Shown here piece by piece: positions 1 to 62,422 of a stretch of 62,422 nt of DNA (positions are counted from its first letter, which is position 1; each line of letters begins with the position of its first letter). The position numbers were made by a program, and so were the translations under genes. The notes beneath the pieces were generated by a model. That model did no database searches. It was not told the DNA's origin and saw only the letters and a list, made by a program, of their open reading frames with translations. The stretch is from Oscillatoriales cyanobacterium M59_W2019_021 (GTDB taxonomy: Bacteria; Cyanobacteriota; Cyanobacteriia; Cyanobacteriales; Geitlerinemataceae): contig DVED01000001.1 in assembly GCA_015295945.1 (NCBI GenBank), forward strand, positions 1-62,422, read 5' to 3'.

Positions 1-52
1 CGATCTAAGTCTGATGTCTTAAGAGAGTGCATTCGATCCCTTAAAATCAAGA

Positions 53-80
53 AAAAGCCGTCCTAAAAGGACGGGGCTTT
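53..80. terminator. GC-rich hairpin, terminator-like or IS end
   Basis: CCGTCCT (58-64) pairs with AGGACGG (68-74) around a 3-base loop. The flanks AAAGCC (54-59) and GGCTTT (75-80) could extend it. A run of five T follows the stem when read on the minus strand. The same GC-rich hairpin type occurs at ends of IS200/IS605-family elements in cyanobacteria, but no transposase gene is in view, so a bidirectional terminator for an off-window gene is equally possible. Confidence 0.4.
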
Positions 81-130
81 AGACCCATCTTTTCGGTAAT
101 AGGGTTTTGACTGAATGCGGCTACAAATGC

Positions 131-163
131 CGAGTAGGGGGAGCAGGGGGAGTAGAGGGAGAG
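131..163. repeat. G-rich low-complexity repeat (GGGGGAGCAG type)
   Basis: Imperfect tandem units of about 9-10 bases, GGGGGAGCAG followed by a GGGGGAGTAG variant. The same unit recurs at 18672-18692, 58850-58880 and, on the other strand, near 56400 and 60190. Confidence 0.6.
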
Positions 164-235
164 TTTGTATAGCCAACATTTAGGTCATCGAGATCGGTGA
201 TATTTGCCCGAATGCCCGACCCCGCGAGATCGATC

Positions 236-263
236 GCGTAGCGACTCCACAGGAGTATCGCCC
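236..263 (+). repeat. Small palindromic dispersed repeat, copy 1
   Basis: GCGTA-GCGACTCC-ACA-GGAGTATCGCC forms a hairpin whose CTCC/GGAG arms are extended by a GCGA/TCGC pair. Near-identical copies lie at 28005-28032 and 62222-62251 in the opposite orientation. It fits the small mobile palindromes scattered through cyanobacterial intergenic DNA. Confidence 0.6.
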
Positions 264-423
264 CTGTTCGGTATTTGCGATTTGCCACATGCTTAATATT
301 TTGTTACAAAGTAAAGAATACTTCAGTAGCAAATCGACGATCGATCTCGTCAGCCGCCTGCTCTAGCCCCGTGCGAACAGCCGAACGCCCCAGATCGATT
401 GCGCGAACCATCACACAGGGCAA

Positions 424-1218
424 ATGTTTGGCAGTTTTTCCGGCACAGGTCCCACTTCCAACTCCGACTGGGGCGAGCAAATGCTCGGCACCGTCGCCAG
501 CAAGTCCATCGCACTGCTGTTTTCCGAAAGCGAGTCTGTGGATGTACAAATTCGTTGTTCCCCGCCTAGCAAGCTGTTGCAGGGGACGGTGGATAGCGTC
601 AAGATGGAAGGTCGGCGTTTAGTGATTCGCCGGGACTTTCCAGTGGAGTATATGTCCTTTGAAACCGATGCCGTTTCCCTGGATTTCAGTTCCGTCTTGG
701 GGGGGAAATTAAGCCTGAAACAGCCGACGCAAGCTGTTGCCAAGGTCGTGTTAACCGAAGCCGGGATCGATCGCTCCTTTGGGGCAGAACTCGTTACCAA
801 GCGGCTGTACGACCTGGATTTGCCCGAACTGCTAGAAGTTTCCGGCGGTCAACCCGTTTCCTTCACGGATGTTAGCATTCGCCTGTTGCCGCAAAACCGC
901 CTCGCACTAACCGCCAATGCGGAAACCCCCATTGCCGAACCCGTACCGTTGAGTTTGAGTACCACCATTGCCATTGAACGCCGCAGACGCATTACCTTTA
1001 CCGACCCGAAGTTCGAGACCGATGAGGTTCCAGAAGAGTTGCGCGATCGATCGCTCGCCTACGGTCAGGCACTCATCCAAATTCTCAATAATATGATCGA
1101 TCTCGATCGATTTAATCTCGATGGGGTGGTCATGCGTCTCAACCGCCTGGAAACCGAAGGCAAAACCCTCGTATTTAGCGGTTACGCTCAAATCGAACGC
1201 TTTCCCAAAACGCCGTAA
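424..1218 (+). CDS. DUF2993 (LmeA-like) domain protein
   Basis: A 264-residue protein of the DUF2993 type common in cyanobacteria and actinobacteria; the mycobacterial member LmeA is an envelope phospholipid-binding protein. The match rests on the overall pattern: an N-terminal stretch ending at SIALLFSESESVDV, alternating short beta strands through the middle, and a C-terminal block (about residues 215-262) with hydrophobic strand pairs. No signal peptide or membrane segment is evident, so export is uncertain. The ATG at 424 follows a weak AGGG. It stands alone, with repeat-rich DNA on both sides. The role in this organism is unknown. Confidence 0.75.
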   Translation: MFGSFSGTGPTSNSDWGEQMLGTVASKSIALLFSESESVDVQIRCSPPSKLLQGTVDSVKMEGRRLVIRRDFPVEYMSFETDAVSLDFSSVLGGKLSLKQPTQAVAKVVLTEAGIDRSFGAELVTKRLYDLDLPELLEVSGGQPVSFTDVSIRLLPQNRLALTANAETPIAEPVPLSLSTTIAIERRRRITFTDPKFETDEVPEELRDRSLAYGQALIQILNNMIDLDRFNLDGVVMRLNRLETEGKTLVFSGYAQIERFPKTP

Positions 1219-1271
1219 ATCAACCTCAGTATGGGATAAGACAGTTTCCGATGGAGACGAGCGTTCTTGAG

Positions 1272-1380
1272 CCGGGGAGGCAGGGGGAGAGAAACAACTA
1301 ACAACCAACCACTAACAAACCCCAAACCCCCAACACCAAATGACCAACGATCTATTACCCATTACCAGTCTTTACCAGAA
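1272..1380. repeat. Compound low-complexity intergenic repeat
   Basis: Starts with GGCAGGGGGAGAG, continues through CAACTAACAACCAACCACTAA-like units and CCCCAAACCCCC, and ends in a TTACCCATTACC stretch. It is a mosaic of the same unit types found in other intergenic regions of the window. Confidence 0.55.
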
Positions 1381-1407
1381 AATCTCTTAACCCGTACTGA
1401 CGTTATC

Positions 1408-1956
1408 TTAGCTCTTCTCGGAGTCGATCGCTTTTGTAGCAATAACATTCAAACTGATGAGGGTATCCATTAAGCGCATACTGCTACAGTCGTTAAACAA
1501 ACCGAATTCGGAAACTCGATCGCATTCTTCAAATCCCACCTCTGCCAAATACATGGCTAAAATATCGAAATCGAATCCCACCTTATGAACGTCATATTCG
1601 TTGCTGTGCGCTCCAAAAATAATACGCATTAGATAATGTCGCTCTAGCGGGGTTAAGTTGGGGTTGAGATACAACCAGCATAAAACTTGTAAGTCGGGAA
1701 CGCTAATGTAAAGTTTCCCGCCGGGTGTTAAAACGCGATACCATTCTTGTAAGGTTTCGATCAGTTCGTTGTTCAAGCTATGATGAAAATGCTCGAGAAC
1801 GTGACTGGCATAAATTGCGTCGATCGATTCGTCCTCAAATTGCTCTAAGTTGGCAGCATTGCCGATAAAATCGACTTCGGGACGTTCTTCAATATCGAGA
1901 ATTTTCCATTCGGGATGGGTTTCTTTTCCACCGATGTGTAGTTTAATTTTTTCCAT
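1408..1956 (-). CDS. Class I SAM-dependent methyltransferase
   Basis: A 182-residue protein with the small type-11 methyltransferase layout. The N-terminal LHIGGK (residues 5-10) sits where the glycine-rich SAM loop belongs, followed by an acidic strand end (ILDIEERP), the IDAIYASHVLEHF block typical of motif II in this family, and GGKLYISVPD (motif III). Its start is 22 bases after the stop of the GT61/TPR gene, so the two are probably co-transcribed and the enzyme may modify a glycan or glycoconjugate. The substrate cannot be read from sequence. The glycine loop is degenerate relative to the consensus. Confidence 0.75.
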   Translation of the reverse strand: MEKIKLHIGGKETHPEWKILDIEERPEVDFIGNAANLEQFEDESIDAIYASHVLEHFHHSLNNELIETLQEWYRVLTPGGKLYISVPDLQVLCWLYLNPNLTPLERHYLMRIIFGAHSNEYDVHKVGFDFDILAMYLAEVGFEECDRVSEFGLFNDCSSMRLMDTLISLNVIATKAIDSEKS

Positions 1957-1978
1957 TATTTGCGATTGCTCTTCGTTG

Positions 1979-4042
1979 TTATGACTCTAAGACCCACTCG
2001 ATGAGTGTTTTCAGCTTCTCGATATCAACGACAATATCTTCATGGCGTTCGTCGGGATACGCGAGCTTTTGTAAGTAAACTCCCGGCATCGTTTCCCCTA
2101 AGAGATAATAATACTCTAAATCGACAAGATTGCTGACGAGCCAGTAACAAGGGTAAACATAATTGGGTGAAAATATTTCGATAACTTTCGTGCCGGGTTG
2201 GCAAAAGACTAAGTTGGTTAAGCCACTCCCGTGGGGGGCAATAACGATACTACAATTTGCCAATAATTCAGCTTGATCTCGGACGGATATCGATTCTAGA
2301 GTCGCGCTTCTAAATCCAAACCGATCGAGCAATTTTAGCACTTCATTTTCATTTAAAACTCGGCGACTGTTAGCGTTCGCACGACGAATGTAGAGGCGAT
2401 CGCGCGGTCGGGACAATTGACCGTCTTCCACACTCAAAAATAGCGTTTTCAAAAAGTCGCACGTCCAAGATGGCATCCACGCAATGCTACCGGGAAAAGA
2501 GGGGACGATGAGTTGGCTGGCACGAATTTGCGAACCCGGACTGAGGCTCATTACTTTGGAAGGAGGGATAGCTAAGAGTTGCAGGGATTCTTGTTGAAAG
2601 CTTTGTCGATCGTCGATTAAAAAATAATCGATTTCATCCCAGTTAATACCCGAACGCTTCAATAATTCAAAGCGGGGAAGAATGTCGAGCATCCAATGAA
2701 AGTAAATATCATTAGAGAGTCCCGATAAAATCGCGATCGTTCCTTCTATTTCGCGGCAAGGCGGTAAAGAATCTAACTCAAAAATAGAGTGTTGGCTGGG
2801 ATGTTTATCGGGATGTCCGGGTTCGAGAATGGGAGATTCTGGGGAAAGATCGCCTAACAATCGATTATCGGAGCAGATCGTCGCACTGCGAGTTTGACCG
2901 GAATTCAACCAATATCGTCCCTGGGGAAGAATAGCAACAAAAGATTCCGGAAGTTGAATCGATCGCCCAAATCGAAAACTGAAGTGAATCGAACGATCAA
3001 GCGTTTTTGGAGGTTTGAGTTTGATGACGTTATTGTCAAATATTGTCCGATAACAATCCGATCGTCCTTGAGAGATTGCCCAATCTCGAGTCGTTTCGTA
3101 AAAACCTTCAGGAATCCCAACTCGATCGCCCGTAAGATTCCTTTTATCTAGGTTGGGTTGCCGAACAACCTCCGTTTTGGGATGGCGATTGCGCCTCGCT
3201 CTTTCTGAGTTTATTTTTACCAATAATTGTTCTAATAAACTCCAGGTTTTGTCATTTTTGTTGACTGATAAATTTAAATATGCTAGAATAAATTTAGAAT
3301 CTAGTTGGAGCGATTTCCCCCAAAAAGTTTTTGCCTCATTGGGTTGCGATCGTTGCAGCAAAGCATATCCCAAATCGCTATAAGCCGCCGCAAAATCGGG
3401 ATCGAGTTGAATCGATCGCTCGAAATAACCAATTGCCGAATCAACTTGCTGGAGATGGAGAGAACACAACCCGATTCGATAGGCAATTTCACTGTTTTGT
3501 GCGATCGCCAAAGCCTGAGAATAATAGGAGATTGCTTCTGCAAAATATTGAAGTTTTTCTAAGATTTCCCCGACAAGTTGGTATGGTTCGACATTTTGGG
3601 AATTGAGGTCGATCGCCTGTTGATAACAACATATCGCTTCGTCGTATTTTCCTTGTTCTGAAAGTGCCGTTCCTAAATACAAATAACTTACAAAGTTTTC
3701 GGCATCTAGTTCTAGAGTTTGCCGATAAATGGTTTCGGCAAGATCCGCTTGATGGCGATCGAGAAATTGATGACCTCGAACTTGTAAAAAACTCAATAAC
3801 TCAGCCATTCCTCGTTGGAATTCTTCCGGACTTTCCTCGAGAAAGGGCGACATCCAAATCGTTTGCGCGTCTAATTCCTCGCCTTGGAGCAAATACACAA
3901 GTCCCAGATTCCAGTAATGCGCGAGTACGTCGGGTTGCGATTCCAGACAGTGCTGGTAGAGAGCGAGTGCCGTTTGATACTCACCCCGTTCTAAGTCAAA
4001 ACTCGCTTGTTTTAAAAGTTTATCGATCTCGAGATCGTCCAT
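1979..4042 (-). CDS. TPR protein fused to GT61-family (DUF563) glycosyltransferase
   Basis: A 687-residue protein. About residues 1-270 are tandem tetratricopeptide repeats with the usual W-LG-Y-A-F-A-P spacing. About residues 400-685 match the GT61/DUF563 glycosyltransferase domain, ending in the characteristic APHGSGLTNLVF, PGTKVIEIF and YPCYW blocks. It probably transfers a sugar to an envelope or exopolysaccharide acceptor, with the TPR part binding a partner or the acceptor. It is first in a two-gene minus-strand unit with the methyltransferase downstream. A perfect 14-base palindrome lies 100 bases upstream (4142-4155). Acceptor and donor are unknown. Confidence 0.85.
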   Translation of the reverse strand: MDDLEIDKLLKQASFDLERGEYQTALALYQHCLESQPDVLAHYWNLGLVYLLQGEELDAQTIWMSPFLEESPEEFQRGMAELLSFLQVRGHQFLDRHQADLAETIYRQTLELDAENFVSYLYLGTALSEQGKYDEAICCYQQAIDLNSQNVEPYQLVGEILEKLQYFAEAISYYSQALAIAQNSEIAYRIGLCSLHLQQVDSAIGYFERSIQLDPDFAAAYSDLGYALLQRSQPNEAKTFWGKSLQLDSKFILAYLNLSVNKNDKTWSLLEQLLVKINSERARRNRHPKTEVVRQPNLDKRNLTGDRVGIPEGFYETTRDWAISQGRSDCYRTIFDNNVIKLKPPKTLDRSIHFSFRFGRSIQLPESFVAILPQGRYWLNSGQTRSATICSDNRLLGDLSPESPILEPGHPDKHPSQHSIFELDSLPPCREIEGTIAILSGLSNDIYFHWMLDILPRFELLKRSGINWDEIDYFLIDDRQSFQQESLQLLAIPPSKVMSLSPGSQIRASQLIVPSFPGSIAWMPSWTCDFLKTLFLSVEDGQLSRPRDRLYIRRANANSRRVLNENEVLKLLDRFGFRSATLESISVRDQAELLANCSIVIAPHGSGLTNLVFCQPGTKVIEIFSPNYVYPCYWLVSNLVDLEYYYLLGETMPGVYLQKLAYPDERHEDIVVDIEKLKTLIEWVLES

Positions 4043-4141
4043 AATTTAAAGCACTGAAAATCAAGAATTTTGCGATCGACGGCGTAACTCCTGAATATTA
4101 TATCCATTACCACCTATTTGAAATTGCTACCTATCAGATGC

Positions 4142-4155
4142 GGAAAACGTTTTCC
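4142..4155. promoter_or_regulatory. Perfect 14-base palindrome, operator candidate
   Basis: GGAAAACGTTTTCC is a perfect inverted repeat about 100 bases upstream of the GT61/TPR start and just beyond the glnA terminator. It could be an operator for the minus-strand GT61/methyltransferase unit. No known regulator is assigned to it. Confidence 0.3.
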
Positions 4156-4186
4156 TCCCATCTGGAATCTGCCCGTGAAAATGCCC

Positions 4187-4216
4187 ATGAAAAAACTGCC
4201 CCATTTGGGGCAGTTT
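4187..4216 (-). terminator. Rho-independent terminator of glnA
   Basis: Minus-strand hairpin with a perfect 10-bp stem, AAACTGCCCC/GGGGCAGTTT (4193-4202 with 4207-4216), a 4-base loop and a T-run on the minus strand. It begins about 40 bases after the glnA stop. Confidence 0.9.
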
Positions 4217-4255
4217 AACTCTACGAGTTGACTCTATAGGTCTAAAGTTGGGAAC

Positions 4256-5677
4256 TTAAGCGTCGTAGTAGAGGACGTACTCGAAGGGATGGGGGCGCAA
4301 CCGCATGGGGTTGACCTCGTTATCGAGCTTGTAGGTAATGTAGTTGTCGATGAACTCCTCGGTGAACACTCCGCCTTCGGTCAAGAATGCGTGGTCTTTT
4401 TCCAACGCAGCTAGGGCGCCTTCCAAGGAACCCGGAGTAGACGGAACCTTGCTCAACTCTTCCGGGCTGAGTTCGTAGATATCCACATCCAGGGGTTCGC
4501 CGGGATCGATTTGGTTCTTGATGCCGTCCAATCCAGCGCACAGCATCGCCGAGAACGCCAGGTAAGGGTTGGAGGCGGCGTCGGGGCAGCGGAATTCCAA
4601 GCGTTTGGCTTTGGGATTGCCTCCCGTCAGCGGAATCCGGATGGAGGCGGAACGGTTGCCTTGGGAGTATGCCAAGTTCACCGGAGCTTCAAAGCCGGGA
4701 ACCAGACGCTTGTAGGAGTTGAGCGTCGGGTTGGTGAAGGCTAGAACGGCGGGCGCGTGGCGCAGCAAGCCGCCGATGAAGTGCAGTGCCATTTGGCTGA
4801 GGTCTGCGTATTTGTCGCCGAAGAACAGGGGCTGTCCGTCTTTCCAGATGGACATATGGGTGTGCATCCCGCTGCCGTTGTCGTTGAACACCGGTTTGGG
4901 CATGAAGGTTACGGTTTTACCGTACTTGCGAGCGACGTTTTTGATAACGTATTTGTAGGTGAGGGTGTTGTCTGCCGCTTCGATGAGGGAGGCAAACTTC
5001 ATCCCCAATTCGCACTGTCCGGCGGTTCCCACTTCGTGGTGGTGCTTCTCGATGGGAACGCCGCATTTGCCCATGGTCAGCAGCATTTCGCTGCGGATAT
5101 CTTGGAGGGTATCCGAGGGGGCGACGGGGAAGTAGCCGCGTTTGTAGTTGGTTTTGAAGCCCAGGTTGCCGCCAGCTTCCACGCGACCGGAGTTCCACTG
5201 GGCTTCGACGGAATCGACGTGGTAGTAGCCTTCGTGTTCGTTTTGGTCGTAGCGAACGTCGTCGAAGATGAAGAATTCGGGTTCCGGACCGCAGTAGACC
5301 GTATCGCCGATGCCTGTGGATTTGAGGTATTCGATCGCTTTTGCCGCGATGGAGCGGGGATCGCGATCGTACCATTCTCCCGTTCGGGGTTCTTTGATAC
5401 TACAGATCATGCTCAGGGTCGGGACTTCCATGAATGGATCGATCCATGCCGTTTTGGGATCGGCAACCATGGACATATCCGAAGCGTTGATGGCTTTCCA
5501 GCCCCGAATGCTAGAACCGTCGAACGCAACCCCTTCGGTGAAAGCCTCTTCGTCGATCAGGCTGCGATGAAACGTGCAGTGCTGCCAGATGCCGAACAAA
5601 TCGATAAACTTGAGGTCGATTAGCTCGATGTTCTGGTCTTGAATCATTTGCAAGACTTCTTGTGGAGTCTCAGCCAT
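4256..5677 (-). CDS. glnA: Type I glutamine synthetase
   Basis: A 473-residue GSI enzyme that condenses ammonium and glutamate with ATP to glutamine, the entry step of the cyanobacterial GS-GOGAT cycle. Family signatures are present: the beta-grasp N-terminus with FDGSSIRGW, the metal/substrate blocks EPEFFIFD and [12 protein letters not shown], the [16 protein letters not shown] loop and NRSASIRIP. Length matches GSI-beta enzymes. It is monocistronic: a terminator follows and an NtcA-activated promoter precedes it (5810-5851). In cyanobacteria GS is controlled by small inactivating factors (GifA/GifB); neither gene is in this window. Confidence 0.98.
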
Positions 5678-6084
5678 GGGTTTTTTCTCCCTATACTATT
5701 CTGGAAAAATTGTGGCGTCTCGAGCGCCAGTGTTTTCTTCTCCCCCGAAGGTGGCTCTGCTTTCAGGAGGCAAGCGCGTTCGGGACTCGATCGAATCTGC
5801 ACCTGAATCATCGTAGGGACAGGCGTAGCGATAATTTGTAACGTAGGCTACCGATCGCCAATTAAAAGAATATTAAGGATTGTGGCAAAACTGAGTTAGA
5901 AGGGGTCAGAACCGTTGAGAATAATATTTTGCCAGGTCTGACTCGGCGATCGCGCGGATCGAATTGGCGCTCGGGGTTTCCCGTTCCCCTACCGATCCTC
6001 TAATATACGAGTGTGCGCGAGTTTCGGCGCTTCAGCCTTTTAAGTCCAACCTTCATTCAGTCAACGACGCTAAAAATCAGGTTC
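5678..6084. other. Divergent intergenic region glnA / apcF
   Basis: Contains the NtcA-type glnA promoter (5810-5851) and about 125 bases of glnA leader on the minus strand. On the plus strand the apcF promoter should lie around 5880-6060; TTGAGA followed by TAATAT near 5915-5930 is suggestive but has poor spacing. I looked for the cyanobacterial glutamine riboswitch consensus in the glnA leader and did not find it. Confidence 0.55.
5810..5851 (-). promoter_or_regulatory. NtcA-activated glnA promoter
   Basis: On the minus strand, GTA-N8-TAC (5838-5851) is followed by exactly 22 bases and then TACGAT (5810-5815), which fits TAN3T. This is the canonical class II NtcA promoter, GTAN8TAC-N22-TAN3T. 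The predicted start is near 5803, giving a leader of about 125 bases before the glnA ATG. It implies activation under nitrogen limitation. Confidence 0.88.
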
Positions 6085-6594
6085 ATGCAAGACGCAATTA
6101 CAACTCTCATAAAAAACTACGACATTACGGGACGCTACCTCGATCGCGAGGCAATCGATCGGCTGAAGTCCTATTTTGAAACGGGTACGGCTCGAGTGCA
6201 AGCGGCGGCGCTCGTTAACGCCAATGCTGCCGATATCGTCCGGCAGTCCGGCTCTCAACTGTTTAGCGATTTGCCCGAGTTGATTCGACCCGGCGGCAAT
6301 GCGTACACCACGCGCCGTTATGCCACTTGCTTGCGAGATCTGGATTACTTTTTGCGCTACGCGACCTATGCTTGGGTGGCTGGCAATACGGATGTCCTCG
6401 ACGAACGGGTACTGCAAGGCTTGCGAGAAACTTACAATTCTCTGGGCGTTCCCGTCGGTTCGGTGGTCATCGGCATCGGCATTATGAAACAAATTGTTAA
6501 GGAGAAAGTGGAAGCGGCTGGCGTGGCTGATTCGGGATTTGTGAGCGAACCGTTCGATCACATGATTCGCGAGTTGGCGGAAACGGATGTTTAA
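6085..6594 (+). CDS. apcF: Allophycocyanin beta-18 subunit
   Basis: A 169-residue phycobiliprotein of the phycobilisome core that replaces ApcB in the trimer beside the ApcE terminal emitter. The globin-like fold is complete. Cys82 in RRYATCLRD is the phycocyanobilin attachment site and Asn72 in RPGGNAYTTRR is the residue usually methylated in beta subunits. MQDAITTLIKNYD at the start and the C-terminal half resemble ApcF more than ApcB. The ATG at 6085 gives the family length; an in-frame ATG at 6013 would add 24 unconserved residues. It stands alone, as apcF often does. Confidence 0.93.
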   Translation: MQDAITTLIKNYDITGRYLDREAIDRLKSYFETGTARVQAAALVNANAADIVRQSGSQLFSDLPELIRPGGNAYTTRRYATCLRDLDYFLRYATYAWVAGNTDVLDERVLQGLRETYNSLGVPVGSVVIGIGIMKQIVKEKVEAAGVADSGFVSEPFDHMIRELAETDV

Positions 6595-6951
6595 GAGGGA
6601 ATTGGTAATTGGGAATTGGTAATTGTTAATGGGTGATGGGGAATGGTTTAACGCCATTACCCCCGTGTCCGCCGATTCTCAACCAACATCGTCGCGCCGC
6701 AGCGATCGACCCAATTCTTGAAGTCTCTATCCGAAACGTTCGATGGGGAAGTCCCAGATTCAGCCATTTGGCGGATGCCTCTTCCCGTCGCTCGCGCTTC
6801 AATGAGGCTAGGTACTCTGAGGGTTAGACACCCGCAGAAAAGCTCTCATCTATAGGGAAGGTGGGGGCTTTTTTTATGAGTTGAATGGGTTAAATTCAAG
6901 TTGCGGGCGCTCGACCCAATGACCAAAGACCGATGACAAAGGACGATTTGA
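6595..6951. other. Intergenic region apcF / GMC oxidoreductase
   Basis: Begins with low-complexity GGTAATTGGGAATTGGTAATT-like repeats (6600-6650), then about 150 bases of non-coding DNA rich in CGATCG, then a two-hairpin segment ending in a clear terminator (6821-6875). The last 75 bases include another AATGACCAAAGACC-type repeat just before the next start. Confidence 0.5.
6821..6875 (+). ncRNA. Candidate small RNA or detached apcF terminator
   Basis: A small hairpin GGGT-TAGAC-ACCC (6821-6833) is followed by a 12-bp stem, AAAGCTCTCATC (6839-6850) with GGTGGGGGCTTT (6860-6871, including G-U pairs), and a seven-T run ending at 6875. The terminator is certain in shape. It lies about 245 bases after the apcF stop, so it could end a long apcF 3' UTR or a short independent RNA; TAGGTA at 6809 is a possible -10. 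I could not match it to Yfr1, Yfr2 or 6S RNA. Confidence 0.45.
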
Positions 6952-8520
6952 ATGTTCGATTACATTATCGTCGGTGCGGGATCGGCGGGTTGTGTATTGG
7001 CAAACCGTTTGACAGAAAATCCCGATCTTTCAGTTTTAGTATTAGAAGCGGGACAGAGCGATCGATCGTCCGCCATTCATACTCCGATCGCCTTTTCCAA
7101 ACTGTTTAAAACCGAGTACGATTGGGCGTACGAAACCGAACCGCAACCGCACTTAAACCATCGTCGAATGTATTGTCCTCGCGGCAAAGTTTTGGGAGGT
7201 AGCAGTTCCCTCAATGCCATGATTTACATTCGGGGACATCGTAGCAATTACGATCGGTGGGCGCAATTGGGGAATTCGGGTTGGAGTTTTGCCGAAATCC
7301 TGCCCTATTTCAAAAAAGCGGAACGTCAGGAAAGAGGCGCGTCATACTATCACGGCAGCGAGGGACTGCTAAACGTTGCCGATTTGCGGGACATCAACCC
7401 CCTTTCTCGGGTTTTTGTCGAGGCAGCGGTGGAACTTGGCTTTGGGCGACAGCCCGATTTCAACGGTGCGGAACCCGACGGGATCGGTTTTTATCAAGTG
7501 ACGCAGAAAAACGGTCGCCGCCACAGTGCTGCCGCTGCTTATTTAAAACCGTGTTTGGGGCGATCGAACCTAACCGTGCGGACGGGAACTCAGGTCACGC
7601 GCCTGTTGTGGGAGGGGACTCGCGTTGTCGGTTTGGAATACCGGGGGGAAAATGGGATCGATCGCGCGGATGTCCGCCGGGAAGTCATTCTCAGTGCTGG
7701 CGCCATCAATTCGCCGCAATTGCTGATGCTGTCGGGGGTGGGTGCGGCGGAAACCCTTAAATCCTTCGAGATTCCCGTCGTGGTGGATTTGCCGGGAGTG
7801 GGGCAAAATCTGCAAGATCATTTAATCGCTTGTACGATGTGGGATTGCACGCAACCGCAAACCCTGGATAATGCTAACAACTTTGGCAATGTTTTGAAAT
7901 ATCTGCTGTTCAAGCGAGGGGCGCTGACCTCGAATGTGGCGGAAGCGGGAGGATTTGTCAAAACCCGATCGAATTTAGCCGTTCCCGACATCCAGTTTCA
8001 TTTCGTTCCCGCCTACTTCTTCAATCACGGGTTGACGAAACGGAAGGGTTTTGGCGTGACGTTGGGAGCAACGTTGCTCTATCCGGAAAGTCGAGGATAC
8101 GTGGGTTTGCAATCTGCCGATCCCTTTGCCGCACCCGTCGTCCAACCGAATTATCTCAGCCAGGAAGCCGATTTACAAACCTTAATGGCGGGATTGAATC
8201 TGGCACGTCAAATTATCAAAGCTGCGGCATTCGATCGCTATCGGGGTGCAGAAGTGTTTCCCGATTCTAGCGTGCGAACCGAAACGCAGATTGTCGAGTA
8301 TCTTCGCCAAACGATCGAATCGATCTATCACCCCGTCGGCACTTGTAAAATGGGCAACGATTCTATGGCGGTGGTAGATTCTCGGTTGCGGGTGCGGGGA
8401 ACCCAAGGATTGCGGGTGGTGGATGCGTCGATAATGCCGACAATTGTTGGGGGAAATACCAACGCACCGACGATTGCAATTGCCGAAAAAGCGGCGGATT
8501 CGATCTGGGTCGATCGATAA
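6952..8520 (+). CDS. GMC-family oxidoreductase (choline dehydrogenase-like)
   Basis: A 522-residue FAD enzyme of the glucose-methanol-choline family. The ADP-binding fold GAGSAGCVLANRL is at residues 8-20, the GMC signature 1 region (PRGKVLGGSSSLNAMIYIRGH) is near residues 77-98, signature 2 (GAINSPQLLMLSGVG) near 250, and the catalytic-histidine region HPVGTCKMG near 463. It closes with the C-terminal FAD block GGNTNAPTIAIAEKAAD. It oxidises an alcohol, possibly choline or another non-sugar alcohol; the substrate is not determined by sequence. No betaine-aldehyde dehydrogenase lies next to it. It is transcribed alone. Confidence 0.88.
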   Translation: MFDYIIVGAGSAGCVLANRLTENPDLSVLVLEAGQSDRSSAIHTPIAFSKLFKTEYDWAYETEPQPHLNHRRMYCPRGKVLGGSSSLNAMIYIRGHRSNYDRWAQLGNSGWSFAEILPYFKKAERQERGASYYHGSEGLLNVADLRDINPLSRVFVEAAVELGFGRQPDFNGAEPDGIGFYQVTQKNGRRHSAAAAYLKPCLGRSNLTVRTGTQVTRLLWEGTRVVGLEYRGENGIDRADVRREVILSAGAINSPQLLMLSGVGAAETLKSFEIPVVVDLPGVGQNLQDHLIACTMWDCTQPQTLDNANNFGNVLKYLLFKRGALTSNVAEAGGFVKTRSNLAVPDIQFHFVPAYFFNHGLTKRKGFGVTLGATLLYPESRGYVGLQSADPFAAPVVQPNYLSQEADLQTLMAGLNLARQIIKAAAFDRYRGAEVFPDSSVRTETQIVEYLRQTIESIYHPVGTCKMGNDSMAVVDSRLRVRGTQGLRVVDASIMPTIVGGNTNAPTIAIAEKAADSIWVDR

Positions 8521-8631
8521 TGTCAGAGTTTAGACGTCAAAATTTCGGAGTGGGAAATTCAGGATCGATCTTTACCCGTACCGAGCCAATTTTAAAAATC
8601 TAGTTTTGAGATCCGTGAGGAAAAAGCGATT

Positions 8632-11205
8632 GTGAAATTTTTCAAGTTTTTATTGTTGGCAATTACTTCTACTTTGTCGATCGTTTTTGGGGTTAGCCAT
8701 CTGGATGATTTACCCGGATTGGCATCGACACCGCATTCGATCGCAGAACAAGCAGCGGATCTAACGCAGCAGGGACACCAATATTTTGCCGTGGGAAATA
8801 TCGATGGGGCATTTCACGCTTGGCAAGACGCAGAAGAAAAGTATCGAGAAATTGGCAATGCGGAAGGAATAACAGGCAGTCGCCTCAACCAAAGTCTCGC
8901 GTTACAAGCCATGGGTCAGTCTCGTCGTGCCTGCAAAACTTTATTAACGACCTTAAATTTAGAAACGACTGAAAATAGTCCAGAATATTCCCCACTTTGC
9001 GAACCTCAAGCCCCAGAAACTATTGATTTTTCCCTGATTGATTTGTCTTCAATCAATACGATCGCCTTGCGAACTTTAGGAAATGTTTGGAGATCGATCG
9101 GAAACTTCAAGTTATCCCAACTTTCTTTAGAAAAAAGCTTAGAAATGGCTCGATTTTTGAACGATAGATCGGCGATTAATGCGGCACTATTGGGTTTGGG
9201 AAATACGGAGGAGGCATCCTACGAACGACTGCGAGATTTATTCAATCGAACGGGAAAATCGACCGATCGCAATCGAGCGATCGAGCGGGCCAAAGCCGCT
9301 CTTCATTTTTATCAGCAAGTGGGAGAAGGAGAAGCCGATCGAGCAAACCTAAATCGCTTGAATTTACTGTTAAAATCGGTCGCTTGGTTACAGGAAGAAG
9401 AGAGTGATAATACGGCAGACGCTGTGGCGATCGCCGGCAGGGCTTTGCAGTCTGAAATTTTACCTTTAGCAGAGAAAATTATTGCCAACAACGACCGGTT
9501 TTCTGATTTTCAACCCATCGATTTCATTTATGCAAATTTAACCTTAGCTCGCAGCTTCAGCCAAATTCACACTTCCCCTCAGTTAGAAGAAGTTGCCTTC
9601 CTTGCAGCTAATGAAGCTTACCAACACGCTCGACAATTGCCGGACAATTTTCGCGTTGAATCCGAAGCATTAGGAACGATCGGCTATCTTTACGAAGGCA
9701 CTGGAGAGTATGCAAAAGCTCGCGAATATACCCAGTCAGCCTTGAGTTTAGCGCGATCGAGTCGTGCGGAAGATCTAATTTCTCAATGGTCTTGGCAACT
9801 GGGACGAATTTACAAGAATCTTGAAAATATTGATGGATCGATCGCCGCCTATCAAATGGCAGTCAACAGTTTGGATGTCGTTCGCAAAGATTTATTAGCA
9901 ATTAATTCTGAGTCGCAATTCTCTTTTCGCGAAAATATTAAACCCGTCTACGAAGAATACCTCAATTTATTGCTGCAATCGCCACAACCCACTCAACATG
10001 AAATTAAACAAGCACTCGAAGTGAGCGATCGCTTCCAAACCGCAGAATTGGAAAATTTCTTAAAATGCAACTTATCCACCGATCGAAGCTTAGAAAACTC
10101 GAGTTTTAAAGTGTTAAAAAACTCAGCTAATAGCTCTACTAATTCATCAGTTGCCATTATCCGAGTTATCGTTCTCGAAAAGTTCGATCGGGCGATCGAG
10201 ATCGTTCAAAATTCTTCGTCGCATCCCGAGAGACTGCTCTATCGCCAACTTTCCGGGAAAGATTGGTTGGAATTACAGAGCAAAGTTAAAGCTTTGAAAA
10301 CAAAATTGGGTAATGAAGAATTCAGAACTGCCGATCCAGAGTCGATAAAAACTCAAACCCAAGCGATTTACCAATTTTTAATTGCTCCAATTCAGGACGA
10401 TTTACCGGAAAATGGAACCCTCGTTTTTCTCTTAGATAGCACCTTACAAAGCATTCCGATGTCAATTTTGCAAGATGAAAGCGGACGCTATCTCATCGAA
10501 CACTATCAAATCGCAGTGAGCTTTCCTACCTTCAATTTCAACGCTGCCGATCGTCAAAATAGATTGTCTGAAGTGTTAGCGGCGGGATTATCAGTCCGAG
10601 GTGCGAGTTTCGATCTCATTTCCCAACCCTTTCAACCCCTCGAATATGTCACCGCAGAACTCAATACAATCCGAGAAATTTCTCCATCGAGTTTAATTCT
10701 GGATGATGAAAAATTCACCACACAAAAATTTGAAAAATGGGTGCAGCAATCTAATTTACCGATCGTTCATATTGCCACCCACGGTCAATTTAGCTCGATT
10801 CCGGAAGAAACCTTTATTCTCGCGTACGATCGACCGATCGATGTCGATCGACTGGATGAAATCCTGCGCGATCGCACGGAAGGAACCCGAAAAAAAATTG
10901 AATTACTGGTCTTGAGTGCGTGTCAAACAGCAAAAGACGACAAACGGGGTGGTTTGGGTTTGGCAGGCGTTGCCATTCGTGCGGGTGCGGAAAGTACCGT
11001 TGCCAGTTTGTGGAATATCAGCGATCGATCGACCTCTGAATTTATGAAAGAATTTTATCGTGCTTTACAACAGCCAAATATTTCCCAATTGCAAGCTTTA
11101 CGTCAAGCACAGCTTCAATTTTTAACGAATTCAAAGTATATCGAATTAGAATACGATCACCCCTACCATTGGGCAGCATTTGTTTCCATTATCAACTCAA
11201 TTTAA
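8632..11205 (+). CDS. Exported TPR protein with C-terminal CHAT protease domain
   Basis: An 857-residue protein starting at GTG with GAGG about 12 bases upstream. Residues 1-30 form a signal peptide-like hydrophobic segment. Residues about 45-460 are TPR-like helical repeats. The C-terminal third is a CHAT (caspase-like clan CD) peptidase: the histidine motif HIATHG (His717) and the cysteine motif LSACQTA (Cys764) both retain the catalytic residues. CHAT domains cleave protein partners in bacterial signalling and defence. Its 3' end faces the kinase/NB-ARC operon with 56 bases between stops. The partner is unknown; export is inferred only from the N-terminus. Confidence 0.9.
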   Translation: MKFFKFLLLAITSTLSIVFGVSHLDDLPGLASTPHSIAEQAADLTQQGHQYFAVGNIDGAFHAWQDAEEKYREIGNAEGITGSRLNQSLALQAMGQSRRACKTLLTTLNLETTENSPEYSPLCEPQAPETIDFSLIDLSSINTIALRTLGNVWRSIGNFKLSQLSLEKSLEMARFLNDRSAINAALLGLGNTEEASYERLRDLFNRTGKSTDRNRAIERAKAALHFYQQVGEGEADRANLNRLNLLLKSVAWLQEEESDNTADAVAIAGRALQSEILPLAEKIIANNDRFSDFQPIDFIYANLTLARSFSQIHTSPQLEEVAFLAANEAYQHARQLPDNFRVESEALGTIGYLYEGTGEYAKAREYTQSALSLARSSRAEDLISQWSWQLGRIYKNLENIDGSIAAYQMAVNSLDVVRKDLLAINSESQFSFRENIKPVYEEYLNLLLQSPQPTQHEIKQALEVSDRFQTAELENFLKCNLSTDRSLENSSFKVLKNSANSSTNSSVAIIRVIVLEKFDRAIEIVQNSSSHPERLLYRQLSGKDWLELQSKVKALKTKLGNEEFRTADPESIKTQTQAIYQFLIAPIQDDLPENGTLVFLLDSTLQSIPMSILQDESGRYLIEHYQIAVSFPTFNFNAADRQNRLSEVLAAGLSVRGASFDLISQPFQPLEYVTAELNTIREISPSSLILDDEKFTTQKFEKWVQQSNLPIVHIATHGQFSSIPEETFILAYDRPIDVDRLDEILRDRTEGTRKKIELLVLSACQTAKDDKRGGLGLAGVAIRAGAESTVASLWNISDRSTSEFMKEFYRALQQPNISQLQALRQAQLQFLTNSKYIELEYDHPYHWAAFVSIINSI

Positions 11206-11223
11206 ACGCTATATTTTTCGTTT

Positions 11224-11252
11224 GAGGCAAAGTATAGATCGTACTTTGCCTC
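11224..11252. terminator. Symmetrical hairpin between convergent genes
   Basis: GAGGCAAAGT (11224-11233) pairs perfectly with ACTTTGCCTC (11243-11252). It sits between the converging CHAT gene and the small exported-protein gene. There is no strong T-run on either side, so it may be a weak bidirectional terminator or a 3' stabilising hairpin. Confidence 0.55.
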
Positions 11253-11261
11253 GATTGGATA

Positions 11262-11741
11262 TCAGTTGCTAGCGTCACTTTCAGGTTGACTCGAAATGGA
11301 AAACAGTCGTTCCGCTAAAATCGATTTTTCATCTACGATCGTTTCGATCGCCAGTCGATACTCCGTTCCCCAAGAAAGCGGTCGATCGAACCAATCCTGA
11401 AATTCGATCGAAATCGTACCATCCGAACTGACTTCTACTTCAGAAAGATCGATTGCGATCTCCTGTTCCGGTTCGGATTCCTCGAGATCTCGGACTCGAA
11501 GAATGTAAGATGTAGATCCCTGAACCGCAGACCACGATAGCGTTGGTGTTTGGGTATCTAATTCATCATTGGCAGTTGGACTGAGAATCTCAATCTCATT
11601 GTCGGGACTGCGAGGGTCATCGGGAACGCAACTATCTGGAGGGGTGCAATCTATCCCTTCAGCGATTGCAGGTTGTTGGGAATAAACAATTCCAGCGAAA
11701 ATTAAGACTCCGAGAAATGCAGTCAAAACGCGATCGGTCAT
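11262..11741 (-). CDS. Small exported protein with Fn3-like domain
   Basis: A 159-residue protein. Residues 1-28 are a Sec signal peptide (hydrophobic TAFLGVLIFAGIV, then QPAIAEG). Two Cys lie just after the cleavage region. Residues about 55-155 form an immunoglobulin/fibronectin-III-like module: TPTLSWSAVQGSTSYILRV is the classic strand B-C pattern. Its ATG overlaps the stop of the kinase gene by four bases (ATGA), so translation is probably coupled. It may be an extracytoplasmic partner of the kinase's TPR domain. No family name is recognised. Confidence 0.8.
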   Translation of the reverse strand: MTDRVLTAFLGVLIFAGIVYSQQPAIAEGIDCTPPDSCVPDDPRSPDNEIEILSPTANDELDTQTPTLSWSAVQGSTSYILRVRDLEESEPEQEIAIDLSEVEVSSDGTISIEFQDWFDRPLSWGTEYRLAIETIVDEKSILAERLFSISSQPESDASN

Positions 11742-13480
11742 GGTATTTTTTTAGCTTTCAGCAAGCGTTGTCGTGCCATTGTCTGCCAGGATAGGATTTC
11801 AACTCGATTTTTGGCATCGCCATCGCGACACAGTTGCCACTGTTGTAACGCTTCTATCGTTCGACCTTGAGACTCTCGTACCAGTGCCAACAAACAGTAA
11901 GCTTCGGTGCGGTCTTCTTGCCATTGAAGCGCCTCTTTTAAATTATCCTCTGCTTTGGCATAATCCGCCTGCATCCAGTACACCCAACCCAAATTTCTGT
12001 AAAGTGCCGATCGTACTTTGGGTTTCTGCGTTTGCTGCAATCCCTGTTCGCTCAGTTCGATCGCTCTATTTAAATCCCCTTGCAAGATCGACAAACGAGC
12101 TAAAGCACTTAAAGAATAATCGATCGTCTCGCCACCCAGTTCGATCGCCTGTTGGTACTGAATTCGAGCGCGATCGAATTCTTCCATCTGCTCGTAAATT
12201 TGTCCTAAGTTATAAAACGTTCCAGAATTTTGCTCGATTTTTAATGATTTAGAATAATAATTTTCCGCGCATTTAAAATCTTTTATTTTCTGGCAGACCA
12301 GACCTAAATTATTATAAGACTTATAATCATCGGGTTGATATTTTAAAGCTTTTTCGTAACTTTTACGGGCTAGATCTAACCGATTTTCTTGTTGTGCTGC
12401 TAAACCGCGTTGGTAATAATACTCCGCCTTTTCTGGAAAGGATAAACGGTTAACGATCGAGACCACAACTATCAAAGCCAATAAACTAGTTGCCAAAAAC
12501 TTAAACTCTCGAGATTGCAGAAAAAAACACAACTGCTTGAATTGATAGCGAATTTGTCTCAATCGCAAACGATGGGGATGCAAATCCGATAACATTTCCA
12601 TTGCATTTTGTGGTCGATTTCTCGGTAACTGAGCCATTAGCTCGTCAATAAAATCTGCCAACAGAGGAGAAATTTGGGTTGCCAAATGACGCCACTTTAA
12701 CTGACCGGTTGCCGAGTTGATCGGTAAATCTGTCGGGTGAGTTCCCGTCAGTAAATAGACAAACGTCCGTCCTAATGCAAAAAAGTCCGACTGGGGTAAT
12801 GCTTTCCCATCAATTTGTTCTTGCGGTGTATATCCACCGGAAATGACACTCGTAACTCGGTCTATATCAGTTTTCAAATTGTCCGTTCTTTTGAGTTTAG
12901 CAAGATAGGTATCCGTCAGTTCTCGCACCGCACCAAAGTCAATTAACACCAATTGACCGTCGGGTTTGCACATAATATTCGACGGCTTAATATCGCGGTG
13001 AAAAAAACCTTCTCGGTGGATGGCATCCAAAATTTCCAGCAACTGCCTCATCCACACCAATGCTTGTTTTTGCGAGATCTTACCGTGGAGTTTAACCCAC
13101 TTTTCTAAGTTCAGTCCCTCGATTTTTTCCATGACCAAACAATGGAGAACTCGGGAACGATTGGGAATAGATACGGAAAAGTATCCATCCAAATCAGATC
13201 GGGGAATTCCCGGATGGTTCATCCACTGCAAAATCCCGGCTTCGCGCTCGAAGCGATCGATCGCATCCGATCGATCGCTTTTCAAAATTTTCATCACTTT
13301 CCGCGTTCCGCGATCGTCCACCTCGAAAAGTTCGGTCGGCAGACGATCGTCTAACGGACGCAGAGACTTCAACAAGCGATACCGATTTTCAATGACAAGG
13401 GAGGTACCGCAGGCTTGACAAAATTCCGATTTCTCAGAATTTTGTCGGTGTTGGCACTCGGGGTTAATGCAGAAAATCAC
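11738..13480 (-). CDS. Membrane Ser/Thr protein kinase with zinc-ribbon and TPR domains
   Basis: A 580-residue protein. A four-Cys zinc ribbon (Cys4, Cys9, Cys22, Cys25) opens it. The kinase domain spans about 33-300 with Lys64 in VMKIL, HRDIKPSN at 161-168 (catalytic Asp163) and DFG at 181-183, so it looks active. One membrane segment lies at about 329-345. Residues about 352-580 are TPRs, expected outside the membrane. The kinase likely reads an envelope signal through the TPRs and phosphorylates cytoplasmic targets. It follows the NB-ARC gene by only 7 bases and overlaps the next gene, so it is in one operon. Confidence 0.92.
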   Translation of the reverse strand: MIFCINPECQHRQNSEKSEFCQACGTSLVIENRYRLLKSLRPLDDRLPTELFEVDDRGTRKVMKILKSDRSDAIDRFEREAGILQWMNHPGIPRSDLDGYFSVSIPNRSRVLHCLVMEKIEGLNLEKWVKLHGKISQKQALVWMRQLLEILDAIHREGFFHRDIKPSNIMCKPDGQLVLIDFGAVRELTDTYLAKLKRTDNLKTDIDRVTSVISGGYTPQEQIDGKALPQSDFFALGRTFVYLLTGTHPTDLPINSATGQLKWRHLATQISPLLADFIDELMAQLPRNRPQNAMEMLSDLHPHRLRLRQIRYQFKQLCFFLQSREFKFLATSLLALIVVVSIVNRLSFPEKAEYYYQRGLAAQQENRLDLARKSYEKALKYQPDDYKSYNNLGLVCQKIKDFKCAENYYSKSLKIEQNSGTFYNLGQIYEQMEEFDRARIQYQQAIELGGETIDYSLSALARLSILQGDLNRAIELSEQGLQQTQKPKVRSALYRNLGWVYWMQADYAKAEDNLKEALQWQEDRTEAYCLLALVRESQGRTIEALQQWQLCRDGDAKNRVEILSWQTMARQRLLKAKKIP

Positions 13481-13487
13481 ATACTAT

Positions 13488-14855
13488 CTAGACCTCGTTA
13501 AGTTGGTATTTTTTCACGTATTTCTTGAGAAACTTGGGTAGTTCGTACAAGGTTTCCGATGACTTGGGATTCTTAGAAAATACGATCCAATCGCGATTTT
13601 TCAGCGAAACCAATTCTTCCAAAATTTGAGAGGTCGAACCAACCTCAGCAATACCATCTTTGAGGTTGATAAACGAAACTGACTTCGATTGCTCGGCTAA
13701 GTAGCAGGCAATTTTCTTCTCCAGATCGCTAAATTTCTGGAATTGACGATCCAAAACTTCCAAAAATTCTCCGTAGAAGAAGCTCCAGGTTTTCGTCTGA
13801 TCGCGACCGATCGCCGATAAAAATTCAGCCACATTTCCTTGAAACAACTCGGCAATACTCGTGGCTTCAATTTGCAGCAAGAATGGGTTTCCCCCTGCCG
13901 CGCGAATCAGATCGTCCCATTTGTCTTCCCCGGTTAACTCGCGATCTTGGAAGATTTTCCGCGCTTCTTCCACCGGAAGTCCGTGCAACGCTAAAGAGCG
14001 AGTGGTTTTGGTTGATCGCGCTAGCGCCTCAATTTCTTTAAAGGTTTGGTCGGACGCGATTAACAAACAACTTTTATGCTCGAATTGACCGATTTGTCGG
14101 AGCAGTTTCCCATACGCTTCGTACCCTTCAAGGTACGGTTGCAGGCGATTGCCACTTTTAAGAACGGCATCGAAACTATCGAGAACCAGCAAGCATTTCG
14201 ACTCTTGCAACCGCTCGACCAACTGAGCGATTTGGCTGTCGATATCGGTTTTAGACGGATCGATCGGCGCGCAACCCAAAGATTCCAACAAATCTGCCAG
14301 TAACGTTTCTGGAGGGGGAACGTGACGCAGCGATCGCCAAATCAGCCGATCGAATTTCTCCTCTTCCTGAATTCTTTCCGCCAGCTTTTTCGCCAGTGCG
14401 GTTTTACCGATTCCACCCAAACCCACCAGCGCCACCAAGCGGCAATGTTCCTCAACAATCCACTGGTACAGTTCGTTCAATTCTGTCTCGCGTCCGTAAA
14501 ACGTGGGAACGTCCGGCGCTTCTCCCCAATCCCAACGCGGACGATCGCGCCGGGGACGCTTGGCAACGCCGGCAAACCCCACATTCCCAACTTGTTGTTC
14601 TTGAAAGCGGGACTGCAATTGCTGCTGGAGTTTTGCCAGCTTCACCGGACCTTTGCCGCCGATCTCAAATTTCTGATAAACTTGACTGAGGCGCTGGCGG
14701 ATCGCTTCCGGTCGAACTTGCAGCTTGTCAGCGATCGTGGTGATATCGTCGCCGCTCAAAGCTCGCAAAAAGGCTTCTCGCTCCGCACGAGAGAGATTGC
14801 GGAGGTCGGCTTCCGCTCGGAGAAAGGCTTGGTACTGAGAATCCGTTAGCAACAT
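13488..14855 (-). CDS. STAND ATPase: HTH domain plus NB-ARC domain
   Basis: A 455-residue protein. Residues about 1-85 form a helix-turn-helix region of the type found at the N-terminus of vWA-MoxR-associated proteins (TIADKLQVRPEAIRQRLSQVY). The NB-ARC part follows: FYGRETEL at 119-126, P-loop GLGGIGKT at 145-152, Walker B LLVLDSFDAV near 222-231, and the GxP motif GGNPFLL near 321. A short winged-helix-like tail ends it, with no WD40 or TPR sensor array, so it is a minimal STAND protein. It heads a three-gene operon with the kinase and the exported protein. STAND proteins act as signal-triggered oligomerising switches; the trigger is unknown. Confidence 0.9.
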   Translation of the reverse strand: MLLTDSQYQAFLRAEADLRNLSRAEREAFLRALSGDDITTIADKLQVRPEAIRQRLSQVYQKFEIGGKGPVKLAKLQQQLQSRFQEQQVGNVGFAGVAKRPRRDRPRWDWGEAPDVPTFYGRETELNELYQWIVEEHCRLVALVGLGGIGKTALAKKLAERIQEEEKFDRLIWRSLRHVPPPETLLADLLESLGCAPIDPSKTDIDSQIAQLVERLQESKCLLVLDSFDAVLKSGNRLQPYLEGYEAYGKLLRQIGQFEHKSCLLIASDQTFKEIEALARSTKTTRSLALHGLPVEEARKIFQDRELTGEDKWDDLIRAAGGNPFLLQIEATSIAELFQGNVAEFLSAIGRDQTKTWSFFYGEFLEVLDRQFQKFSDLEKKIACYLAEQSKSVSFINLKDGIAEVGSTSQILEELVSLKNRDWIVFSKNPKSSETLYELPKFLKKYVKKYQLNEV

Positions 14856-15234
14856 AATTTAAAACTGATGTTCGTCATACATTCTGTATATCACATATCT
14901 GACGAAATTGACGATCTCGACAACCTTTTTTTTGGTTAAGTTCCGAGAACACTTATATATATCAGATGTATCGCTCGATGGCGATTGAGGCAACCCCCCA
15001 GGTCGAGAGCGTTATCTAGAACTCTTGACAGAAAAGGCTGACAGCAGTTGTCTCAATTCAGTCCTCTCTCCTATCTAGGGATAAAACTCACTTCGTCAGC
15101 CTTGAATCGACTCATGACACTACAGAAAATCTTAAGCTTAACTCCAGCCTCTCATCGTATATTATTTGACTGTGCAAACGCACTTTCGCAGGTGTAAAAC
15201 CTTTGCGAAGTTCCGACGATTTAGGACTGTTTAT
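14856..15234. other. Divergent intergenic region NB-ARC operon / GH57 gene
   Basis: Holds the promoters for both directions. Toward the NB-ARC gene the last 60 bases are AT-rich, with TATACAGAAT-like -10 candidates. An eight-base A-run flanked by AACC/GGTT lies near 14920-14936. Toward GH57 the region 15040-15180 contains TATATTATTT, a -10 candidate. An in-frame GTG at 15166 could extend the GH57 protein but lacks a ribosome-binding site. No RNA gene is seen. Confidence 0.45.
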
Positions 15235-16713
15235 ATGATAGCAACAGCACCCTCTCAAACCGCAGCAGATTTACACTCCGGCTTCCCTCCGATTTGCGGT
15301 TTGGAAGCCGAAATCGCTGCCGCCGTTAACCACAACGACCCAGTATTTTTACCCACTACAAATCTCCAACTCGACTCGATTAAATCCGGATTTGCGTGTG
15401 CGCTACACATGCACCAACCCACCATTCCCGCCGGACACAATGGCGAACTGATTTGTAATTTGCAACATATGTTCGAGCATCAAGGCGAAGGCGACAATCA
15501 CAACGCCAGTGTCTTCGCTTGGTGCTACAGTCGTATGGGAGATTTTATCCCCGAGTTAATTGCCGATGGCGGCAACCCGCGCATCATGCTCGACTATTCG
15601 GGAAATTTGCTGTGGGGATTGCAGCAAATGGGACGCCATGACATCCTCGATAACTTGAAAAAACTTGCCTGCGATTCTCAATATCAACCCTACGTCGAAT
15701 GGCTGGGCACCATGTGGTCGCACGCCGTCGCACCGTCTACCCCCATTCCCGACCTCAAGCTGCAAATCCAAGCTTGGCAGCATCATTTTGCCTCGATTTT
15801 TGGCGAGGAAGCACTCAAACGAGTTAAAGGGTTTTCCCCCCCAGAAATGCACCTTCCCAACCACCCCGATACCCTGTACGAATATATCAAAGCCCTGAAA
15901 GAGTGCGGTTATCGCTGGTTGATGGTTCAAGAACATTCCGTCGAACGACCCGATGGTTCCGGGTTGTGGCACGACGATAAGTACGTTCCCAACCGTTTAG
16001 TTGCACGTAATTCTAAAGGCGAAGTCATCAGTATCACGGCACTGATTAAAACGCAAGGTTCCGACACCAAATTAGTTGCCCAAATGCAGCCATATTACGA
16101 AGCGAAAAGTCGGGGACGGCAAAAAATTGGCGAGGTGGAAGTTCCCGGCTGCGTCACCCAAATTGCCGATGGGGAAAATGGCGGCGTGATGATGAACGAA
16201 TTTCCTGGCGGTTTCAAACCGGTTTGGTCGATTATTAAAGATAATCCCGATGTGGTTGGGTTCAACGGCACGGAATATATCGAACTGGTCGAAGCTTCAG
16301 GGGTTAATCCGGATGATTATCCCATTTGCCAAGCCATCGGTCAACACAAAATCTGGCAGAAAGTTGATCCCGATAACGCGACGTCGGCAGCTGTGGAAAA
16401 AGCCATTCAAGAGTTAAACGAAACCGACCATCAATTTCACATGGACGGGGCATCGTGGACGGACGATTTAAGTTGGGTGAAAGGGTATGAAAATGTCCTG
16501 GAGCCGATGAATCAACTCAGTGCTAAATTCCACGAAAAATTCGATCGCCGCGTGCAAGAAGATCCCTCGGTGACCAAAACTCCCGAGTACCAAGAAGCCT
16601 TACTTTACGTTCTCTTAGTTGAAACCAGTTGTTTCCGCTACTGGGGACAAGGGACTTGGACGGATTACGCGCGGGAGTTATACCGTCGCGGCGAAGAGGC
16701 TTTGAATCGTTAG
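15235..16713 (+). CDS. Glycoside hydrolase family 57 protein
   Basis: A 492-residue protein of the GH57 family (alpha-amylase, 4-alpha-glucanotransferase and amylopullulanase relatives), probably acting on glycogen or maltodextrins in the cytoplasm. The conserved N-terminal HMHQP block holds the first GH57 motif; GFSPPEMHLP carries the probable catalytic Glu; DWxW-like and FHMDGASWTDDLSW regions follow. The ATG at 15235 is chosen because the residues encoded from an in-frame GTG at 15166 are basic and unlike the family. The folB gene follows after a repeat-rich gap. The exact activity cannot be decided. Confidence 0.85.
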   Translation: MIATAPSQTAADLHSGFPPICGLEAEIAAAVNHNDPVFLPTTNLQLDSIKSGFACALHMHQPTIPAGHNGELICNLQHMFEHQGEGDNHNASVFAWCYSRMGDFIPELIADGGNPRIMLDYSGNLLWGLQQMGRHDILDNLKKLACDSQYQPYVEWLGTMWSHAVAPSTPIPDLKLQIQAWQHHFASIFGEEALKRVKGFSPPEMHLPNHPDTLYEYIKALKECGYRWLMVQEHSVERPDGSGLWHDDKYVPNRLVARNSKGEVISITALIKTQGSDTKLVAQMQPYYEAKSRGRQKIGEVEVPGCVTQIADGENGGVMMNEFPGGFKPVWSIIKDNPDVVGFNGTEYIELVEASGVNPDDYPICQAIGQHKIWQKVDPDNATSAAVEKAIQELNETDHQFHMDGASWTDDLSWVKGYENVLEPMNQLSAKFHEKFDRRVQEDPSVTKTPEYQEALLYVLLVETSCFRYWGQGTWTDYARELYRRGEEALNR

Positions 16714-16787
16714 TCGTTCGTTGCGAGTGGGTAGTGGGTAGTTGGTTTTCACCCATTATCCATGACCCATTACCCATTACCCAATTC
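16714..16787. repeat. Compound low-complexity intergenic repeat
   Basis: GTAGTGGGTAGT units are followed by CCCATTATCC and TACCCATTACCCA units, ending at the folB start codon. folB has no recognisable Shine-Dalgarno because this repeat occupies its leader. Confidence 0.55.
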
Positions 16788-17153
16788 ATGGATTCAATTC
16801 GAGTTACGGGAATTCGCGGCTACGGATATACGGGGTATTTACCAGAAGAGCAAGTTTTAGGACAGTGGTTTGAAGTAGACTTGACCTTAGAGACGGATTT
16901 AGCGGCTGCCGGAAAGAGCGATCGCCTCGAAGATACTCTCGATTACCGATCGGTCATTTCTGCCGTCGATCGCATTATTAAAACTGCTAAATTTGTCACG
17001 ATCGAACGGATGGCACAGGCGATCGCCGATGAGATTCTCGCCGACGATCGCGTCCGTCAAGTTCGGATACAATTAACAAAACCCGCCCCTCCCATTCCCG
17101 ATTTTGGCGGCAAAGTCACCGTCGATATCGTTCGATCGAGAGTGAATACGTAG
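16788..17153 (+). CDS. folB: Dihydroneopterin aldolase
   Basis: A 121-residue enzyme of folate biosynthesis that cleaves 7,8-dihydroneopterin to 6-hydroxymethyl-dihydropterin and glycolaldehyde. Family features: IRGYGYTGYLPEEQVLGQ with the substrate-binding Glu, a DTLDYRSV block, the TIERMAQAIADEIL helix, and TKPAPPIP with the catalytic Lys near the C-terminus. The ATG at 16788 gives the normal family length; the in-frame sequence upstream is repeat DNA and the end of the GH57 gene. Confidence 0.93.
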   Translation: MDSIRVTGIRGYGYTGYLPEEQVLGQWFEVDLTLETDLAAAGKSDRLEDTLDYRSVISAVDRIIKTAKFVTIERMAQAIADEILADDRVRQVRIQLTKPAPPIPDFGGKVTVDIVRSRVNT

Positions 17154-17185
17154 GGTGTGTTGAGGCACGAAACGCACCATTTGCA

Positions 17186-17276
17186 GTTTGGGGTTGGGGG
17201 TTTGGGGTTGGTTATTTGTCATTGGTCACTGGTCATTTGTCATTGGTCACTGTGTTCTGAACTCCTGAACTCCTCT
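17186..17276. repeat. Compound low-complexity repeat upstream of pepP
   Basis: Three unit types in series: TTTGGGGTTGGGGG (G-rich), tandem GGTCATTTGTCATT heptamer-like units, and CTGAACTCCTGAACTCCT (period 8). The repeat runs to within a few bases of the pepP start codon. The period-8 unit recurs in reverse complement at 38092-38117. Confidence 0.65.
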
Positions 17277-17280
17277 GTTT

Positions 17281-18672
17281 ATGCTCCTAAGCAGTAAGTA
17301 TCCTTCCCCAACCTTGCGCGATCGCGCCCTGGAAACCACCTTGCGCGAACGGCGACAGCGACTTGCGGCTCTCGTCAATTTTCCCGTTATTTTGTGGTCG
17401 GGAGCGCCCCTGTCGCGCAATTTCCCCGCCAATCGCTATCCCTTTCGTTCCAGTTCTCACTTTCTCTACTTTGCCGGACTCAACCTTCCCAATGCCGCCA
17501 TTCGCCTCGACTCCGGCAAACTGGAACTCTTCATCAACGATCCCGAACCGGGAGACGCTTTGTGGCACGGCGAACAACCCAAACGCCACGAACTCGCCCG
17601 CCTCATCGGGGCAGATGCGGCGTTTCCCCTGACGGAGTTGGCATCGCGAACCGGGGGGGCAGCCACCATTGCCCTACCGACGACTGCCGCGCAACAAGCC
17701 TTATTATTGGGGCGATCGATCTCTGAACCCACTAACCCCCAAGGGATCGATCGCGAATTAGTTCGCGCCATCGTTGCCGTGCGCCTCACCCACGATCCCG
17801 CCGCCTTAGCCGAATTGAGATCGGCGGCGGCTGTCAGTACCGAAGCCCACAAAGCCGGAATGGCAGCGACTCGTAACGCCCAAACCGAAGCCCAAATCCG
17901 GGCGGCAATGGAAGGGGTTATTATTTCCCAAAATATGACTTGCGCCTACAACAGCATTGTTACCGTACGCGGCGAAGTCCTGCATAACGAGCAGTCTTAC
18001 CACCCCATCGCATCGGGAGACTTACTCCTCGCCGATGTCGGGGCAGAAACCCCCAACGGTTGGGCAGCGGATATCACCCGTACTTGGCCCGTAAGCGGGA
18101 CATTTTCCCCCACTCAGCGCGACGTGTACGATGTAGTATTGGCAGCCCACGATCGGGCTATTACCGAAGTGCGTCCCGGCGTTGAATACCGCAATATTCA
18201 CCTCCTGGCATCCCGAGTTATTGCCGAAGGATTGGTGGATTTGGGTATTTTGCTGGGCAACCCAGAGGATTTAGTGGAAACCGACGCCCACGCCCTATTC
18301 TTTCCCCACGGCGTCGGTCATTTACTGGGCTTAGACGTTCACGACATGGAAGATTTGGGCGACTTTGCCGGATACGAGAAAGGACGCGCCCGCAGCGATC
18401 GCTTCGGTTTGTGCTTCCTCCGCCTCAACCGTCCCCTGAAAACCGGGATGCTGGTAACGATCGAACCGGGTTTCTACCAAGTGCCCGGTATTCTCAACGA
18501 TCCGCAAAATCGGGAAAAATATCAAGGGGTCGTCGATTGGGAACGCTTAGCTCAATTTGCCGATGTCCGAGGCATCCGCATCGAAGATGACGTTCTCGTT
18601 ACCGAAGATGGCAGCGAAGTCCTCACCGCCGCTTTACCCACCGAAGCTGGGGCGATCGAGGATCTCGTATGA
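17281..18672 (+). CDS. pepP: Xaa-Pro aminopeptidase (aminopeptidase P)
   Basis: A 463-residue M24B peptidase that removes N-terminal residues preceding proline. The N-terminal AMP_N domain (about 1-150) contains the SSHFLYFAGL block. The catalytic domain has all metal ligands: Asp in LLADVGAE and in AADITRTWP, His in FPHGVGHLLGLDVHD, Glu in TIEPGFYQ and Glu in RIEDDVLVTEDG. A two-metal active site is expected. The start ATG directly follows a tandem-repeat leader, so initiation signals are unclear. Confidence 0.92.
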   Translation: MLLSSKYPSPTLRDRALETTLRERRQRLAALVNFPVILWSGAPLSRNFPANRYPFRSSSHFLYFAGLNLPNAAIRLDSGKLELFINDPEPGDALWHGEQPKRHELARLIGADAAFPLTELASRTGGAATIALPTTAAQQALLLGRSISEPTNPQGIDRELVRAIVAVRLTHDPAALAELRSAAAVSTEAHKAGMAATRNAQTEAQIRAAMEGVIISQNMTCAYNSIVTVRGEVLHNEQSYHPIASGDLLLADVGAETPNGWAADITRTWPVSGTFSPTQRDVYDVVLAAHDRAITEVRPGVEYRNIHLLASRVIAEGLVDLGILLGNPEDLVETDAHALFFPHGVGHLLGLDVHDMEDLGDFAGYEKGRARSDRFGLCFLRLNRPLKTGMLVTIEPGFYQVPGILNDPQNREKYQGVVDWERLAQFADVRGIRIEDDVLVTEDGSEVLTAALPTEAGAIEDLV

Positions 18673-18730
18673 GAAGCAGGGGAAGCAGGGGGAGAAGATG
18701 TTTGCCAATGACCAATGACCAATGACCCAC
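18672..18730. repeat. Compound low-complexity repeat downstream of pepP
   Basis: GAAGCAGGGGAAGCAGGGG units are followed by a 22-base block (18691-18712) that is repeated identically at 33979-34000, then tandem AATGACC heptamers. Confidence 0.7.
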
Positions 18731-18779
18731 CCCAAATATGCTATGTTTATTAAGATAAATTACAAATATTAACAATACT

Positions 18780-19520
18780 TTGTTTTACTATCCGTTTACA
18801 GACCCAACGGTAGAGGCTCTGGGCGATCGGGAGAGATCCCTATCGTTCCTGGGGTGGAATATCGAACTCAGTCGGCGCTGGCTGACGTTTTGGGCTGCCG
18901 TCTTTCTCGTTTCCGTTCCCGTCTTCATCGAAGCGCCCCTCGTCCGGTATTTTCCTGGGTTGAGTTTGTTGCTGACCGGATTTTGGGTGGGATTGAGTGC
19001 CGTACTGTTAGTGCGTCGGCAGACGTGGCTGTGGGGGGATTTGCTGCTGGGATTTGCTGGAAGCTGGTTGGCGGGATCGCTGTATTGGGGTTGGTTTCGG
19101 GCGGAACCTTTGTGGCACTTACCCATCGAGGCGATCGCCCTGCCGTTACCGATCTGGTGTATTTGCCAGCGTCGGTTATTAGTGGGGAGTTGGTTTGCCG
19201 TCGGTTCTCTATTCGGAACCGCCATCACCGATCTCTATTTTTATCTGGTTCACTTAATTCCCAACTGGCGGGCACTGATGCAAGTCGAACCGGATTTCGT
19301 CGCCCCCATTCTTCACGAGGCGATCGCCCGAGTGCATACCCCGTGGGGAATCGGTTGGGCGGCAACCCTCGCCACCCTCCTCTTCTCAGCGGGTTTCTTG
19401 CCGTTGTACTCCGAACGAGTGGGCGATCCGCCGCGCCTGCATCGTTGGGCATTTTCCGGGGCTGTTTTGAGTACGATTTTGGTCGATCTTCTCTTTTGGC
19501 TGGCGGGTTTGGCTGCCTGA
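18780..19520 (+). CDS. DUF3120 multi-pass membrane protein
   Basis: A 246-residue hydrophobic protein with about six membrane segments (LTFWAAVFLVSVPVFI, LLLTGFWVGLSAVLLV, LLLGFAGSWLAGSLYWG, LLVGSWFAVGSLFGTAI and two more near the C-terminus). It matches the cyanobacterial DUF3120 family by length and pattern; its function is unknown. The start is uncertain: TTG at 18780 is the most upstream plausible codon, because the only nearby ATG (18743) is out of frame. Upstream DNA is AT-rich. Confidence 0.75.
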   Translation: MFYYPFTDPTVEALGDRERSLSFLGWNIELSRRWLTFWAAVFLVSVPVFIEAPLVRYFPGLSLLLTGFWVGLSAVLLVRRQTWLWGDLLLGFAGSWLAGSLYWGWFRAEPLWHLPIEAIALPLPIWCICQRRLLVGSWFAVGSLFGTAITDLYFYLVHLIPNWRALMQVEPDFVAPILHEAIARVHTPWGIGWAATLATLLFSAGFLPLYSERVGDPPRLHRWAFSGAVLSTILVDLLFWLAGLAA

Positions 19521-19764
19521 AAAGAAATCCGAATTCCGAAACAATAAAAAAAAGGTCGATCTCCAGGAGAAATGCCGCATTAACAGGTGCCTCAAACCAC
19601 TTTGAGTCCTCGATAAAACGACTTTCCCAGCCAAAAATCTCCGCTTAAAATCCCCCATCTTTCGAGAGACAGTTCGGGAAACTGCCTACCAGAAGTTGTC
19701 ACTTCTGGCGATCGGGGGCAAAATTGGAGTTAGCCCTCAGCAGCGAGTTCGGATTTTAGCCTGA

Positions 19765-20772
19765 ATGGTCGATTCTAAGCCTACGATCGCCTTTAAATCT
19801 TTTCCCTACTTACTGGTGGAAACCGAAGCGGGAACCCGCTACGTTTCGTTAGAGGGTTATACTTGTTGGACGATCGGGCGCAGTCAAGATAATAATTTCG
19901 TCCTTAAAGATCGGTGGATTTCTCGCGCCCATGCCATGCTACAGCGCATGGAAACCGGAGAATACTACTTGATCGATCTCGGCAGTCGCAACGGTACATT
20001 TATTAACGGACGCCGCGTCTGCATTCCTGCCACCCTCAACAACGGCGATCGTCTCACCTTCGGACAAACTGAAGTCGAATTCTATTGGCCCGCACAAGCC
20101 GATGCCCAAGAATCCGAAGATGCCGATTGCGACGATTCGGCAACGGCACTGCTCTCGGTGCGCCGACTGATTTCGGTGATGGTGGTCGATATCCGCGACT
20201 TTACCGTTCTCACGCGACAACTGGACGAAGCCATTCTCTCGGAAACTATCGGTACTTGGTTCCATCAAGCCGGACAGATCATTCGCGACGCGGGCAGTTG
20301 GGTGGATAAATACATCGGCGATGCAGTGATGGCAGTGTGGTTCCACGCCGACGAACAAGTCAGCTCTCACGAAGTCTTGCAAATTTGTCAGGCACTCAGT
20401 CATTTACACAAAATGACGCAACAATTGAGCGAGACCTTTCCCCTGCCGTTTCCCTTGCGAATCGGGGCGGGGGTCAATACCGGGTATGCGATGGTGGGCA
20501 ATACCGGAAGCGGCGATCGCCCGGACTACACGGCATTGGGCGATACGGTGAACGCGGCGTTCCGCCTGGAGTCTTCCACCAAACAACTGGGCAAAGAAGT
20601 GGCACTAGCTCAAGCAACGTACCACTACCTTCGCGCTGCCGATCCGGCGGGAGTGTTACTCGAAGCTCACGAAGTCAACCTCAAAGGGTACGATCGCCCC
20701 ACGATCGCCTATGCGGGTAACTTCGACGATATCGATACCTTCGTGCGCGAGCGAACGGGAGGGGATACGTGA
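19765..20772 (+). CDS. Adenylate cyclase with N-terminal FHA domain
   Basis: A 335-residue soluble protein. The FHA domain is at about 28-105 (TIGRSQDNNFVL, SRAHAML, DLGSRNGTFINGRRV), which binds phosphothreonine peptides. A class III nucleotidyl cyclase catalytic domain lies at about 134-320: metal Asp142 and Asp186, purine-specifying Lys182 and Asp254 (PDYTALGD), and transition-state Asn263 and Arg267. The Lys/Asp pair indicates ATP and cAMP. Phosphoprotein recognition would link Ser/Thr kinase signalling to cAMP. It starts with ATG after a 244-base gap. Confidence 0.92.
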   Translation: MVDSKPTIAFKSFPYLLVETEAGTRYVSLEGYTCWTIGRSQDNNFVLKDRWISRAHAMLQRMETGEYYLIDLGSRNGTFINGRRVCIPATLNNGDRLTFGQTEVEFYWPAQADAQESEDADCDDSATALLSVRRLISVMVVDIRDFTVLTRQLDEAILSETIGTWFHQAGQIIRDAGSWVDKYIGDAVMAVWFHADEQVSSHEVLQICQALSHLHKMTQQLSETFPLPFPLRIGAGVNTGYAMVGNTGSGDRPDYTALGDTVNAAFRLESSTKQLGKEVALAQATYHYLRAADPAGVLLEAHEVNLKGYDRPTIAYAGNFDDIDTFVRERTGGDT

Positions 20773-21146
20773 CCATCGCCGCCAAATAGAGAGGGGGGCT
20801 TCTGGTCAGGACGCTAACCGACCCAACAGACTCGCTACACTCACCGCGCGATCGGAATCTCGCGGGAAAGAATATCCGAGCGTCAACAACAATGGTAATA
20901 TTTTAACTATCAAGAATCGTCTATTCTCCTTGGGAGCCAGGGAGAGTTCCGGGTTGAAGCGCCAGCTTTGTCGCTGTCCGTACCGAAAACCCGAGTACGA
21001 TCGGCTAAACGCAGCATCAAACCGAAATGCGTTCGAGTGTGGAGGCGGCTGCGGATGACACCGGGAGCCAGCACGCATCCCTGGGATACGCGACTGGTGG
21101 CTCACATAAAAGATTCCTATATAGAAATTAACGAGGAAGAGAGTTG
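20773..21146. other. Intergenic region cyclase / psbU
   Basis: No gene is supported. Short unconserved frames on either strand lack ribosome-binding sites. The psbU promoter probably lies close to the gene: TATATAG at 21117-21123 is a -10 candidate, and GAGGAAGAGAG just before 21147 is its ribosome-binding site. Confidence 0.5.
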
Positions 21147-21563
21147 ATGAAACTAATGGTTCGCCTATTGACACTGGTATGCTTGTTAGTGGGCTGCCTG
21201 GGTTGGTTGGGCTTGCCTCAAAGAGCGATGGCTGCCTCATGGGGTACTCCCACCGTTCTCGTGGCAGAAGTTCGCGAGCAAAATCCGGTAGACCAAAAGT
21301 TAGGAACCGAATTTGGTCAGAAAATCGACCTGAACAATACTAACGTCCGTGCTTTTCGGAAATATCCGGGAATGTATCCCACGTTGGCTCGGATGGTTGT
21401 GGAAAACGCCCCCTACGAGAACGTAGAGGACATTTTAAACCTTCCCGGTTTGAGCGAGCGCCAGAAAAGTACTTTGCAAGCCAATTTGGATAATTTTACC
21501 GTGACCCAAGTTGAAGTGAGTCTGACCGAAGGCGACGATCGGATTAATAACGGTTTGTACTAA
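21147..21563 (+). CDS. psbU: Photosystem II 12 kDa extrinsic protein PsbU
   Basis: A 138-residue lumenal subunit of the cyanobacterial oxygen-evolving complex that stabilises the Mn4Ca cluster environment. Residues 1-30 are a signal peptide ending at QRAMAA. The mature part has the PsbU core: [21 protein letters not shown], then the helix-hairpin-helix-like [19 protein letters not shown]. The ATG at 21147 is preceded by a strong GAGGAAGAG; a TTG three bases earlier is unlikely. A strong terminator follows. Confidence 0.96.
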
Positions 21564-21993
21564 ACATCGATCGCTGGCGCTTGATCGCGATTCTCCAGGT
21601 TTGGCAACTGTCCCAACTTTGCTAGTTCTAGAAATCGCTCGACCGGACAAAATATAGAGGTAGAGGCATGCATTGTCTCTGCCTTTATATTTTTTGCGGT
21701 GTTTTTTTGTCGCTCGAATTAACGATGAACCTGGAATCTTAAATACTGTGGAAGGAAAACTCCAAAGCACGTTTAGTTTCGAGTTTTCCGATCGAATGAT
21801 TCGATCGATTTTCGCAGTTGTCAATCCAGAAAAGCTAAAAGGAGTTAAGCTGTAGGTTACTTAGCATAGCATAAACAGCATAACAAACCCCTTGCAGCGG
21901 ACGGTCGAGAGATCTCGATAGAGATGCAAAGGGGAATTCCCGCTTCAGAAGGGAAACGTTAGGGCGGAACCATCGTACGAGGGACGATTTTTC
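21564..21993. other. Intergenic region psbU / nadB
   Basis: Contains the psbU terminator (21649-21695). The remainder, 21700-21993, is AT-rich in its first half with an unconserved frame of about 60 codons that I do not accept as a gene. The nadB promoter and leader should lie in the last 150 bases, with no clear consensus. Confidence 0.5.
21649..21695 (+). terminator. Rho-independent terminator of psbU
   Basis: A long stem of about 17 bp: AAAATATAGAGGTAGAG (21649-21665) pairs with CTCTGCCTTTATATTTT on the other arm, with an 11-base loop, ending in T residues to 21695. Confidence 0.9.
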
Positions 21994-23682
21994 GTGGTTA
22001 ATTCATCAAATTCGGCGCTATCCTTGATTCCGCAGCAATTTGACGTTCTCGTGGTAGGAGCGGGTGCGGCGGGGTTGTATGCTGCCCTGTGTTTGCCGGA
22101 GGATTTGCGCGTCGGTTTGATTACCAAAGACGAATTGCCCTTGTCGGCGAGCGATTGGGCGCAAGGGGGCATTGCAGCGGCGATCGCCCCGGAAGATTCC
22201 CCCACGTTGCACGTCGAAGATACCCTCAAAGCGGGGGCGGGGTTGTGCGATGCCGAAGCAGTGCGGTTTCTCGCCGATCGCGCTCCCGACTGCATTCGCG
22301 CTTTGGTGGATTTGGGGGTTGCCTTCGATCGCCACGGCAGCGATCTCGCCCTCACCCTAGAAGCCGCCCACTCCCGACGGCGAGTTCTCCACGCTGCCGA
22401 TACCACCGGACGGGCGGTCGTTAGCATTCTCAGCCAGCACGCGCTCGAGCGCAAAAACATTCAAGTCCTGTCCCAAGCCTTTGCTCTGGATTTGTGGCTG
22501 CATCCTCAAACTGGGCGCTGTCGGGGCATCCAGTTAGCCTATGGGGGACGGGTTTGCCAGATCGGTGCCAAAGCCGTGGTGCTGGCAACCGGAGGCGGCG
22601 GACAAGTGTTCGCCAAAACCACCAATCCCGCCGTCAGTACCGGAGATGGCGTGGCGATCGCTTGGAGGGCGGGGGCAACCCTGCGAGATTTGGAATTTGT
22701 CCAATTTCATCCCACCGCCTTGACTCAACCGGGTGCGCCTCGGTTTCTGATCAGCGAAGCCGTGCGCGGCGAAGGGGCGCATTTGGTGGATGTCGAGGGT
22801 CGTCGGTTTGCCTTCGATTACCACCCCGACGGCGAACTGGCTCCCCGAGATATTGTCAGCCGATCGATTTTTCGCCATTTGCAAAGTACCGGAGTCGATC
22901 CGGCACAAGCCCACGTCTGGCTGGATTTTCGCCCGATCGATCCCGATCGCATTCGCTACCGATTTCCCAACATTATCGAAGTTTGCCGTCAGTGGGGCAT
23001 CGATGTCTTCAACGAACCCGTTCCCGTCGCCCCCGCCGCCCATTATTGGATGGGAGGAGTTGCCACGGATTTGACCTGTCGCACGTCGATTCCCGGTTTG
23101 TATGCCGTGGGCGAAACCGCCAGTACCGGAGTTCACGGCGCCAATCGCCTCGCCAGCAATTCTTTATTGGAATGCGTGGTGTTTGGGGCAACTTTAGCCC
23201 ATTTGCAACTGCTTTCTTCCTCAGAAGATGAAGTAGAAATGCCGATGCCAGGGGAAACCCTGAGTTTTAGCGAAGAATCGCAAGCGCCAATCGATCGCAT
23301 TCGTTACGAATTACCCCGCCTGATGTGGCAAAGTGCCGGGATTTGTCGGGAAGAAGCGACGATGAGATCGGCGATCGAGGTAGTAGACAACTGGCGATCG
23401 GAATTTGCCAACTTACCTTTATCTCAACAATTAAACGGGCGATCGCTGCAATACGAATCGGCGGAAGTTCACTCGCAAATTCGCCATTGGGGGGAAACTC
23501 GCAACTTACTCGACGTTGCCTCTTTAATTCTCCAAAGCGCCCTCTTTCGCCGAGAAAGTCGCGGCGGACACTATCGCAGTGATTTTCCCGATCCCGATCC
23601 CCAGTGGGAAGTTCATACATTGGTGAAGGGCGATCGATTGCAATCGAGTTTCAGTTGTCAGTCGGGTAAGTCAGACCAATAA
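21994..23682 (+). CDS. nadB: L-aspartate oxidase
   Basis: A 562-residue FAD enzyme that oxidises L-aspartate to iminoaspartate, the first step of de novo NAD synthesis with NadA. The FAD motif GAGAAGLYAAL is near residue 21, the flavin/substrate loop DWAQGGIAAA near 50, the active-site region EFVQFHPTAL near 235 and SEAVRGEGAHLV near 255, and GVHGANRLASNSLLE near the C-terminus of the catalytic part. It starts at GTG with GAGG about 12 bases upstream. Its stop is only 12 bases from the converging exoprotein gene. Confidence 0.95.
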   Translation: MVNSSNSALSLIPQQFDVLVVGAGAAGLYAALCLPEDLRVGLITKDELPLSASDWAQGGIAAAIAPEDSPTLHVEDTLKAGAGLCDAEAVRFLADRAPDCIRALVDLGVAFDRHGSDLALTLEAAHSRRRVLHAADTTGRAVVSILSQHALERKNIQVLSQAFALDLWLHPQTGRCRGIQLAYGGRVCQIGAKAVVLATGGGGQVFAKTTNPAVSTGDGVAIAWRAGATLRDLEFVQFHPTALTQPGAPRFLISEAVRGEGAHLVDVEGRRFAFDYHPDGELAPRDIVSRSIFRHLQSTGVDPAQAHVWLDFRPIDPDRIRYRFPNIIEVCRQWGIDVFNEPVPVAPAAHYWMGGVATDLTCRTSIPGLYAVGETASTGVHGANRLASNSLLECVVFGATLAHLQLLSSSEDEVEMPMPGETLSFSEESQAPIDRIRYELPRLMWQSAGICREEATMRSAIEVVDNWRSEFANLPLSQQLNGRSLQYESAEVHSQIRHWGETRNLLDVASLILQSALFRRESRGGHYRSDFPDPDPQWEVHTLVKGDRLQSSFSCQSGKSDQ

Positions 23683-23694
23683 ATAATAGAGTAT

Positions 23695-26600
23695 CTATCG
23701 ATCGAATCGATGTTCTTCAACCCCACAACTTGGGAAATGAGAGCGAGATGGATCGATCGGTAAATTCAACTCTCCATTCGGCATTTGTGCCACCAATTCA
23801 ACTTGACCCTTCTCGTTGATTATCCAACCTTGTGCTTCGACTAAAGTTCGAGGAGGATCGTTTGGCGGTTCCACGACTTCGTGAGAGTCGATCGATCCGA
23901 CACTCAAATTGAGAAATTCTCGGGGATTTGGGGGTAAACCTCCCCGTCCGGTAATCACAAACCGACTGCGTTGCGCGTTCTCTGCCGTACAACGGGTATC
24001 CCGCAAACTGTTAGGATCGATCGGATCTTCCGGCAACTCCACCAATCCCGAAGTCGGATCGAGATCGGGAGTGTTGAGAGTGACTTCGCCATCGGTTCCC
24101 AGTTGAGAACTGGCGGTGATATCGCTGAATCGCGTTTCCCCATCGCGGGGGTCGATGCCAAAAATGCCTTGGGTGGTGATTTCCACGTTGCCGCCGTTAC
24201 CCGCAAATGCATTCGCCGTGATGTCGCTGTTTTCTTGGGGAATGGCAACCAGTAGAGGCGTATTGATGTCGATATTGCCTCCATCGCCGCCTGCTTGTTG
24301 GGTTCCGGCAGTGGTGGAAATACGACTGCCACGACGCAAGATGAGGGAGTCTCGGACGTTGAGTGTAATATCGCCGCCTTCGCTGGAATTAGTAACGCCG
24401 ATGATGCCGCCAGGATCGTTGGGAAAACTGTTGCGATCGTCGATTAAGATAGAATTCGCGGTAATTTCGATATTCCCCGCATTTCCGGTAGCTTCTGTAC
24501 TAACGATCTGCTGAATCATATAGTCCAAAGTATCAACGCCTTCAGGAATATTTAAAGTATTCCGAATATCAGTGTCCGGTATCGTTGCAAAAAAACTAGT
24601 TAATCCAGGGATGAACAATCTGCTTTGTTCGACGGTTCTGGCTGACACCGTAATTCTTCCTCCATCTCGAAGCACTACATTTCCAGTTTCGATGGTAATA
24701 TCTCCGGCATTTCCCGGTCCAAAAGCTTGATTGTAAAAAACACTGCTAAATCCATTGGAAGCAGAACCGCTAACTTCGATCGACTCCGAAGCATTAATCC
24801 TTAAATTGCCTCCATTACTAATCGGTCGATCGCTATTATTTTCAAAAAAATTGGTTGAAAAAGCAGAAGCAGATATCAATGCGCCATCCCGAACGCTGAG
24901 TCTTTGGGTATTAATTGTTAAATCTCCCGATCGACCGTTTCCAAACATATCCGTGGCGATCGTTGTGGGAAAGATCGAATCGAGATCGGAACCTACGAGT
25001 TCGACGGATTCAGACGCATTGATTGTGATATCCCCACCATTTCCGAATAGTGCCGTAGTGGTAGCAATTACCGCTCCATCTCGCAATAATAATCGTCCAG
25101 TATCAATTGTTATACGTCCAGAGCTTTGACTACTTGATGTTGAAATAGCACTGGGGATGACTTCCGATCCTTCTCGAATAGAAAAATCGCTCAAATTGAT
25201 AGATTCCAAAGAAACAATAGAAACATCACCAGCTAATATATTGGGTAAAAAGTTACCTGTTATAATTCTACTACCTTCTAAATTGAAATTTGTGGCATAA
25301 ATATTCACATCTCCACCCTTTCCAATTTGAAAAGCACTGGTCAGTAACGAACTATTTTCGATCAATAAATCTCCCAATGTGAATATTTCAACATTTCCTC
25401 CACCCAAATCTCCAGACGATCGTACATTCGCCAGTGAAATATTACCATTTGCTTGGATATTCACATCTCCCCCAATGCTAAAATGAAAAGAATCAAGCTC
25501 TCCCTGAGTTGTATCGATCGTTCCTCCTGCAATTAGCTCGATCTCCCTTCCTCCAGATTTAATTGTTTCCGTGCTAATGTCATGCTCAGCTATTAAAGAA
25601 ATGACTCCACCTCGATTATCTCCAAATCGAGAATCTATTCTGTCCAATCGGCTATCAATTGTCCCTCCACTGAGTACGTTAACATCTCCACCTCCTGAAA
25701 CAATATTGGCAGTTGTTATATCGTTATCAGCCGTTAAAGAAATGACTCCACCTCGACGATCTCCAAATCGAGCGTCTATTCTTCCCAAGCGAGTATCGAT
25801 CGCACCTCCACTGAGGATATTAATATCTCCACCACGAGATTGGATCTCTCCACCAATCGTAATATCGCCAGGTGATGAAAGATCGACGACCCCCCCGAAA
25901 GTTGAAATATAGCCTGTTGTAATATGTCTAGAGGGTGAAGTTATAGATTGAATCGATATATTGTTTTTAAATAAGTTACTAGGTAATGCCACTTCTCTAG
26001 CAGAAGTTTCCTCAACGGAGACGCGAAAATTATCGATTCCCCAACTTTCATCTCCAATTCCTGAGAGTCCTAAAGGATTTAAAAAGTTGAGTTGAAGATT
26101 TGTGTTGTTATGAGAAAATGTAAATGTAAAATGATAAACTGAATCGGCTGGTTGCTCGCCAATTTGGTCAAACCCAAATCGATATCCCAGAGTATTATTC
26201 TCAACCGCTCCACTGCGAGCCAAGTTTTCAGACAGGTCAGTCGCATTATATCGATCGGGATAAGACTGAAATCGAACGGCGTCAAACCGCGATTGAGGAA
26301 AATTCTGATTACTAAAAGTTGTATCTAACAACACCCGACCATCATCCAGATGAAATAAGATAACATCGGGTCTATCCGTTATAGAATTACCATCCCAAGA
26401 CTTAAGGATAAATAAGTCTAACGACACAGTAGCTTGTTGATGAGGCGGCAAATTATCTAACGTTAAACTCACTGTATCGCTACTAAACTCCCCCAAAAAA
26501 CCTCGATTTCCGATCGGCGTTCGACTCGTCCGCATATCCGACCACTCCGAACCTACAGTCCCCTCAAAATCATTTTCATAGACAACAGTTGAAGACAAAA

Positions 26601-27981
26601 TCACTGGAGGCGGACTCTCCGGCACGGGTGAACTCGGCAGCATTGGCGGATTTTGTAACTGCTCCACTCCAGCTCTTAAAATCAGCGACGGACTACTCGT
26701 TAAAATCGGAATATCGGGGTCGGAACCCACCAATTGCGTATCGGGACTGGTAATCGTAATATTCCCCGTCGTAATACTTCCCATAGACTCCACTTTCAGC
26801 GACGCACCCGCATAATCCCCCAAAATCACATCCCCTTCGGAACTGATAATCGGATCGTACAAACTGACAAAATGTCCTGGATTTCCCGACAAATTCAAAA
26901 TCGAAAATCGATTCCCACTAGTAAAATGCGCGTCCCCAGAAATAATGCCATCGCTCACCAGAAAGAGATTTCCCCCACTTTGAAACGGCGTCTGCGGATG
27001 GTTCAGCGCCAAAATATCGATACCACGATTTCCCTGCACCCACAAATTCCCGCCAGCAACCGCCAGAAACGGTAACGCCACGCTATCGCGAACGAATACC
27101 GTATCCCGTGCCAACAGGTTTAAATTTCCCGTGGTTTCCAGTTGACTTTCCATGAGGGTTAAATTCCTAGAAGCGGCGAGGGTGGCGTTCCCCGCTGTTA
27201 AATCTCGCACCGCAATATCGCCAGGTTTGATCGATCTTTCCCCCCATCGCACCCCCATTTCCGTTCCCGTCAACCCCAATGTTTCTGGATTGCTAAAATT
27301 GTTCAGCAACGGTATTAAATTCGCATTAGAATTTGGGGAAGTGGCGATCGAAATTGTCCCCTCTGGCGCACTCAATTCCCCCGTACTCACCACCGTTCCC
27401 CCCACCAGGGTCAAATCTCGCTGGGGTGCAACACCGAGATTTCCGGCATTGACAATCGCTTCTGTCTCGTTGCTACCGAACTGCAACCCGATGGGAACGT
27501 TAATTGTCAACAACGGCGGCGCATCTGGTTCCGTCGCACTGTAAAAACTCCCATCAGCAAAGACTAAACTCTCGGCGGTACTGCCAAAAAACGAGCCCCC
27601 AATCTCCAATCGCGCGTTCGGTCCAAAAACAATGCCGTTGGGGTTGACCAGAAACAGGTTTGCCGTGCCGTTGGTGCGAATTAACCCGTCAATATTTGAG
27701 GCATTCGTCCCGGTGATGCGCGTCAGGATGTTTTCCACGGTGGCGGAATTGTTAAAAAAGGCTTCCCACCCCGTCGGTACGGAAAAGTCGGTAAAACTGT
27801 GAAACAAATTGCCGCCAACTTGGGTTCCCCCTTCGATGACTAAGGTGTCGTTCACGGCAGGCAAAACGATCGAATTGTGGGGTAGCGTCCCATCCGGCAC
27901 GATTTGCGCCAGTGTTGAGGGAATCCCCCTACAGACAGACAGAGTAGCGGTCGCGGCAACGACAGAAACCCTCAGTTTCAT
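23695..27981 (-). CDS. Two-partner-secretion (TpsA/filamentous haemagglutinin-type) exoprotein
   Basis: A 1428-residue protein. Residues 1-26 are a signal peptide. Residues about 28-150 are the TPS (haemagglutination activity) domain with the hallmark NPNGIVFG at 113-120, which directs export through a TpsB outer-membrane pore. The rest is right-handed beta-helix repeats ([14 protein letters not shown]). Residues about 462-657 interrupt the helix with an Ig/jelly-roll-like module ([19 protein letters not shown]). Two near-identical 47-residue repeats lie near 735-830. The C-terminal 130 residues contain two Cys. No tpsB gene is in the window. Likely a surface adhesin. Confidence 0.92.
25595..25876 (-). 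repeat. Tandem 141-base coding repeat in the TpsA gene
   Basis: The block beginning AAAGAAATGACTCCACCTCG at 25595 recurs at 25736, exactly 141 bases later, encoding a 47-residue beta-helix unit (GGxVNVLSGG, IDSRFGD, GGVISL). The copies are similar enough at DNA level to imply recent duplication. Confidence 0.8.
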
Positions 27982-28004
27982 GAGTCAGTAATTTTCACAC
28001 AGTA

Positions 28005-28032
28005 GACGATACTCCGAGGGAGTCTCTACGCG
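28005..28032 (-). repeat. Small palindromic dispersed repeat, copy 2
   Basis: Read on the minus strand: GCGTAGAGACTCC-CTC-GGAGTATCGTC. It matches copy 1 (236-263) apart from a few substitutions. It lies about 25 bases upstream of the TpsA start codon, inside that gene's leader. Confidence 0.6.
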
Positions 28033-28117
28033 AACGCAAGTATTGTACGCGACTCTGCCTTTAAATTATTTAAATTTTTTCAAACTTTATATCATTTCTC
28101 TTAATTCTGGAGGCAAA

Positions 28118-29014
28118 TCAAACGATCGATTTGACCCAAGAACTTATCAGAGAATTCACCTGGATGGGAATTTCATCGTGGGGGCAGTGTCCGGCGTTGA
28201 GGTAGTATTCCGTAAGTTGGGGATAGTATTGCCGAAACTTCGCTCCCCGTTGCCGTGCGTTTATCCAGGGATCGCCTTCTCCCCACAACATGAGTAAGGG
28301 ACAGGTAAGTTGTTCTAAGAGGCGATCGACGGTTTCTCCTTGGGGGGTGCGGAAAATGGAGGCGAAAACGCGAAACGCACCGCGATCGCAAGACGGACGG
28401 TAAATTTCCTCTACTAATCGATCGGTGACTGCCGTGCGATCGACGTATACTTTTTCTAGGGTTTTGCGAATCACCGATTTGCGGCGGGTATTTTGGAAAA
28501 CTAAAAAAGCGACCCAATCTTGCAAAAAGAGCGATCGCAGTCCCCGAGAGAGGAATTTGCGAGTGGGTTTGGGTTCGGGTTTCGGTTCGCTGTCGCTAAA
28601 GGGTCCGGCACTGTTAATTAAGATTAAGCCCGCCGCCGATTGGGGACGCTGTGCCGCCACGCACAGGGAAGCGTAACCGCCGAGGGAGTTGCCTGCCAGA
28701 ATGGCGGGTTGTCCGATAACTTCGGCGATAAAGTCGTGGAGTTGGTCGCGCCAAAGTTCGCCGCTATATTGAAGGTGGGGTTTTGCCGATCGCCCGAATC
28801 CCAACAAGTCAATGGCAAAAACCTGAAACTCGTTGCCGAGTTCTTCGAGATTTTTGCGCCAGTGGTCGGTGGATGCGCCGAAGCCGTGAACGAGCAGGAG
28901 GGGAGGATGCAGAGTATTGGCTTCTCCGGCTCGGACGTAGTAGATGTCGTGTCCGCGCCAATTCCAGTATTGCCCCGCGATCGCTGCTGCCGAAGCTGTT
29001 GTTTCTATTTGCAC
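28118..29014 (-). CDS. Alpha/beta-fold hydrolase, pheophytinase-like
   Basis: A 298-residue alpha/beta hydrolase. The oxyanion HGFG is near residue 46, the nucleophile elbow GNSLGGY (Ser) near 110, an acid Asp in LWGEGDPW near 246, and the catalytic His in NAGHCPHDE near 278. The opening WNWRGHDIYYVRAGE followed by LLLVHGFGAS resembles plant pheophytinase and chlorophyll dephytylase relatives, so hydrolysis of chlorophyll-related esters is possible. This is inference; the family is very broad. It stands alone on the minus strand. Confidence 0.82.
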   Translation of the reverse strand: MQIETTASAAAIAGQYWNWRGHDIYYVRAGEANTLHPPLLLVHGFGASTDHWRKNLEELGNEFQVFAIDLLGFGRSAKPHLQYSGELWRDQLHDFIAEVIGQPAILAGNSLGGYASLCVAAQRPQSAAGLILINSAGPFSDSEPKPEPKPTRKFLSRGLRSLFLQDWVAFLVFQNTRRKSVIRKTLEKVYVDRTAVTDRLVEEIYRPSCDRGAFRVFASIFRTPQGETVDRLLEQLTCPLLMLWGEGDPWINARQRGAKFRQYYPQLTEYYLNAGHCPHDEIPIQVNSLISSWVKSIV

Positions 29015-29155
29015 GATCGATCCTCAAACCCAATAATTAACTTTTGTTAAGTATCTTAACACTTCAACCAAGAAGCCTGCAAGGTGGAACATTTGCCGGG
29101 TCGAACCACCTCACAGGCTATTCAAGGAGCTAAGCTAACGGATGAGAAACGAGGA

Positions 29156-30004
29156 TTACGCCAAGGCGCGGCGGTAGTAGTCGAGGGCTTCGGCTTCCCG
29201 ACCCTGGCGCAACATCACATCGCCGATCGAGCGGTACATTGCCGCACTATCGGGTTTCAGTTCGTTAGCTTTTTGATAGCAACCGATGGCATCGTCATAC
29301 AGTGCTTTTTTCTGGAAGGCATCGCCCAGACCTTTGTAAGCCGATACCAAATCGGGTTTGACCGTTAAGGCTTGCCGATAACTGGCGATCGCCTCGTCGA
29401 TCCGATCCTGCTTGAGGTGAATCGCACCGAGTTTGACGTGGTACTTGGAAGTCGCTTCGGGCTTAGCTTCTTGCTGGATCGCCAGAGCTCGACTGTAACA
29501 AGCTGCGGCTTCGTCCAAGTTGCCTTGCTTTTGCAGCAAGTCTCCCAATTGCGTTTCAAACTTGGCAGAGGGTTTGAGCTCCACCAGCTTGCGATAGGCA
29601 TCGATCGCCGCATCGGTTTGGTCTTGCTCGCTCAGGGCTTTAGCCAAGTCGAGGTAGACGCGGAAGGGTTGTTCGGGTTTGAGGGCGATCGCTTTTTGGT
29701 AAGCGGCGATCGAGCCGTGGACGTCGCCTTGCTGCTTAAGGGTTTTTGCCAGACCCAGGTAAGCCGAAGCGTTGTCGGGTCGGGCGGCAATAACTTTCTG
29801 ATAAAACTGTGCGGCTTGTCCCCAGTCTTCCCGATCCTCGTAAATCCCTGCCATCTTCCGCAGGGCAGAAACGTTATTGGGAGAAGATTTCAGAACTTGC
29901 TCGTAGAGGGGGAGGGCTTCGTCGAAGTTGCCTTCCTCTTTCAACTGGTTGGCAGTGTTGAGCGTTTCTTCGATGACAGCCGATTTTTTCGTTTTTGTTG
30001 GCAT
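29156..30004 (-). CDS. TPR-repeat protein
   Basis: A 282-residue soluble protein built almost entirely of tetratricopeptide repeats from about residue 12 to the end, at least seven units with the LGxxxxxxG/ALxxYxKAL pattern (for example ALRKMAGIYEDREDW, AYLGLAKTLKQQGD). There is no signal peptide or catalytic domain. It probably serves as a protein-protein scaffold. AAGGAGT lies about 11 bases before the start. The partner is unknown. Confidence 0.85.
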   Translation of the reverse strand: MPTKTKKSAVIEETLNTANQLKEEGNFDEALPLYEQVLKSSPNNVSALRKMAGIYEDREDWGQAAQFYQKVIAARPDNASAYLGLAKTLKQQGDVHGSIAAYQKAIALKPEQPFRVYLDLAKALSEQDQTDAAIDAYRKLVELKPSAKFETQLGDLLQKQGNLDEAAACYSRALAIQQEAKPEATSKYHVKLGAIHLKQDRIDEAIASYRQALTVKPDLVSAYKGLGDAFQKKALYDDAIGCYQKANELKPDSAAMYRSIGDVMLRQGREAEALDYYRRALA

Positions 30005-30247
30005 ATTGGAGCAGACTCCTTAAATTTAACCTGCATACTGGTATAGCACGGGAATTTCGATTTGTGTAGGTTTGAGCGAGATCGACGCTGCAAAGTTTCT
30101 GTAAAGCGGGCGATCGCGCCTGCCGATCGGTTGACCCCTATTCCCAGACAAACCCTTGTTAAACAAGAGTTTGTTTGAATAAGTTCGATAGAACTCGAGG
30201 TTCTACAAAACATCTGGAGAATATGAAAATTTCCATCTTATTCTGTC

Positions 30248-31777
30248 TCAATTCAACGAGCAGAACTTGCGCTGTCGATCATCCTCGGGCTCCTGCCAAG
30301 AATAAGCAAAGTGGCTGACGCGATTAATTTGGGGTGCCATGCGGCGAATGGCATCCATTTGCGCGTCCAGAGACGGTCGATTGCTGGTAGACTCGCCCCA
30401 GTCCCCCGCGATCGCCGGAATCACCTGCGTGCCTTGGGGCGCGTAATCTAGCACGCGCTGCAATTGCTCGGTAATGCAACTGGTATCGCCACACACTCCG
30501 TACACCATGGGATGCCACTGCATGGAACTGGGAAAGCGATCCCACGGTTGCAAGCGCGAGTCGAAACCTCCTTCGCCCACGGCTTGGTTGCCGTAGGGGA
30601 AAAACACTGCCCCCGACGCCAATCCCTGGCGCTGTACCGGTTCGGCAGCTACGGCTAAAAAGTCTAAAATCCCTTGTACCGCATGGGCAACGCTGAGATA
30701 CCACAATTGTTGCTGTACGGGTTTGGAAACGTCCCGCCCTTGCCACATCGGTTCTCGTTCGTGGGGATAGAGTCGGTTCACCGTGTCGAGATCGTTGGGC
30801 GTGACGTATCCTTGGCTGAGAAAGCGTTCGATCAGCGCCCGTCCCTTTTCATTGCTCGCCCGTTGGTACAGCGCTTGCTTGGCGGCATCTCCATAAATCC
30901 ACAAATCCTGTACCCGACTTACTACTGATTCGGCACCCGAACGGCGGGGATAGCGCACGTAGTCGAACAAAACGCCGTCGGGTTGGCGCTTGAGAACCGA
31001 ATACACCAACCAGCTATAATCGTGTCGAGCTTGGGCGTCGTAAGGATCGATAAAGGCTTGTTCGGCGTAGCTGTGTTCGGAGCGATCGAACTCGGCTGAA
31101 GAATCATCTACAGCGGTGAGGGTGGTTTGTCCGTAGCCGTTGCGAGCCAGAACTTGTTGGCGATCGCTTCGCTGTCCGTAGGTATAGCCGAAATTCAACG
31201 TAAACAGCCAAGCGTAGACTTTTAAGCCCCGTTCCTGTCCTTTAGCGATCGCTTCTGCCAGCAAATCCACATTCTCCGAACCGGGGGTGCGCACCACCGA
31301 CTCCCACGGCGTCGGGTTATCCGCTTGTGGCAACAGCACTTGGCTGTCGTAAAACACTTCGACGTAAACTTCGTTGTAACCCTGGTTGGCAATGCGATCT
31401 AGCACGTGTTCCAAAACGCCGGGTTTGGCGTCGCATGGATACAAGCGCAGCCAAATTGCCTGAGTTTGCGGCCAAGTGCGATCGCGACACTCGTTCACCA
31501 GGGTGGCGTGTCGGTCTAGCATTTCCTGGTAATCGTCGAGGGCTGCCGCATCGCCGCCAAAGGCAGCCTTGCGTAAGGTTTCTTTTTCCGTTACCTCTCG
31601 AGCGTCGATTTGGCACGATCGACCGATTTGCGCTTGGCTGGGGGACGCCGCCCAGGTTAACCCCAGAAAACTGCTACCGATCGCCAGTGCAGTCAAACGT
31701 TGAGAAAATCGGGCGCAGCGTTGGCGCCCAGAGCGCCGAACCGTCGAGCCAGCCCATCGATATTGCGCGAATCCCAT
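30248..31777 (-). CDS. Exported family-10-like glycosyl hydrolase (GHL10)
   Basis: A 509-residue protein. A long basic N-terminus precedes a hydrophobic signal segment (ALAIGSSFLGLTW), with SPSQAQ as the likely cleavage site. The rest matches the cyanobacterial GHL10 domain, a TIM-barrel hydrolase relative: AIWLRLYPCDAKPG, YNEVYVEVFYDSQVLLP, GLKVYAWLFTLNFGY, IDPYDAQARHDY, and GVLFDYVRYPR with acidic residues at barrel positions. It likely acts on envelope polysaccharide in the periplasm. True translation may begin downstream of the annotated ATG. Confidence 0.8.
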   Translation of the reverse strand: MGFAQYRWAGSTVRRSGRQRCARFSQRLTALAIGSSFLGLTWAASPSQAQIGRSCQIDAREVTEKETLRKAAFGGDAAALDDYQEMLDRHATLVNECRDRTWPQTQAIWLRLYPCDAKPGVLEHVLDRIANQGYNEVYVEVFYDSQVLLPQADNPTPWESVVRTPGSENVDLLAEAIAKGQERGLKVYAWLFTLNFGYTYGQRSDRQQVLARNGYGQTTLTAVDDSSAEFDRSEHSYAEQAFIDPYDAQARHDYSWLVYSVLKRQPDGVLFDYVRYPRRSGAESVVSRVQDLWIYGDAAKQALYQRASNEKGRALIERFLSQGYVTPNDLDTVNRLYPHEREPMWQGRDVSKPVQQQLWYLSVAHAVQGILDFLAVAAEPVQRQGLASGAVFFPYGNQAVGEGGFDSRLQPWDRFPSSMQWHPMVYGVCGDTSCITEQLQRVLDYAPQGTQVIPAIAGDWGESTSNRPSLDAQMDAIRRMAPQINRVSHFAYSWQEPEDDRQRKFCSLN

Positions 31778-32022
31778 GCAATTTCAATCAATCCACGATA
31801 CTAGTATCTTTATTCAGCGTGTTTCGATCGCATCCGTATGACTGCTCAACTCCAACGAATTGGGAATGCGCTCATATTGGCGACCTACGCTCGATCTCCA
31901 ATGTAACTTGAGGATTGGTCGGGTGTAAGCGATCGAGCGTATTGCTAGATCTTCATCCGCTCGCTCGCATTCGACGGCAGTCTGCGCGGACGACGTAGAA
32001 GTGCGAAGACTGTCAGTCGCGC

Positions 32023-32418
32023 TTAGGATTCCCGGTTGAGAGAAGCTTCTACTTTACCGAAAGCGTCCTCGAGTTGGGCTTTGAGCTTGTCGGACAGCGG
32101 TCGGTTGCCGTAGGACTGATAATGGCTTGCCAGGGAGTTCAGCGCCGTTTGCATGGACGTAAAGGACGGCAAATTAGACTTCGAGGTATCGCGCCGATAG
32201 AACGAATAAAAATCGTTGATTTTTTGGCGAGCTTCCGCTTGAGCTTCGGCTTTTTCCGGCGTATTGTCCGGTAACTCGATAGCAGTACGCAAGCTCCCGA
32301 TCAGCGATAGGGTATCTTGGCGGTAGTTTCCGCTCATGCCGGAAGGGGCGCAACTCGTTAAGCCGATGAAGACCACGAGAACTAAAGCAAGCAGGCGCGA
32401 GAAAAATCGATTCATCAT
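32023..32418 (-). CDS. psb27: Photosystem II assembly lipoprotein Psb27
   Basis: A 131-residue lumenal lipoprotein that binds CP43 during photosystem II assembly and repair and keeps the Mn site open. A lipoprotein signal peptide ends in GLTSC, with the lipid-bearing Cys at about residue 23. The mature part has the Psb27 core: GNYRQDTLSLIGSLRTAI, AEARQKINDFYSFYRRD, and the four-helix pattern. Two adjacent ATG codons (32418 and 32415) both fit. No clear Shine-Dalgarno is visible. It is monocistronic. Confidence 0.94.
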   Translation of the reverse strand: MMNRFFSRLLALVLVVFIGLTSCAPSGMSGNYRQDTLSLIGSLRTAIELPDNTPEKAEAQAEARQKINDFYSFYRRDTSKSNLPSFTSMQTALNSLASHYQSYGNRPLSDKLKAQLEDAFGKVEASLNRES

Positions 32419-32869
32419 TATTTGGGGGGTTAAATCACGTAAATCCTAGGTAAGATTATCGTAACCCGAATGGGGATCGCTGGCGCGGGCGATTCCGATC
32501 TCCCGGTTGCCACTGCGAGTTTGCGTTTCCAAGGTAGGGTTTCGTTGCACAGCGCGATCATTATGGAGACCCCCATGGAGACCCCCCATCTTGACAGCGC
32601 CAATTGAGCGGAAACTCTTGACAAAACCCATCTAAATCTGCGGGTTCGGGATCTGGACGTTCTTCGGCTGTCGGCGAGGGGTCTTGGGGTTTGTCATCTT
32701 CATCCACAGGGATTTCTGCAAACCGTCTTTCAAAGATATTCTATCTTTATGTCTGCATGGCGATACCCATTTTTCTGCGATCGCCGCAAATCGTTACATG
32801 AATTTACAATTTGGGTAGGGGTAGCACTGAGGGATTGACCCTACGGAAGCGTAGTTCGAGTTTCTGCTA
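32419..32869. other. Intergenic region psb27 / Uma2
   Basis: Contains a directly repeated CATGGAGACCCC pair (near 32560-32595) and a cryptic minus-strand frame (32561-32707). The psb27 promoter must lie between 32419 and about 32550. The segment 32750-32869 has no feature I can name. Confidence 0.45.
32561..32707 (-). pseudogene. Cryptic acidic frame, remnant or tiny gene
   Basis: From GTG at 32707 the frame encodes 48 residues: an acidic, proline-rich run (VDEDDKPQDPSPTAEERPDP) and then FCQEFPLNWRC with paired Cys. The frame is open a further 11 codons upstream to a stop but has no ATG. The composition is protein-like, unlike random shadow frames, and CxxFPxNxRC tails occur in cyanobacterial proteins. 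It may be the surviving tail of a lost gene. Confidence 0.3.
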
Positions 32870-33478
32870 TTATCCCCAAAGTTTCCGTAAATTTAAAACA
32901 AATCCCGGTAGCACATCTTCCCCCGAAAGTTCTAAGGGATTCTCCCAAATTTCAACTTCACAACCGGGACGATAAATTTCCACTCGTCGATTTTTGGGAT
33001 CGAGCAGCCATCCTAATTTTGCGCCATTTTCCAGATACTCGCGCATTTTCGCTTGTAATTCCGAAAGACGATCGGATTGAGAACGCAATTCCACCACAAA
33101 ATCCGGGCAAATTTGCGGGAACGTTCCCTTTTGTTCGGGGGTCAGCGCATCCCATCGCTGGCGACTGACCCAAGAGGCATCGGGCGATCTAATGGCTCCC
33201 GAAGGTAACGTAAATCCTCCCGAAGAATCGAAAGCTTCTCCTAAATTTTCATTCGCATCGTGCCAGACTCCAAGCTGAGTTGTTAAACTCCGGTTTCGAC
33301 GGCTCGATTCCCATCCGACAGGTGGATTCACAATTAATTCTCCTCGTTCCGTTCTTTCCAATCTCAAATCGCGGTTGGCAAGGGCTAGTGCCTTAAACTG
33401 CTCCCCGGTGACGGACAGGGCGATCGATCTAGGCAGTTCTAACGTCAGGCTATTTTGTTGAGTTTTGGTTTGAATCAT
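32870..33478 (-). CDS. Uma2-family (DUF820) endonuclease-like protein
   Basis: A 202-residue protein of the restriction-endonuclease-like Uma2/DUF820 family, hugely expanded in cyanobacteria. It has the family landmarks: ANRDLRLERTERGELIVNPP, a GFTLPSGAIRSPDASWV segment with the active-site Asp, and CPDFVVELRSQSD, which is the ExK-type PD-(D/E)XK core, followed by a helix with KMREYLENGAKLGWLLD. The start ATG at 33478 follows GAGGAA; an ATG 15 bases upstream is less likely. The biological role of this family is unsettled. Confidence 0.9.
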   Translation of the reverse strand: MIQTKTQQNSLTLELPRSIALSVTGEQFKALALANRDLRLERTERGELIVNPPVGWESSRRNRSLTTQLGVWHDANENLGEAFDSSGGFTLPSGAIRSPDASWVSRQRWDALTPEQKGTFPQICPDFVVELRSQSDRLSELQAKMREYLENGAKLGWLLDPKNRRVEIYRPGCEVEIWENPLELSGEDVLPGFVLNLRKLWG

Positions 33479-33555
33479 GGGAAGTTCCTCCACACTCTAT
33501 TTTAACCGATTGGCGATCGCTTTTTCGAGGTAGAACTGACTGTCCTAAAATAGAA

Positions 33556-33900
33556 TCATCTCGAAAGTTGGGAAAAATCGATCGGTAGAGAAACGATCGA
33601 TTTTTTTCTTTCAGTCATCTTTATCTGAACGCTAAAGCCAACGCGACCGTTACTGTACTTTACCCAAAGCTGGTCTAGGGTGCGGAGGTCTTCGCAAGGA
33701 AAATTGTTGATATCCTCAACACTCAACGATTGAACCTCTTCCTTTCCCACTATTTGCCGCATCAGCCGCCAGGTTTCTTTATCGGATTCTTTCCATTTTT
33801 GTTGCTTCAAATACGTTTATAAAGGTTGATACCGCAGTTTTTTTAACTCCGCTTCCACGTGGCTTGAAGAGACGCTCTGATAATTTATCGCAGAAGGCAG
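33556..33900 (-). pseudogene. GUN4-domain relic with in-frame stop
   Basis: Translating 33810 to 33556 gives the GUN4 core pattern: LKQQKWKESDKETWRLM, NFPCEDLRTLDQLWVKYSNG and VGFSVQ. Directly upstream, in the same frame, is LKKLRYQPL, then TAA (33819-33817), then TY. This aligns with the conserved DYTxLRDLL segment of GUN4 with the stop at the Arg position. The conserved C-terminal part of the domain after SVQ is also missing. GUN4 binds porphyrins and activates Mg-chelatase, and GUN4 domains are also fused to kinases. This copy looks decayed, although a TTG start at 33810 would leave an 84-residue product. Confidence 0.6.
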
Positions 33901-33924
33901 AAGGAGGAGAAGATGGTGAAGGGA

Positions 33925-34052
33925 TGAGGAGGTAAGAAGATGAGGGAAAAGGAAACAAGGGGAATAAGGGACTCTGGAGGAGAAGATGTTTGCCAATGAC
34001 GAATGGCAAGTGACTAATGACAAACTCCCAACCCCAAACTCCCAACCCCAAA
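33925..34052. repeat. Compound low-complexity repeat
   Basis: GGAGAAGATG-like purine units are followed by a 22-base block (33979-34000) identical to 18691-18712, then AATGAC units and CTCCCAACCCCAAA units. It separates the GUN4 relic from ndhN. Confidence 0.65.
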
Positions 34053-34054
34053 AT

Positions 34055-34528
34055 TTAAGCCGGAACTAACGCATCTTTGAGCAGCGTCCACCGGAAAACT
34101 CGATCGCTCCCCAGTTCTACCGCCACTTTGACGCGAGGTTCCAAACTCGGCAACACCGTCAAATACTCGATTTCCTGCCGCGATAGCACCTTGCCATCGA
34201 TAATCCACAACAGCAAACCTTTCGACTTTTGCGGCAAATTTGCTAACTGGGTATCGATAACGGGAGGCAAGTAATAAATCGGTCCGACGGAACCCTCGCC
34301 ATAATCTTTTTTACCTAAGTGAGGTGGTCGAACGCCATGAACGCCTTTCAAGTAAGCTGTTAAGTCTCCTAAGCCTCTCGCGCTCAACGACAGGCTGGTA
34401 TACCCCGCCGCTCGCAAACGCCGCTGGTAGCGACCCTCAAAGCCACCTTCGGGAGGCAGGTACAACCCTAACGCTCCCGCCTTTTCCATATCGCGAATGA
34501 ATTTTTTTCCCGTTTCCAGCAGTGCCAT
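34055..34528 (-). CDS. ndhN: NAD(P)H-quinone oxidoreductase subunit N
   Basis: A 157-residue peripheral subunit of the cyanobacterial NDH-1 complex, an oxygenic-photosynthesis-specific subunit on the cytoplasmic arm that takes part in cyclic electron flow and CO2 uptake. The family blocks are intact: GKKFIRDMEKAGALGLYLPPEGGFEGRYQRRLRA, ARGLGDLTAYLKGVHGVRPPHLGKK and LPQKSKGLLLWIIDGKVLS (listed here in parts). Length matches NdhN. It is transcribed alone, opposite to the ribosomal cluster that follows. Confidence 0.95.
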   Translation of the reverse strand: MALLETGKKFIRDMEKAGALGLYLPPEGGFEGRYQRRLRAAGYTSLSLSARGLGDLTAYLKGVHGVRPPHLGKKDYGEGSVGPIYYLPPVIDTQLANLPQKSKGLLLWIIDGKVLSRQEIEYLTVLPSLEPRVKVAVELGSDRVFRWTLLKDALVPA

Positions 34529-34588
34529 AGATTTTAACCTTCGTAGGGTTTATTGTTTGGTTCTTCCAACCACTAGCAGTATACCGCC

Positions 34589-34627
34589 TTGGGGGTTTGG
34601 GGTTGGGAGTTTGGGGTTTGGGGATCG
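34589..34627. repeat. G-rich TTTGGGG repeat
   Basis: Tandem GGGGGTTTGGGGTTGGG units, able to form G-quadruplex-like structure. The same unit occurs at 17186-17210, 56340-56361 and 60105-60155. Confidence 0.6.
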
Positions 34628-34727
34628 AACTCTAGCTAAACCCGCCCCTACTGGTTATTTCTTTTGTCATTGCCTGAAAAAATCGATCCTCCCGCTTCCC
34701 CTGCTCCTTTTGCCTTCAAAAAAAAAC

Positions 34728-34756
34728 TAGACAAACGATCGCCCCTTATGTAGAAT
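34728..34756 (+). promoter_or_regulatory. Sigma-70-type promoter of the ribosomal-protein cluster
   Basis: TAGACA (34728-34733) and TAGAAT (34751-34756) are separated by exactly 17 bases. Predicted transcription start is near 34763, which leaves an unusually long leader before rplC. It is the only well-formed promoter seen ahead of the cluster. Confidence 0.7.
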
Positions 34757-35216
34757 AGGAAGTTGCGAATAAACTGCAACGCAGTTGAATGCTTTGCCTG
34801 GTCGGTTTTCAAACGTGCTGAGTCATCTTCACGAACCGGAATTTCGGCATCGCGTTGGCAAAGCCGGTGGCTTCCCCGAGCGCCCTCCACTCGAGAGCGA
34901 ATTGAGGGAAAAACCAAGAAGAGTCGTTGCCTGACTGCAACTAGAAGTGAGGATGCAAACGACCCTGAAGGGATACTGAGCGAAAAAAATTTAGCTTAAG
35001 TCCCCGCCAACCAAGGCAGCCCCGGCAAATCGTTAAGTTTCTCGAGCTTCGACTCGACCTCCTAGTTGAATTCAGTCGTCGAAACGCAGTCTCCGATTTC
35101 CGGTCGAGATCGGTGTCCTTCCGCCTGAATGGGGGGGTAGAGGCGATCGACAAGAGAACGAAAAACGAATTTGTCGGCGATCGCAAGTTGGTCAATCAGC
35201 AAATAGAGGAACGCCC

Positions 35217-35855
35217 GTGTCTGTAGGAATTCTCGGCACAAAGCTTGGCATGACTCAAATTTTCGACGAATCGGGTCAATCGATCCCCGTCACTGTCATC
35301 CAAGCCGGACCGTGCCACGTCACCCAAATCAAGACCGAGCAAACCGATGGCTACAGCGCCGTCCAACTCGGATACGAAGAAGTTAAACCCAAAGCCTTAA
35401 ACAAGCCACTTCTCGGTCACTTAGCCAAATCCGAAGCCGCCCCCCTGCGCCACCTGCGCGAATACCGCTCGGCAAAAGTCGGCGACTACCAACTCGGTCA
35501 AACCCTAAGCGCGGAAGTATTCAGCGCCGGACAACTCGTCGATATTTCCGGCAAAAGCATGGGTCGCGGGTTTGCGGGATATCAAAAGCGACACAACTTC
35601 AAACGCGGACCGATGTCCCACGGTTCTAAGAATCACCGCGAACCCGGTTCCACCGGAGCCGGAACCACCCCCGGACGCATCTATCCCGGCAAGCGTATGG
35701 CCGGACAGATGGGCGGCAAGCGCGTCACGGTTCGCAAGCTGACCGTCGTGCGCGTCGATGCCGATCGTAACCTGTTGCTGGTCAAGGGAGCCGTTCCCGG
35801 AAAGCCCGGAACCTTGCTCAATATCGTCCCCGCCAAGGTGGTCGGCAAGTCGTAA
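35217..35855 (+). CDS. rplC: 50S ribosomal protein L3
   Basis: A 212-residue large-subunit protein that binds 23S rRNA near the peptidyl-transferase centre and starts 50S assembly. The globular part opens with [16 protein letters not shown]; the extended loop holds [22 protein letters not shown] with the conserved basic tip. It starts at GTG with GAGGA six bases upstream. It is the first gene of the cluster: rpsJ, first in the Escherichia coli S10 operon, is not here, as usual in cyanobacteria. Confidence 0.97.
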
Positions 35856-35876
35856 AGAAAGAATTAGAGACATAAT

Positions 35877-36509
35877 ATGGTTAACTGCGTAGTTAAGGAC
35901 TGGCAAGGAGCAGACGCGGGCAGCGCCACCCTCGACCTGAAAGTGGCAAAAGAAGAAAACGCCGCCCACATCGTCCATCGGGCGCTGCGCCGGCAAATGA
36001 CCAACGCCCGCCAGGGAACCGCTTCCACCAAAACGCGGGCGGAAGTCCGAGGCGGCGGACGCAAGCCCTGGAGACAGAAAGGAACGGGACGCGCTCGAGC
36101 CGGATCGAATCGCTCTCCCCTGTGGCGTGGCGGCGGCGTCATCTTCGGACCCAAGCCCCGCGACTTCGAGATTAAGATGAACCGCAAAGAGCGGCGGCTG
36201 GCGTTGCGGACGGCATTTCAGAGTCGGGCGGAAGATTTGGTCGTCGTGGCTAATTTTGCCGAAAATCTCCCCCGTCCCAAAACCAAAGACTTGATGGGTG
36301 CGATCGCCCGTTGGGGGATCGAGCCGCAGTCGAAAGTGCTGCTAATCGTCTCCGAGAAAGACGAAAACGTATATTTGTCGGCGCGGAACGTTGCCAACGT
36401 CAAACTGATTTTGGCGACCAACTTAAACGTGTACGACATTTTAGCCGCCGATGCGATCGTGACGACGGCAGACGCCCTCGAGAAAATTCAGGAGGTTTAT
36501 AGTGAGTGA
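35877..36509 (+). CDS. rplD: 50S ribosomal protein L4
   Basis: A 210-residue protein of the exit-tunnel wall. The long internal loop that reaches the tunnel is clear ([20 protein letters not shown], then [19 protein letters not shown]). It follows rplC by 21 bases. Its last eight bases overlap the start of rplW. In Escherichia coli L4 represses its own operon through the leader; whether the long leader here is used that way is unknown. Confidence 0.97.
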
Positions 36510-36810
36510 GAGCGCAGGAAACGACCGCCATCTGTTCGATTTGATCCGCCGGCCGATCGTCACCGAAAAAGCGACGATGTTGATGGAGAACAATCAATAC
36601 ACCTTTGAGGTCGATCGCAAAGCCACTAAGCCGGAAATCAAAGCGGCGATCGAAAAATTGTTCGACGTGAAAGTGATCGGCATCAACACCCTGATCCAAC
36701 CCCACAAGAAAAAGCGAGTCGGTCGGTTTGTCGGCTACAAACCTCGGTACAAACGGGCGATCGTCCGCTTGGCGCCCGAAGACAAGATCGTTTTGTTCCC
36801 CGAAGTCTAA
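36502..36810 (+). CDS. rplW: 50S ribosomal protein L23
   Basis: A 102-residue protein at the tunnel exit, the docking site for trigger factor and SRP. The family start [17 protein letters not shown] and the [15 protein letters not shown] loop are present. The GTG start overlaps the end of rplD by eight bases, with AGGAGG just upstream inside rplD, implying translational coupling. Confidence 0.96.
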
Positions 36811-36869
36811 CCTCGTTTGCCATTCAGCCATTTGAGTTGCAAACGCGCGAAATTTAAAGTCTAAAAACT

Positions 36870-37733
36870 ATGGGTATCCGTACTTTCCGACCATACACGC
36901 CAAGCACGCGCCAATACAGCGTCTCCGACTTCGCCGAAATCACCCGCGACGAGCCGGAAAAATCCCTCACCTGTCACATTCACCGTCCCAAAGGGCGCAA
37001 CAACCGAGGCGTCATTACCTGCCGCCATCGCGGTGGCGGACACAAGCGCCTGTATCGCATCATCGATTTCCGTCGCGACAAGCGCAATATTGAAGCCAAA
37101 GTTGCCGAGATCGAGTACGATCCCAACCGCAACGCTCGTATCGCCCTGTTGCACTACCGCGATGGCGAAAAGCGCTACATTCTGCACCCGGCAGGATTGA
37201 GTGTCGGCACGGTGATTACCGCCGGACCCGACGCCCCGATCGAAGTCGGCAACGCCCTGCCCTTGAGCAACATTCCCTTGGGGACTAACGTTCACAACGT
37301 CGAACTCACCCCCGGGAAAGGCGGTCAAATCGTCCGGGCTGCGGGAACCAGCGCCCAAGTGGTTGCTAAAGAAGGCAGCTTCGTCACCCTGAAGCTCCCC
37401 TCCGGGGAAGTCCGCATGATTCGCCGGGACTGCTACGCCACCATCGGCAGCGTCGGCAATTCCGACGCCCGCAACGTCACCCTGGGGAAAGCCGGACGCA
37501 CCCGCTGGTTGGGTCGCCGTCCCCAAGTTCGAGGCAGCGTCATGAACCCCGTAGATCACCCTCACGGTGGGGGTGAAGGACGCGCACCCATCGGTCGCAG
37601 CGGTCCGATGACCCCGTGGGGCAAACCCGCCCTAGGCGCCAAAACCCGGAAGAAGAACAAACCCAGCAACCAATTCATCGTTCGTCGCCGTCGCAAATCC
37701 TCCAAACGCGGTCGCGGCGGTCGGGATTCTTAG
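36870..37733 (+). CDS. rplB: 50S ribosomal protein L2
   Basis: A 287-residue 23S rRNA-binding protein needed for subunit joining and peptidyl transfer. It has the OB/SH3 fold and the conserved C-terminal loop [19 protein letters not shown], with the histidine important for activity. The basic tail ([16 protein letters not shown]) matches cyanobacterial and plastid L2. The gap to rplW is 59 bases. Confidence 0.97.
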
Positions 37734-37806
37734 ACTTCAACCTGCACTTCGGCGATCGAATTGTCGATCGCCTTCCCCTGTCCACCCTTTACCCTCCAGA
37801 ACCGCT

Positions 37807-38085
37807 ATGGGTCGTTCGCTAAAAAAAGGTCCTTTCGTTGCCGATAGTTTGCTAACTAAAATCGAGCGCTTGAACGCTCGCCAAGAGAAGCAAGTGATCA
37901 AAACCTGGTCGCGCTCTTCCACCATAGTCCCCCAAATGGTCGGTCACACCATCGCTGTTCACAACGGCAAAACCCACGTCCCCGTCTTTGTTTCCGAGCA
38001 AATGGTCGGACACAAACTGGGCGAATTCGCTCCCACCCGCACTTTCCGAGGGCACGCCAAGAGCGACAAACGCATGGGGCGATAG
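37807..38085 (+). CDS. rpsS: 30S ribosomal protein S19
   Basis: A 92-residue protein of the 30S head that contacts S13 and A-site t[23 protein letters not shown] at the start, [20 protein letters not shown], and the end [17 protein letters not shown] are diagnostic. It follows rplB by 73 bases and precedes a 159-base gap containing a short tandem repeat. Confidence 0.97.
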
Positions 38086-38091
38086 AAGAAG

Positions 38092-38117
38092 AATTCAGGA
38101 GTTCAGGAGTTCAGAAT
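38092..38117. repeat. Period-8 tandem repeat (TTCAGGAG)
   Basis: TTCAGGAGTTCAGGAGTTCAG between rpsS and rplV. The reverse complement of the same unit lies directly before pepP (17256-17275) and a degenerate copy is near 60231-60250. It is rare inside the ribosomal cluster. Confidence 0.55.
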
Positions 38118-38244
38118 CAAAGGGATAAATAAATCCTTTCTGCCCTCTACCTTTCTCGATAACTCTTTCCCCTTTGTTCCCCGTCGAAGCGCCATCTGAG
38201 ATTACCAGCGCTCTGACACCCGAGAAACCACAAGGAGAAGCCGA

Positions 38245-38607
38245 ATGGCTGTTGATACCACATCGCAAGCTCGCGCGATCGCCCGTTACATCCGCATGTC
38301 CCCCCATAAAGTGCGCCGAGTCCTAGACCAAATTCGGGGACGTTCCTACCGGGAAGCGCTCATCATCCTCGAGTTCATGCCCTATCGCGCCTGCGACCCC
38401 GTCCTGAAAGTCTTGCGGTCTGCTGTCGCCAACGCCGAAAACAACTTGGGACTCGATCCCGCCGAATTGGTGGTTTCCCAAGCTTTTGCCGACCAAGGTC
38501 CCTGCTTGAAACGCTACCGACCGCGCGCTCAAGGTCGGGCGTACCGCATTCGCAAACCCACTTGTCACATCACCGTGGCAGTCGCCCCCACTCTTGAGAA
38601 CGAATAA
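38245..38607 (+). CDS. rplV: 50S ribosomal protein L22
   Basis: A 120-residue protein lining the exit tunnel. Family pattern: [23 protein letters not shown], then the beta-hairpin [22 protein letters not shown] that reaches the tunnel constriction. AAGGAGAAG precedes the ATG. It is 16 bases before rpsC. Confidence 0.97.
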
Positions 38608-38623
38608 ATAGAGGTATACACTC

Positions 38624-39361
38624 GTGGGACAGAAGATCCATCCCGTAGGTTTACGCTTGGGCATCACCCAAGAACACCGCTCTCGCTGGTTTGCCGATAG
38701 CAACCGCTACCCCGAATTATTGCAAGAAGACCGCAAAATTCGCCAGTACGTCGAAAAAAATCTGGCAAGCGCGGGCATTTCCGACGTTCGCATCGAACGC
38801 AAAGCCGACCAAATCGACCTGGAAGTGCAAACGGCAAGACCGGGGGTCGTTGTCGGTCGCGGCGGTTCCGGCATCGAGAACTTACGCACCAACTTGCAGC
38901 AACTCTTGGGCGGTACTAATCGTCAAATCCGCATCAACGTCGTGGAAGTGACCCGCGTCGATGCCGATGCCACCCTGATTGCCGAGTACATCGCCCAACA
39001 ACTCGAACGCCGGGTTTCCTTCCGTCGCGTCGTCCGCCAAGCCATCCAACGCGCCCAACGCGCGGGCGTCGAAGGCATTAAAGTCCAAGTTGCCGGACGC
39101 CTGAACGGGGCAGAAATCGCCCGGACGGAGTGGACTCGCGAGGGTCGAGTTCCCCTGCACACCCTACGCGCCGATATCGACTATTCCTATCGCACCGCGC
39201 GGACGATTTACGGCATCTTAGGCGTGAAAGTTTGGATTTTTAAAGGCGAAATTCTTCCCGGCATGGAGATCGAGAAAGCCCAACCGAGCGGCAAAGATCG
39301 ACCCAGCCGCCGCCAGCCGCGCCGCCGCCAGCAGTTTGAAGATCGATCGAACGAAGGTTGA
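38624..39361 (+). CDS. rpsC: 30S ribosomal protein S3
   Basis: A 245-residue protein at the mRNA entry site of the 30S subunit, with helicase-assisting function. [19 protein letters not shown] starts it, a KH domain follows ([17 protein letters not shown]), then the C-terminal domain [14 protein letters not shown] basic Arg/Gln-rich tail closes it, as in cyanobacteria. The start is GTG. A 146-base gap separates it from rplP. Confidence 0.97.
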
Positions 39362-39507
39362 AATAGCAATTAGCTATCAGTCTTCAGCCGTCAGCTTTCT
39401 TGAAGCGTAGAGTTGGGGATTCAAACCCTCGCCTTTTTTAGCTGAACTCTGAAAGCTCATTAACGCCATCCCTTCCCGCTCGTCCATTCATTACCCATTC
39501 CCCAATC

Positions 39508-39921
39508 ATGTTAAGTCCCAAAAGAACTAAATTTCGCAAACAGCAGCGCGGGCGCATGAGAGGTCAAGCGACCCGAGGCAACACCGTCGATTTCGGCGAT
39601 TTCGCCCTGCAAGCGCTCGAGCCGACGTGGATTACCTCCCGCCAAATCGAAGCCGCCCGTCGTGCTATGACCCGCTACATCCGCCGGGGTGGGAAAATCT
39701 GGATTCGGATTTTTCCCGACAAACCGATTACCATGCGTCCGGCAGAAACCCGGATGGGTTCCGGGAAGGGCTCTCCCGAATACTGGGTTGCCGTAGTCAA
39801 ACCGGGGAGAATCATGTTTGAAATCGCGGGGGTTAGTGAAGAGATTGCTCGAGAAGCCATGCGGTTGGCGGCATCCAAATTACCCATCAAAACGAAGTTT
39901 ATCGTCCGCGAAGGAGAATAA
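39508..39921 (+). CDS. rplP: 50S ribosomal protein L16
   Basis: A 137-residue protein near the A-site of the 50S subunit. [17 protein letters not shown] and the [19 protein letters not shown] loop are signatures. Its leader (39362-39507) contains a short TTACCCATTCCC-type repeat just before the ATG and no obvious Shine-Dalgarno. rpmC follows after eight bases. Confidence 0.97.
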
Positions 39922-39929
39922 CGATCGCC

Positions 39930-40190
39930 ATGTCTTTCCCCAAAATTGATGAAGTGAGAAGCCTCAGAGACGAGGAAATCGCCGAGCAAATTCTCGCCAC
40001 CAAAAAAGAACTGTTCGAGTTGCGCCTACTGCAAGCCACCCGTCGGATGGAAAAGCCCCATCTGTTCAAGCACAAGCGCCACCGCTTGGGTCAACTCCTC
40101 ACCGTCGAGCGCGAGCGTCAAATCGCCGCCGCCCGCCAGCACTCCGAAGCGGCAGCATCCTCAACTCCCGCCACCGATGCCGAGGAATAA
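39930..40190 (+). CDS. rpmC: 50S ribosomal protein L29
   Basis: An 86-residue helical hairpin protein at the tunnel exit beside L23. [31 protein letters not shown] is the family core (given here as residues about 8-38). The C-terminal 20 residues ([14 protein letters not shown] end) are an extra tail beyond the usual 65-70 residues and are low-complexity. Confidence 0.94.
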
Positions 40191-40226
40191 CGATCCCTTT
40201 CCCATTCTCCTTACCCCTTACCCGTT

Positions 40227-40478
40227 ATGGCAGTTAAAGAACGAGTTGGCGTAGTCGTCAGCGACAAAATGGATAAAACCGTAGTGGTGGCGATCGAAAA
40301 CCGCGCCCCCCACCCCAAATACGGCAAAATCATCGTGCGGACGAAGCGGTATAAAGCCCACGACGAAAACAACGAGTGCCGCGAGGGCGATCGCGTCCGC
40401 ATTCGCGAAACCCGCCCCTTGAGCCGCACCAAACGCTGGACGGTGGTGGAAACCCTAACTCAGGCAACCCAAGCCTAA
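40227..40478 (+). CDS. rpsQ: 30S ribosomal protein S17
   Basis: An 83-residue OB-fold protein and primary 16S rRNA binder. [37 protein letters not shown] and [18 protein letters not shown] are the conserved blocks. The leader contains a TTACCCCTTACCC repeat just before the ATG. Confidence 0.96.
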
Positions 40479-40518
40479 GATTACCAAGCTATTACGCGAT
40501 GCGAAGGGAGACACGATC

Positions 40519-40887
40519 GTGATTCAAAAAGAAACCTACTTAAACGTAGCCGACAATAGCGGGGCGCGACAATTGATGTGCATCCGCGTGTTGGGTGGCG
40601 GCAACCGCCGCTATGCCGGGGTTGGCGACGTAATTATCGCCGTCGTCAAAGATGCCATTCCCAACATGGGGGTGAAAAAATCCGACGTCGTTCGTGCCGT
40701 GGTGGTGCGAACTCGTAAGGGAATTCGCCGTTCCAGCGGTATGAGCATTCGCTTTGACGACAATGCGGCAGTGATTATCAACCAGGATGGCAATCCCAAG
40801 GGAACGCGGGTATTCGGTCCGGTGGCTCGCGAACTCCGCGACAAAAACTTTACCAAAATCGTTTCTCTCGCACCGGAGGTTCTCTAA
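40519..40887 (+). CDS. rplN: 50S ribosomal protein L14
   Basis: A 122-residue protein at the subunit interface (bridge B8). [20 protein letters not shown] and [20 protein letters not shown] are diagnostic. It starts at GTG with GAAGGGAG upstream. The last base of its stop codon is the first base of the rplX ATG, so translation is coupled. Confidence 0.97.
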
Positions 40888-41237
40888 TGACCCAAACTGA
40901 CAAGATGCCCGCCCGCTACAAAATGCACGTCAAAAAAGGCGATACCGTGCAGGTGATTTCGGGCAAAGATAAGGGCAAAGTGGGCGAGGTTTTGCGTGCG
41001 ATTCCGGCAACTTCTCAAGTGGTCGTCAAAGGGGTCAACGTCAAAACCAAGCACGTCAAGCCCCAACAAGAAGGTGAATCCGGGCGGATTGCCAATATCG
41101 AGTACCCGATTCACAGTTCCAACGTCATGCATTACTCCGAAAAGCAAAAAGTCGCCAGTCGCATTTGCTACACCTTCACCGATGACGGACGCAAAGTGCG
41201 AAAGCTGAAGAAAACCGGAGAAATTCTCGATCAATAA
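40887..41237 (+). CDS. rplX: 50S ribosomal protein L24
   Basis: A 116-residue early assembly protein with a KOW motif ([21 protein letters not shown]) and the [18 protein letters not shown] block. It overlaps rplN by one base. In this and other cyanobacteria it is followed by rplE. Confidence 0.96.
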
Positions 41238-41251
41238 GTGCAGTTTGCGCC

Positions 41252-41797
41252 ATGCCAGAACCCCTGAAAACCCTATATCAAAACACTATCGTTCCCAAAC
41301 TAACGGAACAGTTCAAATACACCAACGTTCACCAAGTTCCCAAAGTGGTGAAAGTAACGGTGAACCGAGGTCTGGGAGAAGCCTCCCAAGACGCGAAAGC
41401 TCTGGAATCCTCGATCGCAGAATTGGCGACCATTGCCGGACAAAAGCCCGTCGTCACCCGCGCCAAAAAATCGATCGCCGGCTTTAAAATCCGCGAAGGA
41501 ATGCCCGTCGGCGTGATGGTGACATTGCGATCGGATCGGATGTATTCCTTCCTCGAGCGACTGATCAACCTGGCGCTGCCTCGGATTCGCGACTTTCGCG
41601 GCGTCAGCCCTAACAGCTTCGACGGTCGGGGCAACTACACCCTCGGTATTCGGGAACAGTTAATCTTTCCCGAAATCGAATACGACAGTATCGATCGCAT
41701 TCGCGGCATGGACATCACGATCGTCACTAGTGCCAACACTGACGAAGAGGGTCGCGCTCTGCTCAAAGAAATGGGAATGCCCTTCCGGACGAATTAA
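41252..41797 (+). CDS. rplE: 50S ribosomal protein L5
   Basis: A 181-residue 5S rRNA-binding protein in the central protuberance. [43 protein letters not shown], and [21 protein letters not shown] (described by start positions about 29, 60 and 129) are the family blocks. The gap to rplX is 14 bases. Confidence 0.97.
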
Positions 41798-41819
41798 GGT
41801 AGGTGGACACAAAGACATC

Positions 41820-42218
41820 ATGGCAACCAACGATACCATTTCCGATATGCTGACTCGCATTCGCAATGCGACTTTAGCCCGACACCCCAAAACCCAAGTG
41901 CCTTCCACCCGCATGACCCACAGCATTGCCCAAGTTCTCAAAGACGAAGGCTTTATCGTCGATTTTGAAGCGGCTGGGGAAGGCATCGACCGACACTTGG
42001 TCATTGCCCTCAAATACAAAAACAACCGTCAGCCTGCCATCAAAAACCTGACGCGGATCAGCAAGCCCGGTTTGCGCGTGTACGCCAACCGCAAAGAACT
42101 GCCCAAAGTGTTGGGAGGGATCGGCATTGCCATCATTTCCACCTCCAAAGGCATCATGACCGACCGGGAAGCCCGCCGTCAAGGGGTCGGCGGGGAAGTG
42201 CTCTGTTCGGTTTACTAG
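41820..42218 (+). CDS. rpsH: 30S ribosomal protein S8
   Basis: A 132-residue 16S rRNA-binding assembly protein. [17 protein letters not shown], a central [19 protein letters not shown], and the end [19 protein letters not shown] are diagnostic. The ATG at 41820 gives family length; an in-frame ATG 90 bases upstream is inside rplE. rpsN is absent between rplE and rpsH, as in other cyanobacteria. Confidence 0.96.
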
Positions 42219-42278
42219 GCTGTCGCCCCCGATGGCGTCGCGCACTAACAGACAACCCAAAAAACCCACGAATGAATT

Positions 42279-42824
42279 ATGTCTCGAATTGGTAAGCGCC
42301 CGATCGCCGTTCCGGGCCAAGTTACCGTCACTCTCGAAGGTCAGCACATCTCGGTCAAAGGTCCCAAAGGCGAACTTTCCCGAGTGCTGCCCGATGGCGT
42401 CACCGTCGAACGAGAGGGCGACCAGATACTCGTCAAGCGCAAAGACGACTCCCGTACCGCCCGCGCTCGTCACGGACTCTGCCGCACCTTGGTTGCCAAT
42501 ATGGTCGAAGGCGTCTCCCAAGGTTTCGAGCGCCGCCTGCAAATTCAAGGCGTCGGCTACCGCGCTCAAGTCCAAGGTCGCAATCTGGTTCTCAACGTCG
42601 GTTACAGCAAGCCCGTAGAAATCCAAGCTCCCGACGGCATTCAAATCGCCGTTGAGAACAATACCAACGTGATCGTCTCGGGCTACGACAAAGAAATCGT
42701 CGGCAATACTGCCGCTCGCATCCGCGAAGTCCGCCCGCCGGAAGTATACAAAGGCAAGGGCATTCGCTACCTCGGAGAATTCGTCCGACGCAAAGCCGGT
42801 AAGACAGGGAAAGGGAAGAAATAA
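42279..42824 (+). CDS. rplF: 50S ribosomal protein L6
   Basis: A 181-residue two-domain protein near the sarcin-ricin loop. [19 protein letters not shown] opens it; the C-terminal [21 protein letters not shown] holds the rRNA-binding signature. rplR starts three bases after its stop. Confidence 0.97.
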
Positions 42825-42827
42825 AAT

Positions 42828-43190
42828 ATGAAACTCACGCGCAAAGAATCTACCCAACGGCGGCATCGTCGCGTCCGGCGCAAAGTTTCCGGAACGGCAG
42901 AGCGCCCTCGGCTGGCCGTATTTCGCTCGAACCAGCACATCTACGCCCAAGCCATCGACGATACGGCTCACCATACGTTAGTGGCAGCATCCACCCAAGA
43001 CCCGGCACTCAAAGCCGACTTGTCCTCCGGTTCCACCTGCGAAGCCTCCGCTCAAGTGGGCAAACTCGTTGCCGAGCGCTTGTTACAGCAAGGCATTAAA
43101 AGCGTGGTGTTCGATCGCGGCGGCAACCTCTATCACGGTCGAATCAAAGCCTTAGCCGATGCCGCTCGCGAAGCGGGCTTAGAATTTTAA
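42828..43190 (+). CDS. rplR: 50S ribosomal protein L18
   Basis: A 120-residue 5S rRNA-binding protein. [19 protein letters not shown] is the basic N-terminus; [20 protein letters not shown] and [19 protein letters not shown] are the conserved core. It is tightly spaced with rplF and rpsE. Confidence 0.97.
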
Positions 43191-43209
43191 TCTCGTTGCA
43201 GGAGCAATC

Positions 43210-43749
43210 ATGGCAGAACAAAAAGAACAGCGCCGGGGCAAAAAGAACAACCGCACCCGTGAAAAAGAATCCGAGTGGCAAGAACGGGTCGTACAAATCC
43301 GCCGCGTTACCAAGGTGGTCAAAGGCGGTAAAAAACTCAGCTTCAGAGCGATCGTCGTTGTCGGCAACGAGCGCGGTCAAGTGGGAGTGGGCGTGGGCAA
43401 AGCCAGCGATGTCATCGGCGCCGTTAAAAAAGGCGTAGTCGATGGCAAAAAACACCTGGTGAGTGTCCCCATTACCAAGTCCAATTCCATTCCTCACCGC
43501 GCTAACGGCGTGGCTGGGGGTGCAAAAGTGATGATGCGACCCGCCGCTCCGGGAACGGGGGTTATTGCCGGGGGTGCCGTGCGTACCGTTCTGGAATTAG
43601 CCGGGGTCAAAAACATTCTCGCCAAGCAATTGGGATCGAGCAATCCCCTCAACAATGCCCGCGCGGCGGTCGATGCCTTAGAAACCTTGCGCACCTTTGC
43701 CGACGTCGCCAAAGATCGAGATCTGACGATCGAGCAATTGTATGCTTGA
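43210..43749 (+). CDS. rpsE: 30S ribosomal protein S5
   Basis: A 179-residue protein of the 30S mRNA-entry and decoding region. The N-terminal 25 residues are a lysine/arginine-rich extension typical of cyanobacteria. [19 protein letters not shown] and [20 protein letters not shown] are the two conserved domains. Its stop is 42 bases before rplO; rpmD (L30) is absent between them, as usual in cyanobacteria. Confidence 0.96.
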
Positions 43750-43791
43750 ACCCAGATCGACCCTCAGCGTAGAACATTCGAGCGTTAAATT

Positions 43792-44241
43792 ATGAGACTA
43801 TCAGATGCCACCCCCAAAAAAGGCTCCACCAAGCGTCGCCGCCGCCTGGGTCGGGGGATTTCAGCCGGACAAGGTGCCAGTTGCGGCAAAGGAATGCGCG
43901 GTCAAAATTCGCGATCGGGGTCTAGCACCCGTCCGGGATTTGAAGGCGGTCAACAACCCCTCTATCGCCGCATTCCCAAACTCAAGCACTTTACCGTAAT
44001 TAACCCCAAACATTACACTGTAATTAACGTGGGCAAACTCGCGTCGCTGCCCGCCGGCACCGAAGTCACTCTGGCTTCATTGCTGGAAGCGGGAATTCTC
44101 ACAGCCAACAAGGGAGCGCTCAAAATCCTGGGCGATGGGGACTTATCTGTCGCACTCGACGTCAAAGCGGCTGCATTTACCGCCAGCGCTCGCCAAAAAA
44201 TTGAGGCGGCAGGAGGAAGCTGCGAGATCGTAGCCGATTAA
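43792..44241 (+). CDS. rplO: 50S ribosomal protein L15
   Basis: A 149-residue late-assembly protein. The glycine/basic N-terminus ([33 protein letters not shown]) and [15 protein letters not shown] are diagnostic. It is followed by secY after 61 bases, the conserved end of the spc operon. Confidence 0.96.
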
Positions 44242-44302
44242 AGCGATGCGAAGAGATTGACCCGAAATCGATGGCAACGATCGCGAGAAGAGGAATGCCT
44301 TT

Positions 44303-45613
44303 ATGGTGGTAAGTCGAGATCAGACCCCCACTGCCCAAGAGACCTTCATGCAGATGGCTCAAGCGGCGGGATTGCGGGGGCGAATTTTAGTTACGATTGG
44401 CTTAATCGTTCTAGTCCGCTTGGGCGTTTGGCTGCCCGTTCCCGGTCTCGATCGGGCGCGGTTTGCTGCCGACTTCCAAAGTAGCCCGTTTTTCGGACTG
44501 TTGAACGCTTTTTCCGGTGGGGGCTTGGAAACCTTGGGGATTTTTGCCCTGGGAATTTTGCCCTACATTAATGCGTCGATCGCCATTCAGTTATTGACTG
44601 CAGCCATTCCGTCCTTGGAAGACCTGCAAAAGAACGAAGGCGAAGCCGGACGGCGGAAAATTTCCCAAATTACCCGCTATGTCGCCTTGGGCATTGCCGT
44701 CTTGCAAAGTACGGGGATTGCTATCTGGACGAGCGCCTATTCGGTCGATCCCAATCCCGGTGCTTTCTTCATTGCCAAAACCATGCTGGCATTGGTCGCG
44801 GGTTCGATGTTCGTCATGTGGGTTTCTGAACTGATTACCGAAAGGGGCATCGGCAATGGTGCGTCGTTGTTGATTTTCGTCAACATCGTTGCCGTCTTGC
44901 CCTACTCCTTGAAGAATGTTGCCGAACTCGCCCAGCAGGATCGCGGCATCGTCGGTGGCGTGATCCTGCTGAGTGCCGTCTTTTTGGTGACGATTGTCGG
45001 GATCGTCTTCGTCCAAGAAGGGGCGCGTCGCATTCCCATCGTTTCCGCTCGCCGACAAGTCGGGCGTCGGATGTATGGCGAACGGACGAGCTACTTGCCC
45101 CTACGGTTAAACCAAGGCGGGGTGATGCCGATTATTTTCGCATCGAGCTTCTTGATTTTGCCGGGATTTTTAGCCGAAGCTACCAACAATGCAGCCCTAA
45201 AGAAAGCCGCCAGCTATCTCGGTCCGGGTAGCCCTTGGCCCTTGCTGTACGTCAGCTTCTACCTACTGCTGATTTTGTTCTTCAGCTATTTCTACGCATC
45301 CCTCATTCTCAACCCCGACGACCTTTCCAAGAACCTGAAGAAGATGGGTTCGAGCATTCCGGGCATTCGTCCCGGTAAAGCCACCGCCCAGTACATCACC
45401 CAAGTGGTGAATCGACTGACGTTTTTGGGGGCTGTGTTCTTGGGAGCGGTGGCGACCATTCCGACTGCCCTTGAAAGTGCGGCTCCGGCTTCGCCCTTTC
45501 AAGGTTTAGGAGCTACTTCGCTGTTGATTTTGGTGGGGGTAGCCATCGATACGGCGAAGCAAATTCAAACCTACGTCATCTCTCAGAGATACGAAAAGAT
45601 GATCGATCGGTAA
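44303..45613 (+). CDS. secY: Preprotein translocase subunit SecY
   Basis: A 436-residue ten-helix channel of the Sec translocon for the plasma and thylakoid membranes. The plug and first helices (GRILVTIGLIVLVRLGVWLP), GIFALGILPYINASIAIQLL, GNGASLLIFVNIVA, and the cytoplasmic loop with GERTSYLPLRLNQGGVMPII are all present. It closes with a QIQTYVISQRYEKMI tail. It is the last gene of the long run starting at rplC; a hairpin begins seven bases after its stop. Confidence 0.97.
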   Translation: MVVSRDQTPTAQETFMQMAQAAGLRGRILVTIGLIVLVRLGVWLPVPGLDRARFAADFQSSPFFGLLNAFSGGGLETLGIFALGILPYINASIAIQLLTAAIPSLEDLQKNEGEAGRRKISQITRYVALGIAVLQSTGIAIWTSAYSVDPNPGAFFIAKTMLALVAGSMFVMWVSELITERGIGNGASLLIFVNIVAVLPYSLKNVAELAQQDRGIVGGVILLSAVFLVTIVGIVFVQEGARRIPIVSARRQVGRRMYGERTSYLPLRLNQGGVMPIIFASSFLILPGFLAEATNNAALKKAASYLGPGSPWPLLYVSFYLLLILFFSYFYASLILNPDDLSKNLKKMGSSIPGIRPGKATAQYITQVVNRLTFLGAVFLGAVATIPTALESAAPASPFQGLGATSLLILVGVAIDTAKQIQTYVISQRYEKMIDR

Positions 45614-45620
45614 ACCGAGG

Positions 45621-45659
45621 CAAAGGAGGTTTCATGGGTAGCAATGGAATCCTCCTTTG
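45621..45659 (+). promoter_or_regulatory. RNA hairpin covering a Shine-Dalgarno
   Basis: CAAAGGAGG (45621-45629) pairs perfectly with CCTCCTTTG (45651-45659). The inner bases can extend the stem imperfectly. There is no T-run, so it is not a simple terminator. It hides the AGGAGG of the small frame at 45634. Confidence 0.6.
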
Positions 45660-45696
45660 GACTGGGATTGTCTTGTCCCCCGAAGTCGTTCCCTAA
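45634..45696 (+). CDS. 20-codon small open reading frame after secY
   Basis: ATG at 45634 lies five bases after a perfect AAAGGAGG and reads MGSNGILLWTGIVLSPEVVP then TAA. The product is mostly hydrophobic. It resembles neither the start of adenylate kinase nor any small photosystem subunit I know. The consensus ribosome-binding site argues for translation; the hairpin argues for control. It could be a leader peptide, a tiny membrane protein, or chance. Confidence 0.35.
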   Translation: MGSNGILLWTGIVLSPEVVP

Positions 45697-45927
45697 CGAT
45701 CGCATCGATCGTCTTAACACTCGTTCCCCTTGAGGAAATTCGATGGATTATTCAGTTTTGCGCTCGAATCCACAAACGATCTCCTAACTACAACCCTAAC
45801 GGTTTTGTCAAGTCAAAATTTGATAAGATCTGTTAAAACGTTCGGAACGAGCGTTCCCACCTTTGTGAATCTCATTTACACCCGCAACCTAAAGTTGCAA
45901 ATCGATGTAGCGTTCAGGGAAACAAAA

Positions 45928-46152
45928 TTGGCTAAGCAAGACTTAATCGAAATGGAAGGCACGGTCACCGAATCGCTGCCTAATGCGATGTTTAGAGTCG
46001 ATCTCGATAACGGGTTTAACGTCCTCGCCCATATTTCGGGAAAAATACGGCGTAACTACATTAAAATCCTTCCCGGCGATCGCGTCAAGGTCGAACTGAC
46101 CCCCTACGATCTGACCAAAGGTCGGATTACCTACCGCCTCAAAAAGAAATAG
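45928..46152 (+). CDS. infA: Translation initiation factor IF-1
   Basis: A 74-residue OB-fold protein that occupies the ribosomal A site during initiation. The whole family sequence pattern is present, from [20 protein letters not shown] to [14 protein letters not shown]. The correct start is TTG at 45928, which gives the invariant length; in-frame ATG codons upstream would add unconserved residues. A terminator follows, separating it from rpmJ. Confidence 0.95.
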
Positions 46153-46167
46153 CCGAAGGCGCGAAGC

Positions 46168-46215
46168 GGCGAGACCCTCTCGAAAAAGCGTTTCGTTCCC
46201 CTCGCCTGGTTTTTT
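46168..46215 (+). terminator. Rho-independent terminator of infA
   Basis: GGCGAG (46168-46173) pairs with CTCGCC (46201-46206), enclosing a second small stem, and is followed by six T at 46210-46215. It sits just ahead of the rpmJ promoter. Confidence 0.6.
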
Positions 46216-46216
46216 C

Positions 46217-46245
46217 TTGCCACATTGCAACGAAATTAGTATAAT
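46217..46245 (+). promoter_or_regulatory. Sigma-70 promoter of rpmJ-rpsM-rpsK-rpoA
   Basis: TTGCCA (46217-46222), a 17-base spacer, and a perfect TATAAT (46240-46245). Predicted start is near 46252, giving a 23-base leader to rpmJ. It is the best-matching promoter in the window. Confidence 0.85.
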
Positions 46246-46274
46246 ATAAAGTTTGTAGTATTGCTCACACCCTC

Positions 46275-46388
46275 ATGAAAGTTCGAGCATCCGTCAAAAA
46301 AATTTGCGAAAAGTGCCGCGTTATCCGTCGCCGCGGCCGAGTCATGGTGATTTGTTCCAACCCCAAACACAAGCAGCGGCAAGGCTAG
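46275..46388 (+). CDS. rpmJ: 50S ribosomal protein L36
   Basis: A 37-residue zinc-ribbon ribosomal protein, [20 protein letters not shown] and then [17 protein letters not shown]. The Cys/Cys/Cys/His zinc site (Cys11, Cys14, Cys27, His32) is complete, so this is the zinc-dependent form. It is first in the unit driven by the promoter at 46217. Confidence 0.97.
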
Positions 46389-46499
46389 CTCTCCAGACTT
46401 TGAATCCAGTCGGCGGAAATGACAGCAACAACTCCCTCTGTCAATTTTGCAGACTGAAATAGTAGACCAACAACGTAACTCGATCTAGGAAAAAGAAAC

Positions 46500-46880
46500 G
46501 TGGCACGGATTGCAGGAGTAGACCTTCCGCGCGATAAGCGCATCGAAATCGGACTGACCTATATCTACGGCATCGGACTCGTCACCTCGCAAAAAATTTT
46601 AGAGGCAACCGGGATTAATCCAGATACCCGAGTCAAGGATCTTAAAGATAGCGAAGTCGCAGCCTTGCGGGAAGCCGTGGAAACCAACTATCAAGTTGAA
46701 GGCGACTTGAGGCGCTGGGAATCGATGAACATCAAGCGTCTCGTCGATATCGGCTGTTATCGAGGACGCCGCCATCGCATGGGGCTTCCAGTCAGAGGAC
46801 AGCGAACTCGCACCAACGCGCGAACCCGTCGAGGAGTTCGCCGCACGGTTGCCGGGAAGAAAAAGGCGACCAAGAAATAA
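46500..46880 (+). CDS. rpsM: 30S ribosomal protein S13
   Basis: A 126-residue head protein contacting P-site tRNA and L5. [48 protein letters not shown] (residues about 84-111) and the basic tail are diagnostic. It starts at GTG with AGGAAAAAG upstream. It is followed by rpsK after 95 bases. Confidence 0.97.
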
Positions 46881-46975
46881 CCCGGTCGATTTCTTTCAAA
46901 GAGCGGGTATTCAACGCTCTTTATTCCCCTTAACCACCCCGACGACTCAACCACGAACGCACTCAAAACACGGAT

Positions 46976-47371
46976 ATGGCAAGACAACCCAACAAAAAAT
47001 CGGGCGCGCGCAAGCAAAAGCGAAACGTTCCCAATGGCATTGCTTACATTCAGTCTACCTTCAACAACACGATCGTCACGATTACCGATACCAAAGGCGA
47101 AGTCGTTTCTTGGGCAACCGCAGGTTCTAGCGGGTTCAAAGGCGCGAAAAAAGGAACCCCATACGCCGCTCAAACCGCAGCCGAAAGCGCGGCTCGCAGA
47201 GCCGGAGACCAAGGCATGCGCCAAATCGAAGTGATGGTCAGCGGACCGGGAGCCGGTCGGGAAACAGCCATCCGGGCTTTGCAAGGTGCGGGCTTGGAAA
47301 TCACCCTCATTCGAGACATCACCCCAATTCCCCACAACGGTTGTCGTCCGCCCAAGCGCCGGCGAGTTTAG
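46976..47371 (+). CDS. rpsK: 30S ribosomal protein S11
   Basis: A 131-residue platform protein near the mRNA Shine-Dalgarno duplex. [36 protein letters not shown] and the end [18 protein letters not shown] are diagnostic. The gap to rpoA is about 185 bases. Confidence 0.97.
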
Positions 47372-47555
47372 AAAAACCGGGCAGTGAAGTTCCAGTGCGC
47401 TTGAGGTTGCTCGAATGTTAGAGGTGTCTCGATTCGAGCCGTCGAGCGTCAGACCGCTAGGGTTACCTGGAAATCGTTAGAGCTGAGTTGACGCTCAGCG
47501 ACTCAGACAAGTGAAGCCCGCTCGCTGGGGATATAAGGATAAGGGAGGTCATGCC

Positions 47556-48503
47556 GTGGCGCAATATCAGATTGAGTGTGTAGACAGTAAAAATCCAGAA
47601 AAAAGTCAAGGTCTGTACGGAAAATTTATTATCGAGCCCTTAGACCGAGGTCAGGGGACGACGGTGGGCAATGCTTTGCGGCGCGTGTTGCTTTCTAATT
47701 TAGAAGGCTCGGCGATTACTGCCGTGCGAATTGCCGGAGTGTCCCACGAGTTTGCCACGATTGCTGGCGTGCGGGAGGACGTGCTGGAAATTCTCTTGAA
47801 TATGAAAGAAATTGTCCTCAAAAGCCATACGTCTCAGCCTCAAATCGGTCGCCTGCTCGTTCAAGGACCGGCTACGGTGACTGCCGAAAACTTCGATTTG
47901 CCGTCGGAGGTTGAAGTCACGTCTCCCAGCCAGTATATTGCCACCCTGTCCGAAAAAGCCACATTAGAAATGGAATTTCGGGTGGAAAAAGGAATAGGAT
48001 ATCGGGCTGTCGAGCGCAATCGCGACGAATCGGGGGCGTTGGATTTTCTGCAAATCGATGCCATCTTCATGCCCGTTCGCAAGGTCAACTACAGCGTTGA
48101 AGATGCCCGTATCGGCGGTTCGTTGGAAAAGGATCGCTTGGTGATGGAAATCTGGACGAATGGCAGCTTGACCCCTCAAGAAGCGATCGGCGAAGCGGCT
48201 AATATTTTGGTAGATCTGTTCTCGCCGCTCAAGGATATCAATCTCGAGTCGCTCAAGGATGACTTCACCCCAGATGAAGATCCCACTAGCCAGATTCCGA
48301 TCGAGGAATTAAACCTTTCCGTTCGGGCTTACAATTGTCTGAAGCGGGCGCAAATTAATTCCGTTGCCGACTTGCTCGATTACTCCCAAGAAGACCTGCT
48401 CGAAATTAAGAACTTCGGTCAAAAATCGGCAGAAGAAGTGATCGAAGCCCTGCAAAAACGGTTGGGAATTACCCTGCCGCACGAAAAGTCCGCAAAAACA
48501 TAA
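47556..48503 (+). CDS. rpoA: RNA polymerase alpha subunit
   Basis: A 315-residue subunit that dimerises to nucleate RNA polymerase and contacts UP elements and activators such as NtcA. The N-terminal domain has KFIIEPLDRGQGTTVGNALRR and the C-terminal domain (about 245-310) has the helix-hairpin-helix region LNLSVRAYNCLKRAQINSV. GTG at 47556 is chosen because AGGGAGG is seven bases upstream and the cyanobacterial family begins AQxQIECV; an in-frame ATG at 47511 would add 15 unconserved residues. Confidence 0.96.
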   Translation: MAQYQIECVDSKNPEKSQGLYGKFIIEPLDRGQGTTVGNALRRVLLSNLEGSAITAVRIAGVSHEFATIAGVREDVLEILLNMKEIVLKSHTSQPQIGRLLVQGPATVTAENFDLPSEVEVTSPSQYIATLSEKATLEMEFRVEKGIGYRAVERNRDESGALDFLQIDAIFMPVRKVNYSVEDARIGGSLEKDRLVMEIWTNGSLTPQEAIGEAANILVDLFSPLKDINLESLKDDFTPDEDPTSQIPIEELNLSVRAYNCLKRAQINSVADLLDYSQEDLLEIKNFGQKSAEEVIEALQKRLGITLPHEKSAKT

Positions 48504-48616
48504 AATCGATCGGAATTGGGGATGCAAATCCCCTTTTGTGTCTGGGGCGCTCGATCGTCTCGAACGTCCTGGGAAATCGAACCGTTCACCGAATCATCAC
48601 TACCCATTGAAGTCCT

Positions 48617-48967
48617 ATGCGCCATCGTTGTCGCGTTCCCCAACTTGGAAAACCTGCCGACCAGCGCAAAGCTCTCCTGAGAGCTTTGACTACCGAATTG
48701 CTGCGTCACGGGAGAATTACCACCACCAAAGCCAGAGCGCAAGCCGTTCGCTCCGAAGCCGAGCAAATTATTACCCTGGCTAAGGACGGCTCTCTGGCGG
48801 CTCGTCGCCAAGCTCTTGGCTACCTTTACGATAAAGGGTTAGTCCATTCCCTGTTTGCGGGGGTTAAAGACCGTTACGGCAATCGCAATGGCGGTTATAC
48901 CCGCATTCAGCGCACCGTCCGCCGTCGCGGCGATAACGCGGAAATGGCGATTCTCGAACTCGTATAG
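48617..48967 (+). CDS. rplQ: 50S ribosomal protein L17
   Basis: A 116-residue protein at the tunnel exit. [40 protein letters not shown] and the end [16 protein letters not shown] are diagnostic. truA starts eight bases after it, the usual cyanobacterial arrangement. Confidence 0.97.
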
Positions 48968-48975
48968 GTTATACC

Positions 48976-49818
48976 GTGTCCGTTCCCGCTCTCGCCACCG
49001 AAGATCGCCGAGTTGCCACGATCGTTCAGTATCTGGGCACGCATTTTCATGGATGGCAACGGCAACTCGATCGTCGTACCGTTCAAGAAGAGATGGAAAC
49101 CGCCTTGGCGAAAGAAGTGGGTCACCCCGTTAAAGTTTACGGGGCGGGTCGGACGGATGCCGGAGTACACGCTGCCGCCCAAGTGGCGCACTTTAACGTT
49201 CGCAGTCCCATTCCCGCACCCAAGTGGGCAACCGTCCTCAATACCCGACTGCCGGAGGGGATTATCATCCGGGCTTCGGCGGAAGTGAACTTTGACTGGC
49301 ACGCTCGGTTTTCAGCACTGTGGCGGCGATACCGCTACACGATCTATACCGACAAGCGCCCCAACTTGTTCGTCAAGCCCTTCGCTTGGCATTACTACCA
49401 CGCGCCCCTGGACGAATCCCGCATCCAGCAAGCCTTAGATCCCCTGGTCGGTCGCCACCACCTGGCAGCCTTTCACCGGGCGGGATCGCAACGCGCCCAT
49501 TCCTGGGTAGACGTTCAGGTTGCCGAGTGTCGGCGACAGGGAGCGTTTGTCACCGTGGAGGTGCAAGCGAGCGGCTTTCTGTACGGGATGATGCGCCTGT
49601 TGGTGGGTTTGCTCGTACAGGTCGGTCGCGGAGATCGATCGCCGGATGAGTTCCGCGAAATTTGGACCAACGAACGGCGGGAAGTGGTCAAGTACGCCGC
49701 GCCCCCCCACGGGTTGTGCCTGTTGCGGGTCGGCTACGAACGCTGTCCCTTTCCCACCGAAGCCTGGATGGACGCCATGCCCAAGTTCGTCTTCGATCCT
49801 TTGCCCGTCGCCAATTAA
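48976..49818 (+). CDS. truA: tRNA pseudouridine(38-40) synthase
   Basis: A 280-residue enzyme that converts uridines 38-40 of the tRNA anticodon arm to pseudouridine. The catalytic Asp61 is in [11 protein letters not shown]; the active-site Tyr and basic residues follow in the WRRYRYTIY block and in [18 protein letters not shown]. It starts at GTG. Its presence between rplQ and rplM is typical of cyanobacteria. Confidence 0.95.
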
Positions 49819-49846
49819 CCTTAATATCGATTATTCCATCAGTACC

Positions 49847-50302
49847 ATGACTAAAACTTACCTCCCACCCGTTAACGAGATCGATCGAAAGTGGTACGTC
49901 GTCGATGCCAGCAACCAACGCCTGGGACGACTTGCCGTGCAGATTGCCGAAATCTTGCGTGGGAAAAACAAACCCACCTATACGCCCCACCTGGATACCG
50001 GAGATTTCGTCATCGTTGTCAATGCCGAAAAAATCCAAGTGACGGGCAAGAAAAGCTCGCAAAAACTGTACCGCCGCCACTCCGGTCGTCCGGGGGGGAT
50101 GAAAACCGAAACCTTCGAGAAGTTACAGGCGCGTCTGCCCGAACGGATTATCGAAACTGCCGTTAAAGGGATGCTGCCCAAAAATACTCTGGGTCGGCAA
50201 CTGTTCACCAAGCTGAAAGTCTACGCCGGACCCAACCACCCCCACGACGCCCAACAGCCCGAAGTTTTGAACGTTAACACCATTCCTGGAGACAAAGCCT
50301 AA
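49847..50302 (+). CDS. rplM: 50S ribosomal protein L13
   Basis: A 151-residue early assembly protein. [39 protein letters not shown] and [20 protein letters not shown] are diagnostic. The ATG at 49847 gives family length; frame upstream belongs to truA in another frame. Its stop TAA shares its last base with the rpsI ATG. Confidence 0.97.
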
Positions 50303-50712
50303 TGCAAGCTAATTCGTCGAATTCTGTCACCTACTGGGGAACCGGACGCCGCAAAGAAGCCATTGCTCGAGTGCGATTGGTTCCCGGCACGGGTAAGTTA
50401 GTCGTGAACGGCAAAGAAGGAGAGTTGTACTTACAGTTCAACCCTGGATACTTGTCCGTTGCCAAAGCGCCTTTAGAAACTCTGGGATTGGAAGCCGAGT
50501 ACGATATCCTCGTCAACGTTCGCGGCGGTGGATTGACCGGACAAGCCGATGCCATTCGCTTGGGGGTCGCGCGCGCCCTGTGCGAACTCGATCCCGACAA
50601 CCGCCAGCCTTTGAAAGTGGAAGGGTATTTAACCCGCGATCCTCGCGCTAAGGAACGGAAGAAATACGGTTTGCGGAAAGCTCGCAAGGCGCCGCAATAC
50701 TCCAAGCGCTAA
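50302..50712 (+). CDS. rpsI: 30S ribosomal protein S9
   Basis: A 136-residue protein whose C-terminal tail touches P-site t[22 protein letters not shown] and the end [20 protein letters not shown], then YSKR, are diagnostic; the terminal Lys-Arg is the tRNA-contacting end. One-base overlap with rplM implies coupling. Confidence 0.97.
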
Positions 50713-50807
50713 TTGGAATGTTTCCCTGAGCTTTTCGCGGGACTGTTTGAAAGCTGGGAAAGCGTTAAAATACTTGTAGAATATCCTTATTTTGGAGAGC
50801 TAAATCG

Positions 50808-51047
50808 ATGCCTAAACCCGATATTCATCCCGAGTGGTATCCCGAAGCTAAAGTCTATTGCAACGGCGAAGTGGTCATGACCGTCGGCTCCACCAAACCC
50901 GAACTTCACGTCGATGTTTGGTCGGGCAACCATCCGTTTTATACCGGAAACCAAAAGATTATCGACACCGAAGGTCGGGTCGAGCGCTTTATGCGGAAAT
51001 ACGGAATGCTCGATACCCAAGGCAAAGCATCCGAGTCTAAAAAATAG
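50808..51047 (+). CDS. rpmE: 50S ribosomal protein L31
   Basis: A 79-residue bridge protein between the 50S central protuberance and the 30S head. PDIHPEWYPEAKVYCNGEVV and the HPFYTGNQKIIDTEGRVERF block identify it. It keeps a Cys at position 16 but lacks the full four-Cys set, so it is closer to the zinc-independent form. TTGGAGAG precedes the ATG. Confidence 0.95.
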   Translation: MPKPDIHPEWYPEAKVYCNGEVVMTVGSTKPELHVDVWSGNHPFYTGNQKIIDTEGRVERFMRKYGMLDTQGKASESKK

Positions 51048-51249
51048 TCGGGTTGTTTCGGTTGGCGTTTAGAGGTCGGACGAGTTAGGAACTGCTTCTG
51101 AAGTTCGATCGACGTTCGATCGCCCAATCGCTTTAACCGATGGCGCAGTTCAGACCGCCAAAGACGAGAAATAACGAACGATCGACAGCGCGTCTGAAAC
51201 TCTAAAACCATCCGATTGCCCGATTTATTTAGACTGAGAGAATTGTGTC

Positions 51250-52359
51250 ATGGCTGAAACGTACCTGTTAGATAAACTCAAATCCGTCGAGCAAACCTTT
51301 AACGAGCTAACTCGCCGACTCGCCGATCCCGATATCGCTCGCGACCCGCAAGAGTTTCAACGGGTCGCCAAGTCTCGAGCTTCTTTAGAAGAAGTGGTGA
51401 CGACTTACAACGAGTGGAAAGCGGCGGGAGAGGAGTTGGCAGGCGCCCAACAGGTACTCAAAGAAGCCAGCAACGATCCGGAAATGCAAGAGATGGCGGC
51501 GCTGGAAGTCGAGGAACTCAAAGAGAAACTCGCCAGTTTGGAAGAGCGCTTAAAGATTTTGCTGCTGCCTCGCGACCCCAATGATGATAAGAATATTATG
51601 TTGGAAATTCGCGCCGGGACGGGAGGCGACGAAGCCAGTATCTGGGCGGGAGATTTGGTGCGAATGTACTCTCGCTATGCCGAGAGTCAGAATTGGAAAG
51701 TCAAGCTCGTCAGCGAGTCTCTAGCAGATATGGGGGGATTTAAAGAGGCAATCCTGGAAATTCAGGGGGATTGCGTTTACAGCAAGCTCAAATTTGAAGC
51801 CGGAGTGCATCGGGTGCAGCGCGTTCCCGTCACCGAAGCGGGGGGACGGGTGCATACTTCGACGGCAACCGTGGCAGTGATGCCGGAAGTGGACGAAGTG
51901 GAAGTACAAATCGACCCGAAAGATTTGGATATTTCGACAGCGCGTTCTGGCGGTTCGGGGGGGCAAAATGTCAACAAGGTGGAAACGGCGGTAGACTTGT
52001 TCCACAAACCGACGGGAATTCGGATTTTCTGTACGGAAGAGCGATCTCAACTGCAAAATCGAGAGCGCGCGATGCAAATTTTGCGGGCGAAACTGTACGA
52101 AATGAAGTTACAGGAACAGCAGGCGGAAGTCACTTCCCTGCGGCGCTCTCAGGTGGGGACAGGTTCGCGATCGGAAAAAATCCGCACCTACAACTATAAA
52201 GATAGTCGCGCCACCGACCACCGTCTCGGACAAAATTTTAATCTGGGAACCGTCCTGGAAGGGGATTTAGAACCCGTCCTGCAAGCGTGCATCTCGCAAT
52301 CGCAGCAACAACAATTAGCCGAACTGGCAGCGTCTTCATCGATGCCAACTTCGGTTTAA
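51250..52359 (+). CDS. prfA: Peptide chain release factor 1
   Basis: A 369-residue factor that ends translation at UAA and UAG. The N-terminal helical domain spans about 1-110; the GGQ catalytic motif is at residues 237-239 in [16 protein letters not shown]. Codon recognition lies in domain 2, around the HRVQRVP block. The end of the ribosomal cluster is marked by the inverted repeat that follows. Confidence 0.97.
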
Positions 52360-52722
52360 GGGTTTGTAGAAGCGAAGCATTGGGCGCTCGATTTTGCGCT
52401 TTTACCGATAAGTTATTGCCCCAATGCTTCGCCTCCCGGAGTTACGGATTCAAGAACAGTCCGCTCCCGTACTGACGTCAGAAAACGCTCGAATCTAGAT
52501 GTGTTGAACGTCAGCTTTGCCGTAAATGCCATGAATAAGCTGCTGAAAATACTTTTTTATCAAAGTCAATCGAGAAACATAATAATAGAATGCTTGGGTT
52601 GAAAATTTTATCTAAATGATTTTCGAGAATTTTCACATCATCTATTTTAATTACCTCAATCTTCATCACTTTTCACAAGATTAGTAAAATTAACTATTTA
52701 TTTTTTTTAGTTTAAATTAAAA
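52360..52722. other. AT-rich intergenic region after prfA
   Basis: Starts with a large inverted repeat (52372-52432), then passes abruptly from GC-rich to AT-rich DNA near 52500. The AT-rich part contains TTTTTTTTAGTTTAAATTAAAA just before the DUF427 stop codon region. No gene is seen. Confidence 0.5.
52372..52432. repeat. 13-bp inverted repeat downstream of prfA
   Basis: GCGAAGCATTGGG (52372-52384) and CCCAATGCTTCGC (52420-52432) are perfect complements separated by 35 bases, which can fold further. It may end the prfA transcript without a T-run, or be a small palindromic mobile repeat. Confidence 0.6.
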
Positions 52723-53217
52723 TTACCAACCCATCGTTCCTGGTTCACCTTTAAATGGACCGACAATATCAGCAGTAATCCATCCGCCATAGAAATCCCC
52801 TGGTTGCGGTGTTACTAATTCATCATTAACGTAGCAAGCATCCATTAAAGCCGCTATAAAACCATAGTATTCTCCAATTTCCACAAAATCTGGTGTAGGG
52901 TTAAAATATTTCCAAGCCGCATTATTTATATATTGATTACCAATCTTGAGATTGTAATATTGATATCGACCTTTCCATTCACACAAACCTCTTCTCGATG
53001 ATTCGATTAAATATTCTAATTTAACGTCTTCCGGAGGAAAGTAATAAGTGGGAGGATGACTAGTTTCTAATACTCTTTTTCCTCTGTTGGTTTCTGCCAA
53101 AACAACGCCATTACAAATCACTTTTAAATGCTTATTTGTATCTTGTAAAACAGCAGGACGTGGGTAATCCCACACAGATTCTTGACCGAGTTTGGGTGGT
53201 ATTGGATTGGGTCTCAT
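52723..53217 (-). CDS. DUF427 (NTP_transf_9) domain protein
   Basis: A 164-residue protein with the DUF427 fold, a small beta-rich domain of unknown activity. Landmarks: KHLKVICNGVVLAETNRG, THPPTYYFPPEDVK (SHPPTYYFPPED here), CEWKGRYQYYNLK and NAAWKYFNPTPDF. It lies about 190 bases downstream of the ovoA-type gene on the same strand. The shared AT-rich composition suggests both arrived together. Function is unknown. Confidence 0.87.
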   Translation of the reverse strand: MRPNPIPPKLGQESVWDYPRPAVLQDTNKHLKVICNGVVLAETNRGKRVLETSHPPTYYFPPEDVKLEYLIESSRRGLCEWKGRYQYYNLKIGNQYINNAAWKYFNPTPDFVEIGEYYGFIAALMDACYVNDELVTPQPGDFYGGWITADIVGPFKGEPGTMGW

Positions 53218-53407
53218 GTTTGTTTTCTGATTTAATAGTTTTGGGTTGTAGGGAAATTAGCAAAACGTAGACACCAAAGCGTATATGACAAAGTGTACGA
53301 AGGGGAATCGCCCTATTCAGTGACTTCCTGGATTAACTAGCAGCAGCCATCTTAGTCAACCCCCCATGATAGTGTTTGCAGATTAAAACCCTCCATCATC
53401 CGCCTGT

Positions 53408-54745
53408 TTAATGCTTTATATCTCGAGCAATGCGAAACCCAGCATGCTGATAAAAATGGGGACGGAACCAATTGCGGTAATATTTTAAAGCTTCCGTGCC
53501 ATTGGTTATCCAACATCCCCCTAACATCATGTGATGTTTGGTATCGAAAAAGATTGCTGAGTTATCTTCATAAAGACAATGAGGCTGATATCCTGATAAA
53601 GGGTTTAAGTTATCGCTCAACCATTCCCAAACATTACCTCGTAAATCGTACAATCCAGACTCGCTTTTTTCCGTTTCTAGCATGCCCACAGGACTCGGCG
53701 AGCCAAATTTAAAATTGAGATTGTAATCGTCTATATCTTTGACTAAGCCATTTCCATAAGTAGCAACATTGTACTCAGCTTCACTCATTAACCGAGTTCC
53801 CTGACCCTGAGAACGACTGTAAGCCATCGCCTCATAATGATTCACCTCCACGGGCCAATCTAAAGGTAAATCTATTTCATCAAACATTGCCCGATATTGA
53901 TACCGATCATTTGCTGGTATCCAAAATTTGGGATGTTGGATTTTATTTTGAGTTTTCCAAAGCCATGATTCAGCATCCCAATACTCTGGGTTTTCGTAGC
54001 CACCATCTTTGACAAAATTGAGAAACTCACCATTGGTAATCAGGTATTTACTGGCGAGAAACGCTGAAACTTCAACAGTCCGCGATCCGTAATCGATATC
54101 CCAACCATAGGTTGGATCGTCATAGGCTTTGCCGAGTTGGGCGACACCTCCAGAAACTTCCACCATTTCATTTTCAGAAGTGTAACCATTCAAAGGAGCA
54201 TATTCCCAAGTGGGTGGACGCTTGACTCTCTCAATGGGTAATTGGCGAAATAACATGGAAGAAGTTTCAATGTGAATTCGCTGGTGTTCGATTCCCATGA
54301 TTAATGCCCACAGCGGAGAATCGGGTAGAATCGGTAAAGAAATGGGTGTGTTTTGGATGATATCAGAAATTACTGAATAAGCTCGTTCTCGATACGCCCA
54401 AGTTTGTGCAACCTGGGGCCATTCTAGATGGGAAATAGCTCGATCCAGTTCCTCTGGAACCTCCGGATCTACCCCAATCTCAAAGAGGACTTCATAGTCC
54501 GGATTCAGGCGGTGTTCTAATAATTCAACCCGGATTAATTTGTTAATATAGAAAACGGCAGAATGTCCTAGATAAAAAATCAAAGGATTTCTCAAAGGGT
54601 CGGGGTTGAGATTGAATGTATCTTCTCCCACGAGACTTTGCAACAACAAATCTTCTAGTTTCCAAGCATTCTCAAAGTAATCCAGGAGCGTTGGGCGATC
54701 GCAAGTATCGAGTTGGGGAGGATGAATCGATCGAATCTTTGTCAT
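53408..54745 (-). CDS. ovoA: 5-histidylcysteine sulfoxide synthase-type protein (OvoA N-terminal type)
   Basis: A 445-residue iron enzyme resembling the sulfoxide-synthase part of ovothiol synthase OvoA, which joins cysteine to histidine with oxygen. The DinB-like N-terminal domain gives the three-His iron site: His61 in LGHSAVFY, and His154 and His158 in EHQRIHIET. The C-terminal half is the formylglycine-generating-enzyme-like domain (GNVWEWLSDN, GGCWITNG, YQHAGFRIAR). The C-terminal methyltransferase of the full OvoA (about 700 residues) is absent, so the N-methyl step needs another enzyme or is missing. EgtB-type ergothioneine synthesis is a less likely alternative. Confidence 0.85.
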   Translation of the reverse strand: MTKIRSIHPPQLDTCDRPTLLDYFENAWKLEDLLLQSLVGEDTFNLNPDPLRNPLIFYLGHSAVFYINKLIRVELLEHRLNPDYEVLFEIGVDPEVPEELDRAISHLEWPQVAQTWAYRERAYSVISDIIQNTPISLPILPDSPLWALIMGIEHQRIHIETSSMLFRQLPIERVKRPPTWEYAPLNGYTSENEMVEVSGGVAQLGKAYDDPTYGWDIDYGSRTVEVSAFLASKYLITNGEFLNFVKDGGYENPEYWDAESWLWKTQNKIQHPKFWIPANDRYQYRAMFDEIDLPLDWPVEVNHYEAMAYSRSQGQGTRLMSEAEYNVATYGNGLVKDIDDYNLNFKFGSPSPVGMLETEKSESGLYDLRGNVWEWLSDNLNPLSGYQPHCLYEDNSAIFFDTKHHMMLGGCWITNGTEALKYYRNWFRPHFYQHAGFRIARDIKH

Positions 54746-55030
54746 GACAAGCTCGTTTTAACTTTAACTAAACAATTGATTATGGCTCGATCCGAGTTTT
54801 TAATTGTAGTCAAAAAAAACGCCTGGAAAGGCTGGGCAAACACTCAACGAGTGTGGAAGCCTGACAGAGGAAATGAGGTCGGTAGAGTTCTGGCATTCAC
54901 GCTGTTGTTGTCCAAACCTCCCACAGTTTCTGGATTTGACGGTGAATTCTCTCTTCAACCTCCCAATTCAAAATCCAAAACGGGTAAAACTCATGTTCTG
55001 AGGAAGGTTTGGGTGATTTCTCCAAGAGGT

Positions 55031-55564
55031 CTAGTCAAAATAAAATAAAGTCACAATTCGGCGCTGCTCTTCGGCATCCCGGCAGGTTTGCAGCAGCGTA
55101 TGGCTATCGTGAAATGCAAAGCAGATTAACTGCTGGCATCGAGAAATAATTTCGAGATTGCACAGGGCGCTTGCCTCTCCCAGCGAGAGATTGTCGTTGC
55201 CGGGGTTTTCCACCAAGTGCATCACCTTGGAGAGAACCGATCGCGATTCTTGAGGCTGGCGCTTGAGACTTTGAGGCAGAATCACCGTTAGTTGGTTGGC
55301 ATCGGCTCGCATCGCGCCTCGGATGGCGGCTAAATTCGTTCCGGTTGCGCCTGAAGTAATTAAGCGATTGCCTCCGAGGACGAGTGCGTAGCTCATCATC
55401 TCAATGAGGTGTTGATGGGTAATCGGAACGTGGCGAGATCCTAGTAGAGCAATTCGCTTCGAGCCAGATTGCTGGATCGTTGCCAGTTCTTGCAGAAAAA
55501 CATCAACTTTATCGAAGGTCTCTGTGGATTGACTCAAAGACTGAATGGGAGGGAATAAGGACAA
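55031..55564 (-). CDS. SLOG/DprA-like protein (DNA recombination-mediator A family of cyanobacteria)
   Basis: About 177 residues. It resembles the short cyanobacterial proteins annotated as DNA recombination-mediator protein A: a Rossmann-like SLOG domain with SKRIALLGSRHVPITHQHLIEMM, LVLGGNRLITSGATGTN, and the end AFHDSHTLLQTC. Such domains bind nucleotides; the DprA role itself is not shown. No ATG fits, because the frame is open upstream into ilvN territory. TTG at 55564 is taken as start; another TTG near 55540 is possible. Confidence 0.8.
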   Translation of the reverse strand: MSLFPPIQSLSQSTETFDKVDVFLQELATIQQSGSKRIALLGSRHVPITHQHLIEMMSYALVLGGNRLITSGATGTNLAAIRGAMRADANQLTVILPQSLKRQPQESRSVLSKVMHLVENPGNDNLSLGEASALCNLEIISRCQQLICFAFHDSHTLLQTCRDAEEQRRIVTLFYFD

Positions 55565-55734
55565 CCTTGTTATTTTAGCAAAACTCTCGATCGATTCCCT
55601 ATTTTGCTGAAGAAAAGTAGGGGTTTGGTCGTACCAAACCCCCAGTGCGGAGATCGATGACTGTCTATTCCCCCACAAGTAACGGTTCGCGGCGATCGAG
55701 GAATGACGGGTTTTTCCGCTAGCGGGCGGATCGC

Positions 55735-56253
55735 TCAAGCTTTGGCTTCCACCACTTTCAAATACTCGGTATTGACGCCGGACTCGCGGGTCAGGGCAAT
55801 TTTTCCCGTCCGCGCCACCTCGCGCAAGCCAAATTTCTGTAAGACTTGCATGATGGCGACCATTTTGCCGGGATCGCCCACAACTTCGACAATGACGGAA
55901 TTTTCGGCGACATCGACAATTCGCGCGCGGAAGATCTGGGCGATTTCCAAGATTTCCGATCGCGTGGTGCTGGTGGCATTCACCTTCAGCAGCATTAACT
56001 CGCGCTCGACGCAAGGAACTTCCGTAATATCCTGCACCTTCAGCACGTTAATCAGTTTGTACAGTTGCTTGGTCAACTGTTCGATCACCTGGTCGTTGCC
56101 GGGAACCACCATCGTAATCCGGGAGACGCCACCTTGTTCGGCAGCCCCCACTGCCAGACTTTCGATGTTAAATCCCCGACGCGCAAATAAACCCGCAATG
56201 CGAGAGAGGACGCCAGCCTCATCTTCAACTAAAACAGAAAGCGTATGTCTCAC
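55735..56253 (-). CDS. ilvN: Acetolactate synthase small (regulatory) subunit
   Basis: A 172-residue regulatory subunit that gives valine feedback inhibition to the first enzyme of branched-chain amino acid synthesis. The ACT domain ([34 protein letters not shown]) is followed by the C-terminal ALS small-subunit domain ([20 protein letters not shown]). The catalytic subunit ilvB is not adjacent, common in cyanobacteria. Confidence 0.95.
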
Positions 56254-56297
56254 GATCGTTCAGGAAAATCTCTATAGTAGTGTGAGTTCAATTTTAA

Positions 56298-56440
56298 TTG
56301 TCATTGGTCATCAGTCAGCGGTCATTTGGATTTTGGATTTTGGGGTTTGGGGTTTGGGGTTTGTTGCCTTCACGGTCTCCGTGTCTCCGTGTCTCCGGAT
56401 CTCCCTTCCCCTGCTCCCCCTGCCTTCTCTTACTCCTGAC
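56298..56440. repeat. Compound low-complexity repeat between ilvN and the antiporter
   Basis: GTCATTGGTCAT units, TTTTGGGGTTTGGGGTTTGG units, CTCCGTGTCTCCGTGTCTCC units and CTTCCCCTGCTCCCCCTGCC units follow each other. This is the most complete mosaic in the window. Confidence 0.65.
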
Positions 56441-57848
56441 TCTCTCGAACGCCTGCAACTTCCGAACTCTTTTGAAACACATTTCGCAGCCAAGGGGGAG
56501 CGATGAAGGTTGTCAGGATCACCATGACAATGATGGCAGCTTGGAGAGAGTCCGAGAGGACGCCACTGGCTGCCCCAACTCCGGCAAAGACCAATCCCAC
56601 TTCGCCTCGGGGAATCATGCCCACACCGATCGCCCATTTATTAATTCCCGGCTGACCGAACACCGTCAAGCCCGTTACCACTTTACCGACGATCGCCACC
56701 ACAATGAGGAAGCTGGCAATAATCAAACCTTCACGATTGCTGGGAACGGCGGGATTGAGAACGCCGATATCCGTTTGCGCCCCCACCACCACGAAGAAAA
56801 TGGGGACGAACATATCGGCAATGGGTATCACTTGCTCTTCTAATTCTCGTTGGATTTCCGTTTCGCCCAAAACCAATCCGGCAGCAAACGCGCCTAGAAT
56901 CGCTTCTAAGTGAATGGCGGCTCCCAAATACGACAGGATAAAGGCAAAAATGAGAGCGGAAATCAGCAGTGGACCCCGCGTTTTTAGCTCTTTGACCAAC
57001 GCCACGAAATAAGGACCCAAAAACCGACCGAGAACGATCGCCCCGATTAAGAACGCTCCAGCGCTAATGGTGAGATAGAGAATGTTGGTGACTTCGATTT
57101 CCCCGGTTTTCACCAAACTGGCAACCACTGCCAGAACGATAATCCCGAGAACGTCATCGAGAACGGCTGCCCCGATAATAATTTGACCTTCTTTAGAACT
57201 GAGGCGATCGATTTCTGCCAAGACCTTCGCCGTAATGCCAATACTGGTTGCTGTCAGTGCTGCCCCGGCAAAAATGGCGGGAATCGTCGGCGTACCAAAT
57301 AAAGTAATCAGTCCCACCGTTCCCAAACTGAAAGGAACCACGACCCCAATTACGGCAACCACCGCCGCTTGAGGACCGTATTTAATTAATTCTGCCAATT
57401 CCGATTCCAATCCGATCTCGAACAGGAGGATAATCACCCCCAATTCCGACAGGACGGAAATCACCTCGGAGATGGCTGCAAAGGTGGCATCGGCAGCCGC
57501 CGGAGTCAGACCGCCCGTGGTTTGCAAGAAGTTGAGGATAGCCGAATCGGCAGCGTGGGCGCCGCTTTCGGGAAAGACCAGTAAATTAAGAGCGGAAACC
57601 CCGACGACCACGCCGCCCACCAAGTCCCCTAGAACGGGGGGTAAATTAATTCGGGCGCAAATTTCTCCCCCGATTTTGCTGGCGAAGTAAACGACGACCA
57701 AACTCAGCAGCACCCCGGACATGACGATCGAGGATTCGGCAGTGGCTTCGGATTCGGTTGCCGTTGCTAGCACCGGAAGGATCGAGCTAGCGTCGGACAG
57801 GGAAAAAATGGGCGAGACCGAACTCACCCACGGAATGCAATCGATCAT
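56430..57848 (-). CDS. CPA2-family cation:proton antiporter (NhaS3-like)
   Basis: A 472-residue membrane protein with about 11-12 helices. It resembles the cyanobacterial thylakoid Na+/H+ antiporter NhaS3. The paired aspartates Asp231-Asp232 in GAAVLDDVLGII mark the ion-binding site; LPPVLGDLVGGVVVG and FIPRGEVGLVFAGVG (here GMIPRGEVGLVF) are other family blocks. It exchanges Na+ or K+ for H+. No TrkA-type regulatory domain is attached. The gene symbol is withheld because CPA2 paralogues are numerous in cyanobacteria. Confidence 0.88.
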   Translation of the reverse strand: MIDCIPWVSSVSPIFSLSDASSILPVLATATESEATAESSIVMSGVLLSLVVVYFASKIGGEICARINLPPVLGDLVGGVVVGVSALNLLVFPESGAHAADSAILNFLQTTGGLTPAAADATFAAISEVISVLSELGVIILLFEIGLESELAELIKYGPQAAVVAVIGVVVPFSLGTVGLITLFGTPTIPAIFAGAALTATSIGITAKVLAEIDRLSSKEGQIIIGAAVLDDVLGIIVLAVVASLVKTGEIEVTNILYLTISAGAFLIGAIVLGRFLGPYFVALVKELKTRGPLLISALIFAFILSYLGAAIHLEAILGAFAAGLVLGETEIQRELEEQVIPIADMFVPIFFVVVGAQTDIGVLNPAVPSNREGLIIASFLIVVAIVGKVVTGLTVFGQPGINKWAIGVGMIPRGEVGLVFAGVGAASGVLSDSLQAAIIVMVILTTFIAPPWLRNVFQKSSEVAGVRESQE

Positions 57849-58019
57849 TCATTCTCCAGAACTCGCTCTGTATAATGTACCTGGTTATCCGCCGATCAGG
57901 GGCGCAGGGGATGGGGAACCGCCCAGATTTTCCCATGTCCGTCGCCATGTTATAGCTGTAGCCAGGAGTGTTAGGAAGGCAAAACTGGAAACCCCAACCG
58001 ATCGACCTTCTGCCTTCTG

Positions 58020-58712
58020 TTATAACGGCATCATTTCTGGCGATCTCGGGAGTTGAATTTCGCAATGAATGCGACTGAAGGTGGGGCGGAAACAGCGATC
58101 TTCCACCAGAATTTCCATGCGCCGATCGGGCAACCCAAAGCAAACTCGGTTACGATAATCCTGAGTTGCGTCGTCCCAGTGTCCGTGAACGGCGAGCAGA
58201 TCTTCCAATGTGTCGAAACCGTTCACCCAATGGGGCGGAGCCAGCCAAAATAAATAATAGCGAGAACGATCGAGTCCAAACTGCAATTGAGCGCCCACGG
58301 CAACCACGCCTTTAAAGCGATCGGACGGATGGCTGCGACGCTTTTGATAGTCGGTCAAGCGCTGGCGATACAAATATAACGGTTTGGATGTCAGTTTAGC
58401 CATGCCCCGCTCGAGTTGTCGCGCGTCGGTTGCCTCCCGTTTGATTTCACTGGCGAAGTGAAATCCCACTTCGTCTTCGGGACCGAGCAGTTGCCGCAGC
58501 GATACGGGGTGCGGATCGCCGACTGAGAGAATCTTAGATTCCGAAGGGGTTGGGGTCATCCAACAGGCAACGATGAGATAGTTCTCGGTTTTGGGATAGC
58601 GAACGACAAAGCCGTTGACCAACGTTCCCACTTTTCCCAGGGGATCGCGATCGTCGGTCGAGTCCTTGAACGGCTTGACGCGATATCCTTCAAACAAATC
58701 GAAATTCAGCAT
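58020..58712 (-). CDS. Conserved-looking hypothetical protein
   Basis: A 230-residue soluble protein with no domain I recognise. It has no signal peptide or membrane segment. Two features stand out: a central basic stretch (LYRQRLTDYQKRRSHPSD) and an aromatic-rich run (YYLFWLAPPHWVNGF). Codon use matches its neighbours, supporting a real gene. It lies between the antiporter and prfB on the same strand, with gaps of over 170 bases on both sides. Confidence 0.7.
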   Translation of the reverse strand: MLNFDLFEGYRVKPFKDSTDDRDPLGKVGTLVNGFVVRYPKTENYLIVACWMTPTPSESKILSVGDPHPVSLRQLLGPEDEVGFHFASEIKREATDARQLERGMAKLTSKPLYLYRQRLTDYQKRRSHPSDRFKGVVAVGAQLQFGLDRSRYYLFWLAPPHWVNGFDTLEDLLAVHGHWDDATQDYRNRVCFGLPDRRMEILVEDRCFRPTFSRIHCEIQLPRSPEMMPL

Positions 58713-58849
58713 GGTCGGGGGCTCTGCTATAGCTTTTGTCTGGTTCTACCACGGTTAGATTGACCGGTCGTGTAACTGGGAATACAGTTTGCCGAGCGAT
58801 CGCCCGATCGGTACTTACAAGGGAATGTTTTTTAGATTCGGGTGAGTTT

Positions 58850-58945
58850 GAGCAGGGGAAGCCAGGGGAGCAGGGGAAGCAGAAAGCAAAAGCGCGACTA
58901 GCAACCCCAAATCTAAAATCTAAAATTCTAAACCCCAAACCCCAA
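58850..58945. repeat. Compound low-complexity repeat downstream of prfB
   Basis: GCAGGGGAAGCCAGGGGAGC units, then CCCCAAATCTAAAATCTAAA units and CCCCAAACCCCAAATC. Confidence 0.6.
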
Positions 58946-58956
58946 ATCACTAAAGA

Positions 58957-60079
58957 CTATTCCACCGCACTTTCAACCCCTCGATCGCCCTGACGCAGAT
59001 ACGCTTCGATAAACGGGTCGAGATCGCCATCCATCACATCGCCGATTGCCGACGTTTCCACCCCCGTACGCAAATCTTTGACCATTTGATAGGGGTGAAA
59101 CACGTAGTTGCGAATTTGGTTGCCCCAGGCAGCTTCCACCATATCGCCGCGAATTTCGGCAATTTCTTGAATCCGCTGTTCTCGGGCGATAATCAATAAT
59201 TTTGCCTTGAGTAAAGCGAGAGCTTTTTCCTTATTTTGCAGTTGCGATCGCTCTTGGGTGCAGCGAACGGCTAGACCCGTCGGCAAGTGAACGATGCGGA
59301 CTGCCGTTTCCACCTTATTGACATTTTGTCCGCCTTTACCGCCCGATCGCGAAGTGGTAATTTCTAAATCCTTTTCGGGAATCTCGAGTTTCACCTCTTC
59401 ATCCAGAATCGGCATCACCTCCACCCCGGCAAAACTGGTTTGTCGCTTGCCGTTGGCGTTAAATGGCGAAATTCTCACCAAGCGGTGGGTTCCCTTTTCT
59501 GCCTTCAAATACCCGTAAGCATAGCGTCCGGTAATTTCCAGGGTCACGGATTTAATCCCCGCTTCGTCCCCTTCCGACAGTTCCGTCGTTTCCGCCCGAT
59601 ACCCTTGCTTTTCGCACCAGCGAGTATACATTCGCAGCAGCATTTCCACCCAATCTTGAGCATCCGTTCCTCCGGCTCCAGCATTAATTGTCAGTACCGC
59701 GCCCCCTTTATCGTAGGGTTCCGAGAGGAGCTGCTGCAATTCCCACTGTTCCAACTCTCGATTGAGGCGATCGACATTGGTTTGCGCTTCCGCCAGCAAC
59801 ATCTCGTCGGTATCTTCGGCGAGCAATTCCAACACCGCTTGGGTATCTTCCAAGGTCCTGACCCAACGCTGGTACTGCTCTACGCTGGATTTGAGGTCGT
59901 TGAGGTGTTGCAGGGTCTTTTGGGCGCGATCGCGATCGTCCCAGAATTCCGGTTGAGCCGCAACTTGCTCGAGATCTTGAATTTGAGCTTGCAGTGCGGG
60001 TAAGTCAAAGATAGTCCTGGGTTTTCCCCAGGCGATCGGACAAAGTGGTGATTTCGCGTTCGATTTCTAAAACTTCCAT
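58957..60079 (-). CDS. prfB: Peptide chain release factor 2, programmed +1 frameshift
   Basis: RF2 ends translation at UGA and UAA. The ATG at 60079 opens a 24-codon frame ending in CTT TGA C (TGA at 60007-60005). A +1 slip at CTT skips one base and resumes with GAC at 60006, giving 373 residues, the normal length. AGGAC three bases upstream of TAT-CTT-TGA can act as the internal Shine-Dalgarno. RF2 signatures: the SPF codon-reading motif in [14 protein letters not shown] and GGQ in [17 protein letters not shown]2 shortage promotes the slip, so the gene regulates itself. Confidence 0.95.
60005..60022 (-). promoter_or_regulatory. prfB recoding site
   Basis: Minus-strand AGGACTATCTTTGAC spans the internal Shine-Dalgarno-like AGGA, the slippery CTT, the UGA stop and the following C that makes a weak stop context. 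Confidence 0.9.
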
Positions 60080-60083
60080 AGAT

Positions 60084-60252
60084 TAGTCATGGGTCACTGG
60101 TCATTTGGAGTTGGGTGTTTGGGGTTTGGGGTTAGGGATTTGGGGTTAGGGATTTTAGATCTAAGATTTGGGATCTATGACTTATAACTGCTTCCCCTGC
60201 TTCCTCTGCCTCCCCTGCTCTCTTCCCCTCCTGCAACTCCCGAACTCCTGTT
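60084..60252. repeat. Compound low-complexity repeat upstream of prfB
   Basis: GGTCACTGGTCATT units, TTTGGGGTTTGGGGTTAGGG units (telomere-like), CTAAGATTTGGGATC and then CCCCTGCTTCCTCTGCC units and CTCCCGAACTCCTG. It separates prfB from the receiver-domain gene. Confidence 0.65.
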
Positions 60253-60259
60253 AGGAATT

Positions 60260-61354
60260 TTAGCTTGATCGGCGACACTGCGATCGCTCGGCAACGGGGC
60301 ATTGACGCAAAGATTGTTCTAATGCTGCCATATCGATTGGCTTGCTGAGATAATCGTTCATCCCCACTGCCAAACAGGTTTCGCGATCGCCGATTGCCGC
60401 GTTCGCCGTCAGGGCAATAATCCAAGGATGGCGATCGTTCGGCAAGTCTTGACGGATGCGGCGAGTGGCTTCTAAGCCGTCCATGTGGGGCATCTGTACG
60501 TCCATAAACACCACATCGTAAAACTGACGACCCAAAGCATCCAACACTTCTATCCCATTGGTCGCCAAATCCGCCTCGTATCCCAACCGCTTCAAAATTC
60601 TCAACACCAACTTTTGATTGACGGGGATGTCCTCTGCCAGCAGAATTTTCAATGGCGGCGGTTGATCGCTGCCCTCTTCAGGCGCAATCCTGGATCGGTT
60701 GGGGTCGATCGATCTCGGTATCGGAGGTAGAGAACGAGTCGCGGGAAAAGTGATATCCATCCACACCATACTTCCCACTCCCGGCAAACTGTGAGAATGC
60801 AGCGTACTGCCGATTTGGAGAAGGAGTTGATGAATCGGGCGGGGTTCTCCCACCTCCATCGGGCGCGAAAAACAATCGGATAAGGCTAATTGTAGCGGGA
60901 GCAAATGCAACGATTCTGCCGTCCAACCACCTCCCGTATCCTCAACTTGGAAGCGCAGTTGAGAACTCGCAGGTGCGGATTCTGCGAGTGCATCCGGTTG
61001 GAGAACCTCTACTGTGAAGGTCACGCCGCCCACTTTGGTGATGTGAATGGCGTGGTTTAACAGATGAACTAAAATGTCCCGCAATAGTCGATGGTCAGTC
61101 AGCACCCGATCGGGAAGTCGATCGGTCTGGTGGTAGGTAAATGTAATTCCCTTGCGCTCGGCATGGGGGCGGCAGAGATCTACAATCTCTTCCAAAAAAG
61201 AGGAAAGAGACAACTCTGCTGGATAAAACTCCTTCATTTCAACCTCGATTGCCGAATAAAGTGAAGAGGTTGTCAAGGTCGAGTGGCAGAAACTTTCGCC
61301 ACGGGGATCGCTGGTAGCGGCAGGCTGGGAAACCTCAGAGAAAGTTTTTGTCAT
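60260..61354 (-). CDS. Histidine-kinase-like ATPase domain fused to response-regulator receiver
   Basis: A 364-residue protein. Residues about 45-205 resemble the HATPase part of a sensor kinase: N-box LLNHAI (Asn100), D-box VEDTGGGW (Asp139). The dimerisation/phosphoacceptor HisKA region and its His are missing, and the G2 region is poorly kept. A receiver domain follows (about 236-355): acidic pocket AEDIPVNQ, phospho-acceptor Asp285 in VVFMDVQMP, Thr/Ser and Lys in ALTANA and LSKP. It looks like the tail of a hybrid kinase, perhaps a phospho-sink or an ATP-sensing response regulator. Confidence 0.85.
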   Translation of the reverse strand: MTKTFSEVSQPAATSDPRGESFCHSTLTTSSLYSAIEVEMKEFYPAELSLSSFLEEIVDLCRPHAERKGITFTYHQTDRLPDRVLTDHRLLRDILVHLLNHAIHITKVGGVTFTVEVLQPDALAESAPASSQLRFQVEDTGGGWTAESLHLLPLQLALSDCFSRPMEVGEPRPIHQLLLQIGSTLHSHSLPGVGSMVWMDITFPATRSLPPIPRSIDPNRSRIAPEEGSDQPPPLKILLAEDIPVNQKLVLRILKRLGYEADLATNGIEVLDALGRQFYDVVFMDVQMPHMDGLEATRRIRQDLPNDRHPWIIALTANAAIGDRETCLAVGMNDYLSKPIDMAALEQSLRQCPVAERSQCRRSS

Positions 61355-61605
61355 TGAGGAAAACGCTACTGATACACACTAACGAAAATTGTCTGAATTG
61401 ACAATCGAATTAAACCCCCCAGGGGCAAAGTTCTTAACTTTTTCACAGTTTGGGATCGACAATTGTTATGAAAGATACCGTTTGCTTCCCGAGAAACAAT
61501 AGATTGGCGGTCGATCTCGATTGACCGACCTCAATTGAGAATTTTTGATAAGCGTTTGTCGTTTCGCTAAAATTTAAGAAATGTTGCAAAACTATCGATA
61601 AACTT

Positions 61606-61875
61606 ATGAAACCTAACGTCGAAATTTATACCTGGAGTCGCTGTCCCTTCTGCATCCGTGCGAAAGCTTTACTCGACAGCAAAGGGGTTGAATATACCGA
61701 ATACACGATCGATGGTGACGAAGATGCGCGGGACACAATGTCGGAACGCGCTAACGGACGACGCAGCCTACCCCAAATCTTCATCAACAATCGCCACATC
61801 GGTGGCTGCGACGACCTGCACGACCTCGACCATCGCGGCGAACTCGATCCGCTCCTGCAAACGGCATCGGCATAA
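61606..61875 (+). CDS. grxC: Glutaredoxin 3
   Basis: An 89-residue dithiol glutaredoxin that reduces disulfides and glutathione-mixed disulfides. The active site is Cys13-Pro-Phe-Cys16 in WSRCPFCIRAK; the cis-Pro loop SLPQIFINNRHIGGCDDL binds glutathione. It is transcribed alone after a 251-base gap with AT-rich promoter-like DNA. Confidence 0.94.
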   Translation: MKPNVEIYTWSRCPFCIRAKALLDSKGVEYTEYTIDGDEDARDTMSERANGRRSLPQIFINNRHIGGCDDLHDLDHRGELDPLLQTASA

Positions 61876-62158
61876 GCAGCTTGGCATTTCTATTATATAT
61901 AGAAGCGAAATCGGACGGACACCCAGAAGCGGCGATCTGGAGGCGCGGAGATTCGCGTTCTCCTATTTCAAGGCGTTTGGGTTGAAGTTCGAGTTTCCAG
62001 GGTGGCAATATTGCTTTTTTTTTCTCGATCGGGTCGCGTTCGCGGTATCCCAGAACCCCCATAGATTCTCGAGCTTCTCAATACGTCCTGATCGCTATCG
62101 ACCCCACCCGGAGACTGCCAACCGATGACAAAAGGTGAAATTTTTCCGACTTATCCCC

Positions 62159-62164
62159 TATAAT
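62159..62164 (+). promoter_or_regulatory. Probable -10 element of psbD
   Basis: Perfect TATAAT. The base region 17 upstream (62136-62141, TGAAAT) is a poor -35, as is often so for psbD promoters. Predicted start is near 62171. Confidence 0.6.
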
Positions 62165-62221
62165 GAGAAGTAAGGTAAAGAAACGTAAACTCTAAGCACG
62201 CTCGATCTCCTTTTCTGCTTA

Positions 62222-62251
62222 GCGGCGATACTCCAAGAGGAGTCGCTGCGC
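62222..62251 (-). repeat. Small palindromic dispersed repeat, copy 3
   Basis: Minus strand: GCGCAGCGACTCC-TCTT-GGAGTATCGCCGC. It matches copy 1 closely and lies inside the psbD leader, where it would fold as a stable hairpin about 75 bases before the start codon. Confidence 0.65.
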
Positions 62252-62324
62252 GATCGGAGAGTACAACTCGGGCAAGCCGAGAGTCATAATACTTTGCTTC
62301 GCAATACTACTGGAGATTCGCGTA

Positions 62325-62422
62325 ATGACAATAGCAGTAGGACGCGCAACAGTCGAAAGAGGATGGTTCGACGTCCTCGACGACTGGCTGAAGCGCGATC
62401 GATTCGTCTTCGTCGGGTGGTC
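62325..62422 (+). CDS. psbD: Photosystem II D2 protein, N-terminal part
   Basis: The first 32 complete codons of D2, [20 protein letters not shown] followed by [12 protein letters not shown], cut by the window end. D2 pairs with D1 in the photosystem II reaction centre and binds chlorophyll, pheophytin and QA. In cyanobacteria psbD usually overlaps psbC; that part is outside the window. Confidence 0.95.

What the first reader, a model, noticed from the sequence alone, without database searches (positions are those of the whole stretch)
8632..14855. CHAT protease, STAND ATPase, membrane kinase and exported Fn3-like protein in one island
Three adjacent minus-strand genes (HTH-NB-ARC ATPase, zinc-ribbon/kinase/TM/TPR, exported Fn3-like protein) are spaced 7 bases apart or overlap, so they form an operon. 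A secreted-looking CHAT-TPR protein with intact His717/Cys764 faces them 56 bases away. NB-ARC, Ser/Thr kinase and CHAT domains are each known parts of prokaryotic conflict and programmed-death networks. That they form one system is inference. The STAND protein is unusual in lacking a sensor repeat array; the kinase TPRs or the exported protein could be the sensor.
Basis: partly seen in the sequence, partly recalled or inferred. Interest (0 to 1): 0.6.

Follow-up and report, generated by a model that had tools for sequence, protein, structure and literature searches.

The report
Four-gene envelope signalling and protease module
Four neighbouring cyanobacterial genes, a switch ATPase, a membrane kinase, an exported adhesion-like protein and an exported caspase-like protease, turn out to be one conserved module, which many cyanobacterial plasmids carry right beside their replication gene.

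Summary
In detail: HTH-STAND ATPase, 4-Cys kinase/TM/TPR and an exported Fn3 protein form a tight minus-strand operon; a signal-peptide TPR-CHAT protease converges tail-to-tail on it across a strong hairpin.

The inference that they form one system was tested. In 27 loci picked only for a full-length relative of the kinase, STAND is adjacent in 27/27, the Fn3 gene follows in 24/25 and CHAT lies within 5 kb in 20/20 with enough sequence (19 convergent). In 53 partly matching kinase loci these are rare (6/48, 0/49, 1/46). Catalytic residues are invariant (CHAT Cys 56/56, kinase Asp 67/67).

Unexpectedly, 44 plasmid records carry the kinase, 43 with the Fn3 gene within 4 kb; 32 of 36 larger plasmids with a close CyRepA1 replication protein carry it 2-5 kb from rep.

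Two separable halves exist: cytoplasmic STAND-kinase and exported Fn3-CHAT, often with a TPS exoprotein; the exported half also adjoins DUF1822/CHAT-CHASE2 genes like published EACC2 systems. Best mechanism (moderate confidence): an outside-in relay from an exported protease/Fn3 arm through the kinase to an HTH-STAND regulator. A conflict or death role is untested. New variant of a known kind.

The parts
8632..11205 (+). Exported TPR-CHAT (caspase-like) protease; dyad His717/Cys764
   Evidence: PF12770 E 4e-55; H717, C764 and hydrophobic N-terminus 1-24; Cys 56/56 and His 55/55 (one gap) in module CHATs
11222..11254 (.). Hairpin (14-bp stem, 5-nt loop) between the two 3' ends; likely bidirectional terminator
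   Evidence: fold z -4.8; terminator function inferred
11262..11741 (-). Exported Fn3-domain protein; minimal form of a FecR-like + Fn3 + TPR family
   Evidence: AlphaFold/Foldseek Fn3; family alignments; long relative modelled; 'FecR-like' is my reading, no Pfam match
11738..13480 (-). 4-Cys zinc-ribbon Ser/Thr kinase, single TM (324-349), C-terminal TPR part
   Evidence: K64, D163, D181 67/67
13488..14855 (-). HTH-STAND (NB-ARC/NACHT) ATPase without sensor repeats
   Evidence: Walker A Lys and Walker B Asp 66/66, one gap

Best explanation
The four genes are one trans-envelope module. SHOWN: conserved gene set, mostly in the same order; conserved catalytic residues in protease, kinase and ATPase; signal-like N-termini on most Fn3 and CHAT proteins; a kinase with one predicted TM between kinase domain and TPRs; an HTH on at least one close STAND relative that aligns with the window STAND. 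INFERRED: the TPRs lie outside the cytoplasm; the exported arm (Fn3 protein with CHAT protease, in many loci with a two-partner-secretion exoprotein) senses an event at the cell surface or in the periplasm, by binding and/or CHAT cleavage; the TPR ectodomain of the kinase reads the state of that arm; the kinase domain phosphorylates the HTH-STAND protein, which has no sensor repeats of its own; nucleotide-driven STAND assembly then switches transcription of the operon and of neighbours (on plasmids the replication gene lies just upstream). In this view the kinase is the missing sensor of the STAND protein. That the genes are one module I hold at about 0.93; the direction and steps of the relay at about 0.4.
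For: Kinase-selected loci: STAND 27/27, Fn3 24/25, CHAT 20/20 against 6/48, 0/49, 1/46 (the first Fn3 profile, made before these loci were seen, gives the same 24 and 0); the 27 fall into 12 kinase clusters at 70% identity. Plasmids: Fn3 gene within 4 kb of the kinase in 43 of 44 records; STAND, Fn3 and CHAT found in all 30 stretches read. Exported arm: hydrophobic N-terminus in 57/62 Fn3 and 45/56 CHAT proteins, TM in 63/67 kinases, against 6/67 N-termini of STANDs. CHAT is fused to a TPS secretion domain in L109 and L259. HTH: GerE in L225 STAND. Across 23 plasmids, STAND ATPase identity tracks the kinase domain (Pearson 0.88) more than the TPR part (0.59), and Fn3 tracks the TPR part (0.71) more than the kinase domain (0.40), as an inside/outside division would give.
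Against: No biochemistry, expression or phenotype. The tracking pattern also follows from gene order with recombination inside the kinase gene. STAND-kinase pairs without a following Fn3/DUF928 gene (15 of 23) and Fn3 or DUF928 beside CHAT without STAND-kinase (9 of the 20 regions) show that neither half needs the other. STAND N-termini differ: of the two relatives scanned, L225 matches an HTH family and L226 does not. 11 of 56 CHATs and 5 of 62 Fn3 proteins lack the N-terminal hydrophobic stretch by my rule (some starts may be wrong). HTH-STAND could also be upstream (cytosolic sensing) with the protease as output.
Confidence: 0.45

Rival explanations
1. Inside-out death or defence module: the STAND protein senses an invader in the cytosol, the kinase carries the signal outward, and the exported CHAT protease damages the envelope (abortive infection).
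For: Caspase-like peptidases, STAND ATPases and kinases are parts of predicted conflict systems (PMC8195603 section 9, read; passages of PMC10907252 and of PMC7159879); kinase hits a PD-T4-6 model at 7e-104; patchy distribution and low GC3 of CHAT, Fn3 and kinase (0.39-0.44; 12 of 15 other window ORFs tested lie at 0.53-0.73, but three are as low and STAND is 0.55).
Against: STAND lacks a repeat sensor and seems to carry an HTH in place of an effector; the PD-T4-6 match covers only the zinc ribbon and kinase part; CHAT and Fn3 look exported; STAND, CHAT and Fn3 match no defence family beyond weak ATPase or TPR hits.
Confidence: 0.2
2. Plasmid maintenance, exclusion or identity device: in Nostocales and Acaryochloris the module is a backbone element of CyRepA1 plasmids, acting on plasmid replication, entry or retention; the window copy is a relative outside such a plasmid.
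For: Of the 41 listed plasmids with CyRepA1 at 63% or more to the query, 32 carry it 2.2-4.8 kb from rep; 32 of the 36 of 60 kb or more. CyRepA1 lies in 27 of the 30 stretches read; in L352 it lies across the record start; it is absent from the stretches of L342 and L350. FinO-like gene between rep and STAND in L333, L338, L339, L343. Co-resident plasmids carry unlike modules (STAND mean identity 0.41) though their CyRepA1 are 0.915 alike.
Against: No CyRepA1 match in this genome (the tool says an empty answer shows nothing). The integrase on the other side of rep is also unlike between co-resident plasmids (0.21-0.35, 3 pairs), so the module is not special in this. Co-residence of like modules is not rarer than elsewhere: 1 of 15 same-strain pairs against 14 of 310 between strains at kinase identity 0.75 or more. 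A 6.9-Mb scaffold carries it too (L228).
Confidence: 0.2
3. Two unrelated neighbours: a STAND-kinase pair and an Fn3-CHAT pair that happen to adjoin in the window.
For: Each half occurs without the other; STAND ATPase and Fn3 identities go together weakly across 23 plasmids (Spearman 0.01, Pearson 0.35).
Against: Joined set kept in 20/20 testable full-length-kinase loci and in plasmids of three orders (Nostocales, Acaryochloridales, Leptolyngbyales); full-length STAND and Fn3 distances over 26 plasmids do correlate (Mantel 0.53, p 0.001).
Confidence: 0.06

Closest known systems
EACC2-caspase systems with DUF1822 and ECF sigma factor (Kaur et al. 2021, PMC8195603; section 9 read whole, other passages seen)
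   Same: Predicted caspase-like sensing systems with a transcriptional output; genes like them (CHAT-CHASE2 in L310 and L314, CHAT-TPR in L320 and L322, DUF1822 in L310 and L322) stand upstream of the same exported Fn3 or a DUF928 gene
   Different: Window has no CHAT-CHASE2 or similar fusion, no DUF1822, no sigma factor next to it; membrane sensor is a kinase-TM-TPR, cytoplasmic partner an HTH-STAND; CHAT is exported. The EACC2 domain itself was not searched for
STAND transcription regulators with HTH (MalT, AfsR type; recalled)
   Same: HTH plus STAND ATPase; AfsR is also kinase-controlled (recalled)
   Different: HTH is N-terminal, no TPR/WD sensor array; sensor seems supplied by a transmembrane kinase encoded next door
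MtxA (PDB 4z29; PMC4439547, abstract and outline read)
   Same: Top fold match of the long Fn3 relative L226 (E 1.8e-6): Ig-like plus TPR; gene in an operon with putative signal-transduction genes
   Different: MtxA belongs to magnetotactic bacteria; the window copy keeps only the Fn3 domain
HetF, CHAT protein of Anabaena (PMC8406250, seen in search listings with the start of the abstract; its CHAT domain recalled)
   Same: Cyanobacterial CHAT protein
   Different: Divisome/heterocyst role; not compared by sequence here
CyRepA1 plasmids (PMC10899382, abstract and passages seen)
   Same: Replication protein beside which the module sits on many plasmids
   Different: The held main text of that paper has 0 occurrences of kinase, NB-ARC or CHAT

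Membership tests
CHAT peptidase (PF12770) | CHAT domain with His/Cys dyad | tested here: met
   (4e-55); H717/C764; conserved 55/55 and 56/56; activity not testable
STAND ATPase (NB-ARC/NACHT) | Walker A/B and STAND-type domain above curated cut-off | tested here: met
   Walker Lys and Asp 66/66
Anti-phage STAND (Avs/bNACHT type; features recalled) | C-terminal sensor repeats and N-terminal effector domain | tested here: not met
   455 aa with no repeat family matched, N-terminus HTH-like; PADLOC best 3.4e-5
HTH-STAND transcription regulator | HTH domain | tested here: inconclusive
   P0004 alone GerE E 0.11; aligned region of L225 STAND GerE 9.5e-10; DNA binding not tested
EACC2-caspase system | EACC2-caspase fusion with variable C-terminus; DUF1822, ECF sigma in most | tested here: not met
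   CHAT protein is signal peptide-TPR-CHAT; no DUF1822, sigma or CHASE2 among P0001-P0007; EACC2 domain itself not searched
VMAP ternary conflict system | MoxR ATPase, vWA protein, VMAP | tested here: not met
   None among the seven proteins P0001-P0007 scanned; the rest of the window was not scanned
PD-T4-6 defence kinase | Match to PADLOC models and anti-phage activity | tested here: inconclusive
   7e-104 over residues 2-331, i.e. zinc ribbon and kinase part only; activity untested
FecR-Fn3-TPR exported protein family found here | Fn3 core; FecR-like N-part and TPR C-part in long members | tested here: met
   Fn3 core met; FecR-like and TPR parts absent from P0002, present in relatives
DUF928 (PF06051) | Pfam match | tested here: not met
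   P0002 no match; one relative, L118, below cut-off at E 0.0022; profile comparison of the Fn3 family with DUF928 E 0.058, probability 0.95%
CyRepA1 plasmid backbone | CyRepA1 within 10 kb | tested here: not met
   none in this genome with the query used (weak, as the tool notes)

The most novel reading that the evidence does not exclude
Large plasmids of multicellular cyanobacteria each carry their own envelope-spanning recognition set (surface exoprotein, exported Fn3 protein, exported caspase-like protease, transmembrane kinase, HTH-STAND switch) beside the replication gene and use it to tell kin from foreign at the cell surface, and to set replication, plasmid exclusion or host death accordingly; the copy in the window is a domesticated or ancestral form.
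Probability: 0.17. Interest if true: 0.9.

Novelty: new variant of a known kind. Interest (0 to 1): 0.66.

Why it matters
It joins parts usually listed apart in cyanobacterial genomes (CHAT proteases, NB-ARC proteins, 4-Cys kinases, DUF928/Fn3 and haemagglutinin-like exoproteins) into one testable signalling chain across the envelope, suggests how a STAND protein without sensor repeats could be controlled, and points to a backbone element of cyanobacterial plasmids that I did not find described. Trichormus variabilis ATCC 29413 carries it on plasmid A, so its role can be tested directly.

Tried and rejected
Chance neighbours: rejected by kinase-selected sampling with partly matching kinase loci as control. 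The control group holds two contig-cut loci that look like module members (L249, L257); they were left in it. Membership in anti-phage STAND, VMAP or EACC2 systems: rejected on architecture. Homology of the Fn3 protein with DUF928: not shown; DUF928 seems an alternative in the same slot (L107, L249).

Co-evolution of Fn3 with the TPR part of CHAT rather than its protease part: not supported when the same 23 plasmids are used (bootstrap 0.70 by rank, 0.32 by Pearson); the difference came from unlike pair sets. Selection for unlike modules in one cell: not supported; within-strain identity equals between-strain identity for STAND, KIN, FN, CHAT and TPS (permutation p 0.26-0.74), and the flanking integrase behaves alike (3 pairs).

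The short-STAND against WD40-type STAND comparison (23 of 84 against 0 of 28, Fisher 8e-4) includes two loci (L189, L191) fetched for their kinase; without them it is 21 of 82. Dropped before counts: loci cut by contig ends where noted; L325, L340, L353 (split or broken CHAT) and the four non-Nostocales or non-CyRepA1 plasmids L342, L348, L349, L350; the latter four also in the Nostocales counts. One search missed one row (NZ_CP043057, 96 kb, no module) and so gave 32 of 35 and 32 of 40; one search recounts 32 of 36 and 32 of 41, used here.

Literature: searches found no description of this four-gene set; the library lacks most subscription papers and all preprints.
Full report
What is there. 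The four ORFs are at the stated places. STAND (13488-14855), kinase (11738-13480) and Fn3 protein (11262-11741) are on the minus strand with a 7-base gap and a 4-base overlap; the CHAT gene (8632-11205, plus strand) ends 56 bases from the end of the Fn3 gene, and a hairpin with a 14-bp stem lies between. Pfam and NCBIfam place CHAT, protein kinase with 4-Cys prefix and TPRs, and NB-ARC/NACHT ATPase above their cut-offs. P0002 matches nothing in Pfam; folded with 14 relatives (mean pLDDT 68.8, mostly 70-89 per ten-residue block from residue 61 to 150) its best PDB matches are Fn3 domains or monobodies (best E 1.5e-4). CHAT and Fn3 proteins have hydrophobic N-termini, the kinase one TM at 324-349, the STAND none.

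Is it one system? Within this genome neighbourhood alone says little: it has 39 CHAT matches and 60 matches to the kinase or its TPRs. I therefore chose loci by the kinase alone. In the 27: STAND adjacent in 27 (15 co-directional, 12 divergent), Fn3 gene in 24 of 25 with room (the exception is L228), CHAT within 5 kb in 20 of 20 with room (19 convergent, 1 co-directional), TPS exoprotein within 8 kb in 15 of 27. In the 53: STAND 6 of 48, Fn3 0 of 49 (one DUF928), CHAT 1 of 46 (Fisher p 6e-15, 1e-18, 5e-16, which ignores kinship). The first Fn3 profile, made before these loci were seen, gives the same 24 and 0. The 27 fall into 12 kinase clusters at 70% identity; most are Nostoc, with Desmonostoc, Komarekiella, Planktothricoides, Oscillatoria, and Nostocaceae and Microcoleaceae MAGs. 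In STAND-selected loci from the own and related genomes the picture is looser: a kinase follows directly in 23 of 84 short STANDs with room (21 of 82 without two loci fetched for their kinase) and in 0 of 28 WD40-size STANDs; of these 23, an Fn3 or DUF928 gene is the next gene in 8 and CHAT lies within three genes in 6. So STAND-kinase is a core of its own and the complete set marks the subfamily nearest to the window.

The exported half. Among 20 regions fetched for CHAT or Fn3 hits, nine have Fn3 or DUF928 beside or within 1 kb of CHAT without STAND-kinase (L304, L305, L306, L310, L314, L319, L321, L322, L323), six of them with a TPS exoprotein. Upstream of the Fn3/DUF928 gene stand, instead of STAND-kinase, DUF1822 with a CHAT-CHASE2 or CHAT-TPR protein (L310, L322; in L314 and L320 only the CHAT fusion was scanned, and L320 has no CHAT beside its Fn3 gene), a set like the EACC2 systems with DUF1822 and ECF sigma of Kaur et al. 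2021 (PMC8195603 section 9), or a TPR protein (L304, L305, L323). CHAT is fused to a TPS secretion domain in L109 and L259. Thus one exported arm seems to be coupled to different inner halves; that paper's held main text has no 'hemagglutinin' or 'two-partner'.

The Fn3 family. Long members have a beta domain that I read as FecR-like (no Pfam match), an Fn3 domain and TPRs; the model of the L226 protein has pLDDT 80, top match the MtxA C-terminal domain, Ig-like plus TPR (4z29, E 1.8e-6; PMC4439547, abstract). The window copy keeps the Fn3 domain only.

Conserved chemistry. Over window, genome and plasmid members: CHAT Cys 56/56 and His 55/55 (one gap); kinase K64, E80, D163, K165, N168, D181, G183 67/67; STAND Walker A Lys and Walker B Asp 66/66 (one gap); the four prefix Cys 65/65, 65/65, 65/66 and 65/66 of those with letters. 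P0004 aligns with L225 STAND through its N-terminus, where L225 has a GerE HTH; L226 STAND shows none.

Plasmids. P0003 against PLSDB at E 1e-60 or better: 44 records, 45 places (Nostoc 28, Leptolyngbya 6, Acaryochloris 5, Trichormus 2, Halotia, Fischerella, Nodularia; some near-duplicate strains, e.g. six Leptolyngbya boryana records). The Fn3 gene is within 4 kb in 43 of 44. The CyRepA1 search found 133 records and listed the best 60; 41 of these have identity 63% or more, and 32 of the 41, or 32 of the 36 of at least 60 kb, carry the module 2.2-4.8 kb from rep. Thirty stretches were read: STAND, kinase, Fn3 and CHAT in 30, TPS in 28, ShlB in 12, CyRepA1 in 27; a FinO-like gene between rep and STAND in L333, L338, L339, L343; sigma-70 there in Acaryochloris L348, L349; in Fischerella L342 an insert parts Fn3 from the kinase. 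Among 26 Nostocales plasmids mean pairwise identity is 0.77 for CyRepA1 (25), 0.56 kinase, 0.52 CHAT, 0.44 TPS (25), 0.43 STAND, 0.41 Fn3. Same-strain pairs: CyRepA1 0.915 (13) against 0.76 (287) between strains (p 0.0005), but no difference for any module gene. The same module allele recurs in different strains (L330, L351, L352: 95-100%). The one strain among those read with two near-identical modules, UHCC 0870, has one copy with a shortened Fn3 gene (201 aa), shortened CHAT and an interrupted ShlB. The integrase across rep also differs between co-resident plasmids (3 pairs), so what is special is the likeness of rep, not the unlikeness of the module.

Two halves. Over 23 plasmids STAND ATPase and kinase-domain identities go together (Pearson 0.88), Fn3 and CHAT go together (0.92), STAND and Fn3 little (Pearson 0.35, Spearman 0.01); the kinase TPR part sits between. 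Full-length distances over 26 plasmids still correlate between STAND and Fn3 (Mantel 0.53, p 0.001), and weakly with CyRepA1 (0.17-0.29, p 0.001-0.053). Recombination within the kinase gene explains this as well as function does. Fn3 and CHAT ORFs overlap by exactly 40 nt in 20 of 30 plasmids.

Mechanism. I commit to an outside-in relay: exported Fn3/CHAT arm, kinase ectodomain, kinase domain, HTH-STAND, transcription. Shown are gene set, topology-relevant features and conserved active sites; direction, substrates and output are inference. Rivals are an inside-out death module and a plasmid device. None has been tested by experiment.

Origin of the window copy. No CyRepA1 was found in this genome (an empty answer that the tool itself marks as showing nothing); the Fn3 gene has no second match; the best STAND relatives in the same family score lower than those in other families, which fits lateral gain.

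Noticed in passing
L324-L353 (plasmid regions): CyRepA1 proteins of plasmids living in one strain are 82-96% alike while flanks on both sides are mostly not; in the ten pairs looked at, DNA likeness ends about 0.4-1 kb before STAND or is far lower beyond it, except in UHCC 0870. Suggests gene conversion of rep among co-resident plasmids, and bears on how like replicons coexist.
   Followed up: partly
L327, L329-L335, L337-L340, L343-L347, L350-L352: Fn3 and CHAT ORFs overlap tail-to-tail by exactly 40 nt in 20 of 30 plasmids; by eye the Fn3 stop codon lies opposite the YYW/YFW near the CHAT C-terminus.
   Followed up: partly
L353 against L335: Nostoc sp. UHCC 0870 has two plasmids with near-identical kinase/Fn3/CHAT but unlike STAND (0.48), one copy decayed.
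   Followed up: no
L107, L249: DUF928 stands in the Fn3 slot between kinase and convergent CHAT.
   Followed up: partly
L109, L259: CHAT fused to a TPS secretion domain (1528 and 1590 aa).
   Followed up: partly
L304, L305, L323: TPR protein with an HTH-like N-terminus (by eye) upstream of or near Fn3 beside CHAT, a third kind of inner half.
   Followed up: no
L333, L338, L339, L343: FinO-like 'fertility inhibition' gene between CyRepA1 and STAND (annotation).
   Followed up: no
window 11222-11254: Strong symmetric hairpin between the convergent 3' ends.
   Followed up: partly
G000 (own genome): 39 matches to the CHAT family; of the seven other CHAT regions looked at, three have a TPS gene near by (L313, L314, L315) and two a DUF928 gene (L314, L319).
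   Followed up: partly
L189:2463-2744: Behind the closest full-length kinase relative (53% identical) only a 93-aa ORF with a signal-like start and a Cys-rich stretch recalling P0002 is open; the CHAT gene is not seen in the stretch.
   Followed up: no
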